DNA from: Lunularia cruciata | Taxonomy: Eukaryota > Streptophyta > Marchantiopsida > Lunulariales > Lunulariaceae | Direction of reading: 5' to 3' | DNA: 64,000 nucleotides | Assembly: GCA_948567375.1 (NCBI GenBank) | Contig: OX419756.1 | Coordinates: 4,593,001-4,657,000 of the forward strand | Shown: piece after piece, positions 1 to 64,000 of the stretch | Layout of the letters: each line of letters opens with the position of its first letter | How positions within the stretch are numbered: the stretch's first letter is position 1 | Made by a program: the position numbers and the translations under genes | The notes under the pieces: model-generated | Seen by the model: only the letters and a program-made list of their open reading frames with translations | Told to the model about the DNA's origin: nothing | The model's database searches: none

Positions 1-830
1 ATCTACCAAAGGGATTACCCTCTGATTGTGGTATGCCCTTCAATATTGAGTTATTACCAAGGAGTACTCCAATGAGTAGACCAATCTATCAATTATTACG
101 AAAAGAGTTGGAGGAATTGCAAACAACACTCATGGAGTTGTTGGAGAAAGATTTCATACAACATAGTGTATCTCCTTGGGGAGCACCAATACTATTTGTT
201 CTAAAGAAGGATGAAGGAATTTTTTTCTATATTGATTACATGGGCTCAATAAACAAACAATGAAGAATGCATACCCCTTGCCTCAAATTGATGACTTGCT
301 TTATCAATTGAGTGAAGCACTACACTTCTCCAAGTTGGATCTTTGTAGTGGCTATTGGCAAATCCCTATTGATATGAAGGATGTGCAAAAGACTACCTTT
401 TGCACAAGGTATAGACAATTTGAGTGGAGAGTTTTGCTTGTTGGGCTCACTAATGCTCCAGCAATCTTCATGGATCAGATGCATTGGGTGTTGGATGGAC
501 TGTTGGATTGGTACATGGTGGTGTTCTTGGATGGTATTTGAATCTACAGTAAGACAAAGGTAGAACACGTGAATCATGTGTGAGAAATCCTAAGACAACT
601 ATGACAATGGAAGTTTTATTGCAAGAAGTCAAAGTGTACCTTTTGGTAGAAGAAAGTTACCTTCTTGGGTCACAAGATCTCATCAAAGGGGGGTCAAGTT
701 TGAAGTGGAGAAAATCAAGGCCATTATTGATTGGCCTACTCCAAAGGATGCTATTGAAGTATGAACATTTAATGGATTGGCTAGCTTTTACCAACAGTTC
801 ATCCACTATTATGCTCATGTGGCCGCACCA
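1..830 (+). pseudogene. Reverse transcriptase, family B (broken)
   Basis: Three overlapping reading-frame pieces (33-263, 260-541, 580-834) together cover a Ty3-type reverse transcriptase. Recognisable parts are the segment before motif A (PWGAPILFV), LDLCSGYWQIP (LDLRSGYHQI in typical copies), LVGLTNAPAIFMDQM, and the catalytic loop. The loop reads VVFLDG instead of FLDD, so the second catalytic aspartate is lost, and a TGA follows two codons later. FLGH-like sequence follows near 660 in another frame. The enzyme would copy element RNA into DNA. This copy cannot. Confidence 0.88.
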
Positions 831-1330
831 TTGACTTATCTCTTGGGGAAGAACTTGAGCTTTCAATGGACCAACAAGCATAAAAGAGCATTCCAAAAGC
901 TAAACAATATGGTGCCGTCAAGACCAATTCTTCAACCATATGATCATCAACTACCATGTGTGGTTGATTTTGATACTTCTAACTTTGCAATTGGAGTCGT
1001 GTTGCAATAAGAATTCACAAATGGATCGTATTGCATTGCCTTGTGTCTTGCAGACTAAAAACAACAATAAGGAATTATTTTGCTTGGGATTGGGAACAAC
1101 TAGTGATGGTATATGCTACCAAGGTATGGAAGCATTATTTCTTGGGAAAAAAGTGGTCATGCGAATTGATCACAAGCCCTTGTTGCAAACATTACATTTG
1201 GAACACATGAAAAGTTGACATCATCGATGGGAGGAACAACTATTGTTGTTTGACATCAAACTTGAGTACAAACCTGGTTGGTTCCATGTCATCCTTGATG
1301 CCTTATCCCAATGACATGATTTGAAGTCTC
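830..1330 (+). pseudogene. RNase H, family B (broken)
   Basis: The ORF at 777-1010 contains QWTNKHKRAFQKL, the tether typical of Ty3 elements, then VVDFDTSNFAIGVVL, the start of the RNase H domain with its first acidic residue, followed by a TAA. Later pieces in other frames recall the DHKPLLQTL and EYKPG segments. The domain would remove RNA from the RNA-DNA hybrid during reverse transcription. Frameshifts make it inactive. Confidence 0.75.
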
Positions 1331-1424
1331 TTCCTCTCATCACAACAACAATATTACAATGGTATCCGTTGATTCCAAAGTCCAAATTGAGTTCCAAACA
1401 ACTCTATAACAAGATCCTTTCTTT

Positions 1425-2135
1425 CAAATGGTACAAGGTTGTCTTGTAGCATATGACAAGGAGTACAATAACTTCTTTTACAAGGAAAGCCTTCTATTCC
1501 ATGAGGACCATATCTATGTTCTAGCCAAAGGTGATCTCCGACTTGTGTGCCTTCAAGAAGCCCATGATTTACCAATTGTTGGTCACATGGGTGTGGAAAC
1601 GACCTTAGATACCCTCCAACACAAATGGTGGTGGCCCAACATGGCACAAGATGGTTGTGAGTTTGTCCGATCATGTGAGAGCTGCCAATGCAACAAGACC
1701 AATAACCAAAAACCGAGTGGACTACTTCAACCACTTCCCATTCCATCTTCTCATTGGGAACATGTGAGCTTAGATCTCATCACATCTTTGCCCAAGACAA
1801 AGCAAGATCACACAACCATTGTGGTGTTTGTGGATAAGCTTAGTAAGCAAATCCATTTGGCACCAACCGTTGATATTGTGGATACTCCAACCTTGGCCCA
1901 CAATGTATTCAAGCATCATGGGATGTCGTGTGTTCTCATCTCCAATTGTGATCCTCGCTTCACTGGAAAGTTTAGGCAAGCACTCTTCCAAATACTCAAC
2001 ATCAAGCTTGCTTTGTCCACGGCCTATCATCTCAAATTGATGGGCAAACTAAATGCGCAAATTGCACCTTGGAGGATATGCTTTTTGCCTTTGTCAATGT
2101 TCACCATACCAATTGGGATTAATGTCTTGTAGTTA
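1425..2135 (+). pseudogene. Integrase, family B (partly open)
   Basis: An open stretch of 234 codons (1428-2132) holds an HHCC zinc-binding domain (HDLPIVGHMG ... SCESCQCNK), then the core with LDLITSLP carrying the first aspartate and ISNCDPRFTGKF carrying the second. The third acidic position, which follows STAYH in relatives, reads KLNAQ here, so the DDE triad is incomplete. The protein would insert element DNA into the chromosome. This is the best preserved part of the copy, but it is catalytically dead. Confidence 0.85.
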
Positions 2136-2339
2136 TAGAGTTTTCATACAATAATTCCAAATAGGCAAGCACCAAATTCTCTCTTTTCTTCCTTAATTTT
2201 GGTCAAGATCCACTTGTTCCAAATTCTCTTCTTGCTCCTCCTCAATTTCATGTCCCTCATACTTCCACCTTCTTGACTACTATATCTCAATCCTTCCAAC
2301 AAGCCAAATCTCATCTCCTTGTTGCCCTAAATTGTCAAA

Positions 2340-2890
2340 AACAATATGAAACCCACCCTTGTTGCCCTAAATTGTCAAAAACAATATGAAACCCACCATC
2401 ATTGTGATCTCACCTTTCACATTCGTGATAAATTCATGCTCTCATCTAGTAACCTACCCCTCCCACTTGATACCCAAGTCCATAAACTTGCTCCTAATTG
2501 GATAGGACCCTTTGAGGTCACACAAATCATTTCTCATGTTGCTTATTGACTTGCTTTGCCTTATCATATACGCATCCACCCCGTCTTTCATATTTCCAAG
2601 TTGAAACCCTTTGTCCCTAATCTATCTTCTTTTTCCTCTTGTGTCCAACCTCCTCCTTCTCTCATCTTTATCAATGGTCATAAGGAATATGAAGTTGATT
2701 GTATCTTGATGTGTTGCCACATTCAAGGAGACCGTCGACAATATACAAAATACAAGGTCCTTTGGAAAGGGTATCCTCTTCATGATGCCACCTGGGAACC
2801 TCTTTCTCATCTCTAGAATAAACAAATGGCCATCTAGGAGTCTGAAGCTTCAATGGCAATGAGGACATCACCAACTAGCGGTGGGGGAAT
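2340..2890 (+). pseudogene. Integrase C-terminus and chromodomain, family B
   Basis: The ORFs at 2346-2549 and 2556-2816 encode the integrase C-terminal GPF/Y-like region (LAPNWIGPFEVTQII), then FHISKLKPFVP and a chromodomain with YEVDCIL, YKVLWKGYPLHDATWEP. Chromodomains direct chromovirus insertion to particular chromatin. One TGA (after SHVAY) separates the two ORFs. A 45-bp tandem repeat lies just upstream (about 2300-2400, ACCCTTGTTGCCCTAAATTG repeated). Confidence 0.85.
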
Positions 2891-2891
2891 A

Positions 2892-3304
2892 TGTAACAAT
2901 ATGGAGTTTAGTGATGAAGTTAGTTAGGGCTAATGAAGTAGTAAATAGACCAAATTAGCCTAAAATATTCCATAAGTATGTAAGAAGCTTCTTGGGAAGC
3001 TTCTCGGCTAGTTTAGCTTGCACCACAAGTAAGTCGTTGCTAGAAGCTTCCAATTAGCTTAGCTTGCAAGCCAAATAGACGACTTCTAGAAGGAAGTTTC
3101 TTGAGAAGCTTCTTGGTTAACTTGGCTTGCACTCCAAGAAAGTGGCTCAAGGAAGCTTCTTGAGAAGCTTCTCAAAAGCCTTGTATGCTCCCTATAAATA
3201 CCAACACCAAAGCTCATGCTAGGCATTTGGAGTTTACACACATTCAAGTGCCACAATGTGATCTTTCATTCTCCTATTTCTTTCCTCAATCTTGGTCTTT
3301 TACA
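2892..3304 (+). repeat. 3' LTR of family B element
   Basis: Begins TGTAACAATATGG directly after a purine tract (GGTGGGGGAATA, about 2879-2891) and ends GTCTTTTACA. Internal CCCTATAAATA near 3190 fits an LTR promoter. The same ends occur, reverse-complemented, at 15725-16188, 25742-26189 and 38646-39876. Length is 413 bp. Confidence 0.88.
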
Positions 3305-5550
3305 CTTTGTGAGAGTAGCAATGATGTGGTTCTTTCTTCTAAAGTAGAGGTAATTGATAGTGGAATTGACTTGGTTGAGGAGCATGGGATCTGTTCAACA
3401 ACCAATGGTTTAGGGCAAGTAATAGTAGCTAGATTGGAGGAGTTACTAGCTAGACCTACCTTTGAGCAAGTGCAGTTCACACTTGGTGTTGTCCTATCAG
3501 ATAATCAAAGGGGAATTTTCTGTTTGGTGGGACCTTCAAGGAAGGTGTATACACTACAGAGGGTCTTATTAGACTCTAGTGCATAACCTCTTATGTTGGG
3601 GAAGGTTGTACTTATTGATCTAAAACTACAAAAGACCAATGTGGAGAGGTGTCTATTTTAGATCCAAACATCTCTAGGGGTGGTTCTACATAGTACATCA
3701 TGTGTGGAAAGCTTGTTATCCAAATTCAGCATGGTCATCTGACTGATAACTCTATGGTGAGAGCTCAAGCTATTGCAATAGTAGTTGAATCATATGATGT
3801 GCTAGTTGGTGGAGCAATATTATACCCCAATTGTATAATATTGAGTATTGGGAGAAGATAACCTCCTATAGACCAGGTTGGTAGTCAGGTAAGGGACAAG
3901 TATGTTGCTCTCCATTACACTTTAGTAGTGGTAGTCTTGGCTCACTAAAATTAGTGACCATGGCATCCATTTCAACTTTTAGTGGTTCTATTACTTGGCC
4001 TAATGACTTATTGGAGGGGAAAGCTCATGCAAAGGATACTCTAGTGCTAGAGGAGATCACTTGGATTTGGAGTACAAGTGGGATTGTTCCATCTCCCTTG
4101 GATGTTCCATTGTGGAGTTTTGAGGAGGCATTGCAATAACATGCAGATCAGTTGGTGCAATAGGCTTGGAGTGGAGCCTTTGTACCACCCGGAGACAAGT
4201 ATGAGGATGAGCCTCAAAAGTCTATCTTCTTATCACCTTTGGATACAATACTCATTGCTTGGCAATATCTAGTAGAGCAAGTATATCTATTAGAGTTGTT
4301 TGGTGGGATTAACACTAGACTAGATGCAATATTACAAGTAGGTATATGAGTACAAAGGTACTTGTATGTGGAGAGAGATGAGATTGCTAAGCAAGTCTCT
4401 TTACATCATGTGGCACACTTGGCCTCTTGATATCTTGAGTTATTATCAATGTCAATAGTCAAGGGTTACCAAAGACCCTACCAGTAGACGTTTCCTTGAT
4501 GGGAGCACAAGATTTGGAAAGATATAGTCCCATTTATTTGATTATTTTTGGATGGCCATGTTAAGGAGATAGACACTTGGCCAAGGTTAGGGTCTTCAAG
4601 ATCCTTGTTCTAGTGTGTTTTGGGAGATGTTACTTGTTCTATGATATCCTAGGTTTTTTAGTCCATTTTTGTACCCTATATTTTGGAGCACATCCCTTTG
4701 ATGGGTGATTCTCCAACTCGAGTGGTGGTGAGTACACATCAAGTCCATTCTTGGATGAGATCTACCATGTTGTTGGATGCAACCAAAGTGGGATCATGGG
4801 CAATTGTCTTCATCTTTGGTGGACAAACTTCTTACGCAATGAGGTTCTACAATGTGTTTATGATGGGATTCAACAACTAGACCACCTTACAATTGATGAT
4901 CCCTTTGACGTTGGGTGTGAGTCTCATATGGTGGTAATGATTGATATGTCACCTATGGTAGTGGTGAACCTTGTTGGATAGCCTAGATCCACTTTACCTA
5001 CACTTATGAGTTTCTTAGGCTCTCGTGTTTTTTGAGGAGGACTTAGACTTGTTAGGGACTCATAATTACAACATTTGGTGGAGTCCAACACCGATGAGAG
5101 GGAGCGGGTGATGAGTTTTTCATTGGTATTACTGTTGTGTCAAAGGCATCCATGCATCATGTGTTAGGTCAAACTATGGACCTAAATTGTTTGACCTAGA
5201 TTATGAAACTTAGCTTGGTAGAGCAACGTAGGATGTGCTTAATAGACATCACCACTCGGATGCTTGTGACCTTTGTGCCTATCAAGATGATTCAAGCACA
5301 TGCTAGGAGGAATGGACCAAGTGGGTAGGGTATTCTTGGGACACAACCAATGGTTACTAGTGAGGGTGGTCTACTTGGGATGCAACTAGAGGACGTATGG
5401 AGCTTGGAGCCAAATTAGAAGGATTTTTCCACACTAATGTTGGGACTTCTAGTGGTTGGGAGCAGGAAACATGACACTAATGCTCCAAGGGCCTAATGTA
5501 GCAGCCAATTAGTATGTCTTCTGCTCCTACATCAATTACATAAGATACTT
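3305..5550 (+). pseudogene. Protease and flanking spacer, family A
   Basis: Around 3565-3660 the sequence encodes LLDSSA-PLMLGK and LKLQKTNVERC, matching LLDSNAQPLMLEK in the copy at 32160. This is a retropepsin-like aspartyl protease start with the DSG motif altered to DSS. Downstream to about 5550 there is only homology to 32420-34200 with no long open frame. The region would have been the gag-pol linker and protease. Confidence 0.65.
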
Positions 5551-5559
5551 GGGAGCTAG

Positions 5560-6630
5560 ATCTTGGACCCAAGCTTATAGAAAGGGAAAGATAGAGAGTT
5601 TGGAGGTTCTTGAGGAGCTACACAAGTTGTTTTGCCTTCAATATGAAAGATTTGGGTGCTTTGAAAGGAGTTGGTATTTAGATTGAGTTGACTAATGGTA
5701 CACTAGTTTTTTGATTTCCCTATAAACATAGTGATATGGAGAGAGCATTGATTCAAAGCTAGAGTAGAGACCTTTTTGAGGTTGGTTTGGTAGAGATTTC
5801 ACATGGAGAGTATGTGTCAGCTATAGTGATGCCAAACCAAGAAAGATATGCATGGCAACTACATAGATAGGTGGATGTGTGGAGAATATTGTCTTATCAA
5901 CTTATAGACTAGAGATGATTAATATGCTATGCCCACTTCAAAGGGAATCTTTGATGCAATCTTTGATGCAATTGGGCATGCAAAGGTCTTTAGTACTTTA
6001 AATCTTTGAGCAAGATATCATCAATTGCCAATCAAGGAGGAGGATAAGTCCAAGACAACATTTTGGGCTATTGATCCTCACGATAAGGATGTATTATATT
6101 AATGGAGGTTCTCACCATTTGGGTTAAAGAATGATCCTATCGAGTTCTAGGGGGTCATGGACAGGATCCTAACAAGATTGGATTTTGCTCGGTGCTATAT
6201 TTATAAAATTTTGGTGTTTATCACTATTATGGAGGAGCATGAAAGATATTTGTTGGAGATGTTTGAGAGATTGAGATCTCATAGACTCAAATTACATTTT
6301 GGGAAGTGTAGATTCTTCCATGAGTAGGTTGAGTATTTGAGTCACACTATCTACCTTGGAGGACTTGGTGTTTGAAGATCAAGGTGGAGGCTATTGCACA
6401 TATTCATTAGCCTATGGATGTGATTAGATTGTGAGCATTCCTTGGGTTGGTAAAATTCTATTACCACTTTTGTTAAGAGGATTTAGAGCCATTGCCAAGG
6501 CCTTGACAAAGCTAACCAAGCTTACACAAGAGTGGTGTTGGGGAGATATGCAAGAGAGAGCTTTTCTAGAGCTCAAGGAGAGGTTGACATCTACTCCTAT
6601 TTTTAGGAGACCAATCAAAGGATGACCATT
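5560..6630 (+). pseudogene. Reverse transcriptase, family A (destroyed)
   Basis: Aligns with 34205-35266. Remnants include LDLGPKL, FSTLNL, LPIKEEDKSKTTFWAIDP and the tether region EWCWGDMQERAFLELKERLTSTPIF (open at 6431-6625). The YIDD box of the other copy reads YIYK here. Several in-frame stops replace glutamine or arginine codons. The copy is not functional. Confidence 0.8.
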
Positions 6631-6639
6631 ATAGGTTTA

Positions 6640-7000
6640 CATTGTTTGGAGTATGTTAGGGCTTGAAGTAGTGCTCACCCAACATGATGATGAGGAGAAG
6701 GAGTTTGTGGTAGCCTATGTTAGTTGCTCCAACAATTTAGTAGAGGAAAAGTATACTTAATATGAGGGAGAGTGCCTAGTAGTAGTATGGACAATAATAT
6801 TTTCAATGTTACCTATTTGGTAACTACTTCACTTTCATCATTGATCATCAACCATTGAAGTCATTGATGGAGTTTGACAAGCTTTTAGGGAAGCTTGCAA
6901 GATAGGCTCTGATTTTACAAGAGGATGATTTCACAATTATTCATAGATCTAGAGTGGTGAACTATGATGTAGATTGATTGAGTAGATATCCTAGCCATGT
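6640..7000 (+). pseudogene. RNase H, family A (broken)
   Basis: Fragments in several frames recall a Ty3 RNase H: VWSMLGLEVVLTQHDDE, VAYVSCSNN, a YEGECL-like segment, and IIDHQPLKSLMEFDKL near 6840-6890, then the HRSRVVNYDVD segment before the integrase. This region is deleted from the other family A copy at 29294-36887. Confidence 0.65.
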
Positions 7001-7349
7001 CCTAGCCAACATGACCATATTGGAGCACATTGGCATGGTGAGACAAATGAGGCAATGGTGCCATGTTGTCATGCATTTATCTTTCTTTGTATATTTTTTG
7101 AAGCTTTAGTGGTATCTCTCTTGGTGCATAAAAGAGGAGTTATTGAGGTCAGAGATCCAGAGGGTGGAGATATTGGTACAGTTTATCAAGACATTCATGA
7201 TGATATCTTAGTGATGGATTATCTTTGCATTGGTGTTGTGGGTGGCATAGTTGAGACCAAGGAGAGAGATCATGTTCTCCAGCCAAGTGGTTTAGATTCA
7301 AGGGCATACACCTTCTTTTTGTATGAAAGGATGGTAGAGTGCAAGTAGT

Positions 7350-8600
7350 ACCACTTTCATATCAAAGATCACAATTTGTCTGTCATGCGCATGAAGAGCT
7401 AGGACATTTTGGAGTAAAGCATAGATATAGCTTACTCTAGAGTCAATATTGGTGGCACAATATGTAGACTAATGTGTAATAGTTTGTTAATAGATGTGTG
7501 GTTTATGACCAAGTTAGAGCATCATTTAATGCTCCTATGCCACAATTACAACCATTACCTATCATGGGATTGGGTTATTGTTGGAGTTTAGACTTTGTTG
7601 GACCTTTACCATTAACTATGAGACATCATCAGTATGTTTTGGTGATGGTGGAGCACTTCTCCAAGTGGATTAAGTTGGTAGTACTTCATGACAAGTCCAA
7701 TGAAAAGATGGCTTACTTATTATTGGATCGGGTTCTTAGTCATTTTGGTGCATTAATTGAGGTTTTGACTGATTAGGGTACAAAGTTCTCAGGAGAATTT
7801 AAGGTCTTGTGTGAGAAGGTTTTGATTGATCATCAAATTACCTCCTAAGATCACCTTGAGATTGATGGCTTAATAGAGAGAGTGGTTGAGATGGTGAAGA
7901 GAGGATTGTGGAAGTATGGTTTGGAAAAAGGCCACTTGGGAGATTGAGATCTCTAGTTACCTTGGTTGGCCATGGGCTATCGGTTCAGCCGGCAAGCTTC
8001 CTTAGCATCACCTCTCTCCTTACCTTCTACTCTATGGATGAGATCCAAATTTACCTATAGCTAGTCGTCAAGATGTTATTATATTTTTGGACTTAGATGA
8101 TCCTAACATAAAGGTGAACATATATTCTCAACATGCAGAGATCTTTTGGAGAGTGATGTTGAAAGCCTTTGAGAACTTGGCAATTGCTCAACATAAGGAT
8201 ACCTTATGCTATGCTACCATTCAAGGAGGAGGTTATAGACCCTTGTTCCATTGATTTCATCCAGGTGACTATGTGTACCTACATCAAACAACATCAATGA
8301 TACTTGATGTTACTACATGCCGCACTATCTTGAAAATGCATGAGGTTTTGCCTTTTCGAGTCCTCATGTTGAAAGGACATGATGGTGTTATTCAAAAGGA
8401 TCATGTGTGCAATTGTGCACCATGCCACCTCCCAAACATTGATGGTACTATGGACCCAAGCTTGACACTTGTACATACAAGCTTGCGGTGTATGTTATGT
8501 GATGGTAGAGTTGCTACTATATTGGTGTATGATAGTTGTTTGAGAGGATGGAATATGGTATGTTTGACTCTTCCCCTCATGGTGGTTCCTTAGAGATAGT
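7350..8600 (+). pseudogene. Integrase, family A (DDE residues still visible)
   Basis: The open stretch 7498-7776 encodes the core: SLDFVGPLP with the first aspartate, YVLVMVEHFSKWIKLV, then EVLTD followed by TAG and GTKFSGEF with the second aspartate. After another stop, DGLIERVVEMVKRGL supplies the glutamate. A zinc-binding segment (HEELGHFGVKH) precedes it near 7390. C-terminal sequence continues to about 8590 (FENLAIAQHKDTLCYATIQGGGY, LPNIDGTMDPSL). This shows that family A used a DDE integrase, not a tyrosine recombinase. Confidence 0.82.
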
Positions 8601-9157
8601 GGTTATGTCCTAGATATACTTGACATAGAGCTAGTTCACTCTTTATATGTTACAGATTACAAACAAGAGACTAATGATAGGGCTTGATAACACCCAACTT
8701 CTTGATCTTTGCCCACCATAGGATATACCATATACTTGGAGTAGATGGCTATATGGAGTTAGAGGGACCTAACCGCCAACTAGGGGGCGATTGTGGCACT
8801 TTAGAGTCCATGTATGACTTATGTGTGAGTTTTGCTTTTATAGTGTTTAATGTTATGAACAATGTATGTTGTGTAGTGATGTATATATATGTGACAACTA
8901 TCACAACATTTGTGGTGTCAAAGCTAGATTGCTTGAACATTAGAGTAGTAGTGTTGGTAGTTAGATGTATTTTGGTAATTATTCATGGACTTCTTGTTGA
9001 CAGTTCTATTTCATATTTGGGGTACTGATCACATGGTTGGACCCACCATCACTTGCACCATTTGCATCATGAGGGTGCCATCAAGGGGACCATTAGGGTT
9101 GGAGATCTAGGTCAAATCAAAAGTATACCTTTGAAGTGTGGCCCTAAAGGGCTCACT

Positions 9158-9903
9158 TGTAATACCAAATAGCTAAACATATCATTTAGAGGTGAAAATT
9201 GGCTTGATAACATATGGAAAGATGTTATATATGATGGGGTAAGTAGATCAGATAGGGGTGTCACCAAAAGAATACTTCTAATAAGGGAAGAGCCAAAAAT
9301 AACTTAAATCTGTAATACCAAAAGCTAGACATATTATCTAGAGGTCAAAATTGGCTTGGTAACCTTTGGAAGAATGTTATGTCTGATGTGCTAGGTATAT
9401 CAGATAGAGGTATCACCAAAGGATGACTTTTACTAATAGTGCAAGAGCCAAAAATAGCTTGGAAACTTCAAAGCCAATTTTGGAAGCCTAAATGGATGAA
9501 TTAGACCTCAAAATGTGCAATTTTTCCCATAATAGAGGAAAGGCTAGCCTTCCTTCCCCCAAGATTTTCTCATTGAGAGCTTTCTAATGGTACCTCACCT
9601 ATGCAATTTGGAGATTCCTATAAGAATATTCCCTAAAGATTCTCTTTGGTCAAAGATGGTTTGACAAACCAGAAAGGATCAATATTGATCAATATCACCC
9701 ATGCATGTAATTAATCTAAGTGTAGAGCTTGTTGACATGTTACCAATCCATGTCTCTGATCCAAGGTGGAGCTTCCTTTGAAAGAGCCCTCTTTGTTATA
9801 TAATATAGTCAAGGTGCTCCTTTGGAGCATTGGAGGTTGAGTGTGAAACTATATGTTTCTTCTTCTATGTTTTTCTTTGGTTTCCTATCCTCAAAAGATT
9901 ACA
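9158..9903 (+). repeat. Family C solo LTR with 5-bp target duplication
   Basis: Starts TGTAATACC and ends AGATTACA. It is flanked by TCACT at 9153-9157 and TCACT at 9904-9908. Removing it restores the family A repeat (CTCACTTCT...GTTGAGCC, compare 36418-36445). An internal segment is imperfectly duplicated (TGTAATACCAAA near 9158 and 9332). Length is 746 bp. Confidence 0.92.
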
Positions 9904-10176
9904 TCACTTCTCTCATGTTGAGCCTTTGAGTTCCTGGCTGTGGTGGACAGAGGCCATCAAGCATCACTTGGAGTCTCTTAGCTAGAGTGGGTTTGATTGT
10001 GATCAATGTCCAAAGGTTGGCAGATTATTGAGTGCATGATCAAGTACTAATCTGATTTTAGTGTAATTTGAGTTGAAGAATAATTGATTATTGTGACAAT
10101 TTAGAGTACATGTATGACTTATGTGTCAGTTGTGCTTTTATAGTGTATGATCTTGACAATGATGTATGTTTTGTAG

Positions 10177-10177
<1 letters not shown>

Positions 10178-10214
<37 letters not shown>
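10178..10214 (+). repeat. (TA)n microsatellite in B2
   Basis: About 18 AT units at the position where other copies read GATGTATATATGCA. It is probably an expansion of the short native TATATA in the family A repeat. Confidence 0.95.
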
Positions 10215-10217
<3 letters not shown>

Positions 10218-11935
10218 TGAAAAAAAAAAGATTTATCCAAGCATGGATGAACTATATCATTCATCAAACTCATGGAAGTGGTTTGTGCATTATGAGGCCA
10301 AACTACATCACCAAGTAATGAAAGTGACCATATATTGTTCAAATGGCAATTTTGTGTACATCTTCCTCCATAATACTAAGTAAGTTGTAATTGCTCCATA
10401 GATCAAGTTTGATGAAGTGCTTGGCCCTATTGAGTTGATTGAACAGGTCATCCATGCAACAATGGGTATTTGTTCTTCAATGTTTATTGATTTAGTCCTT
10501 GGTAGTCAATGCACATGTGCATTGTCCCATCCTTCTTCACAAACAAGACAAGAGCCCCATAAGATGCATTGGATTGGATAAACTCTTTTTATAGCATATA
10601 CTCAATTTGAGCCTTACACTCCTCCAACTCATGAGGTGATAGTCAATATGGGGCCTTACAAGGAGGTGTAAGGAGGTGTCTTCCCTAGAAGTATCTTGAT
10701 TTTATGATCTACTCTCCTTTTTGGTGGTAATCATGAGGGTAAATCATCCAAAAAGACATCTTGAAACTCATTGACCACATCTTTCAAGTTCTTAAGAATT
10801 TGTCAATTGAGTTGTATACTCTGGACTTCTCTTATTAGACCCATGAAAAATCCATCTATCTTACCAATAGATGTTGTCCTTATGATATAGGAGGCAATTC
10901 TTGCCTTTGTGATCTTTCTTTAACTCCAAAGATCTCCCATTGCTAGTTCTCATTACTTTCTTTCTCTAATTGACCATGGGGTTGTAATGCTCCATCCATA
11001 GCATACCTAAGATCATATCATAAGAGCTAATTATATCATTCATCACTCAATTGCTTCTTGATACTCTCCTATAAAGAGTGTTACCTTTTAAGGTAACAAC
11101 TCAATCCTCTCTATTTGACTATTAAGTAACTCTACTTCTTCATTCTCATCCTTCTCTAGTTCCATCCCTAACTTTATTGCAATAGATCAAGACAAGAAAT
11201 TCTCTATTGCTCTTGGGTCTATCAATACTCTCAACTGATTGCCTTCTAGGACTCCATTTACAATAATTAGTTGTGTTTTTGTCTTCTTCTACCTCTACAC
11301 ACTTGTCTTCTTCCTTCCCCCGCTTTTACTCTTCTCCATCAAGCCAATAAGGCCATGAGGTACATTTATTGGTAATCTTTGTTTTCCAATGTGATTTCAA
11401 CATCCTACTCTTCAATTCATCTCTCCATGTTATTCAAAGGTTGCTTGTATTGAGGCTAAGGGCCTCTAGGAAGATGAGCACAACAATTAATGGTTGTGTG
11501 CCAAACTCGACCACAATTTTAACAATGTTGTTATTTTGCTTAAGCCTCTTCCCCTTGAGGGACTACATCTCTCCTTTCTTTGACCTGTCCCTGTTTTTCT
11601 TGTAGCAATCATGCTACTTGGTCTTGAACCAAATGGTTCCCAATTCCATAAGAAATGGTCCTCCAAAGTGTGGTGTTTCAACCCGATAATGTTGAGCTTA
11701 GACTACCCCTTCACCTCCTCCAAGTGCCCCTTTTATTCTTTGAGCATAGGCAATGGGTTCAAAAATAGTGCAAGGAATTTGTACTATTACCTCTTTTTGA
11801 ATTGTGCTCTTTTAGCCCCTATTTGAAATTGTCAAGAGCTTTTGTTAGACTCATATTAGTTATCAAGACCTACAAATCAAGAAATGCTTCCATGTATGCT
11901 TGTAAGCTATTCTTTTGCTTCAACTCCCATAGTCC
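10218..11935 (-). mobile_element. Family D Ty3/gypsy gag-protease-RT fragment
   Basis: Read on the minus strand from 11935 down. There is a gag capsid segment (DYGSLKQKNSLQAYMEAF, ALDNFK-GLKEHN). Then a retropepsin region (about 11270-10950) reads VNGVLEGNQLRVLIDPRAIENFLS, with the DSGA box altered to DPRA. It later shows SYDMILG-like and MEHYNPMVN-like sequence. The N-terminal part of a reverse transcriptase follows (KLDL-SNYNLLSI, GHFHYLVM, PHNAQTTSMSLMNDIVHPCLDK). It stops where the catalytic loop would begin, at the end of the family A element (10217). All frames are broken. Confidence 0.75.
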
Positions 11936-12560
11936 CTGAAGTGATGGAGAAATAGTTTGGAGACCAATACTGTCTCCATAACTCAATCTCCTCCAAATGA
12001 GCTCTCCTAAACTCATGGTAGTCATCCATTGGCGGATCTTCCAAATACTAAAACAACCCCTTCCATGCCATGAAGGGTGTAAACAAAGTCAGGTTCCGCA
12101 TCTACTAGAGATCACACCAACTATCAAACTCCTAGATAAAGTTATCCAACTCAATGGTACCCATTGTACCAAAGTAATACCTAGGGCCTTTGGAGGCCCC
12201 TTAAATCTTGTCCATGTCCCACAACAACAGTGTGAACACACCAAGTGCAATCTCAACTAAATCAGCTCCTATGTCAAACTCCAACATAGAGTCAATCTCT
12301 TCCCTCATTGGGACTTGAGATACAAGATGATATCGAGTGCCACTCCACATAAATGCATTGTGTAATGTAGGGCTAACTCCTCTAGAATCCCCAACAAACT
12401 TTGTCATGACAAAGTAACCGCAACTGCAACCGCAAACCAGAACCACAAACTACAACCGCAAATTGTAACCACAAATACCCCACCAAGTGCCAACACCAAC
12501 CAATCACCACCAAGTGCTAAAACTAACGGATCACTACCCACTAATTGAGACAACTATACT
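11936..12560 (-). pseudogene. gag N-terminal fragment, family A
   Basis: The open stretch 12446-12201 encodes VCGCSCGYFVMTKFVGDSRG, PMREEIDSMLEFDIGAD and WDMDKI, matching the ORF at 29934-30320. It continues in other frames through ELDNFI-EFDSW and FRRAHLEEIELWRQYWSPNY to 11936. Gag would form the particle that packages element RNA. It is truncated and broken. Confidence 0.75.
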
Positions 12561-13656
12561 AGGGGAAAGTGCAACCTATAACTTGCCATCACAACATGCA
12601 CTCTCATGGTCTGCAGGTCATCACTTCTTGCCTCACCAGAGAGAAATAAAGATAGTTTGATTGGTCATCACTCTAGCCTCACTACCAAGAGCACACCAGA
12701 GCACCAACGCTCAAAATTTAGGGCACCTCACACAAATGTGGTGCACAAATAGGAAGTAGAGAATAAAGGAGATCCAATCACAAGAAATCTAAATGAGAAC
12801 CCTCCATCTCATAAAACAACATGAGATTGACTCTACCACCATTTGGCATTTGATGCAAGAGGAGTTTGTATCTACATCCTAAGCTACCAGGATCACCAAG
12901 AATGGGATCAAACTGCCTCTCCTAGCCAAAGCTACAAGTATATAGATAATAGTGGCACAATCACTAGGACAACAAGTGAGGGTGGACTAGTTGGCCAGGG
13001 CATCAGTCTATGAACAAGAGATCTAGGGGTCAAACCCTATTGCACACAATCTAGTAGGATGGGCAGATTTTGCCAACCAATGACCAAGATCTACTCTAAA
13101 CTAGCTAGCCTCAAGCCAGCAAGTTGGCTTGTTGGCCCTTCAAGGCCTTTGTAGCCTCTCATAGCCCACCACCTTATGCCTTGAAGCCTCTAAATGCCAA
13201 ATCAGGCCTTCTTCTTGCCACTTTGAATCTCCTCCAATATTTTGCAAAACTCCTCCAAATCTGGCCAAAATTTGACGTAAATCCTAAATTTGGCTAAACA
13301 CCAAATCCTCTACTAACTCTTCACTTGAGCCAAATTGAAAAAAAAAGTCTCTCCAAATCATTACTTCACGGGGGTGGGTTCCCAACTCCACCTTCAATTT
13401 CACTTTTTGAGCCCAACTCACAACAAATTGGTCTTACTTTCACCTCATGAGCTCAAAATCACAACCACTGCTCAAAATTTGGCCAGTGCTTTCACACACC
13501 ATCTGCCTTACTGCCAAATCTGCATCAAGCAACGAGCTTCTACACACTAGGAAAAAACTGAACTTCAATCGAGCTACCAACGATCCATCGAGCTTGGAGA
13601 TACCACCAACACTCAAAGTTCTTACACTTGATTTCCCCTTGACTTCACTTCTTTGA
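12560..13656 (-). other. Family A leader, no coding signal
   Basis: Untranslated leader between terminal repeat and gag, partly shared with 29450-29930 (TCCTTGGTGATCCTGGTAGC, ATGGTGGYAGAGTCARTCTC). The GGTGGYAGAGTC stretch faintly resembles an initiator-Met primer site, but it is far from the repeat, so I do not assign a primer site. Confidence 0.55.
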
Positions 13657-14108
13657 TGTAATCAGATTGTTTACAACTCTCAAATCAACTCAACTCAAAT
13701 CAATACTTGATATGTCACTCTATAAAATGCAAACAACTGGGCACTGATTACAATCAAGCCACACCCACTCTAGCTAAGAGAATCCATGTGACACTCGCCG
13801 GCCTCTGTCCACCACAGCCAGAAACTCAAAGGCTCAACATTAGAGAAGTGAGCTCTCAGGAGCTACACTTTGAAAGTATACCCTTGGACTTAAGCTAGGT
13901 CTGAAACCCTAAGAGTCCCCCTGACAACACACTCGACGGTGCAAACGGTGCAAAGTGATGGTGGGCCTCACCATGATATCAGTACCTTGAACACAAAATC
14001 TGACCATCAAAAAATAGTCTATGGGAAACTGCTGAAATACCTCTAACTACTATCATTAAAACTCTAGTGTCCAAGCAATCTAGATGTGACACTACGAATG
14101 GCATGCCA
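13657..14108 (-). repeat. Terminal repeat A1 of family A
   Basis: Sense strand starts TGGCATGCCATTCGTAGTG and ends CAATCTGATTACA. It matches the A2 part of the repeat at 36164-36620 but lacks the B part found there. The copy at 29294 starts at the same base (TGTCATGCC). Confidence 0.75.
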
Positions 14109-14174
14109 ATCTTACTCAAAGGTGTCAAACATCCTAATCAGAAATTCTCACCTTGGTGTTGTACTTTGAATTTG

Positions 14175-14510
14175 TTATCGGGTCCAATCAAATTGAACCT
14201 TATGACATTCAAGCCAAGGCAAATCCAAAATGACATCATAGTGTAGAGGTGCCACTACAAGCCTCATAGATTCCAAATACTCCTTCCCAATTTTGAATGT
14301 AACAAGATGTGAGATACGGAATGCAGAACTCTTTCTACCATCCGCCATCATCGATCTGCTTCTAATTACTAGCTTGATAGGAATACATAATTCCTTTGCT
14401 AATTGCATGGACATGCAATTCTTTGAACTTCCAAAATCAACCAAAATCCTACAACCATAATCTGTGAAGCAAGTGAAGAAAACTTGCATAGGTTGAGCCT
14501 TTGATCCCAT
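14175..14510 (-). pseudogene. Retropepsin, family B
   Basis: Open stretch of 111 codons. ILVDFGSSKNCMSMQLAKEL is an aspartyl protease start in which the DSG of active enzymes reads DFG. The rest follows the Ty3 pattern with KEYLESMRLVVAPLHYDVILDLPWLE, the hydrophobic-hydrophobic-DLPWL segment expected about 80 residues later. It would cleave Gag-Pol. The counterpart in arm 2 (37060-37400) is more broken. Confidence 0.82.
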
Positions 14511-14559
14511 TAGAACTAATCAATTCCCAATAGGTGACTTGAAATCTCCTACTAGGATT

Positions 14560-15590
14560 CATTGTTTCCATTATCATCCTACTTCACAAACTCCATATCG
14601 GCAACTTGTCAAGGTCTCCCATTCTTGAGTGGACATTCAACAATGTGATGTTCAATTTGGCAATAATGGAAACAACCACCATTTGTCATCATTTTTCTCT
14701 ATTTGTAATGCCAAGTGGTCTCCATTGAATGGCATCAATCTCCATTAGTGTCGGCTCTTCCACCAATCTGTAATGTATTGGTAAGTTTTGTGGAGGTCAA
14801 GGTCAAGACCAAGTTGTTGCAACCAAGGAATCAAAGCGTTTGGCCAACCGCATGGCTTCCTCCAAGTGTTATGGCTCTCGTATAGTTACCTCTAATTTGG
14901 TTCATGACTTGAAGCCCCTCACATATTGATCCAGAGCTTTGCCTTCTAGTATATCTCAAATTTGCATGATGGTATTTTGGAATTACGTGATGTTATTTCT
15001 TACAGAGCCAATTTGCTTCAACTCTACCAACCTATCTTGTGTAGTTTGTGTGGTATTTATAGCTTAGAATCAATCAATTATTGCACTTTTGAATTCTACC
15101 CAAGTCAAGATTGGTGTAACAAATTGTTCTTTGGCTACCTCCACTCGGAATTGTCACCATAGCTTTGCTACTCCATCCAATTGATTGGAAGCCAAGAGAA
15201 TCTATTTTTGTTCATCTTGAAGATAGGTAGCTTCAAAATAATATTCACAGTCAAAAAAATTATTTTCCACTACACCCGAGAGATTCTTACCTTCAAACAC
15301 CTTAGGTTTTGGAAACGGGATTTGGTCTTCTCCTTCTTGAATTGGTGTTCTCTCTATATGCTCTTGTCGTTGATGGTCTTGTTTATCCAACAATTGAGGA
15401 AGGTGCTCAATTTATTGTTGCATAGCAATAATAACCTCTGGCATTGCCACCATGACTACTACTCTATCACACTACTCCAAATTTATCTAATTTATTAACA
15501 CATAGATGTAACACATCTACTGCTCTCCATAGGTTACAACCGGAAGTACCAAGGGATCCTTGAACAAGGTGATTTCATTTAGAAAATTCT
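14560..15590 (-). pseudogene. gag, family B (broken)
   Basis: The open piece 15393-15202 encodes QEHIERTPIQEGEDQIPFPK and KVFEGKNLSGVVENNFFDCEYYFE, the start of a Ty3 gag domain. Further pieces appear down to a degenerate CCHC knuckle near 14640-14690 (GGCFHYCQIEHHIVECP). It is frameshifted many times. Confidence 0.7.
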
Positions 15591-15710
15591 ACCCAAAGCG
15601 TGAGGTAATGAAATGTGTGATATGATACTTGGGTAACACCCAGACAAAAAACTCCCAATGGTTTGATGATAATGGATTTGGTGGTCCATAAATTCCAACC
15701 ATCCCATTCT

Positions 15711-15724
15711 TACTTTGATACCAA
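15711..15724 (-). promoter_or_regulatory. Primer binding site, family B
   Basis: Sense TTGGTATCAAAGTAGG begins immediately after the LTR end. It resembles the initiator-methionine tRNA primer site (TGGTATCAGAGC) used by many plant LTR elements. The same sequence lies at 38630-38645. Confidence 0.7.
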
Positions 15725-16188
15725 TGTAAAAGACCGAGACTGAGGAGAGAAATAAGAGAATGGAAGATCACATTGGGACACTTGAGTGTGGAAAACTCCA
15801 AATGTCTACCATGAGCTTTGGCTTTGGTATTTATAAGGAGCATACAAGGCTCTTAAGAAGCTTCTCAAGAAGCTTCCTTGAGCCGCTTTCTTGGAGTGCA
15901 AGCCAAGTTAACCGAGAACCTTCTCAAGAAGTTTCCTTCTAGAAGTTGCCTATTTGGCATGCACGCTAAGCTAGTTAGAAGCTACATACTTGGGTTACTT
16001 AGAAGCTAACTAGGAAGCTTAACAAGAAACTTCTTCTTAGAAGTTGCCACTTGGCATGCACGTTACCCAATACTTGGGAAGGTACCAAGTAGCTTCTTAG
16101 ATACTTCTAGAATATTCTAGGCTAATTTAGCCCATTTCCTACTTTGTTAGCCGTGACTCACTTTGTCATTGAACTCCATATTGTTAAA
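15725..16188 (-). repeat. 5' LTR of family B (arm 1)
   Basis: On the plus strand it begins TGTAAAAGACC and ends CCATATTGTTAAA, where the last bases are mutated from TTACA. Length is 464 bp. Confidence 0.88.
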
Positions 16189-16458
16189 AGTCAGGTACCA
16201 TTGGAAAGCTCTTGACGAGACAAACATTATAGAGGAGGGTCGTGAGTTTTTTTCTATTTTCAAAGTCTAATTCATCCATTTAGACCTCAAAAATTGGCTC
16301 TGAAGTTTTCAAGGTGTTTTCTACTCCTGCCTTATAAGTGGAAGTTCTCTTTTGGTACACCTCTATTTGATCTGCTTAGTCCATCATATGTAACATCTTT
16401 CCATATGTTACCAAGCCAATTTTCACAGCTAGATAATATTTATAAATATTGTATTACA
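16189..16458 (-). repeat. Family C LTR fragment (arm 1)
   Basis: Matches the part of the C LTR after ACCRTTGGAAAGCTCTTGAYGAGAC and ends TGTATTACA. It is the arm 1 equivalent of 39882-40145. Confidence 0.8.
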
Positions 16459-17530
16459 CGCATGGGCCATAGTGGTCCTTGGTTTAGTGGATAGGTTCTT
16501 AAATGAAGGGCACCTTTCTTTTATTGGGACCTATCATGATAGTGGACTTAGGTACTTATGCCTTTCAGTCATATCTTTGCTTTGCACATGACTTATGCTA
16601 GGCCTTGCATGCACATCACTCCCCAAGTTTATTGACTTGTGATATGAAGCCATGAAAGAGTGCGTCGTCAATAACTTACTTTATGGAGGCAACGTGGAGG
16701 AGAGCAGTGGTGCAAAAGCTTGCACAAAATTCACATCAATTCATAGAAGTGGGTTTAAAGCAGAGTAGTAGTTGGGAACTTATGGGAATTAGGGAGGGGA
16801 CTAGTAATGGGACTGCTGTAGCAGGATCATAAGGCAAATAAGCAAGGTAAACTTTGTAGATGTAAGATGGGAGTTTCAAGGTAAATGTTCTGGTATTCTG
16901 CCAAGATTCTCAACAACTGGATGGCATGAGCACTCAAATCAGGAATTCAACAGAAGGCCAAGGTGGTCAAAGCTATCCATGTCCACGGCAGCTGCTGAGG
17001 TTTCTTAGTCTTCAAATGAAAGGATCATCATTAGTGAAAGTTGTATTAAGATATTTCACTCTTACTTCTGGAATGTACGTCCATATGCTTAACAGTTTGT
17101 GATAAAGGACCGGAGGATGGTTAGAGTTAGCATGTTCGTCTTATAGCCTTGATATCAGTCAAGGCCCTAAGATGAGATGTGTTCTTTGAGTTGGTAATTC
17201 AAAACGTAAAATCCTAAACCCAAGACAGTTAAAGATGGTTTCTTACTAAACCTTTTTCTTGCTGAATTTACTTTTGCACTCTTGTTGAAATCCTGTTCTG
17301 TCTTGTCATGGCTTGGTTATGTTTGTAGACATTGAGAGAAATTCAGCAAGATGAAGGACGAGAAGGACATCAGAAGATGTTCCGGTTAAGTGTTGATGGT
17401 GGGGGTTGTTCAGGTTTCCTATACAATTTCAGTCTCGACGACAACCTTAAGCCAGACGACAGGTACTGACGATAAGGAGATGAGAGTTTTCAGACTTCAC
17501 TTGTCCGGATATTCTCTGCTGTAAGGTGCA
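16459..17530 (+). pseudogene. ISCA2-like pseudogene (arm 1)
   Basis: Copy of the mitochondrial iron-sulfur assembly gene also present at 57375-58543. It includes upstream DNA, exon 1 (about 16690-17053) with a deletion removing GSILHISKANF, the first intron, intact exon 2 (17329-17462, 134 nt) and the start of intron 2. Exon 2 encodes [12 protein letters not shown] and [20 protein letters not shown] with the first cluster cysteine. The exon 1 donor (ATG|GTATCT in the 58-kb copy) reads AAGATATTT, so it is lost. Sequence then switches to repeat E. Exons 3 and 4 are absent. Retained introns show a genomic, not a retro, copy. Confidence 0.82.
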
Positions 17531-18000
17531 GGGTTGAGGGTTTCGACAAGGTTTAGGGTTAGTTCTCCTAAGTATTTTGGCAACGGGATTGCACAAGGAA
17601 ATGGAAAAGGAAGCAAAGAGAGCCCAAATTCTTGAAGGATTGTTGGAGGAGTTGAGAGCAAAGAACGAAAGAATCAAAGCTGAAGACCATTGAGCAATTG
17701 GAAGAAGTGCGAGACCAATTTGTTGACATGCTGAAGGAGGAAGCATAAGGAAAAGCTCTAAAGGTGAAGATCCATGATTTGAAACTTTAGGCTTAGAAGT
17801 TGGAGGGAAAGACTTGAAAGAATTACAAAGAAGAGTGCATGGACAAACTTGCACTTTGGCTGAAAGAACATTTGCATTACAAGTTCACAAGAAAGGAGAC
17901 CACCATTATGTATATGGAATCTGGTTTTTTATTATATAAACCATATTTGTAATATTTGAGCCAATAATTTGTATTCTCTTTTCCACTAAGGATATTTGGT
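17531..18000 (+). repeat. Repeat E, coiled-coil coding remnant (copy 1)
   Basis: Encodes, across frames, EMEKEAKRAQILEGLLEELRAKN, EDH-AIGR (from EQLEEVRDQFVDMLKEEA) and HDLK-LGLEVGGKDL, then FALQVHKK-like sequence. The heptad-rich lysine/glutamate composition suggests a coiled coil. I do not recognise the parent gene. Other copies: 18940-19310 and 40578-40880 on the plus strand, 23700-24220 and 53751-54200 on the minus strand. Stops are present in all. Confidence 0.55.
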
Positions 18001-20280
18001 ATGATTTATTATCTTTTTCAATTCTAAATTATTTTTTTATTCTTGTGGTAATATAGATAGTTATAAGCAACAAATTTGATTTTGTAGCAGATTTTTCTTA
18101 TGTAATGCTATCTCTAAACTCATTATTTCTTAAAATTTTGGTGATACTTAATTAAGTATTAAAATAATAATATATAATATATTTATTATTAATTTTATTT
18201 GTGAAAAAGAAAGCTAAGTATGAACTTTGGTTGATAGAAACAAAATTGGAAAAAAATTCATTCAGAAAAATGATCAATAGGATGCAAAGAAAAAAGAAAT
18301 AAAACCACACCTCAAATTTAAATTAACAGATATAAGGACATTATCTATGTTAACTTAAGAAAGTCCTGCTCACAAATGAATAACAAGTTTAGAATTGCAA
18401 TAATATAAAATTGTTTTTATACACGATGTCAAATCCTCTCAAAGCTTTCACTTTCAATTATAGATGTTCCAAGTAAGTATAGTTGTGGAAGTTGTTTTTC
18501 ATAAAAATAAAATTATTCATAAATCCTAACTTTTAATATTTATTTGTCATGATACTTGTATTTCATCCCTTTTGAATCCATTAGCTGTTTTCAAGATGGA
18601 CACCTATTGATCACTGGTTAGTTTTTTGCTGTCTTTGGTAAATTGTCATCTTTTCATTTTGTTGCAAAAATAATATTATAAAAATTTGTGATTCAAAATT
18701 TATACCATGTGAATTAAGTTTCATTATACTATTCTCTATAATTTTCTTTCTAATATTTAAACACAAATTTTTATTTATTACAGTTAGTAAATCTTTGTAC
18801 TATATTCACTTGATTACACCAACTTGAGCTGCTTCTTTATTTAATTTTTTTAATAAAATAAAAATATGTACCTTGAAATAAATTATCTCAAAATACCAAT
18901 TACATCAAATTATTCAAATACATGAGATTTGTCTAAATCTGAAGACCATTCAGTAATTGGAAGAAGTGTGAGACCAATTTGTGCACATGCTGAAGGAGGA
19001 AGCATAAGGGAAGGGTCTAAAGATGAAGATCCATGATTTGAAGCTTTAGTTTAGGAGTTGGAGGGAAAGACTTACCGGGAAGAGTGCATGGACAAACTTG
19101 CACTTCGGCTGAAAGAACACTTGTATTACAAGTTCACAAGCAAAGAGACTATCCTTATGTTTGTGGAATCTGGTTATTTATTATATAAACCATGCTCTCA
19201 CTTTGGCTGAAAGAATTCTTGTATTACAAGTTCACAAGTAAAGAGACTATCCTTATGTATACGGAATGTGGTTATTTATTATATAAACCATGCTTGTAAT
19301 ATTTGAGACAATAATGAATTTTTTCTTTTCCAGTAATACTGGGTATGATTTATTGTCTCTTTCAATTTTAATTCGTTTTTTTTTCTTGTGGTAATATAGA
19401 TAGTTATAAGTAAAAATTGATTTTGTTGCAGATTGTTCTTATCCAATGCTATATCTAAACTCATTATTTCTCAGAATTTTGGTGATAGTTAATCTAGTAT
19501 TAAAACATAAATAATTGATTTAATATTTAATATTTTTGTTTTTATTCTTGAAAAATAAAACAAAGTAAGAAATCTCGATTATAGAATAAAAAGTGAGAAA
19601 AAGGATCGATAGGATGCCAATAGAAAAAGAGCATACCTCAAATTAAACTATTAGATATGAAGATACTATCTAAGATAATTTCAACTTAAAAAATTGTTGC
19701 TCATAATGAATAACGAGTTTAGAATTGCAATAATATAAAATTGGCTTTATACACGGAGTCAAATCCCTCAAAGCTTCCACTTTCAATTATCGGTGTTCCA
19801 AGTAAGTGCAGTTTGTGAAAGTTCCTTTTCATAAAAAGAAAATTATTTATTCATAAATCCTAAATAAATTTTAATATTTATATGTCATGATACTTGTATT
19901 TCGCCCCTTTCAAATCCGTTGGGTTTTTCAAGATGGACACCTATTGATCACTGATTAGTTTTTTAGTTTCTGGTAAATTGTCATCTTTTCATTTTTGTTG
20001 CCAAAACAATGTTATAAAATCATTGTGTGATTCAAAATTTACACCATGTGAATTAATTTTCATTAAACCATTCTCTATAATGTTCTTTCTATTATTTAAA
20101 CACAGAAATTTATTTAATACAGAAAGTAAATCTTTGTCCTATATTCACTTGGTTATACCAACGCGAGCTGCCTCTTTATTAAGTAAATTTTTTTAATAAA
20201 ATAAAAATAAGTGTCTTGAAATGAATTATCTAGATATATCAATTACATCAAATTATCCAAATACATGAGATTTGTCTAAA
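17680..20280 (+). repeat. Tandem duplication of about 1.3 kb
   Basis: Unit 1 (about 17680-18938) and unit 2 (about 18939-20280) both run from GAAGACCATT.AG.AATTGG through repeat E and AT-rich DNA to ACATGAGATTTGTCTAAA. Arm 2 has one unit only (40600-41880), so the duplication is specific to arm 1 or was lost in arm 2. Unit 2 has its own internal direct repeat of about 98 bp (near 19111 and 19209). Confidence 0.8.
18000..18938. other. AT-rich non-coding DNA
   Basis: Intron-like AT-rich sequence with no ORF of note. It is repeated at 19310-20280 and at 40880-41880 in arm 2. It contains the shared block TCAAATCCTCTCAAAGCTTT. Confidence 0.7.
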
Positions 20281-20850
20281 CTATAAATGAATTTTAAACA
20301 TTCTTTCTTTTAAATGTGAAGTCATTCATTCTGTTGGCTCTGTACAACATTCTTCTCAATAGTTTGACACTTAACGGAAACTTATGGATTCTTTATAAAA
20401 GTTTTTGAATCATGGTAGGAAGATTAAAATAGTGCTCAACGGTGTATGAAAAGCTTTTTCAAATCCTGGACTTCAGCCACTAGTTTGTTTGCTTCGTGAG
20501 CAGATCCCAGATGCGCCTCAGATAATATGTAGACATGGATTTGTCAAAAATGTCAAGAGTGACACCAGCCGCGCATGTGGAAATAAGTCACGCTCTGACA
20601 GTCCAGAAGACTTGGTTTTTACTGGGTAGCGAATTCGCAGATAATTACGCTGATCTTGTTATCTGATTTAATTGGAATCAAACAAGCCACTGTTCGTTGG
20701 ACGACGAAATCAGATGCAGATCATATGGATATCCGAAATGCGCTCGAGCTCTCTCACTTCGCTCGATACTTCGGGTAATTATCAGGCTCCTCAGATGGAA
20801 GCTCGGATAGAGTGCAGATAATTTACCGGGATTCTTTATTCGACATATAT
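20281..20850. other. Low-copy sequence shared with arm 2
   Basis: Matches 41890-42490. GACATGGATTTGTCAAAAAT and CCGCGCATGTGGAAA are conserved. The open frame seen in arm 2 (42049-42270) is broken here. It lies downstream of the minus-strand terpene synthase exons and may include their 3' flank. Confidence 0.5.
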
Positions 20851-21134
20851 TCTATAGAATGTATGGAGCAATAAATGATAGCGAAAAATGTTGGGAGTTT
20901 TCTAGGCCCAAACTTGATTGTAATAGCATCCTCGACGTTTTCCCGAGCAGACTGGAACCTTCATCTGAACAGCTTTTACCTGTTTACCTGTTCGACCGCC
21001 ACGCGGAGAATCCACCACAAGGAATTTTATTTCTATATCTTAAGGGCATTGGTTGGCCGCGTGGTGACATTGTAAAGTCATTCGTAGGCAGTGGACCTCG
21101 GTTTCAAGTCTGTTAATTTTCTGAATTTGCAAAT

Positions 21135-21692
21135 CTAATCTGATATTTTCTTGTACCGAGCGGATTCATTGTGCCACTTGACCGTTCCAGAGATCAAACC
21201 CCTACATATTCGGGCGTACTCGTCCACTGCAGGATGGAACTTGGAAGAAGCAAGGGACTTCAAGTCTGATACTGCTCTCTCAACATCCTTGATCGCATTA
21301 TCATGCTTTTCTGAGAGTATGCCCAATGGCTTCTGTGTAGGAGCACTTCCAATGGTGCATGATCAAGTATACCACGTTCGGAGGACTTTTGTTTTCAATA
21401 CATTCTTGTGAGCGCAGATTCAATTTCCAGGGAAGCTCAAGGGTTAATTGATGTTCTGAATCAAGGATCCAGATTTAATCATGATCAGCGGAAGCATAGG
21501 AAAAGCAGACAAAGCTCGAAGTGATCAAATTAGAAGGCGCGGATCTATTACCTTGTAAAAGGATGACGCGTCGTTATGCCAGGCCAAGACATCACTTGTG
21601 GCATCCAAAAGGGCATCCATCTGAGGGTTGAATAACAAACTGTAAGGTAAAGCTGGTAATCCGAGATAGCACATTCTCCTCTCTGCGTAGAC
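21135..21692 (-). pseudogene. Class I terpene synthase, last two exons (arm 1)
   Basis: Exon at 21552-21692 (141 nt) encodes YLGLPALPYSLLFNPQMDAL and LAWHNDASSFYK, ending at a GT donor. The last exon (21135 to about 21404) encodes NVVYLIMHHRKCSY, AIKDVERAVSDLKSL and a C-terminus W.SGTVKWHNESARYKK. Across the junction the metal-binding NSE motif NDxxSxxKE is formed. The final W/RY pattern is that of microbial-type terpene synthases. The acceptor CAG|GAATG of arm 2 reads CAAGAATG here, and there is a frameshift around 21310. Upstream exons are missing, because a copia element starts at 21750. Confidence 0.75.
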
Positions 21693-21813
21693 CTTCAGGA
21701 GCATACGAACATAGTCACTGTTCAAGAAAAGCAATTTATACTTTTAATTGAATTTGCTAGTGATATACATGATGTGTGTATGTTGGTGTCACTCTTGGCT
21801 GATTCTTGACAAT

Positions 21814-21825
21814 TGGTATCAGAGC
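21814..21825 (+). promoter_or_regulatory. Primer binding site, copia (arm 1)
   Basis: TGGTATCAGAGC, the initiator-methionine tRNA complement, two bases after the LTR end TTGACA. This is the standard site for plant copia elements. Confidence 0.92.
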
Positions 21826-22052
21826 GAGTAAAGAGAGAGGAGAGTATTTTGCTATTAAGGTTACATCAGAGAGAAATCAAAGGGAATCAAGGGCAGCACC
21901 TGGTGTGAGGAGAGCCGCAGGAATCAAAGACAAAGAGGACTTGCACCACCCATTGGTTATTATCGGGAGGGAAAATAGGGAAAGGAATTATTATTAGGAA
22001 AATTATTAATGGGAAAATAGGGAAAGGAAGTAAATGGCAGGAACAACAGTGG

Positions 22053-22211
22053 GGAAAGGAAGTGAATGCCAGGAACAACAGCGGGGATTGAATGCAGCAT
22101 AGTGTGCACGGTGTTCTTGGCCACCTCCTGAGGTGTTGGTGTCAGTACATTAAAACCGAGAAGAATCATGTTGGGCCTCAGCAAAATGCCTTTGAGGATG
22201 ATCTGCTGCAG
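22053..22211 (-). pseudogene. Fructose-bisphosphate aldolase fragment (captured)
   Basis: About 53 codons on the minus strand: ILKGILLRPNMI, TPTPQEVAKNTVHTML, IPAVVPGIHFLS. They follow the class I aldolase pattern LLEGTLLKPNM ... PAAVPGI.FLSGGQS closely, with the TPQEVA segment pointing to a plastid-type enzyme. The match stops before GGQS. It is fused in frame behind the CSP41b piece (codons run on from DQQFF). It is antisense to the copia element. Aldolase makes or splits fructose-1,6-bisphosphate. This piece cannot fold as an enzyme. Confidence 0.75.
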
Positions 22212-23321
22212 GAAACCAAAGAATTGTTGATCAGGGAGGGGACAAGTCTTCTTCTTGTTGAAGTCAAATTCCTCGGGCTTGTACTGGATGATATCAGGTT
22301 TGGGACTCCACCAGCCTTGGCACAAGCCGTGGCAATACTATCATTAGTAACATATCTGGATCCGCTGATGTTGTAAACTTGACCGATGACCTTTTGACTT
22401 CCTAGAACCCCATGAATGCATTAGCAAGATCCTTGTGACCAAGCTGGGTAATTTAAAGTCCTGAACTGGGAATAGGGATGGGTCTGTCTGCTTTTAGATG
22501 ATGGAAGAGCCACTCTTCTATAGGGTTATAATTGTGGGGTCCATAAATGTACACTGGTCTAAGGGAAGTTCATTTCATACCCCTGCTTTCTAGAAGTGCT
22601 TTTGTGTCCAATTTACCCTTGTGCCTGCTCTTGGGTCTCCTGAGTAAATCTCTGTGTGTGGAAGTAGATCAGATTTCAAGCACACACCAGCTGAGGAGCA
22701 GAAGATGTATTGGTCAAGGTCTGGTAAGCATCTAAGATTGCTGGGGCTTCTGTTCCTTCTCTTCCATGATATTGTAGACAATATTGAACCCCTTGCCACA
22801 AATTGTTTACTTCAATGGCTCAAAATCTTGACGATCTTCTTTGATGTGTTTCACTTGTGAAGAGTAAGCAGTATATTTAAGCAACATATTACCTCATCTA
22901 TCTCTCCCAGCAATTGTGAAGTAATTGTAGCCTTTCCTCTGGTGAACAGTGTCACTTGATGGCACTCTTTACTAGAAGCTTGGAGTGGAAGAGACCAATA
23001 AAATGGGTAACTCCAAGCATCAAAATATTCTTTGGTGCATTCTTCTTCTCCCCAACTGCTGCTGCTGCAGCCACAACACAAAGTGCAAACTTCCTTTGTC
23101 ACTCCAAAGTAGAGGTTTGACCTGCTCCATTCATACAACCATTGAAGCTTGTGGAAGCCCCCAAGAGGTCATGGAATGCAGACTTGGAAAGACTGAAAGA
23201 CTTGGACAGATTGATAGAGACAACTGCAGGTCTTGCTATTTCTCCCTGCAGGTCATGCAGCTTCTCCCTTAGTTTTAAGCTGTGCTCTGAAAATGGGTGT
23301 TGCTGCCAAAAAGGTGATCAT
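22212..23321 (-). pseudogene. CSP41b-like cDNA (captured, arm 1)
   Basis: Minus-strand, intronless. It contains a plastid-transit-like start (MITFLAATPI), the Rossmann region (ending HQVTLFTRGKATI), LDQYIFCSSAGVCLKSDLLPH, and the C-terminal part PDIIQYKPEEFDFNKKK. Together these match the chloroplast stem-loop binding protein CSP41b, an epimerase-fold RNA-binding protein of the plastid. There are many frameshifts and stops. It spans what should be many exons without introns, so it derives from spliced RNA. It lies inside the copia element, antisense to it. Confidence 0.85.
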
Positions 23322-23600
23322 GCACCAATCTCTCCTAGTCTTGGAGATTCTTCAAAGGGGTCAAAAACAGGGGAGATTTTTGATGTGACTCCAAGGTTTT
23401 AACCAAATTTCAGTTCATAACTTTTGACTCATAGTAGGGATGATGAGTGGATTCTAGATTAAGCCTGCTTGTACCATATATGCTATATCAAGGAGTTCTT
23501 CCCTTCAATTTCAACATCCAATGGTTCAGTTCTGATGGGGAATGATCAACCTTGTCAGATTGAGAGTATCGGATCCGTAAGGATTTGAATGTTTGGATTC

Positions 23601-24220
23601 AAATGGGTACAATGCTATGAATGGCTATATGGGTACCATGCTACAGTGGCTTTATGGGTAAAATGCTTAAAATGGGTATAACTAAGATAAGGAAAATTAT
23701 TATTACTCAAACATGATGGTTCCTCCTTCAATGAGGTGAATCATCTTTGGCTTGGTACTATATTGCAAAGAACTGCCTTTGCCTTTGAGTTGCTTAAGAA
23801 CCTCCTTGGTCCAATCCCTATACCTAATTATCTTCAAGAGGTAGGTGTTGCAAACTTTAGTGAACTTGTAATACAAGTGTTCTTTCAACCAAAGTGCGAG
23901 TTTGTCCATGGGCTCTTCTTTGTAAGTCTTTCCCTCCAACTTCTAAGCCTAAAGCTTCAAATCATGGATCTTCATATTTAGAGCCTTCCCTTCTGCTTCC
24001 CCCTTCATCAAGGCCACAAATTGGTCTCACACTTCTTCAAATTGCTGAATTGTCTTTAGCTTTGATTCTTCCAATTGCTTGTTCTTTGCTCTCAACTCCT
24101 CCAACAATCCTTCATGAATTTGGGCTCTTTTTGCTTCCTTGTGCATTTCATTATGCAATTCCTTTGCCTGCTATTTGAGTTGCATGGCCACCTTATTGTA
24201 CCCATATATTTTGGTTTTGT
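23601..24220 (-). repeat. Repeat E, minus orientation (arm 1)
   Basis: The ORF 23939-23703 encodes EGKTYKEEPMDKLALWLKEH, YYKFTKVCN and DWTKEVLKQLKGKG. Upstream in sense come KELHNEMHKEAKRAQIHEGL, LEELRAKNKQLEESKLKTI and QQFEEVRDQF. This is the most readable version of the coiled-coil sequence and ends with a natural-looking stop after GGTIMFE. The parent gene is not recognised. It could be a host gene fragment or the gag-like part of an unknown element. Confidence 0.5.
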
Positions 24221-24860
24221 CAGTTTTTTGAGTAGGGAGTGATATTTGGAGTAGAAATGAAGGTAAGATGTAGGAAATTGGTGGATTTGGATTAGAAGGA
24301 GGAAATCCAATCCAAGCCAAGGAAGTTGACTTTGTATCAGAGTGAAAAGGAACTTGGATCAGACTTGGAAGGATGGAAGATCCAAAGTGAGGATATTTTG
24401 CATTGGGTTGAAGACACCCAACTCATGATCTTCAAGTACAAAATTGACTTGGGCCACACCAACCAAGAAAGGATGCCTGTTGTGAATGGCTACCTCATGC
24501 AAGCTTATATTTGAAAGTGATATGAGTAAACATGCATTAGGTGTGATTTTTGACCAAGTTTTGACTGAAAAATGATTGCAACTCGGAGAGTATAAAATCA
24601 AGACTTTTGGAAAAAGAATTTTGCAATGTTGAAGCAAGCTCATCATATTAATTCATGTAGTCCAATAAATTTGGGGTAGAGTTGCATGCCAAGTCATTGG
24701 GTTGTTGTGCACAAAGCCAAGTGAGGAAGAGCAAGCTACAATGCCTTGCAAGGGCAATTGCCCAATTTTGACCATCTCGGTCAAGAGTCTTGTCATTCTG
24801 AGTGTAGATATGACAAGAAGATTAAAAGGATGAGTTGACTTTGGATTACCTTCTTGGCAT
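24221..24860. other. Spacer shared by both arms
   Basis: Matches 54201-54870. The ORF at 24326-24514 (62 codons, EKELGSDLEGWKIQSED) is not kept open in arm 2. No family is recognised. Confidence 0.5.
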
Positions 24861-25470
24861 GGACTTGGAACCTGAGTTTAGGGTTCTTCTCCACTATAAG
24901 CCAAATCATCTACTTGTTGCTCAAAAACATCAAAAGAATATGCAAACTAACATCATTATGATCTTACCTTTCAACTCGATGATAAGGTCATCCTTTCTTC
25001 TAGTAACCAACCCCTCCCACTTGATACCCAAATCCATAAAATTGCTTCTAATTAGATAGGTCCATTTGATGTCACCCAAATCATTTCTCTTATTGCTTAT
25101 CAACTTGCATTGCCTTGTCATATGTGAATCCACTTTGTCTTTCATATTTCCAAGTTAAAATCCTTTGTTTCCAACCCATCTTCCTTTTCCTCTTGTGTCC
25201 AACCTCCTCCTCCTCCTCCTCTTGTCCCTATCAATGATCATGAGGAGTATGAAGTTGACCATGTCCTTGCATTTACTACACGGCTGCCAACAATATATTG
25301 TGTACAAAGTCTGTTGGAAAGGGTATCCTCTTCATGATGTCACTTGAGAATCTCTTTTTTGTCTCTAGAATGCACAAGCAACTATCTAGGAGTTTGAAGC
25401 TTCTATGGTGACAAGGATGCCACCAACTAGTGGTTGGGGAATATGTAATAATATAAAGTGTATAGATGAG
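24861..25470 (+). pseudogene. Family B integrase C-terminus, chromodomain and LTR start
   Basis: Recognisable pieces are LEPEFRVLLHYKPNHL, an integrase tail like 2400-2560, FHISKLK-like sequence, and a chromodomain remnant (YEVDHVL, VYKVCWKGYPLHDVT). Then comes GGGGAATA and an LTR start TGTAATAATATAAAG at 25449 that breaks off at about 25470, where family C sequence begins. It is the arm 1 equivalent of 54871-56061. Confidence 0.75.
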
Positions 25471-25741
25471 CTTGAGAAAAATACAAAACTTCACACTCAA
25501 TACTCTGATGTCCCAAAGAAGCACCTTATCTTTATTATATAGCAAAGGTGATCATCTCAAAAGAAGCTCCACCCTTGGATCATATACATGGATTGGGGAC
25601 ATGTAAGCAAGCTCTACCCTTAGATTAGTTGCATGGATGGGTGACATGTTGGTCCTTGTCCTATCTTATTGGTCAAGCAAGTTTGACAAGAGGGAATCTT
25701 TAAAGAATCTTCTTGTAGGAATCTCAAACTAGCACGAGTGA
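25471..25741 (-). repeat. Family C LTR, left half
   Basis: Reverse-complement of the second half of the C LTR (compare 9640-9890). It is split at 25741 by the family B element, and the other half resumes at 39882. AGTGA at 25737-25741 is the left target duplication. Confidence 0.8.
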
Positions 25742-26189
25742 TGTAAAAGACCACTACCAAGGAGAGAAATAGGAGAATTGAAGATCACATTAGGACATTT
25801 GAATGTGGGAAACTCCTAATGCCTACCTTGAGCTTTGGCTTTGGTATTTATGGGAAACATACAAGGTTCTTGAGAAGCTTCCTTGAGCCGCCTTCTTGGA
25901 ATGCAAGCAAAGTTAACTGGGAAGCTTTCGAGAAGTTGCCTACTTGGCATGCAAGCTAAGCTAGTTGGAAGCTTCTAGAAGTTACCTACTTGGGGTGCAA
26001 GCTAAGCTAACCAGGAAGCTTCCCAAGAAACTTTCTTCTAGAATTTGCCACTTGGCATGCACATTATCCAATACTTGAGAGGGTATCAAGTAGCTTCTTA
26101 GATACTTCTAGAATATTCTAGGCTAATTTGGCCTATTTGTTACTTTGTTAGCCTTGACTAACTTCATCACTAAACTCCATATTGTTACA
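25742..26189 (-). repeat. 3' LTR of complete family B element
   Basis: Plus strand TGTAAAAGACC ... CCATATTGTTACA, followed by TATTCCTCCACC, the complement of the purine tract. Length is 448 bp. Confidence 0.9.
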
Positions 26190-26229
26190 TATTCCTCCAC
26201 CACTAGTTGGTGATGTTCTAGTTTCCATT

Positions 26230-26560
26230 GAAGCTTCAAACTCTTGGATGGCCATTTGTGCATTCTATAAATGAGAAAGAGACCCCCAAGTTGCATCATG
26301 AAGAGGATTTCCCTTTCAAGAAGACTTTGTACTATGTATGGTGTTGATGGCCTTGTTGAATGTGGCAATGTGCAAGGATACAATCAACTTCATACACTTC
26401 ATGATCATTGATAGGGATAGGAGGAGGTTGGACACAAGAGGAAAAACAAGATGGATTAGGAACAAAGGGTTTCAGCTTGGATATATGAAAGATAGTGTGG
26501 ATGTACATATGACAAGGCAAGGCAAGTCAATAAGCAATAGGAGAAATGATTTGGGTGACA
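26230..26560 (-). pseudogene. Chromodomain region, family B
   Basis: The ORF 26520-26332 encodes FHISKLKPFVPNPSCFSSCV and YEVDCILAHCHIQQG. WK-GYPLHDATWG-like sequence follows near 26290 in another frame. This is the degenerate pol C-terminus. Confidence 0.75.
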
Positions 26561-27700
26561 TCAAAGGGTCCTATCCAATTAGGAGCAAGTTTAGGGACTT
26601 GGGTATCAAGTGGGAGGGGTAGGTTACTAAAAACTAGCATAACCTTATCGCCAACTTGAAAGGTGAGATCCCAATGATGGTGGTCTGCATATTGTTTTTG
26701 ACAATTTTGAGCAACAAGGAGATGAGATTTGGCTTGTTGAATGAATTGGGATATGGTGGTCAAGAAGGTGGAAGTATGAGGGACATGAGATGGAGGAGGA
26801 GCAAGAAGAGATTTTGGAACAAGTGGATCTTGGCCAAAATTGAGGAAGAAATGAGAGAATTCAGTGCTTGCATGTTTGGAATTATTGTATGCAAACTCCG
26901 TAGTTGCAAGACATTCATCCCAACTAGTATGGTGAATGTTGATGAAGGTACAAAGCATATCCTCCAAGGTGCAATTTTCACATTCAGTTTGTCCATTAAT
27001 TTGAGGATGATAGGCCGTACATAAAGTAATCTTGGTGCCGAGTATCCGGAAGAGTGCTTGCTAAAAATTTCCAATGAATCAACGATAATGTTGAAGATGA
27101 GTACATGAGGCATCCCATGATGCCCCAAGACAATGTCAAAAGAGATTTGTACCAATATTGGAGCATCCACGGTACAAAGGTTGGTACCAAATGGATTTGC
27201 TTACTAAATTGATCCACAAATACCACTATCATTGTGTGACTTTGCTTTGTCTTGGGCAAGGATGTAATGAGATCCCAACTCAAATGTTCCGATTGAGCAG
27301 ATGGAATAGGGAGTGGTTGAAGGTGTCCACTCAATTTCTGGTTGTTGGCCTTGTTACATTGGCAGTTCTCACATGATTGAACAAACTCTCAAACATCTTG
27401 TGCCATGTTTGGCCACCACTATTGGTGTTGGAGGGTACTCAAGGTCTTTTCCACACCCATGTGACCAATGATTGATAAGTGATGGGCTTCTTGGAGGAGT
27501 AAAGTCAAAGATCACCCTTGGCTAGAACATATATCCGGTCTTCATGGAATAAAAGGCCTTCCTTGAAGGAGAAGGTGTTGTACTCCTTGTCACATATTGC
27601 AAGACTACCTTGTACCATCTGAAAGAAGAGATCTTATTGTAGAGTTGTCCTAAACTCAATTTGCATTTTGGAGTCAATTGATACTGCCAAAATTGCTACC
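26527..27700 (-). pseudogene. Integrase, family B (broken)
   Basis: Read downward from 27700: HHCC remnants (GHMGVEKTL near 27460, CENCQCNKAN near 27350), then LSWDLITSLPKTKQSHTMIV and VFVDQFSKQIHLVP (27290-27180) with the first aspartate. The second block is near 27080 and LNVKIAPWRI near 26990. Then comes the C-terminal ORF 26967-26527 (WDECLATTEFAYNNSKHAST, LTFQVGDKVML, LAPNWIGPFDV). Frameshifts occur at 27170 and 26990. Confidence 0.82.
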
Positions 27701-27789
27701 GTGATGAGAGGAAGAGACTTCAAATCAGGTTGTCATGATAGGGAATCAGGGATGATATGGAACTGATTGGATTTGTACTCAAGTTTGAT

Positions 27790-29060
27790 GTCAAACAATT
27801 AGAATTGCTTCTCCCATTGATGATGTCAACTCTTCATGTATTCCAAATGTAATGTTTGCAACAAGGGTTTGTGAATGGTTTGCATGATCACCTGTTTTCC
27901 CAAGAGATGATGCCTCCATACCTTGGTGGCATCATTGCTAGTTGTTCTTGATATCATATAGAGTAATTCCTTTATGTGATGTTTAATTGATGATACACAA
28001 AGGCAATGGGATGTAACCCATATGCGAATTCTTATTGCAACACAACTCCAATAGTAAAGTTAGAAGCATCCAAGTCAACCACACAAGGTAGTTGAGGATC
28101 ATATGGTTGAAGAATGGGTCTTGAAGACACCATATGTTTCAACTTTTAGAATGCTTCTTCATGCTTGGTGGTCCATTGAAAGCTTGAGTTTTTTCCTAAG
28201 AGGTTGGTCAATGGTGTTGTCAAATGCACATAGTAGTGGATGAACCATCGGAAAAAACTTGCCAATCCATTAAATGCTTGCACCTCTCTAGCATCCTTTG
28301 GAGTAGGCAAATCAATAATGGCCTTGATTTCTCCTCTTCCATCTTGATCCCTTCTGATGAGATCTTGTGGCCCAAGAAGGTAACTTCCTTTTGCCAAAAG
28401 ATACACTTTAACTTCTTGCAATAAAACTTCCATTGACATAATTGCCTTAAGACTTCTTGCACATGATTTTCATGTTTTGCCTTTGTCTTGCTATAGATTA
28501 AAATATAATCTAAGAACACCACCATGTACTATCCAATAGTCCATCCAACACCTAATGCATCTGATCCATGAAGACTAGTGGAGCATTAGTGAGCCTAAAA
28601 AGTAGAACTCTCCATTCAAAATGTCCATACCTTATGAGAAAGGTAGTGTTTTGCACATCTTCCCTATAGATTTGCCAATAGCTTCTATGAAGGTCCAACT
28701 TGGAGAAGTATTGTGCTCTACTCAATTGATCAAGCAAGTCATCAATTCAAGGTAAGAGATATGCACTTTTCACTATTTGTTTATTGAGCCCGCGATAATC
28801 AATATAGAAACAAAGTCCTTCATCCTCCTTTGGAACTAATAGTACCGGTGCTCCCTAAGAGGATGTACTATATTGTATGAAATCCTTCTCCAACAACTCC
28901 ATAAGTGTTATTTGCAACTCCTCCAACTCTTTTGGTGAGAGCCAATAGATTGGTCTACTCATTAGAGTATGCCCTAGCAATAACTCAATCTTGAAGGGCA
29001 TACCACAATTGGAGGGTAATCCCTTTGGCAGATTATCTTGAAACACATCTACAAACTCTT
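27790..29060 (-). pseudogene. Reverse transcriptase-RNase H, family B (broken)
   Basis: Pieces at 29046-28855 (FKIELLLGHTLMSRPIYWLS), 28737-28552 (FSKLDLHRSYWQI, FRLTNAPLVFMDQM) and 28525-28220 (MVVFLDYILIYSKTKAKHEN, VTFLGHKISSEG). The catalytic FLDD box reads FLDY. An RNase H remnant follows down to 27790. It is more complete than the copy at 1-830 but not functional. Confidence 0.85.
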
Positions 29061-29293
29061 GAACTATTTGATCAATGATTGCTTGATGAGGCTCTTGACC
29101 CTCCTTAGATTCTCCTTGTGCAATTTTCTTGATTCACATCACAAAAATAGACTTATTTTTCTCCAAAGTTTGCTCTATAGTTGCTTCATTGAAAAACTTC
29201 CCATTTAGGGACTTATCTTCCTTCAAAGCTTGCTCTATGGCTGCTTTCTTGACAAATTCCCCATCTTGGGATTTATCTTCCTTCAAAGCTTGT
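29060..29293 (-). other. Family B protease-RT linker
   Basis: On the plus strand it shows a short tandem motif (CTTCAAAGCTTGCTCTATGGCTGCTTTCTTGAC-type units), which resumes at 36888-37000. It joins the two halves of the split element. Confidence 0.75.
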
Positions 29294-29933
29294 TGTCATG
29301 CCATTTGTAGTGTTGCATCTAGATTACTCGGACACTAGAGTTCTAGTGATAGTAGCTAGAGTTATTTCAGCAGTTTCTTAGAGACTACTTTCTGACGGTC
29401 AAATTTTATGTTTGAGGTACTGACTTCACGGTGGGGCACACTATCACCGTAGACTGGTGCCCTAGCCAACTGGTCCACCCTCACTTGTTATCCTAGTGAT
29501 TGTGCCATTGTTATCTATACACTTGTAGCTTTGGCTAGGAGAGGTAGTTTGATCTCATCCTTGGTGATCCTGGTAGCTTAGGACTTAGATACAAACTTCT
29601 CTTATGTCAAATGCCAAATGGTGGCAGAGTCAGTCTCATGTTGTTTTATGAGATGGAGGGTTTTTGTTTAGATTTTTTGTGATTGGACCCCCTCCATTCT
29701 CTACTTCTTGTTTGTGCACCACATTTGTGTGAGGTGCACTGACTTTTGAACGTTGGTGCTCTAGTGTGCTCTTGGTAGTGAGGCTGGAGTGATGACCAAT
29801 CAGACTATCTTTGTTTCTCTCCGATGAGGTAAGAAGTGATGACTTGCAGATCGTGAGAGTGCTTGTTGTGATGGCAGGTTACAGCTTGCCCTTTCCCCTA
29901 GTGTAATTATCTCAATTAGAGTTACACTAGTGG
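29294..29933 (+). other. A1 remnant and leader, family A
   Basis: A1 runs from TGTCATGCCATTTGTAG to about 29455 (GACTTCACGGTGGGGC). Then it jumps straight to leader sequence (AGACTGGTGCCCTAGCC), so about 1 kb of repeat and leader is deleted relative to the copy at 13000-14108. No coding signal is seen. Confidence 0.65.
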
Positions 29934-31605
29934 GTGGTGCTTAGTTGGTATTGGCACTTGGTGGAGTATTTGCAATTTGTGGTTTTGGTTTGCGGTTGTG
30001 GTTGTGGTTACTTTGTCACGACAAAGTTTGTTGGGGATTCAAGAGGAGTTAGCCCTATAGTACATAGTGGGTTTACTCGAAGTAGCATTCGGTATCAGCC
30101 TGTATCTCGAGTCCCAATGAGAGAGGAGATTGACTCTGAGTTGGAGTTTGACACAAGAGCTGATTCAATTGAAAGTGCACTTGGTGTGTCCGTATCATTG
30201 TTGTGTGACATGGACGAGATTTATGGGGCCTTGAAAAGCCCTAGGCGTTACTCTGGTATAGTGGGTACCATTGAGTTGGATGACTTCATCCAGGAGTTTG
30301 ATGGTTGGTGTGATCTGTAGTAGATGCGGAACCCAACTTTGTTTACGTCTTTCATGGTATGGAAGAGGTTGTTTCAGCATTTGGAGGGTCCACCAATGGA
30401 TGACTACCACAAGTTCAGGAGAGCTAATTTGGAGGAGATTGAGTTATGGAGACAATATTGGTCTCCAAACTATGTCTCTATCACCTTAGGCTTGGTGGTC
30501 AGGAGTAGATTGACTGTACCTATGATTTCTAGCTAGAGTAGTGTTGGTGGAGCTAGTGGAGAGGCACTAGCTGGAGATAGTGTTACCACGAGTGGAAGTA
30601 CCGCTACAAGAGGTGATATGGTACCGAGGTTTTAACCCCATGGTGGAGTTCTTCAAGTGTTTGAGGCAGAACTACCAAGGAGTGTGGACTGACAAGTTGA
30701 GGAGCTTGCAAGAGTTCCAACGGAAGGTTGGAGAGACCCTAAGTAAGGCATACACTCGCATGAGGTGGCTGATCAATTTCACACAAGGAGTTATTGAGGT
30801 GGTCTATTTTTTGTATGGGATACTAGATATGGAGTTACAATGTAGAGTTCATGATGCTACATTGTTGTAGGCTACTTTGCCCACTTTGGCAGTGGTCTTT
30901 GGTTTGGCTGAGCATATTGAGCTCAACATGGTGGAGGAGAGAGTGGTGATATTTGGATTTGGTAGGGAGACCTCATCCATGGTTGTGACTTCTTCTAGAG
31001 TGTAGTAGAGTGCACCATGCCCAGTTGGTTTTTGAGGACAAGGTGGACAGCACAAATCCTATGGAGCGAGTGGAGGGCCTAGTGGAGTTAGACCCTTACC
31101 TTAATTTTTGGGTCAGCATTAGCTAGTGAGTAGTGGTGTTGCTTGTTAGACTTGTGGTGGACCTCACCATCGGAGAAAGTGTACTCAAGGCAGTGGACCT
31201 GATACCTTGGGTGCATCACAGCCAGTACAGAGGCAGTGTGAGCATTGCCACAGATTTGGTCATACTAGTGATCGATGTTTTGACCTACACCCAAAGTTAT
31301 GGAGTGGTAGGGCTGCTATGGCAAGTAGTAGAGGAGCTCCAATTTATGGAAGACGAGGTGGTAGAGGATCTATGCCTAGTAGGAGTGCGGTATATGCCCT
31401 TACTTTTGATACAACTATGGCTACTTGGATTGAGCAGTTGGAGCAGAGATTGGCTATTGCTCAGAGGAGATCAAATTTGGGCGTTGAGGCTTCCACCTCA
31501 TATGCTAGTAATAGAGATGCTTTGGAGTGCATGTGCAGAGCAATACAGGTGGACCCATATGCAGCAATGACTAGGAGTGCAGTACGTGCTCTAGAGCCTA
31601 GATGA
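29934..31605 (+). pseudogene. gag, family A
   Basis: Frames 29934-30320 (PMREEIDSELEFDTRADSIE), 30324-30536 (MVWKRLFQHLEGPPMDDYHK, RANLEEIELWRQYWSPNYVS), 30580-30870 (FNPMVEFFKCLRQNYQGVWT, RSLQEFQRKVGETLSKAYTR) and 31207-31605. The last holds a perfect CCHC knuckle, CEHCHRFGHTSDRC (31237-31278). The middle part fits the Ty3 capsid domain. It would assemble particles and bind RNA. A few stops and shifts break it. Confidence 0.85.
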
Positions 31606-34200
31606 GCATCAGTGGATTTAAACCCACAAAGAGGAGAGGTTGGGAGACAAGTCAAACTTTCCCTGTCTTTCACACTATTTGAGGCATTGTAGACTACATC
31701 TATGGTTCTTAGACGGCCTAGTGCAGGTGTATAGATGGTGATGGAGTTCATGATGGACTACCTACTCATCAACCACATGATACTAACAAATTGAGTCTAG
31801 CATGATGTTGGGGGTGGCTCAGCTGATTATGTAGTATCCTTTATTTTCAGCCAATGACATGTTTACATTGGGAGTTGACCCAGCTCCAGTGTTTCGGTTG
31901 TCTGCCACGGTTTGTGAGAGTAGGGATGATGCGGTTCCTACTACTAGAGTAGAGGTGGTTGGTAGTGGAGCTGACTTGGTTGGGGAGCATGGGATCCGAT
32001 CAGCGACAAGTGGTTTATAGAAGGCAGTGACGGCTAGACTGGAGGAGTTGCCCGCTAGACCGGCCTTTGAGTGAGCGTGGTTCACACCTGGTGTTGTCCT
32101 ATTGGATAACTAGAGGGGGATTTTCCATTTTGTGGCACCTTCAAGGAAGGTCTGTACACCATAGAGAGTCTTGTTAGACTCTAATGCGCAGCCCCTTATG
32201 TTGGAGAAGGCTACAGTTGTCAATTTGGAGTTACAAAAGACCAATGTGGAGAGGTGTCAATTTCAGATCCAAACATCTCTAGGTGGTGGTTCGACACAAT
32301 ATATCACATGTGGGAGCTTGTTGTCCAGGTTTAGCCTGGTCACCCAATTGATAGCTTGGTGGTGAGAGCTCAAGCTATTGCAACAATAGCTGAATCATAT
32401 GATGTGCTAGTTGGGGGAGTAGTATTATACTCCATGGGTTGTAGTATTGATTATTGGGAGGAGACAGCTTCCTATAGACCAGGTTGGCAATCTAGTGAGG
32501 GATGGGTATGTCACCTACCAGTACGCTTCATTAGTGGCAGTCTTGGCTAACTACAGTCCGAGACCATGGCAACATCAATTTTAGCTTTCAATGGTGCAGT
32601 TACTTGTCCGAGTGTCTTGTTGGAAGGGAACGCCTATGCATAGGATACTCTAGTACCAGAGGAGATCACTTGAATTTGGATTACAAGTGGGATTGTTCCA
32701 TCTACCTTGGATGTTCCATTGTGGAGTTCAAAGGAGGCATTGTAGCAACATGCAGATCAGTTGGTGCAACAGGCTTGGAGTGGAGCCTTTGTACAATCAA
32801 GAGATGAGTGTGAGGATGAGCCTCCAGAGTTGATTGCTTTGACACCTCTGGATACCACACTCATTGCTTGGCAGTATCCAATAGAGGGGATATGTTTATT
32901 GGAGTTGTTCAATGGGATCAGCACCGTACTAGCTACGGTATTATAGGCGGGTATACAAGTACAAAGGTACTTGTATCTAGAGAGAGATGAGACTGCTAGG
33001 CAAGTCTCTCTACATCATGTGGCACACTTGGCCTATTGATATCCGGAGTTATTACCAATGTCAACAGTCAGAGGTTACCAGAGGGCCTTACCAACAGACA
33101 TTTCCTTACTGGGTGCGCATGATCTGGAGAGATATGGACCTATTCACTTGGTGATTTTTGGATGGCCATGTTAGGGACATACACGTGCTGGCCGAGGTTT
33201 GGGTCTTTAGGATCCTCATTTTGGTGTGTTTTGGGAGATGTTATGGGTACTACGACATCTCCAGGTTCATCAGTCCATTTCTCTAGCTTACCTTTTGGAG
33301 AATATTCCTTTGATGGGTGATTCTTGCACCAAAGTGGTGGTGAGTACACATCAGGTCGATTCTTGGATGGGATCTGCTATATTGTTAGATACAGCTAGAG
33401 TGGGATCACGAGCTCATCGTCTTTGTCTTTGGTGGACAAACCTCTTACCCAAAGAGGTTTTATAGCGTGCTTATGATGGGATTCAACGACTTGACCTCAT
33501 CCTTGTTGATGACATCTTGGATTTTGGGAGTCAGGTGGTAGTGGTTGATAGGTCACCTATGGTAGTGGTGAACCTACTGGGACAATTTAGAGTTGCATTT
33601 CCCACACTCATGAGTTTCCCAAGCTCTCATGTTTTTTGAGAGGCATGACCTGGACTTGTTTGGGACTCACAATTATAGTAGTTAGTGGAACCCAATGATG
33701 ATGAGATAGAACGAGCGATGGGTTTTCACACCAATATTACCACTATTCTAGTAGTGTTAGAGGCATCCAAGCATCAGGTGTTAGGTTAGGCTATGGACCT
33801 AACCTGTTTGACCTGGATTGTGAGCCTTGGCTTGGTAGAGCAGCATAGGATGCACTTGATAGGCATCACCTTTTGGACACTTGTGAGCCTTGTGCCTATC
33901 AAGACGATTCAAGCATATGTTGGGGGTGATGGACCAAGTGGACATGGTATTCTTGGGACAATACCAATAGGGAGAGTGGTCTACTTGGAGTCCATCCAGG
34001 TGAGCGTGGGCTATTTGGATTACACCTTGGTCCACTTGGGATGTAGCTAGAGGACATGTGGAGCTTGCAGCCAGAGTGGATGGAGTTTCTCACACAGAGG
34101 TTGGGACCTCTAGTGGTCGAGGGCATGACACTATTGCTCCTAAGGGCCCACTTTAGCAGCCAGTTAGTACGTCTTCCACTCCTACTACAGTTATAAAGGA
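31606..34200 (+). pseudogene. Protease and linker, family A
   Basis: ORF 32171-32365 begins LDSNAQPLMLEKATVVNLEL, and an in-frame leucine precedes it (LLDSNAQ). This is a retropepsin start with DSG changed to DSN, followed by FQIQTSLGGGSTQYITCGSL. The remaining sequence to 34200 matches 3900-5550 of the other copy and contains only short frames. I see no second recognisable domain there. Confidence 0.65.
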
Positions 34201-34204
34201 TACT

Positions 34205-35270
34205 TTGGAGCCAGATCTTGGACCCAAGCTTAATGGAGAGGAAAGAGAGAGGGTTTGGAGGTTCTTGAGGAGCCACACGAGTTGTTTTGCCTTCAGTATG
34301 AAGGATTTGGGTGCTCTGAAGGGACCTAGTATACGGATTGAGCTCACTAGCAATACACCAATTTTTCAACATCCTTATCGATATAGTGAGATGGAGAGGA
34401 CATTGATTCAGAGCCAAAGTAGTGACCTTTTTGAGGCTGGTTTGGTGGAGATTTCACATGGAGAGTATGCATCAGCAACAATGATGCTAGCCAAGAAGGA
34501 TATGCATGGCAATTACATAGATAGACAGATGTGTGGGGATTACCGTCCTATCAATAGATAGACAAGGGCTGATTGGCATGCCATGCCTACACCGGAGGAG
34601 ATTTTTGATGTGATTGGGCATGCAAAGGTCTTCAGTACTTTGGATCTTCAAGCGGGAAATCATCCGTTGCCGATCAGGAAGGAGGCTAAGTCCAAGATAG
34701 CATTCTGGGCTATTGATCCTCACAACAAGGATGTGTTATATCAGTGGAGGTTCTTACTATTTGGGTTGAAGAATGCTCCTGCTGAGTTCCTGAGGGTCAT
34801 GGATAGGATCCTAGTTGGATTGGATTTTTCTTGGTGCTATATTGATGACATTTTGGTCTATAGCACTATTGTGGAGGAGCATGAGAGACAGTTGTTGGAG
34901 GTGTTTGAGAGGTTGAGATCTCATGGACTCAAATTACATCTTGGGAAGTGTAGGTTCTTCTACAAGCAAGTTGAGTATTTGGGTCACACTATCTACCCCG
35001 GAGGACTTGGTGTTTAGCAGACCAAGGTGGAGGCTTTTGCACGTATTCCTTGGCCTATGGATGTGTGTAAAGTGCGAGCATTCCTTGGGTTGGCAAACTT
35101 CTATTGCCGCTTTGTTAGAGGATTTAGTGCCATTGCCAAGGCCTTGACAAATTTGACCAAGCTTACACAAGAGTGGTATTGGGGAGATGAGCAAGAGAGA
35201 GCTTTTGCAGAGCTCAATGGGAGGTTGACATCTACTCCTATTTTGAGGAGACCGATCAGAGGATGACCAT
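34205..35270 (+). pseudogene. Reverse transcriptase, family A (catalytic box kept)
   Basis: Frames 34205-34561 (LRSHTSCFAFSMKDLG, FEAGLVEISHGEYASATMML, MCGDYRPINR), 34583-35017 (VIGHAKVFSTLDLQAGNHPL, FLLFGLKNAPAEFLRVMDRI, CYIDDILVYS, VEYLGHTIYPGG) and 35027-35266 (VRAFLGLANFYCRFVRGFSA, ERAFAELNGRLTSTPILRRP). YIDD is intact. Only a TAG at 34559 and another at 35015 separate the frames, so this is the best preserved Ty3 reverse transcriptase in the window. Confidence 0.9.
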
Positions 35271-36055
35271 TTTAGGTTCATAATGATTGGAGTATGTTGG
35301 GGCTTGGAGCGGTGCTCACCCAACATAATGATGAGGGGAATGAGTTTATGGTGGCCTATGCTAGTCGCTCTAACAATTCAGCGGAGGCAAATTGGCATCA
35401 CTCATATGAGAGTGATGCCGATGGCCTTTGAGAACTTGGCAATTCCTCAACATAGAGATACTTTATGCTATGCTACCATTCGAGGAGGAGGTTATAAACT
35501 CTCGATCCGTCAATTTCATCTAGGAGACTATGTATATCTACAATAGATAACACCAATGACACTTGATGTTTCAATACGTTGCACTATCTTGAAAGTGCGT
35601 GAGGTTTTGCCATCTACAGTCCTTGTGTTGGAAGGATGTGATGGTGTTGTTTGGAAGGATCATGTGTGCAATTATGCGCCATGCCACCTCCCAAACATTG
35701 ATGGTACTATGGACCCAAGCTTGGCACTTGTATGTGCAGGCTTGAGGTGTATGTTATGTGGCTCTTCTAGTGGAGCTGCTACTATGTTGGTGTGGATAGT
35801 TGTTCGAGAGGATGGCATATGGCATGTATGACTCCTCCCCTCATGGTGGTTCCTCAGAGATAGTGGTTATGTCCTACTTGTACTTGACCTACAGCTAGTT
35901 CATTCTTTATATGGTATAGATTGCAGGCAGCCGACCAACAATGGGCTCCATAGCACCCGGCCTTTTGATCTTTGCCCATCATAAGATATACCATATACTT
36001 GGAGTAGATGGCTATCTGGAATTAGAGGGACCTAACCACCAACAAGGAGGGGCGA
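35271..36055 (+). pseudogene. RNase H start joined to integrase C-terminus (deletion)
   Basis: RNase H begins (SMLGLGAVLTQHNDEG, VAYASRSNNSAEAN, about 35290-35390). Sequence then switches at about 35395 to the region matching 8155 of the other copy (MPMAFENLAIPQHRDTLCYA). About 1.4 kb, covering the end of RNase H and the integrase core, is missing. The ORF 35556-35831 is the conserved C-terminal tail (LPNIDGTMDPSLALV). Confidence 0.75.
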
Positions 36056-36887
36056 TTATGGCACTTTAGAGTCTATGTATGACTTATGTGTGAGTTCCGC
36101 TTCTATAGTGTATGATGTTGACAGTAATGTATGTTGTGTAGCGATGTATATATGCATGATAGCTGTCACGTCATTTGTAGTGTTGCATCTAGATTGCTCA
36201 GACATTGGACTTCTAGTGATAGTAGTTAGAGTTATTTTAGTGGTTTCTCATAGGCTACTTTCCGACGGTCAGATTTTGTGTTTGGGGTACTGACTTCATG
36301 GTGGAGCCCATCGTCACTTTGCACCATTTGCACCGTCAAGTATGAAATCAGCGAGACTGTTAGGGTTTCAGACCTAGCTTGAGTCCAAGGGGTATACTTT
36401 TGAAGTGAGCTCTAGAGAACTCACTTCTTTGATGTTGAGCTTTTGAGTTCCTGGCTATGGTGGATAGAGGCTGAGATTTTCTTAGCTAGAGTGGGTGTGA
36501 CTTGATTGTAATTGGTGCCCATTTGTTGGCAATTTATAGAGTGATATATCAAGTACTGATCTGAGTTGAGTTGAGTTGAGATGAGTTGAGTTGAGTTGAG
36601 AGTGGTAAACAATCTGATTATTATGGCACTTTAGAGTCTATGTATGACTTATGTGTGAGTTGTGCTTCTATAGTGTATGATGTTGTGAGTGATGTATGTT
36701 GTGTAGTGATGTATATACGCACATGTATGACTTATGTGTGAGTTGTGCTTCTATAGTGTATGATGTTGTGAGTGATGTATGTTGTGTAGCGATGTATATA
36801 CGCACATGTATGACTTATGTGTGAGTTGTGCTTCTATAGTGTATGATGTTGTGAGTGATGTATGTTGTGTAGCGATGTACATACGCA
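36056..36887 (+). repeat. Family A terminal repeats B1-A2-B2
   Basis: The purine tract AACAAGGAGGGGCGA precedes B1 (36056-36156, TTATGGCACTTTAGAG ... TATATATGCA). A short spacer follows, then A2 (36164-36620, TGTCACGTCATTTGTAG ... CAATCTGATTA). B2 (36621-36887) again begins TTATGGCACTTTAGAG and ends ACATACGCA. Confidence 0.75.
36642..36887 (+). repeat. 83-bp tandem repeat, three copies
   Basis: Units start at 36642, 36725 and 36808 (GTATGACTTATGTGTGAG...) and are nearly identical. B1 at 36077 has one unit. It is an expansion inside B2. Confidence 0.95.
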
Positions 36888-38645
36888 AGACATTGCTCTA
36901 TGACTATTTTCTTGATAAATTTCTCATCTTGGGACTTATCTTCCTTCAAAGCTTGCTCTATGGCTGCTTTCTTGACAAACTTCCCTCTTGGGATTGACTA
37001 TTCTTAGATATCTTACTCAAAGGTGCCAGATAACCTAATCAGAAATTCCTACCTTGGTATTGTACTTTGAATTTGTTGTCGGGTCAAATCAAATTGAACC
37101 TTATAACATTGGCTTGGCAAATTGCCTTGGCTTGACATTCAAGCCAAAGCAAACCCATATTGACATCATAGTGGAGAGGTGCCACTACAAATCTCATATA
37201 TTCCAAGTACTACTTCCCAATCTTGAATGTAATAGGATGTGAGGTACCCAATGCAGAACTCTTTCTACCATCCATTATTATCAATTTGCTTCCAATTATT
37301 GATTTGATAGGAATATATAATTTCTTTGTTAATTACATGGACATGCAATTCTTTTAACTTCCAAAATCAACCAAAATCAGATATTATACCTTGCAAGTGA
37401 AGCAAACTTGCATAGGTAGAGCCTTTGATCCCATTAGAACTAATCAAATTCCCAATAGATGGCTCAAAATCTTCTATTGGGATTCTTTGTTTCCTTGATC
37501 ATTTTGCTCTACAAACTCCATCTAGGTGACTTGTCAAGGTTTCCCATTCTTGAGTGGACATTAAGCAATATGATGTTCAATTTGGTGATAATAAAAACAA
37601 CCATCATTTTGTCATAATTTTTCTCTGTTTGTAATGCCAAGTGGTCTTCGTTGAATGGCATCAATCTCCATTGGTGTTGACTCCTTCACCCATGTGTGAT
37701 GTATTGGTAGGTTTTATGGAGGTCAAGGTCGAGACCAAGTTGTTGCAACCAAGGAATCACATTGTAACCAAGGCTTCCTCCTAGTGTTGTGGCTATTGCA
37801 TAATTACCTCTAATTTGGTTTGTGACTTCAAGCCCTCCCACAAATCAATCTAGAGGTTTGCCTTCTAGTTTATCTCAAATTTGCGTGATGGTGTTTTGGA
37901 ATTGCATGATGTAATTTCTTACAGAGCTAACTTGTTTCAACTCTACCAACCTACCTCATGCAATTTGTGTGGCATTTATAGCTTTGAATCAAGCAATTAT
38001 TGCACTATTGAATTTTGCCCAAGTCAAGATTTGGTGCAACAAATTTCTGTTTGGCTAGCTCCACTTAGAATTGCCACCATAGCTTTGCTACTCCATCCAA
38101 TTGACTAGAAGCCAAGATAATCTATTTTTGTTCATCTTGAAGATTGGTAGCTTCAAATAACATTCATAGTCAAATACAAAATTATACACTGTACCCAAGA
38201 GACTCTTGCCTTCAAATACCTTAGGTTTTGGAATCAGATTTGGTCTCCTCCTTCTCAAACTAATGCTCTTTCTATGTGTTCTTGTCACTGATGGTCTTGT
38301 TCATCCAAAAATTGAGGATGGTGCTTCATTTGTTGTTGCATAACAATGATAACCTTGGGCATTGCCACCATTGACTAATACTCTATCACACTACCTCCAA
38401 CTTTTATCTAATTTAATAACACATAGATGCAACACATACACCATTCTCCATAAGTTACAACCAGAAGTACCAAGGGTTTCTCGGACAAGATGATTGGAAT
38501 TAGAAAATTTTACCCAAAGCGTGAGGTGATGAAGTGTGTGATATGATGCTTGGGTAACACCTAGACAAAAAAATCCCAACAGTTTGGTGGAAATGGATTA
38601 GGTGGTCTATAAATTCCATCCATCCCATTCCTACTTTGATACCAA
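36888..38645 (-). pseudogene. gag and protease, family B (arm 2)
   Basis: Read downward: primer site TTGGTATCAAAGTAGG (38645-38630), gag start near 38290-38090 (RRRRPNLIPKPKVFEGKSLL, NFVFDYECYLKLPIF), degenerate gag to about 37480, protease remnants 37400-37060, linker to 36888. It matches 14109-15724 but with more stops. The knuckle cysteines seen at 14640-14690 are lost here. Confidence 0.75.
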
Positions 38646-39876
38646 TGTAAAAGACCTAGATTAAAGAGAGAATAGGAGAATGGAAGATCACATTAGGACA
38701 CTTGAGTGTAGAAAACTCCAAATGTCTACCATGAGCTTTGGCTTTGGTATTTATACAGAGCATACAAGGCTCTTGAGAAGCTTCTCAAGAAACTTCCTTG
38801 AACCATTGTAATATTCTGAGGACAAGAGAAGAGAGAAAACACAGATTACACACTCAACATTCGGTGCCCCAAAGGAGCACCTTTTTTTTATTATATAGAC
38901 AAAGAGTATCTCCTCCAAGGAAGCTCCACCACAGGATTAGGCACACAGATAGGTGACATATCATCAAGCTCCACCCTTGGATTACTTACTTGGATGGGTG
39001 ACATGTCGGTCTAGGTCCTATCTGGTTGGTCAAACAAGCTTTGACTGGAGGGAATCTTGTAGGGAATTTTCCTATAGGAGTCTCAAAATCACGTAAGGAA
39101 CCGTTGGAAAGCTCTTGATGAGACAAACCAGGGGGGAGGGAAGGCCAATCTTTCCTTCATTTAGGGGGGAGGGGGAATTTACACATTTTCGAGGCCTAAT
39201 TCATCCGTTTAGGCCTCCAAAATTGCCTTCAAAGATTTTAGGTATATTTTGGTTCTTACTCTATTAGTAGAAGTCCACTTTTGGTGATACCTCTTTCTGA
39301 TCTGTTTAGTTCATCATGTGTAACATCCTTCCAGATATTACCAAACCAATTCTCACATTTAAATCATATGTCTAGCTATTGGTTCTAAGGTTCTCAAGTC
39401 TATTTCGGTTTCTACTCTATTAGTAGAAATACTCTTTTGGTGATACTTCTATCTGATCTATTTTGACCATTATGTATAACATCATTCTAGATGTTACCAA
39501 ACCAAATTTCACATCTAGATCATATCTCTAGCTTGTGGTATTACAGTCGTTTTCTTGGAGTGCAAGACAAGTTAACCAGGAAACTTCTCAATAAGTTTCC
39601 TTCTAGAAACTGCCTACTTGGATGCAAACTAAACTAGTAAGAAATTTCTAGAAGCTTTCTTCTAGAAGTTACCTACTTGGGGTGCAAGCTAAGCTAGCCG
39701 GGAAGGTTCACAAGAAGCTTCCTCTTAGAAGTTGCCACTTGGCATGCACATTATCCAATACTTGGGAGGGTACCAAGTGGCTTCCTAGATACGTCTAGAA
39801 TATTTTAGGCTAATTTGGCCCATTCACTACTTTGTTAGTTTGAAGTAACTTCATTGCTAAACTCCATATTGTTACA
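38646..39876 (-). repeat. 5' LTR of complete family B element
   Basis: Plus strand TGTAAAAGACC ... CCATATTGTTACA. Excluding the inserted C LTR (38807-39545) it is about 490 bp. Flanked on the outside by AGTGA. Confidence 0.88.
38807..39545 (-). repeat. Family C solo LTR inside family B LTR
   Basis: Plus strand TGTAATATT ... GGTATTACA, 739 bp. The flanks ACCAT and GTCGT could be a decayed GCCGT duplication, because the uninterrupted LTR reads GAGCCGC-TTTCTTGG here. It is the reverse complement of 9158-9903. Confidence 0.85.
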
Positions 39877-39881
39877 AGTGA

Positions 39882-40145
39882 GGTACCCTTGGACAGCTTG
39901 TGATAAGACAAACAATATAGAGGGAGGTGGGGAATTTTTCTATTGTCAAAGTCTAATTCATCCATTTAGACCTCAAAATTTGCTCTAAAGTTTTCAAGGT
40001 GTTTTCTACTCCTCCCTTATTAATGGAAGTTCTCTTTTGGTGACACCTCTATTTGATCTATTTAGTCCATCATATGTAACATCTTTCCATATGTTACCAA
40101 GCCAATTTTCACCGCTAGATAATATGTTTAGCTACTAGTATTCCA
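39882..40145 (-). repeat. Family C LTR, right half
   Basis: Resumes directly after the right AGTGA and ends AGTATTCCA (mutated TATTACA). With 25471-25741 it makes one C LTR that was the target of the family B element. Confidence 0.82.
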
Positions 40146-40577
40146 CACATGGGCCATAGTGGTCCTTGGTTTAGTGGATAGGTTCTTAAATGAAGGGCAC
40201 CTTTCTTTTATTGGGACCTATCATGATAGTGGACTTAGGTACTTATGCCTTTCAGTCATATCTTTGCTTCGCTCATGACTTATGCTAGGCGTTGCATGCA
40301 CATCACTCCCAAGTTTATTGACTTGTGATATGAAGCCATGAAAGAGTGTGTCATCAATTGCTTACTTTATGGAGGCAATGTGGAGGAGATCAATGCTACA
40401 AAAGCTTGCACAAAATTCACATCAACTCATAGAAGCAGGGTTAAAGCAGAGTAGTGCTTGGGAACTTATGGGAATTAGGGAGGGGACTAGTAATCTGACT
40501 GTTGTAGCAGGATCAATCCTGCAAATAAGCAAGGCAAACTTTGTAGATGTAAAAGGGGAGTTTCAAGGTAAATGAAA
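40146..40577 (+). pseudogene. ISCA2-like exon 1 fragment (arm 2)
   Basis: The ORF 40348-40575 keeps an open exon 1 start: MWRRSMLQKLAQN, basic and hydroxylated as in a mitochondrial presequence, then AGLKQSSAWELMGIREGTSN, GSILQISKANFVDVKGEFQG. It breaks off into repeat E at about 40573, so the catalytic exons are missing. It shows what the N-terminus looked like before the 58-kb copy was damaged. The upstream 200 bp match 16459-16670. Confidence 0.75.
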
Positions 40578-41930
40578 AAATCAAAGCTTAAGACCATTGA
40601 GCAATTGGAAGAAGTGTGAGACCAATTTGTTGACATGCTGAAGGAGGAAGCATAAGGAAAAGCTCTAAAGATGAGGATCCATAATTTGAAGCTTTTGGCT
40701 CAGAAGTTGGAGGGAAAGACTAGCAAAGAATAAAAAAGAAGAGTGCATTGGACAAACTTGCACTTTGGCTGAAAGAACATTTGTATTACAAGTTCACAAG
40801 CAAAGAGAACATCCTTATGTATGCGGAATCTGGTTCTTTATTAGACAAAACATATTTGTAATATTTGAGCCAATAATTTCTATTCTCTTTTCCACTAAGG
40901 ATATTTGGTATGATTTATTACCTTCTTCAATTTTAATTTGGTTTGTTAATTCTTGTGGTAATATAGATAGTTATAAGCAACAACTTTGATTTTGTAGCAT
41001 ACTGTTCTTATGCAATGCTACCTCTAAACTCATTATTTCTTAAAATTTTGGTGGTACTTAATTTTTTATTTTTTATTTTATTATTCATTTTATTTATGAA
41101 AAATACATCTATGTATGAACTTTGGTTAAAAGAAACAAAATTGGAAAAAACTTCATTCAGAAAAATGATCAGTAGGATGCAAAGAAAAAAGAAACAAAAC
41201 CACACCTCAAATTTAAATTATTAAATATAAAAAAATTATCTAAGACATTATATATTTTAATTTACGAAATTGCTCCTCAAAAATGAATAATAAAGAATTT
41301 AGAATTGCAATAATATAAAATTATTTTTATACACCGTGTCAAATCCTCTCAAAGCTTTCACTTTCAATTATAGATGTTCCAAGTAAGTATAGTTGTGAAA
41401 GTTTTTTTTTATAAAAAGAAAACTATTCATAAATACTAACTCTTAATACTTATTTGTCATGATACTTGTATTCGTCCCTTTCAAATCCGTTAGCTTTTTT
41501 TTCAAGGTGGACACCTATTGATGACTGGTTAGTTATTTTTTCTGCTTTTGGTAAACTGTCATCTTTTCATTTTGTTGCAAAATAAATATTATAAATCATT
41601 GTGTGATTCAAAATTTATACCATGTGAATTAAGTTTCATTATACCATTCTCTATAATTTTCTTTCTAATATTTAACACAAAATTTTAGTTATACAGTTAT
41701 TATACAATATATTAAATACAGTTAGTAAATCTTTGTACTATATTCACTTGGTTACACCGACTCGAGCTGCTTCTTTATTAAATAATTTTTAGTAAAATAA
41801 AAATATGTATCTTGAAATTAATTATCTAGAAACATCAATTACATCAAATTATCCAAATACATGCGATCTTTCTAAACTATAAATGAATTTTAAACATGCA
41901 AACTTCTTTTTTCACATGCGAAGTCATTCG
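40578..41930 (+). other. Repeat E and AT-rich DNA (arm 2)
   Basis: Repeat E occupies about 40578-40880 (LALWLKEH-like and VHKQREHPYVCG frames, broken). The rest is AT-rich intron-like DNA matching 18000-18938 and 19310-20280. No gene is seen. Confidence 0.6.
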
Positions 41931-42048
41931 TTCTGTTGGCTCTGTACAACATTCTTCTCAATAGTTTGACACTTAACGGAAACTTATGGATTCTTTAATA
42001 AAAGTTTTTGAATCTTGCTTGGAAGATTAAAATGTTACTCAACGGTGT

Positions 42049-42270
42049 ATGAGAACCTTTTTCAAATCCTGGACTACAGCCACTAGTTTGTTGCTTCGTG
42101 CGCAGATCCCAGATATTGCGCCTCAGATAATATGTAGACATGGATTTGTCAAAAATGTCAAGAGTGACACCAGCCGCGCATGTGGAAACAAGTCACGCTC
42201 TGACAGTGCAGAAGACTTGGTTTCACTGCGTAGCAAATTCGCAGATAATTACGCTGATTTTGTTATCTGA
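42049..42270 (+). CDS. Small ORF of unknown function
   Basis: 73 codons, containing FFKSWTTATSLLLRAQIPD, RACGNKSRSD and SAEDLVSLRSKFADNYADF. The arm 1 equivalent (about 20450-20670) has stops and frameshifts, so it is not under visible selection in both copies. It could be an exon of an unrecognised gene or simply downstream DNA of the minus-strand terpene synthase. Low confidence as a gene. Confidence 0.25.
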   Translation: MRTFFKSWTTATSLLLRAQIPDIAPQIICRHGFVKNVKSDTSRACGNKSRSDSAEDLVSLRSKFADNYADFVI

Positions 42271-42723
42271 TTTAATTGGAATCAAACAAGCCACTGTACC
42301 TTGGCCGACAAAATCAGATGCAGATGATATGCACATTCGAAACGCGCTCTATACTTCGGATAATTATCACGCTCTTTATATGGAAGCTCGGATAGAGTGC
42401 AGATAATTTACCGGGATTCTTTATTCGACATATATTTTATATATTTTATAGAATGTATGGAGGAATAAATGATAGCCAAAGTGTTGGGAGTTTTCTAACC
42501 CCAGACTTGATTGATTCTAGTAGCATACTCGACGTCTTCCCGAGCAGACTGGAACCTTCATCTGAACAGCTTTTACCTGTTCGACCGCCACGCGGAGAAT
42601 CCACCACAAAGAATTTTTTTTCTATATCTTAAGGGCAATGGTTGGCCGCGTGGTGACATTGAAGAGTCAGTCGTAGGCAGTGGACCTCGGTTTCAAGTCT
42701 GTTAATTTTCCGAATTTGCAAAT

Positions 42724-43816
42724 CTAATCTGATATTTGCTTGTACCGAGCGGATTCATTGGATTCATTGTGCCACTTGACCGTTCCAGAGATCCAACCCC
42801 TACATGCTCGGGCGTACTCGTCCACTGCAGGATGGAACTTGGAAGAAGCAAGGGACTTCAAGTCTGATACTGCTCTCTCAACATCCTTGATCGCATCGTC
42901 AAGCATTCTGAGAGCATCCCCAATGGCTTCTGTGTAGGAGCACTTCCGATGGTGCATGATCAAGTATACCACGTTCAGAGGACTTTTGTTTTTAATACAT
43001 TCCTGAGAGCGCAGATTCAATTTCCAGGGAAGCTCAAGGGTTAATTGATGTTTCTGAATCAAGGATCCAGATTTAATCATGATCAGCGGAAGCATAGGAA
43101 AAAGCAGACAAAGCTCGACGTGATCAAATTAGAAGGCGCGGATCTATTACCTTGTAAAAGGATGACGCGTCGTTATGCCAGGCCACGGCATCACTTGTGG
43201 CATCCAAAAGGGCATCCATCTGGGGGCTGAATAACAAACTGTAAGGTAAAGCTGGTAATCCGAGATAGCAGATTCTCCTCTCTGCGTAGACCTTCAGGAA
43301 GTATAAACGGTAGTAACAGACTTTTATTCACAGATGGTTCGTGATTTTCCACAATATTTCCATATTCTTTCTTGTCTTTTTATATTTATATTTAGTTTAG
43401 GAGGTCTAAAAGTTATCATGAAATACAAATGTTCGTTGCAGTGAGTTAGGAAATCTGATAGTTCGCTCTTCATTCTACAGCTACCAGCAGGAGTCGCATC
43501 GCGACATGACACCTCGGAGTTATCTACGTATCTATTAGACTGAAAAAATTTAATTTATATTTTGATCGAACGAGGAGAACAAAAGGCCTTACCAGAAACG
43601 GTCCGAGCCCGACAGTCATACGACGGAGACGAGTGTACTCTTCTATACCTAAGATTTCATCTCCTCTCGTTGTTTTTATTATCATTTCAAGATAGTTTGC
43701 CAGGATGTATCGGAGGTTACTGTTGGCCATTTTGGCCTTCCCGTCGTGTGCTACTGGAGATTGAAGAGTGTCATTCCAGAAATCGCGCAGGGCTCTTCCA
43801 AGAGGTGTGAGCTCGA
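42724..43816 (-). pseudogene. Class I terpene synthase, microbial-type-like, three exons
   Basis: Three phased exons. 43816-43593: LGRALRDFWNDTLQS, NSNLRYILANYLEMII, IEEYTRLRRMTVGLGPFL. 43291-43151 (141 nt): YLGLPALPYSLLFSPQMDAL and WHNDASSFYK. 43002-42724 (279 nt): ECIKNKSPLNVVYLIMHH, AIKDVERAVSDLKSL, W.SGTVKWHNES, then RYKQISD and a stop. Splicing K|E completes NDASSFYKE, the NDxxSxxKE metal-binding motif. Such enzymes ionise prenyl diphosphates to make terpenes. The exon(s) carrying DDxxD upstream are not recognisable. The three exons read through, so this copy may be a real gene fragment. I mark it pseudogene because the 5' part is missing. Confidence 0.72.
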
Positions 43817-44307
43817 CTGCAACAAATGGCGAGTACGCGGTTATGAAAATGGCATAACTATAGGTACTTTATCAGCTGATATCGCTGATATCTGATCCAC
43901 AGCCACCACATCAACAATGGAAAACATCTTCTCACACAATGTAGACTATAGTAATGCTCCAACCCGTTAAACAACACATCACCGACTTGAGTGTCCACCA
44001 TTAACGCCAGCACGGAAATGTGGATCACTAGAAATCCCATCCTGATCAGTTGAATTACCCGTTCCCCTTTTGAACTCTCTCCTTCCGGTAAAGGTCATCG
44101 TTCTTCCCTGCATTTCTGTGAGGGAACTGGGATTCTGCTCTGGATTGGATATCCGAGTATGACAGGTTTGCCAGTCCGCAAAACAAGAGTGGCTGCCTCG
44201 ATTTAGCAAGATTGAGATATACAAGACGTGCTATGTGATGACCTCTTATAAGTTTTTGTAACGCACCGGCTATCGAAGTTCGTTGGATATCTTATTGTTT
44301 GTTAACA
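43817..44307. other. Upstream of terpene synthase, no clear exon
   Basis: An intron-like stretch ends TTTGTTGCAG (sense, minus) at 43817. The minus ORF 44224-43979 (EMQGRTMTFTGRREFKRGTG) is not recognised. I looked for an aspartate-rich DDxxD exon here and did not find one. Confidence 0.5.
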
Positions 44308-45106
44308 ATACCTTATTGATGTGGAAAAGACGACCGCGTAGAACAAATGAAGTATGGGAAGACCCCATCAAGCCCGTACAAGGGAGAGATGAAAAAAAGT
44401 AAAATGGGGCTAAGCCCCAATAGAGTCTATACGAGAATTATACCCCATAGCACCTAAGATATCCGCACTATGCAAGTTGTGTGGTGTTGTCTACAAACAA
44501 TGGGAAGAGTATCCTAAGAAGCATCGCCTAGTGTGATTGCTCTCTTATGGATTACACGCACTAACCATTGCACTATGTATAACAATGGACACACGTTGTC
44601 TAAAATATGATACAAAATATGAGGGTGAGAATGGTGCCCTTGGTGCTTAACATGATAAGCTCTCACACACTCCCTAAAACATATGTCAACCATCGTGTCC
44701 ATTACTCTATATAACTTCAAGGCTAGAGGAACAAAGAGATGACCACACTGCATGCCCCTATACTTGGAGACCTTACGATATGTTGCTACATTCGCCGCCA
44801 ATCCAAGGGGATGGGTAATCACTCCTTCCAACATTGTATCTCGCGTAGTGTTAGTAACCATGATATACACTATTGTCATCTGATCATCTTGGACCAAGTA
44901 TAAATCTGCACTGACAACAATCATTTACAATACATATGAGTGTTCCCTCCACTCCAAATATCCACTCTAGCGTGCCATGCCCAACACTATGTCTCTAATA
45001 ATATGATGTAGTTATCCTCCATAAGATAAAGACCCCGCGTCATATTGATCGCCATTGCATCTAATATGACCGCCATTGCATCTAGTATAGAACCATACCT
45101 TATTGA
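44308..45106 (-). mobile_element. 5'-truncated R2-type non-LTR copy with 12-bp target duplication
   Basis: ATACCTTATTGA lies at 44308-44319 and 45095-45106. The insert 44320-45094 is the last ~780 bp of the element seen whole at 59440-63141. It holds the endonuclease part of the ORF (44924-44514: DLYLVQDDQMT, RKVSKYRGMQCGHLFVPLAL) and the 3' UTR with the same TGGGGCTAAGCCCCA palindrome (about 44408). Its 3' end (CGCGGTCGTCTTTTCCACA) has no poly(A) tail. A short internal duplication lies at 45040-45090. Confidence 0.92.
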
Positions 45107-47407
45107 GGGGATATCTTAGTGTATTGTTTTTAACAATACAAATAGGGAATTTCATACTTTTACACTCCTTTCCATTCTTGTTGGTCTCGGGTTCGGATGG
45201 GTGGCCGTCGGATCCGAAGCCACCCATCTTCGTCGTTCGTGAAGTCTAATGTCACGGGCCGGAAACAACAGTTCCCACTCCCCTTAACATTTGGTGGGGG
45301 TGTGAAAATAAAATGCTTGTCCACAAAATATTTCTCTAATGATCTTGATGGTAGGCACGGTAAAGTCAGGTAGAGTCGGAGTTGAATTAAAAGTGTGCCA
45401 TTAGAACGTTCAAATATAGTATCCTTACTCTCCCCACGCAATTCGAGAGAATGGAATGATTATTTAGCTGAATATATTGGGAGTGGAAATTCGAAAAGAG
45501 AGTGTGGAATATTGATTCACTACAAATAAAATTTTTTATTTCTTTGTATGTCAATATCAGGAGTAGACTTGGAAATCACTTTTATATTACAGATTGCGAA
45601 CGTGTCTAAATTTTAGTTTACCTCCCTGCATGTCACCTGCCAATCAATTCATCTGCAAACGTGTCTAAATTTTAATTTACCTCCCTGCATGTTACCTGCC
45701 AATCAATTCATTGAAGAATAATTACTACTATATATAGATGAAAGAAGTGCGTGCAGGTGACCCTTATTGCTGGATCTATTCTAGCTTTTGACGAACCCTT
45801 GGACCGCGGGCGAAATAATGCAAATACATTATATGTGACCATTTGACGAGTCTCCTGTCTAGGGAACTGAGCAATCTGCACAGCCATATCTTTTCAATAA
45901 TAAGCACTGAGAGCAAGAATGAGAGAACACTCTTTCATCTTAAAACATTACTCAAGACTCAAGCTGATTGAGTTAAGTTTTATATCGCATAACATACGAG
46001 CTAATAAAAATGAAATACCCAATTGAGGTGCTGAGGCCCGCGGCTCTATGTCTATTGGCTCTTTGTGTATATGTATTCTTCTGGATTATATACGAAAACT
46101 GCTATCCCTCAAAAGGGTTTAGGTTCATATAGATCTACAACCATTGAAGAGCTAGATGCTACTAACTCTTTGATTGGATGACATCAATGGAAAAAAAATT
46201 TCATTGAGAATATGTTGTATCCAGGGTGGCAAGTGAGAAAAACAACAGATGACATAGTGGAGGTTGAAGAACCCCAAGCATTTAAGGAAAAAAGAAATAA
46301 TGAAGTATTGCTTCAATATGGTCCTGATTCTTTGATATGGATAATATAATTGAAGTTTATTTCATCAAGATTAATTTTCTAATATAAAATAACATTTTAT
46401 TAAAATATAATTTAATAAATATATTTTTGTGACAATCTAATGTTGATATACTAATATTATAAATAGTAAGAACAGGTCATTCCAACTCAAAGATATGAAT
46501 TGAATTGATAAAAAATGAAGGGACATGTCACTAGGTGCAATTTGTTTATTACTTTATGTAAAAAGAATTTGTGCAAGAAGATGCATTTGAAATGACTAAA
46601 AATGAAGGAAGAATGTCACTAGGTGCAATTTTTTTTTTATTTTATGTTTAAAATTTTGTGCAAGAACTACTCCCATACTATGATGCACTACATAAAAGAG
46701 AAAACTAACAATCACTTTCACTATAAATATAACCCAAATTACTCCTTAAGGTGATGGTTCACTTTGCCCCAAAGATCATATCACCCTGAACACTCAACTC
46801 TAGATGCATGTAAATTCTCCCCAATAGGCATGATCCAAAGGAATCTTCTGGTTGGCCAAATTGTTTTCTTTTTTATTTTGTGGTACTCCTAATGCTCAAA
46901 ATCCAACTTGATTTTTGAATATATTGGTTGACTCCTTTGGCTCCCTTAGGAAAAAAATATCCTGATCAGGTGCAAATCCACCACTACGTACTCAAGCACT
47001 TGTGATCCTATTGTGAAATTCATCACCACTACTCCACACAAGCATTCACCAACATTCAAGAAAAAGTAATTAGACTTTGGCTGTATGCAAAATTTTCATG
47101 GGAAATGAACTCTAAATTTATTGAGCCAAGAACCTATATGCATTTCCTACTTTGCCCCAGAGTGACTTTAACAATTAAGCAGGTTTTTGGATACCTCTTA
47201 TCTCTAACTTAGGATTCTAATCATATCTTATCCTAATCTTAACTAACTAATTAAGCGTCTAACATGTATTAATGAAGGTGTGGAATCTTCCCCAAAGTTA
47301 GTTTGGATTTGTACTTTTTGTATTTACCACACCGCAGTGGTAGTCGGCTAAGAAGTTCTATACAAACTCAAAAGCATTCTTCCTAGAATATATTTACAAG
47401 TCTAGAG
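45107..47407. other. Intergenic DNA with minor tandem repeats
   Basis: No recognised gene. The minus ORF 45441-45160 (93 codons, DKHFIFTPPPNVKGSGNCCF) has no family I know. There is a 59-bp tandem duplication at 45595-45712 (CAAACGTGTCTAAATTTTA units). An imperfect ~87-bp repeat starts at 46511 and 46598 (AAAATGAAGG...GTCACTAGGTGCAATTT). The rest is AT-rich. Confidence 0.6.
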
Positions 47408-47672
47408 TGTTAGGATTTACTCTTATGCCTTGGTTAGTTGCTCTTTTGTTAGTTCATGCTTTGAGTGAACTTAAAGAGTGTTGGAGCTCTTCCTTGTATG
47501 ACACATATGGAGGTGAGCTTGGGGAGTCAGTAAATATTTCCTGAAGCATTCTTGTCAACGTAGCCTCACATAGAGATGAACCATGTACTTTTGTGTAATG
47601 AGTAATGTGTGAATTTGCTGGTGATATACATGATGTGTGCATGTTGCTGTCCCTCTTGTCTGATTCTTGACA
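47408..47672 (+). repeat. 5' LTR, copia
   Basis: TGTTAGGATTTACTC ... TGATTCTTGACA, 265 bp. It differs from the 3' LTR at many positions, so the insertion is old. Confidence 0.92.
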
Positions 47673-47674
47673 AT

Positions 47675-47686
47675 TGGTATCAGAGC
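47675..47686 (+). promoter_or_regulatory. Primer binding site, copia
   Basis: TGGTATCAGAGC two bases after the LTR, complementary to initiator-methionine tRNA. Confidence 0.95.
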
Positions 47687-47889
47687 AAGTAATGAGAGAG
47701 GAGAGTATTTTTCTATTAAGGTTACATCAGAGAGAAATCCAAGGAAATCAAGGGCAACACCTGGTGTGAGGAGAGCCACAAGAATCAAAGACAAAGAGGA
47801 CTTGCACCACCCATTGGTTTTTATCGAGAGGGATTGATGGGAAAATAGGGAAAGGAAGTAAATGCCAAGAACAACAACAGGGAAAGGAG

Positions 47890-48030
47890 GTGATTGCCAA
47901 GAACAGCAATGGGGATTGAATGTAGCATAGTGTGCACGGTGTACTTGGCCACCTCCTCAGGTGCTAGTGTAAGTACATCAAAACGGAGAAGATCATGTTG
48001 GGCTTCAGAAAAATGCCTTTAAGGATCATC
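47890..48030 (-). pseudogene. Aldolase fragment (captured, arm 2)
   Basis: Minus strand: ILKGIFLKPNMI, then in another frame APEEVAKYTVHTMLHSIP. It is the same class I aldolase segment as at 22053-22211. In places (LKPNM, KYTV) it is closer to the expected enzyme, but it has a frameshift near 47985. Confidence 0.72.
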
Positions 48031-48716
48031 TGTAACACCCATTTATGCATGTGTGTGTTCTTATGATATTTAGTTTAGTATTACAAATACTTGAGAGATA
48101 TTATTTATATAAAGATAAAGAATGGTTCTACATTAGTCATGATTAGCTAAAGTTAGTCATAGCTAAGATAATGTGGACCTTACTCTAAAGGAAGTGGAAA
48201 AGATGAGCACCACTATTTTGGATTCTAGTGTGTTGACTTGGTATTATTCCTAGGTGTTTGGCTTTGAGGAAAGAGTTGAGAATTCTTGGGCCTGCAAGTC
48301 TTTTTGTTTTGGATTCTTCTATAGTCCAAAGATAACCCATGTGAAGGAATCTTTGACTTAGTGGTTAGTTCAAGATAAGATCACATGCTTAGTGTAATAT
48401 GCCCATGTGGATGGATATTCCTTTATAATTTTTGACTTTACTTGAATTTTAGCCTAGTAACTTGAGTTACTCTAGTAATTAGTAACTTTGGTGTGTCACT
48501 ATTTCACAAGTATATAAACAAGGGGTGAAGAGATACTCATCATCTTTTCATTTGCAACTATCTCTCTCATTGAGTTCTCTAGTGAACAATGTCTTGAGTC
48601 TTGGAGTTAGCCTTGGAGGAGTATGATGGAGTTGAGATTCCTTGCCTTCTTAGTCCATAGTGCGCTACCATAATAACCATCAGAGGTTCATCCTAAGTGA
48701 GAGATAGAACGGCTCA
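48031..48716 (+). repeat. Probable solo LTR in captured region
   Basis: It is absent from the arm 1 copy, where GGATGATCTGCTGCAGGAAACC is continuous. It starts TGTAACACCC and ends GGCTCA, with a TATATAAA box at 48511-48518 placed as in an LTR promoter. Flanks TCATC and TTGAT are only approximate duplications, so the exact ends are uncertain. It separates the aldolase and CSP41b pieces. Confidence 0.6.
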
Positions 48717-48721
48717 TTGAT

Positions 48722-49850
48722 CTATTGGAGGAAACCAAAGAATGGTTGATCATGGAGGGGAAAAGTCTTCTTGTTGCTGAAGTTGAATTCCTTGGGCTTG
48801 TATTGGATGAGATCAAGTTAGGGGAATCCACCAGCCTTGGCACAAGCCCTAGCAATATTATCGTAAGTAACATATCTGGATCCATTGATGTTGTAAACTT
48901 GACCGATGACCTTTTCACTTCTTAGAACCTCCATGAATGCAATAGCAAGATCCTTTATGTGACCAAGCTGGGTAATTTGAAGTCTTGAATTGGGAATAGG
49001 GATGGTTCTGTCTGCTTTTAGATGATGGAAGAACCACTCTTCTATAGGGTTATAATTGTGGGGTCCATAAATGTACACTGATCTAATGGAAGTTCATTTC
49101 ACACTCCTACTTTCTAGAAGTGCATTTGTGTCCAATTTACCCTTGTGCTTGCTCTTGGGGTCTCCTGCATAAATCTCTCTATGTGGATGTAGATCAGATT
49201 TCAAGTACACACCAACTGAGGAGTAGAATATGTACTGGTCAAGGCTTGGTAAAGCATCTAAGATTTCTCTAGCTTTTGTTCCTTCTCTTCCATTGATATT
49301 GTAGACAATGTTGAACCCATTGCCACAAATTGTTGACTTCAATGGCTCAAAATCTTGACGATCTCCTTTGATGTGCTTCACTTGTGAAGAGTAAGCAGCA
49401 TACTACCTCACTTGTCTCTCCCAGCAATTGTGAAGCAATTTTAGCCTTTCCTCTATTCAACAATGTCACTTGATGGCCCTCTTTTACTAGAAGCCTGGTG
49501 TGGAAGAGACCAATAAAACGGGTAACTCCAAGCATCAACATATTCTTTGTTGTATTCTTCTTCTCCCCAACTACTGCTGCTATAGCCACAACACAAAGTG
49601 CAAACTTCCTCTGTCCCTCCAAAGTAGAGGTTTGACCAGCTTCATTGATACAACCGTTCAAGCTTGTGGAAGCGCCCAAGAGGTTGATGGAATGCAAAGC
49701 ATTGAAAGACTTGGACGGATTGACAGAGACAACTACAGGTCTTGCTACTTCTCCCTTAGTCATGCAACTTCTCCCTGCAGGTCATGTGACTTCTCCCTTA
49801 GCTTTTAGCTATGCTCTGACAATGGGTGTTGCTGCCAAAAAGGTGATCAT
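48722..49850 (-). pseudogene. CSP41b-like cDNA (captured, arm 2)
   Basis: Better preserved than the arm 1 copy. The ORF 49763-49347 holds a transit-like region and the fold start NMLMLGVTRFIGLFHTRLLV, KEGHQVTLLNRGKAKIASQL. 49381-49094 holds FNIVYNINGREG, LDQYIFYSSVGVYLKSDLHP, KSKHKGKLDTNALLESRSVK. 49078-48818 holds YIYGPHNYNPIEEWFFHHLK, ITQLGHIKDLAIAFMEVLRS, YVTYDNIARACAKAGGFP. The match to chloroplast CSP41b (short-chain epimerase fold, stabilises plastid RNA) is unmistakable, and no introns interrupt it. Stops lie at VK-stop-TS (49093), at about 49430 and after AGGFP. Confidence 0.92.
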
Positions 49851-49959
49851 GCACTAATCTTTCCTAGTCTTGGAGATTCTTCAAAGGTCAGAAATAGGGG
49901 AGTTTTTTGGTGTGACTCCAAGGTTTTAACCTTTGAATTTCAGTTCATAACTTTTGACT

Positions 49960-50290
49960 CATAGTAGGGATGATGAGTGGATTCTAGATTGTGCTTGCTT
50001 TTACCATATATGGTATATGAAGGAGTTCTTCCATTCACTTTCAGCATCAAATGGTTCAGTTCTGATGGGGAATGATCAACCTTGTCGGATTGAGAGTATC
50101 GGATCAATAAGGATTTGAATATTTAATGGAGATGTGCGTAAGTTGAATGATGTTTGGTTCATATATGAGATGAAGAAGAACCTGATTTCCCCTGGAGTAT
50201 TGCATGCCAAAAGTCATCAATGGAGTGTTGGTGATGGGATACTTCAACTCACTTCTGGTGGGAAGGTTATCTTGCAAGGTAACTTTTGAA
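49960..50290 (+). pseudogene. Copia protease
   Basis: DEWILDCACFYHI, SASNGSVLMGNDQPCRIESI, GDVRKLNDVWFIYEMKKNLI, SPGVLHAKSH. It follows the copia protease pattern, with the catalytic DSG/DSC box reading DCA. One TGA lies near 50115 and a TGA follows VILQGNF. It sits directly next to the captured CSP41b start, so gag and its zinc knuckle are missing. Confidence 0.82.
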
Positions 50291-50329
50291 AGATCTATTT
50301 GTACTGGAGGGCACTACAGTGTGTGGAGA

Positions 50330-51640
50330 AGCCAACATAACCAAGTCTTAGGATGATATGACAGCTATGGGGCATTGACAACTAGGTCATTTGAGTGAGA
50401 AGGGATTGGCTATCTTGAGAAGGAATGACTTGCTATCTAGCTTGAAGAATGTGAAGTTGGATATTTGTGAACATTGCATCTTTGGAAAACATAACAAATC
50501 TGTTTTTGGAGTGAGGACCCATAATTCCAAGGGTCTACTCAATTATGTACATAGTGATGTGTGGAGACCATCCCCTACACCCTCATATGATAGAAAATTT
50601 TACTATATGATATTTATTGATGATTAATTGAGGTTTATGTGGATTTATTTCATCCACCACAAGTCTGACGTCGTTGCCACTTTCAAGAAGTGGAAGACCC
50701 AAGTTGAGACTCAGATTAGGGATAAGGTGAGGTGTCTAAGATCAAAAAATGGCAGGGAGTATGTCTCTAGAGAGCTTGAGGTGTATTGCACAGAACAGGG
50801 GATAACTCACCACCTTACCACTATTTACCACTCCGCAATAGAATGGTGTTGCTGAGCGGCTCAACTAGACACTATTGGAGCATGCATGGAGTATGTTGAG
50901 CAAATCAAATTTGCCACTTGATTTTTTGGCAAAAGCTATCAACATGCTAGCATATGTGGTAAATATTTCTCCATCTAGTGCAATCAACTTCAAGATGCCA
51001 TATGAGTTGAGGCGTCAATGACCAATTGATTATGGTAGATTGAAAATATTTGGTTGTGATGCATATTCACTCACAACTAAGGAGAATAGGTCCAAGTTGG
51101 ATGCTAAGTCAAAGAAATGTGTTTTTCTTGGCTATGAAAGTGGAGTGAAGGCTTATAGGCTATGAGATCCAATAGCGTGTAAGGTTGTTGTCAGTAGGGA
51201 TGTATCATTCAATGAATCCAATTCATTTAAAGAGGGGGAGAATGCTCAGGCTCCCTACATTGCCAAGTCTCCCATCTTGGATCTAGTTGAGGGGGAGGTT
51301 GATCACTTAAGTGATAAGGAGGAAAGAGGTGCTCCTATAGCGGAGCAAGTTCTTGAGGAACAAGAACAAGTGGAGCAAGTAGTTGTTGGTGAGCAACAAA
51401 ATGTGCTAGGTCAGCCTCACATTAGACCTATGCATGGAGATCAAGGAAATACTTCATCAAGAAGGTCATCAGGACATGCTAGTCAAGCTCCAAATAGATA
51501 TGGTACATGGACTGATTCAATAAAGTTTTTGGATGATGACTTGACTTCTGGAGATATGCTCATGCTTTGGTCTTGAAAAAGGTGAGCCCTTGTCCTACAA
51601 GGAGGCATGTTCTTCTAGTGGTTTGGTTCTATGGAACCAA
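50330..51640 (+). pseudogene. Copia integrase (broken)
   Basis: The HHCC region (GHLSEKGLAIL ... CEHCIFGKH) is in 50391-50627, and the first catalytic aspartate is in YVHSDVW. The second block (usually LRSDNGGEY) reads LRSKNGREY, so the second aspartate is replaced. The third region is frameshifted at IEWCC (normally NGVAER). The C-terminus continues to 51576 with GQPHIRPMHGDQGN and SGHASQAPNRYGTWT. Confidence 0.85.
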
Positions 51641-51649
51641 ACCAGGAGT

Positions 51650-52440
51650 GGAGATGCAATCCTTGAGGGATAACAAGACTTGGGAACTATTAGGTTACCT
51701 AAGGATCAACAAGTGATAATAGATTGCAAGTGGATCCACAAGTTGAAGGAGGGTCCTAAGGAGGGATCTAAGATCTACAAGGCTAGGTTGGTAGCCAAGG
51801 GGTTCACTCAAGAGAAGGGAGTGGACTACAACGAGGTTTTTTCTCCTATTGCACTCCAAAATATGTCTATTATGTATGCTTGTTGCTTTATTTGGTCTTA
51901 CCTTAGATCAAATGGATGTTGTCATGGCATTTCTCTATGGCACCTTGGATGAGAGGATCTTCATGAGAAAACCCATGGGGTTTGTGAAGAAAGACTAAGA
52001 GGACAAGGTATGCAGATTGCTGAAGTCCTTTTATGGACTGAAGCAAGCACCTTGCTAATGGAACAAGAGGTTTGATGAGTTTATGCATGCTCATGGTTTC
52101 AATAGGAGTTTGTTTGATCCTTGTGTGTACATGAAACCGGTGAGTAATAAGACCTTTGGTTATATTTTTCTTCTGTTATATGTGGATGACATGTCGATGG
52201 GTGCCAAGGATAGATTTGAGGTGAACAAGCTCAAGGCGCTCTTGAGTTTGGAGTTCAGGATGAAGGATCTAGGGTTGGCCACAAAGATATTACGCATGGA
52301 GATCAAGAGGAACTTGGGTACTGGTCAGTTGTGGTTGATGCAAGGTAAGTATGCTAGAAAGGTACTTTCTAGGTTCAACATAGAGAGTTGTAATCCAATA
52401 AGTACTCCTCATTTCAAGCTCTTAGCGGCATGTTGTTCTA
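51650..52440 (+). pseudogene. Copia reverse transcriptase
   Basis: 51680-51952 encodes CKWIHKLKEGPKEGSKIYKA, RLVAKGFTQEKGVDYNEVFS. After a frameshift, a stop and the FLYG region (about 51930-52060, broken) the frame from 52083 is open and includes FDPCVYMKP and FLLLYVDDM with the catalytic YVDD intact, then LEFRMKDLGLATKILRMEI. The finger and palm parts are disrupted upstream, so it is inactive overall. Confidence 0.9.
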
Positions 52441-53078
52441 TAGATGCCATGGAGAAGGGTTTGATGGTTAACATTTGTTATGAGAACAAGGAGTCTCATG
52501 TACTTGATGCTTGCACTAGACCTGATCTTGTGCTAGCTATGGGTAAGTTAAGTAGGTATATGCCAAATCCAAGAAGGACACATTGGGAAGCAGTTAAGTG
52601 GATTCTCAAGTATTTGGGATGTACATTAGATTATGGGCTCTTATTTGATAGAAGATCAATGAATGCCGCATCACTAGATGGCTATGTAGGTGCAGACTAT
52701 GGACAAGATTTGGACAAGTGGAGGTCAACAATAGGGTATATACTCACACTTGGTGGTGGATGCATTAGTTGGAGATCTACCTTGCAAAATTGTGTTGCAC
52801 AATCTACTACAAAAGTAGAGTATGTGGCAGCAAAGGAGGGGATTTGGTTGGATAGACTTGTTGCTGAGATGAGGCTATTGCATGGTAATGTAATGCTTCA
52901 TTGTGATAGTCAAAGTGCTTTACACCTACCTGAAAATGAGGTGATGGATAGTAGGGTTAAGCACATAGACATCAAATACCACTTTCTTAGGCAAACTTTG
53001 TTTGAGAAAATGTTTGAGCTAGTCAAGATTGATGGTAAGCTCAACCCGGCTGATGCCTTAACCAAACTCATACCTTAA
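52441..53078 (+). pseudogene. Copia RNase H (open)
   Basis: C-terminal part of the 331-codon open frame 52083-53078: TRPDLVLAMGKLSRYMPNPR, HWEAVKWILKYL, ADYGQDLDKWRSTIGYIL, CISWRSTLQNCVAQSTTKVE, HCDSQSALHLPENEV, VKHIDIKYHFLR, then NPADALTKLIP and TAA. Acidic residues of the RNase H core are retained. The open frame over almost 1 kb is exceptional in this window. Confidence 0.9.
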
Positions 53079-53322
53079 GAAAGTTTCTCTAAGCATCATA
53101 CTACCCTATAGGTTGTGCAAGTGGAGTATGAGTAGGGTCACCTAGCATTGGAGGTGACCTTGGCTTTTCTGGTTAATCTATCCATGTATGGGCTATGGTT
53201 AGAAGTTATAGTTTATCCTAGTTAAAAGGAGGGGTCAAGTGAATTTTTGTCTAGAACTTCCTACGGAATGATCAACTATTTAGCAAGGTTACTAACCCCC
53301 AGACAAGAATCAAGGGGAATTT

Positions 53323-53589
53323 TGTTAGGATTTACTCTTATGCCTTGGTTAGTTGCTCTTTTTTTAGTTCATGGTTGGAGTGGACTTGAAGAGTGTTGGA
53401 GCTCTTGCCTTGTATGAAAAATATGGCGATGAGCTTGTGGAGTCAATAAAAGATTTCTTGAAGCATTCCCGATTGATGTAGCCTCACATAGAGGTGAACC
53501 ATGTACTTTTGTGTAATGAGTATGTGTGAATTTGTTGGTGATATACATGATGTGTGCATGTTGCTGTCACTCTCATCTGATTCTAGAAA
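53323..53589 (+). repeat. 3' LTR, copia
   Basis: TGTTAGGATTTACTC ... ATCTGATTCTAGAAA, 267 bp. The terminal TTGACA is mutated. No certain target duplication: TAGAG lies before the 5' LTR. Confidence 0.88.
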
Positions 53590-54870
53590 TTGAGTCCTTT
53601 GGTTTACTTCCTATCTTATATCTACAAAGATTCCTTAACAAATTAAGTCATGTATAACACTGAACTCATTCTTCTTAGACTATATATAGCTACAAATGGT
53701 TATAACTAAGAATAGTTCAATTAAGGAAGATTATGATTACTCCAACACAATGGTTCCTCTTTCAATGAGATGAATCATCTTTGGCTTGGTACTATATTGC
53801 CAAGAACTGCCTTTGCCTTTGAGTTGCTTAAGAACCTCCTTGGTCCGCTCCCTATACCCAATCATCTTCAAGAGGTGGTGTTGCAAACTTCATTGAACTT
53901 GTAATACAAGTGTTCTTTTAGCCAAAGTGCAAGTTTGTCCATGCGCTCTTCTTTGTAAGTCTTTCCCTCCAACTTCTAAGCCTAAAGCTTCAAATCATGG
54001 ATCTTCATCTTTACAGACTTCCCTTCTACTTTGTCCTTCAACATGTCAACAAATTGGTCTCACACTTCTTCCAATTGCTGAATTATCTTTAGCTTTGATT
54101 CCTCCAATTGCTTGCTCTCAACTCTTCCAACAATCCTTCATGAATTTGGGCTCTCTTTGCTTCCTTTTCCATTTCCTTATGCAATTCCTTTGCCTGCTAT
54201 TGAGTTGCATGGCCACTTTGTTGTACCCACACTTTTTGTTTATGTCAATTTTTTGAGTAGGGAGTGATATTTGGAGTAGAAAAGAAGGTCAGATGTAGGA
54301 AATTGGTGGATTTGGATCCGAAGGAAGAAATCAAATCCAAGCAAAGGAAGTTGAATTTTTATTTGAGTGAAAAGGAACTCAAATAAGACTTGGAAGGATG
54401 GAAGATCCAAAGTGAGGATACTTTGCATCGGGTTGAAGACACCCAACTAATGATCTTCAACTACAAAATTGACTCGGGCCATACCAACCAAGAAAGGATG
54501 CCCATTGTGAATGGCTCATCTCATGCAAGCTTATATTTGAAAGCGATAGGAATAAACATGCACTAGGTGTGATTTTTGACCAAGTTTTGATTGAAAAATG
54601 ATTGCAACTTGGAAAGTATAAAATCAAGACTTGCCAAAGGGAATTTTGCAATGTTAAAGCAAGCTCATCTTATTAATTCATGTAGTCCAATAGATTGAAG
54701 TAGGGTTGAATGCCAAGTCATTGGTTTGTTGTGAGCAAAGCAAAGTAAGGAATAGCGAGCTAGAATGCCTTGCAAGGGCAATTGCCAAGTTTTGACCATC
54801 TCGGTCAAGAGTCTTGTCATTCTGAGGGTAGATATGATAGCAAAATTCAAAGTCTTAAGCTAACTTCAGA
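53590..54870 (-). repeat. Repeat E and spacer (arm 2)
   Basis: 53590-53750 is spacer. 53751-54200 is repeat E on the minus strand (pieces of LALWLKEH, LEELRA and MIGYRERTKEVLKQLKG spread over frames). 54201-54870 matches 24221-24860. No intact frame. Confidence 0.55.
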
Positions 54871-56061
54871 TAAACTTCTTAGTCTGGAACTAGAACCTGA
54901 GTTCAGGGTTCTTCCCCACAAGAAGCCAAATCTCATCTCTTTGTTACTCAAAAGCATCAAAAACAATATACGGACCAACATCATTTCGACCTCACCTTTC
55001 AACTCGATGATAAGATCATGTTTTATTCTAGTAATCAACCTCTCCCACTTGATACCCAAATCCGTAAAATTACTCCTAATTGGATAGGTCCATTTGATAT
55101 CACCCAAATCGTTTCTCCTATTACTTATCTACTTGCTTTGCCTTGCTTTGTCATATGTGAATCCATTGACAATGGATTCACATATATCCAAGTTGAAACC
55201 TTTTGTTTCCAACCCATCTTCCTTTTCCTCTTGAGTTCAACCTCCTCTTCTTTCTCCTCTTGTCCCTATCAATGACCATGAGTATGAAATTGATAGTATC
55301 ATAGCATGTCACCACATTCAACACGGCTGCTAATAACATATCGAGTACAAAAAATTTTGGAAAAAATATTCTCTTCATGATGTCACTTTAAAATCTATTT
55401 CTCATCTTCAAAATAAATAAATAAATTATCTAGGAGTTGGAAGCTTCTATGATGACAAGGATGTCACCAACTAGCGATGGAAGAATATCTAATAATACAG
55501 TGTACAAATGAACTAGTCAAGACTAACAAAGTAACAAATAAACCAAATTAACCTAGAATTATAAAAATAATCTAAAAATATCTAAGAAGTTATTTGGTAT
55601 TCTCTAAGTATTAGGTAACGTGTATGACAATGATAATTTCTAGAGGAAAATTTTTGAAAAATTTCTTGGCTAGTTTAACTTGTATGCCAAATAGATAATT
55701 TCTTAAAAAAATTTCTTGGAAAACTTCCGGACTAACTTAACTTGCATACCAAATAAATAATTTCTAAAAAAAAACTTTTTGAAAAACTTCTTGATTAACT
55801 TGGCTTGCAATGAAAGAAAATAATTTGTCCTAAAAGAAGATAAGTTGTCCTAAATTTCCTTAGAAATTTCTCAAAGATCTTATATGTCCTTATAAATATC
55901 AAAACTCAAACTCATGCTAGACATTTAGAATTTCTCCTATTCCAAAGTCCCAAAACTCAAACTCATGCTAAACATTTAGAATTTCTCCTATTCCAAAGTC
56001 CCATTGTGATATTTTCTTCCGTACTTCCTTTATCCTATTTCTCTCCTTGGTCATTTACACC
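54871..56061 (+). pseudogene. Family B 3' fragment with LTR (arm 2)
   Basis: Integrase tail (ITPNWIGPFDITQIVSPITY in 55018-55275), a very degenerate chromodomain (55270-55420), then an LTR from about 55491 to 56061 ending GTCATTTACA. The LTR contains a 51-bp tandem duplication (units at 55901 and 55952, AAAACTCAAACTCATGCTA). It is strongly AT-shifted compared with 2892-3304, consistent with C-to-T decay. Confidence 0.78.
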
Positions 56062-57374
56062 AAAAACTCTTGCCGAAAGAAGAAGGGGCCATGACACCAA
56101 TCTACATGCAAGTGGGCCGCTTATATCACTTCAACAATGTGGACCCAAAAGCTCAGAGCCCAAAGGCTATGGAACATCCTCGCCCACAATTTACCTCGAC
56201 AAATGGGATCAAGGTCGTTAAAAATTTGACCTTACGTTGAGCTTTTCTTTGCAGACGTTCTGCACAGCCGACAACCCGTGATGTCTTTGCAACCATTTTG
56301 CTGACATTCCACTCTTGACTAACTTCCTGTAGAAGACAAAGTGATTCCCATTTTCTTCGCGGGCTCTTGGGCAACAAGCCGGGAGCATAGCGCAAAGGCT
56401 TGGATTGAATATTTACACCGTAAACGATCAGCTATGGCCGACAGGTAGGTTGGAGTTGTCAAACCAACATAATGCCTCACCTTGGTTGCCATTAACCCGT
56501 GCTGGAAACGTGTTCGCGAGAGGCTCTTAGCTTACATCTTCTAGACCTGCGTGACATTGCTCTTGAACAGAAATTGCGTATCCTCCAGTTCCCAAATTCA
56601 TTTCCCAACTGGAGTAGCGGCAATCAAGACACAAAAGATTCCTATCCAAAACAGGTTACTCTAGCACACCTATCCTGAATGATTCTCTAATAAACTTCCT
56701 CGGGGACCTTATCTGCGGGTTATTAAGTTGTCACATGTCAGTGACAAGGGGCTAACCGACAGAGAGAAAAGATGAACAACGAAAGAACACACTGTTGAAT
56801 TAAGATCCTCTTTTTCTTGGCACGAACAACTCAGCCATAAACAGACGGGTGACATGAACCTCCAGTGCTTCACCTTACGAGTGCTTCACCTAAAAAAGCG
56901 AGCCAACACCGTCATGACTATCTCCACCTCATGTAAGTCAAATTTCTCCTGCTTCATATACACACATTTCTGATGCTATCTGCAGTCCACCTTCTAACAG
57001 TCTTCTACACACTACGTAGGAAGCTCCTGCAATGTACCTACTGTACTAAAAAGTATGAATAACAGAGACACTCACAGAATCCCACTGGTGAACAAATCAA
57101 ACTCCATTCACCCGATCTAATAATGCACTTTAATGCACTGACACTGTGACGGAACGGGTCTCGGTAACTGCAAAGAGTAGATCTGGAAGGACCTTCAGGA
57201 AGCTAGACAAAATCTTGGTAAAGTAGCAAAAGAGGTGATCTACAAGTTCTAGAAGCGGGTTCCGTCTTGGTCTTCTGTAATCCCCACTCCTTACAGCGCA
57301 GAGGCCCGTGGAGGCTTATCTCTACATCGCACTAGTCAATGGGCAAGTTACAGTCTCACTCAGAAAGGGCTGGA
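56062..57374. other. Low-copy DNA downstream of ISCA2
   Basis: GC content is higher than the surroundings and I see no similarity elsewhere in the window. The minus ORF 56395-56153 (80 codons, LLPKSPRRKWESLCLLQEVS) is not recognised. It may hold the ISCA2 3' UTR and part of an unrecognised neighbour. Confidence 0.45.
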
Positions 57375-58543
57375 CTACTTCGCAGTGAAGGATGCCCCGC
57401 AGCCACATCCGCTGGCAGGATTGGGATTGATTGCGACCTGCAATCAAGCACGCGTATTGAGTTCAATACGAAGCACAGTGAAAATCGAGATACAGGAAGA
57501 ATTACAAACCGAGCAGCTCAAGCATAGCCTACCTAAAACCATGAGAATACAAGCTAAGCTAAGCCCCACTAGACACGCAGACCAGAAACCTCACCGTGAA
57601 AGAAGCCCGGATCAGTTCTTCTGAAAAGTCAACAGTTGCTCCCTTTACGAATGAAAGAATAATTCATCCACAACAACTTTGGCTCCATCCTTCTCAAATA
57701 ACCTGTCCAACGTAAAGCCAGAATCAGCATTTTCAAACTTACAGCAGAGAATATCCGGAGGAATTAAGTCTGAAGACTCTCGTGTCCCCGTCGTAAGCAC
57801 CTGTCATCTGGCTTAAGGTTGTCGTCGAGGCTGAAATTGTAAAGGAAACCTGAACAACCCCCACCATCAACACTTAACCGGAGCATCTTCTTATGCCCTT
57901 CTCGTCCTTCATCTTGCTGAATTTCTCTCAATCTCTACAAACATAACAAAGCCATGGCAAGACATTACAGGATTTCAACAATAGTACACAAAGAAAGACA
58001 AGAAAAGGTTTAGTAAGAAACCATCGTAACTGTCTTGGGTTCAGAATTTTAGGGTTTAGGGTTCATCTTCCAGCCTTGACTGATATCAAGGCTATAAGAC
58101 GAACATGCTAACTCTAACCGTCCTCCCGTCCCCCATCACAAACTGTTAAGCATATGGACGTACATTCGAGAAGCAAGAGTGAGATACCATAATACAGCTT
58201 TCAGTGATGATGATCCCTTCGTTTGATGACCCAGAAACCTCAGCAGCTGCTGTGGACGTGGACAGCTGTGGCCACCTTGGCCTTGTAGCGATTTCCTGAT
58301 TTGAGTGCTCATGCCGTCCAGTTGTTGAGAACCTCGGCGGAATACCAGAAAATTTGTCTTGAAACTCCCATCTTACATCCACAAAGTTCGCTTTGCTTAT
58401 ATGCAGGATTGATCCGGCTGCAACAATTTTGATACTAGTCTCCTCCCTGATTCCTAGAAGCTCCCAGCACTACTCCGCTTTAACCCCGCTTCTATTCATT
58501 GACGCGGATTTTGCCCGAGCTTGCGCACCGCTCCCCTCCACAT
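57375..58543 (-). pseudogene. ISCA2: ISCA2-like iron-sulfur assembly gene, four exons, frameshifted
   Basis: Mitochondrial A-type scaffold/carrier for [4Fe-4S] assembly. Exon 1 58543-58188 (presequence-like MWRGAVRKLGQNPR; end GIIITESCIM). Exon 2 57934-57801 (134 nt; [32 protein letters not shown]). Exon 3 57702-57595 (FEKDGAKVVVDELFFH, KGATVDFSEELIRASFT). Exon 4 57437-57375 (NPNPASGCGCGASFTAK, stop). All introns are GT-AG and in phase. The cluster ligands GGGCSGF and GCGCGASF are present. Lesions: TGA at codon 16, a one-base loss near codon 28, and a one-base loss in exon 3 (HF-VKG reads CATTCGTAAAG). It is probably a recently inactivated gene; assembly errors could mimic this. Other copies: 16459-17530, 40146-40577. 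Confidence 0.85.
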
Positions 58544-59428
58544 TGCCTCCGTAAAGCAGACAATTTACGACTCGCATTGTTTCACGGCTTCATGTCACAA
58601 GTTCACTCCAAAATTGCAGTAACGGACGGGGCAATTCAACTAGCGATATTGTGCTGAAGGCGTGGACAACAGATTCAAGCATAAAATCTGTAGTATTAAG
58701 CATCACCAACGAGAGCGTCGACATCTATACCACCGAATTCGTGGTCCCTGAAGCGAACAGAATGCTTCTAATTCGCTTGCTTGAAATACGGAACCCACGA
58801 CTATGGCCGGCCCGACACAGAGAATGAAACAGGAGCAGGAAATGCTTGAGGAGTAGAATAGTCTTCTGGTGTAAATTCAATGCAGAGTCAAGTACCCACC
58901 AGACAATTCGCTCTCACTTCCGAATTCCGCATTCTATGATTGAAATTTTATTGATCCATCCCAGCGCTTTCAAGAGCATCGTCAGAATCTCCGGCCTTAT
59001 CGAATTCAGATGCGGTGCACTCAGAACGTCTACGCTCTCGATGGAACCGAACGAAGCAACCGCAGCAGCTCCATTCTCTTTCCACTGCCCCTCTCCGACA
59101 TCGTCCCCTTCAGAACTTCATCGACTTTACCGGTTCCCGATCAATAAAGTTCGACAATTAACTCCGGGTTCTCGTCGTTGTGTCAATTACAATCTCGGGA
59201 TGCGTCTAGTTATTGGTATAATTAATTGATAACTCTGTTAAATATTTTAATTAAAATATTTATATAAATATCAATAAGGTAAATACTAATTTTTTACTTA
59301 AATAAAATAACCTTAATATTTTTTTATTTAATTATAATACTTTTAAATAAATCTATCAATACAATAATCGCTAATATTAAAAAATTGTTTTACTCCACGC
59401 CCTTATCATAACACATGCGGAACACGCG
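58544..59428. other. ISCA2 upstream region with a divergent ORF
   Basis: Comparatively GC-rich. The plus ORF 58846-59229 has an internal ATG at 59041 (MEPNEATAAAPFSFHCPSPT, RLYRFPINKV). It could be a first exon of a head-to-head neighbour, since its codons are serine/proline-rich like a targeting peptide. I do not recognise it. AT-rich DNA follows from 59220 to 59400. Confidence 0.3.
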
Positions 59429-59786
59429 GAAATCACCATTTTAATTTCGGTTCCATTGGCACCTAGATTGAAGACTATGGAGAATGGAGTAGAAAGTTAT
59501 GAAGTTTTTTAGTTTTTTTAGGGTTGAGAGTGATCATTATACATTGAGAGTGATGGGTTGTGAATTTTCATTTCTAATCTATGGGTTTTCATGATTAAGT
59601 TCCATGAGAATTTAATTTGAAAATTTTGGAGACGGAAATTGAAAGTTATGGGAGTTTATAGATTTTAGGGTTGTGAGAGAGATTGTTTTCTTACGTGAGT
59701 TGGGATGTGAGGGGTTGTGGTTTTGCAGATATGGGGAGATATGGAGAGGAGTATCATGTATTACTATCACTATTCTTGTGCTAGCC

Positions 59787-62700
59787 ATGGCTACACCTTC
59801 CCATTGGGGGTCGCCTAGAGCGGGTCGGGATACACCATGCCCGGTGTGTCACCGACGCTTTACCTCGCAAGGGGTAAAGACCCATGTGGGAAGGATGCAC
59901 AAGGACTATGATTGGACCACTTGGGATGCCCACGTGAGACGAGCAACCACATCGACAGTAGTGACGCTCGGGATTACGCACGCTTCTTCTATACCTTCGT
60001 TGATCGTTCCAAGGATACCGATCGAGTCGTGGGAGTGGTTAGCTTCTCAGGCGGGTTGCATTTTGGGGTTATTTGAGACTAGTTTTCCATGTCCACGTCT
60101 ATTCCATAGGCTACCCCGCACACTCCATGATGAGGCTAGATAGGCTTTTCGCCTACCATTGGATCGTTTGGCACGTGATCCCTCGGACGAGTTAGCGTGG
60201 TTCCTATTCCTCCTTCTCCCTCGATGGTGTCTTCGTTATGCTAGAGGGGGACGTGCGGGGCATAAAGAGGTGGCGGCTAGATTTCGTCGATTCCGAGCAA
60301 GGGATTGGGCAGCCCTTCAGGAGGAGTCTGTTAGGGCTACACGATTTAGGAGACAGACATCGCCACAGGATACCACAGATTCCACTCGATTACGACGATG
60401 TAGGACATTGGGTCAGGCGGGAGAGTTTAGTAGAGCAGCACGAGCGCTACACCCTCTGTCTATAGCGAGTCCTACTGATGAGACCATCTCTTCCCTACGC
60501 TCATTGCATCCTATAGCAATAGAGGGACTACCACTAGAGGTCTTAGATTATCAGCCTGAGCAGCCTTTATGTCTTGATAGGTCGCTATTTGCACAAGCAT
60601 TGTGCACTGCCATAGCAATAGAGGGACTACCACTAGAGGTCTTAGATTATCAGCCTGAGCAGCCTTTATGTCTTGATAGGTCGCTATTTGCACAAGCATT
60701 GTGCACTGCCCCTCGCCTTTCCTAAGGAGGCTTGTCAAGGATGGTTTATGAGCACCTTAGAGATTGCTTCCAGGCAGATGATCCTTCTAGTGGTTTTACC
60801 GAGTTGTTTCAGGTGGCTGCAGCAGTAGCGAGAGGAGATATTCCTATGTCTGTTAGTCGGGTCTTAGGTGCTAGTCGACTTCTCGCGATCGAGAAGGACA
60901 CGGGAGGCATTAGACCGATTGCTATTGGAGAGATCTTTTTGCGTTTGGTCAGTCGTACCATTGTCCTTCAACATCATTCTCACTTTCGACAGCACCTTAG
61001 TCCACATCAGTTTGGAGTAGCTACACCTGGAGGATGTGAGGCTATATCTCTAGGCATTAGAGCACTCCTAGATATCCATCCGGAGTGGGTCATCCTACAG
61101 GTGGACGTTGAGAACGCTTTTAATAGCGTCTCACGTGCATCCATCTTTAGAGAGCTTAGGGAGGCTGGTGGATCCTTGGCGAGTCTCATTCCTTTTGTTC
61201 GGTCTTTTTATGGCTCTCCTGCTTCCCTTTACTACCAGCATGGTGGTTCACAGGAGGGAGTCACCGTCTTGGAGTCAGCTGTTGGTACACGTCAGGGAGA
61301 TCCTTTGGGGGGGCCCTTATTTGCCATGGCTCACTTTAGAGCTCTCCTGTCTACTACTTTGGCCATGCCAGGTTGTGTATTTCCATCCTTGGCAGATGAT
61401 ACACACATCGTAGGCCCTGTAGATCAGATTAGGCAGGCCTTTGACTACTTGACTACCGAGCTACATCTAGTAGGCTTGAGAGTCAAGGTGTCAAAGTGTA
61501 GGGCATGGTCCCCTTTAGGTATCCCTCCCCACCTTGAGCTTCCAGAGGGGTGTATCACATCCACAGAGGGACTTCGTGTTCTTGGAGTGCTAGTAGGATC
61601 GGAGGATTTTGTCACACGCTTCTTGGACGTTGCCCTTGCAGAGGATGTTCTCCATGTGGATGACCTTCCATTACTAGGAGATCCGCAGGTGGGATTTGGT
61701 ATACTCTCTTCCAGTATTGCTCGTCGACCATCCTACCTCATCCGTACAGTTCTTCCCTCATCGTCCTTCCTATCACGTCTGAGAGCATTTGATAGGAGGA
61801 TTATGGGAGTCTTTGGTGATATTATTGGACCAGGGACTTTTGAGTGTGTGACAGAGGATTTGGCATGTAGACAGACGGCTCTACCGATCTCATGTGGTGG
61901 GGTTGGCTTGCTTTCTATGGAAGAGATGGCACCTATAGCGTTCTTGGGTAGTTGGGCTCTCTCGGCACCCCTACTTGCCTCTCGTTTTGTGGTTGCTGAT
62001 AGGCCGGTTTTGGAGACTTATGTGACAGAGGTGGAGGGAGGATCCTTTTCTCTCCTGGTGTTATTGCGGCAGACGAGAGATAGTCTATCTCCACGAGCAC
62101 GAGAGGGTTTTCCACCGCTTGCTTCACTATCGTCAGATTGGACTAGAGGTCTACAGTCTTCCTTGATGGAGCGACAGTGTGAGCATACGCTACATTCTCT
62201 CTTAGTTGACTCGTCCATTCCTCAGGCTACTAGAGCACGTCTACGCTCTTGCTCCGGCAAGGGTGCAGGCTCGTGGATCCTAGCTCGACCATGCATTAGG
62301 GCTTTCCGACTCGCACCGGCTACTTTCTCTACAGCGATGAGGTTTTGCCTAGGTTTGGTCCACCCATCTGCATCTTCACTACTCACTTGTGAGTGTGGTT
62401 CTACACTAGATGCAGCGGCGGTCCACATGACACGGTGTCCTTTTGGAGGACAGAGGATAGCTACCCATGATGCCATTAGAGACATAGTGTTTGCTATGGC
62501 ACGAGAGAGTGGATACTTGGCTTGGAGGGAGCGTTTGTATGTGTTGCATACGACACGTGTCAGGGCAGACTTATACTTGGTCCGAGATGATCAGGTGACA
62601 GTAGCGGATGTCGTGGTGACGGACCCTACGCGAGATACAGTTTCGGAGGGAGTGATTACCCATCCACCTGGATGGGCGGCGAGTGCAGCAGCAGGTCGCA

Positions 62701-63053
62701 AGGTCTCCAAGTATAGGGGCATGCAGCGAGGTCACCTCTTTGTTCCTCTAGCCTTGGAGTTATATGGAGCGATGGACACGGCATTTGACACATTTGTCAG
62801 GGATTGCACGAGAGCTTATCATGTTAGGCGGCAGGGGGTACCACTCTCACTCTCATACTTTGTAGCTTACTTTAGACAGCGTGTATCCATTTCTCTACAG
62901 AGGGCAGTGGCTGGTGCAATCCATAGGAGAGCAATCACATTAGGTGATGTTTCTTTGGATGCTCCAGTTGTGTGTAGACCGTACGACTTGCATAGCTCGG
63001 ATATCTTAGGTGCGGTAGGGCAGATTTCTCATACAGACTCTATTGGGGCTTAG
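59787..63053 (+). pseudogene. R2-type ORF: zinc finger, reverse transcriptase, endonuclease
   Basis: One frame of 1088 codons with two internal stops, TAG 60141-60143 and TAA 60723-60725, both explicable as C-to-T changes of CAG/CAA. The start ATG at 59787 is in good context (GCCATGGCT). Residues 18-38 form a C2H2 finger (CPVCHRRF ... HVGRMH). The region after the first stop has LLPRWCLRYARGGRAGHKEV, a motif common before LINE RTs. RT blocks: GGIRPIAIGEIFLRLVSR, VDVENAFNSVS (D at 61104), TRQGDPLGGPLF, LADDTHIVG (DD at about 61395). C-terminus: TCECG ... VHMTRC (CCHC-like, about 62385), then RADLYLV ... VADVVVTDP, fitting the RxD...D core of the restriction-like nuclease. It would nick target DNA and prime cDNA synthesis there. 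Confidence 0.92.
60513..60710 (+). repeat. Perfect 99-bp in-frame tandem duplication
   Basis: Units 60513-60611 and 60612-60710 are identical by eye (ATAGCAATAGAGGGACTACC ... TGCACTGCC). Being 33 codons long they keep the frame. The repeated protein piece contains IEGLPLEVLDYQPEQPLCLD. It lies between the finger and the RT, so it should not hit catalytic blocks. Confidence 0.95.
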
Positions 63054-63141
63054 CCCCATGTTACCTTTTTTGTCTCTCCCTTGTAAGGCTTGATGGGGTC
63101 TTCCCATCCTTCATTTTTCCTACGCGGTCGCCTTTTTTGTT
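63044..63141 (+). other. 3' UTR with two hairpins
   Basis: Hairpin 1, TGGGGC-TTA-GCCCCA (63045-63059), has the TAG stop of the ORF across its loop and 3' arm. Hairpin 2, GATGGG-GTCTT-CCCATC (about 63091-63107), follows. Both are kept in the truncated copy at 44320-45094 (one end-base change in hairpin 2). These are candidates for recognition by the element's own RT during target-primed synthesis. Confidence 0.75.
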
Positions 63142-63152
63142 GAAATCACCAT

Positions 63153-63385
63153 ACAGTACAAAGCCGGTTCCTGAACTAGTTCTAGTCTCGGCCGAATAAG
63201 AGCATCGAGTATCAGACTCAGAACTTTGGCATCAGTAGCACTATATCGCAAAGAGATTCCGGTACAAGGACAAGTTAACGGGCCAGCGTAGGTCGCCCTA
63301 GTGTGTGGGGTACGAGGTAGAAATATTAGGATATTGAGTTGTGACCCCTTTCGATTCGAGGAAGCTAATTTCCGGTTTTAGATAT
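63153..63385. other. Spacer between two non-LTR copies
   Basis: No coding signal. It begins with the flank after the target duplication (ACAGTACAAAGCC). Confidence 0.6.
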
Positions 63386-64000
63386 CCATACACAAGCTCT
63401 CTTCGCTCTTGTTGCGGCAAAGGTGCAAGCTTTTGGATCTTAGTACGATGGTGCATTAGGGCATTCCGATTTGCATTAGTTATTTGCTCTATCGCGATTA
63501 GATTTAGTCTACTCATTAGTATTTTTATTATTCATGTCTGAGTGTGATTTTCCACTAGATACACCAACGAATCCCCGTGATGTTGTATCTTATTGGAGGA
63601 CAAAAGATAATTACCGGTGATTCTATTAGAGATATAATGTTTGATATGGCACAAGAGAGTGTGTCCTTGATTTGGAATGAATGTTTGTATACTTTGCAAA
63701 AGACACATGTTAAAGTAGATTTATACTTGGTCCGAAATGATCAAGTGACAATAGTTGATGTTGTGAATATGGACCCTACGCGAGATATAATTATGGAGGG
63801 AGTGATTACCTATCCTCCGGATGGGCAGCAAGTGTAATAACAAATTGTAAAGTCTCCAAATATAAGGGTATACAATAAAGTCATTTCTTTATTCCTCTTG
63901 CCTTGGAGTTATATGGAACAATGCACACAACATATGACAACATTTGTCAAAGAAGGCACACTAGCTTTTCAGAGTTATATGGAACAATGGACACAACATA
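63386..64000 (+). mobile_element. Third R2-type non-LTR copy, 5'-truncated, running off the window
   Basis: Matches the ORF from about 62235 onward: RSCCGKGASFWILVRWCIRA (63380-63470), DSIRDIMFDMAQES, VKVDLYLVRNDQVTIVDVVN, DPTRDIIMEGVITY (63577-63837). AT-shifted with stops, clearly older than the full copy 250 bp upstream. The right end lies outside the window. Confidence 0.88.

Follow-up and report, generated by a model that had tools for sequence, protein, structure and literature searches.

A damaged insertion from a recently amplified non-LTR retrotransposon family with a restriction-like endonuclease, probably in a non-seed land plant

The window analysed here, a stretch of 64,000 nucleotides located at C2:4593001-4657000 of a genome of 565.8 Mb in 74 contigs, contains at positions 59429-63152 a non-LTR retrotransposon encoding a C2H2-like finger, a reverse transcriptase (RT), a CCHC knuckle and a restriction-like endonuclease (RLE). 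We consider it highly probable (roughly 0.9) that this insertion is a damaged representative of an autonomous non-LTR retrotransposon family of the RLE group that has recently amplified in a non-seed land plant.

The insertion is bounded by an 11-bp target-site duplication (TSD), GAAATCACCAT, whose left (59429..59439) and right (63142..63152) copies, neither assigned to a strand, are the only two occurrences of this sequence within the window (at 59429 and 63142), so that the element body extends from 59440 to 63141. TSDs are characteristic of the family. All features of the element lie on the plus strand. A 5' UTR (59440..59786), which comparison of copies showed to be 5'-truncated, lacking about 132 nt that most of those examined possess, precedes an ORF frame (59787..63053) of 1088 codons plus the terminal stop, the in-frame stops at codons 119 and 313 being counted among the 1088. 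Near the N-terminus, a C2H2-like zinc finger of the sequence CPVC...HVGRMH (59838..59900) exhibits a CxxC...HxxxxH pattern that is plain by eye, its match to Pfam zf-C2H2_4 (E 0.0086, 17.2 bits) being under the cut-off. The finger is followed by a 99-bp tandem pair (60513..60710, with units at 60513-60611 and 60612-60710), and by the RT (60888..61589), which carries the motifs VDVENAF, QGDPLG and LADD together with the invariant residues, and which was identified as Pfam RVT_1 (E 1.2e-14; 55 bits, the cut-off being 29.6) in the 775-aa open piece encoded by 60726-63050. A CCHC knuckle of the form CxC...H...C (62388..62438), recognized by residue conservation in alignment A2 (see below), leads to the restriction-like endonuclease core (62466..62714), comprising H581, E602, R613-x-D615, D628, K659 and K662-Y663 (numbering of the 775-aa piece). 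The 88-nt 3' UTR (63054..63141) ends in GGTCGCC and a T-rich tail, with no poly(A).

The sequence-only reading had described this element as nearly intact and with defined ends. The single frame of 1088 codons is interrupted by only two stops, but 33 of these codons are accounted for by the 99-bp tandem duplication, which is private to the window copy (it is found in none of 40 other copies), and the family ORF comprises 1055 codons; the two stops, the duplication and the roughly 132 nt absent at the 5' end show that this copy is damaged. Likewise, the 11-bp TSD delimits the insertion, but its 5' end is not the family's own, since 31 of the 41 copies examined reach about 118-142 nt further upstream. 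The window also holds, on the minus strand, an older fragment from the 3' part of this family (44325..45063, 79% identity) and, on the plus strand, an older 3' copy (63400..64000, about 74-80% identity in pieces) that extends beyond the window edge. Beside the 3' TSD, a short open stretch on the minus strand (63160-63250) looks coding-like by eye. Remains of Copia-like and Ty3-like polyproteins were likewise recognized by eye at 52059-53078, 1410-2129 and 26530-27060.

The nature of the C-terminal domain was assessed in alignment A2, which consists of 52 rows, one of them lacking the knuckle and endonuclease part. Residues C555, H567, C571, H581, D628 and K659 are identical in 51 rows, C557 is present in 50 and E602 in 49, and in 51 rows position 613 is occupied by R or K; D615 is less constant, being D in only 40 of the 52 rows, which counts against the endonuclease reading. 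The best solved relative of the 775-aa piece by sequence is an R2 protein (E 3e-9), and a profile built from 19 homologues matched R2Tg with 129.8 bits over a region spanning the RT, the knuckle and the endonuclease. Furthermore, a profile restricted to the endonuclease (the C-terminal part of A2) matched R2Tg with 43.9 bits and the R2 structure 9nl2 with 33.3 bits, while none of 1120 decoys, made up of 1000 shuffled versions of the two R2 pieces and 120 PPR proteins, scored above 7.9 bits. When the 1055-aa protein was scanned with Pfam at E 0.05, only RVT_1 and a sub-threshold DUF2225 were returned, with neither an apurinic endonuclease (APE) nor an RNase H domain. As judged from sequence comparison, the C-terminal domain is a predicted PD-(D/E)xK-like restriction-like endonuclease homologous to that of R2, in agreement with the initial assignment to the RLE type. 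At group level, the type of RT, the combination of CCHC knuckle and predicted endonuclease, and the lack of an APE domain all assign the element to the RLE-encoding non-LTR retrotransposons.

A protein search of the genome revealed at least 58 places with 96-100% identity to the element (58 scored of 25662 loose candidates), and a search with 351 bp of DNA revealed at least 40 places with 98-100% identity (40 scored of 3765 candidates). Comparison of the two lists by hand indicated that 28 of the latter 40 were new with respect to the 58, giving a lower bound of at least 86 copies, which are spread over 8 large contigs of 60-85 Mb. Forty loci were fetched and, together with the window copy, constitute the 41 copies examined here. 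Pairwise divergence among copies exhibits a median of 0.9%, a maximum of 3.5% and a minimum of 0.03%, the last between L020 and L029, whose flanks and TSDs nevertheless differ. The suspicion that the element had recently been active is thus supported by a recent amplification of at least 86 near-identical copies. The open 1055-codon ORF is kept in 24 of the 41 copies, a sample in which intact copies are over-represented, since loci were chosen on the basis of an RT match. For these 24 copies pN/pS, calculated from 276 pairs that are not independent of one another, was 0.52, indicating only moderate constraint on the ORF. It is probable that copies are still mobile today. One locus, L009 (C2:4801440-4807264), shares both TSD and flanks with the window copy, from which it is about 150 kb away and 1.1% divergent, and therefore represents a segmental duplication that occurred after insertion. 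In addition, older copies with 74-88% identity occur in the window and in the flanks of the fetched loci, so residence of the family in this genome is not only recent.

The 5' tips of full-length copies vary by sub-lineage, in how many GGAGCTGCG units they carry and in short private extensions, as if the tips of the family had been replaced over time. Some private extensions are shared, for example among L014/L015/L023/L024, L020/L029, L022/L025 and L033/L037/L044. A search for an HDV-like ribozyme at the 5' end found none in positions 600-4500 of L012 at E 5. The 3' end consists of GGTCGCC, from which a few copies deviate at one or two bases, and a T-rich tail of variable length.

To characterize the insertion sites, TSDs were scored at 40 loci, L009 being omitted as a segmental duplicate. 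A score of at least 9 was obtained at 24 of the 40 loci and in 2 of 240 mispaired control flanks, a clear TSD being missing at the other 16. Comparison of the insertion sites of collected copies, which the sequence-only reading had proposed, yielded a weak common signal. Taking the first TSD base as 0, the 24 sites exhibit a pyrimidine at -4 in 21 cases and at -2 in 23, a purine at -1 in 18, and A/T at +2 in 22 and at +3 in 21, which can be written as YNYR|NNWW; the TSD edges are those of the best-scoring repeat and may shift by a base or two. When 2000 random sets of 24 were scored at 25 positions for Y, R or S, no set gave 23 at any position; this control covers the Y/R/S positions, the A/T positions having none of their own. 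We regard YNYR|NNWW as a loose and weakly supported shared target signal. Targeting of rRNA, tRNA or snRNA genes was considered and rejected, as no Rfam family reached its gathering score in the 40 loci (233 kb) or in the window; these results, and the dispersion of the copies, support the earlier proposal that the element does not target rDNA.

The attribution to a land plant was supported by the content of the genome. We found 43 matches to DHC_N2 (dynein heavy chain) in about nine gene-like clusters, and at least 150 matches to PPR_2 (150 scored of 740 candidates). Seed plants without swimming sperm are not known to possess dynein heavy chain genes. One PPR protein of this genome has no close named match: among the 120 best of 389 hits the highest identity is 35%, to Marchantia polymorpha, followed by M. 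paleacea and Typha with 34%, while the top bit scores belong to angiosperms, led by Eucalyptus, so that this gene does not indicate the host. Taken together, the dynein heavy chains, the PPR genes and the Ty3/copia-like remains point to a non-seed land plant as the probable host. The genome also contains at least 21 matches to the APE-type endonuclease PF14529 (150 scored of 391 candidates), of which 19 are confined to narrow zones, one on each of seven chromosomes (in Mb: C1 46.2-46.9, C2 33.2-34.7, C6 24.8-25.6, C7 46.6-46.9, C8 39.3-39.4, C10 20.0-20.4 and C11 25.3-26.4) and 2 on the small contig C13; among the same 150 scored of 391 candidates none lies on C12. These zones are possibly centromeric, by analogy with the Zepp-like LINEs of green algae, which are centromeric. 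A search for zf-RVT as a plant L1 marker, carried out with no positive control, gave 0 matches.

The relatives of the element were sought by two protein searches. The first found 112 proteins among 7999 candidates scored, the nearest being environmental proteins. The second, which started from the aligned members of the near clade (E 1e-20), found 109 proteins among 8000 scored, and added five proteins from Riccia fluitans (R1flu_006894 and four others, 44-51% identity) and a single one from Diphasiastrum complanatum (O6H91_01G131400, 44%). In a bootstrapped RT tree of 35 chosen rows, including four of the five Riccia proteins, the element, Diphasiastrum and Riccia form a clade with support of 99/98, and this clade together with P0001-P0005 and P0011 is supported at 100/99. 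Two quicker trees, with 83 and 62 selected rows, recovered the wider clade with 100 and 97 (SH-aLRT only), and the 62-row tree also recovered the plant clade (97, SH-aLRT only). The outgroup of all RT trees consisted of two R2 rows, with no L1, RTE, NeSL, HERO, R4 or CRE rows, and in the bootstrapped tree a long branch separates these two R2 rows from the group of the element. The search for plant relatives envisaged at the outset thereby placed a liverwort and a clubmoss in the same RT clade as the element, although the Riccia and Diphasiastrum records are 278-375 aa long and contain the RT only, the endonuclease part not being in them. Related RTs from Apium graveolens (LOC141686301) and Tanacetum coccineum fall in a clade separate from that of the element. 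The Tanacetum protein (P0240) is 80% identical to that of Apium (P0107) over 370 columns, and it exhibits by eye several repeated RLE-like motifs.

An explanation that has to be weighed against an RLE-group element is that an APE-type plant LINE (L1 or RTE) was misread as R2-like. The LINEs usually described from land plants are L1 or RTE elements with an apurinic-type endonuclease, APE-type endonuclease matches do exist in this genome, and the 19-homologue profile also matches L1 ORF2p. However, that match amounts to 64.3 bits and covers the RT only, whereas the match to R2 runs through the endonuclease with about twice the bits, and the endonuclease profile alone stands well apart from the decoys. 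Moreover, the ORF of the element contains no APE domain according to Pfam, and the clustering of the APE matches in one zone per chromosome is not followed by the family, since only 2 of 58 places lie within 1 Mb of these zones. A misread APE-type LINE is consequently very improbable. That the copies stem from an associated organism contaminating the assembly is likewise very improbable, because the copies are on the same 8 large contigs (60-85 Mb) that bear PPR genes and because the window itself carries plant-type Ty3 and copia remains (by eye).

The origin of the family within its host is less settled. Arrival by horizontal transfer from an associated alga, fungus or animal, instead of descent within a long-resident plant lineage, would be consistent with the environmental proteins that are the nearest outgroups, with the young burst at 0.9% median divergence, and with the pairing of Diphasiastrum and Riccia to the exclusion of the element inside the plant clade (96/80). 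The presence of Riccia and Diphasiastrum proteins in the element's own clade (99/98) and of older copies with 74-88% identity in the same genome argue against it, and we consider such an arrival unlikely, though distinctly less so than the two explanations above. The Riccia and clubmoss relatives suggest instead that elements of this kind form their own land-plant lineage. More tentatively, and at somewhat less than even odds, land plants may have possessed an RLE-LINE clade of their own since before the split of bryophytes and vascular plants, one that in non-seed plants has remained active and multi-copy and in which a loose YNYR|NNWW nick site replaces a fixed genic target.

For the RLE-group element favoured here, a mode of insertion can be proposed. 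The N-terminal finger and the CCHC knuckle of the single protein of roughly 1055 aa would bind both the element's RNA and the target DNA, and the PD-(D/E)xK-like endonuclease would nick the first strand at the loosely specified YNYR|NNWW. This nick would then prime reverse transcription of the U-rich 3' end of the RNA, the T-rich end of the element probably marking where reverse transcription starts. Cleavage of the second strand 9-16 bp away would generate the short target duplications. By analogy, nicking and priming probably proceed as in R2, that is, by target-primed reverse transcription.

Restriction-like endonuclease elements are best known from animals and protists. Among the papers listed in our literature search none reported RLE or R2-like LINEs in land plants, an absence that is weak evidence. 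The finding of an RLE family that recently amplified in a non-seed plant and has liverwort and clubmoss relatives would widen the range of hosts known for an ancient group, and would make the loss or retention of RLE elements in plants testable. Its loose target, unlike that of the strictly site-specific R2, is also relevant to the question of how RLE elements come to be less selective about their targets.

Compared with known systems, the element differs from L1 and RTE in having no APE endonuclease according to Pfam and in its profile scores, which favour R2 over L1, and from Dualen, which carries both an APE and an RLE, in lacking the APE domain. According to the parts consulted of a published account of RLE elements (PMC4640811), the NeSL clade, including Utopia, encodes an RLE, Utopia is hosted by Amoebozoa, SAR and Opisthokonta, and the HERO clade comprises RLE elements of which many are non-specific. 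In contrast to NeSL and Utopia, the 1055-aa protein contains no RNase H and, unlike Utopia, which inserts in U2 snRNA genes, the 40 element loci give no U2 snRNA match. The closest resemblance is to R2 (R2Tg 9dou, R2 9nl2/9nl3, 8gh6/8ibw), with which the element is alignable from RT to endonuclease and shares the domain order (RT, then knuckle, then restriction-like endonuclease). For R2, too, zinc finger(s) at the N-terminus are described (PMC12203849). The N-terminus of R2 combines zinc finger(s) with a Myb domain; in the element, one C2H2-like finger was recognized, below the Pfam cut-off. Unlike R2, the element does not reside at 28S rDNA but forms a dispersed multi-copy family, with no rRNA in the 40 fetched loci. 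The R2 architecture originally attributed to it holds for the domain order: the element is built like R2 in appearance, but it is not an R2.
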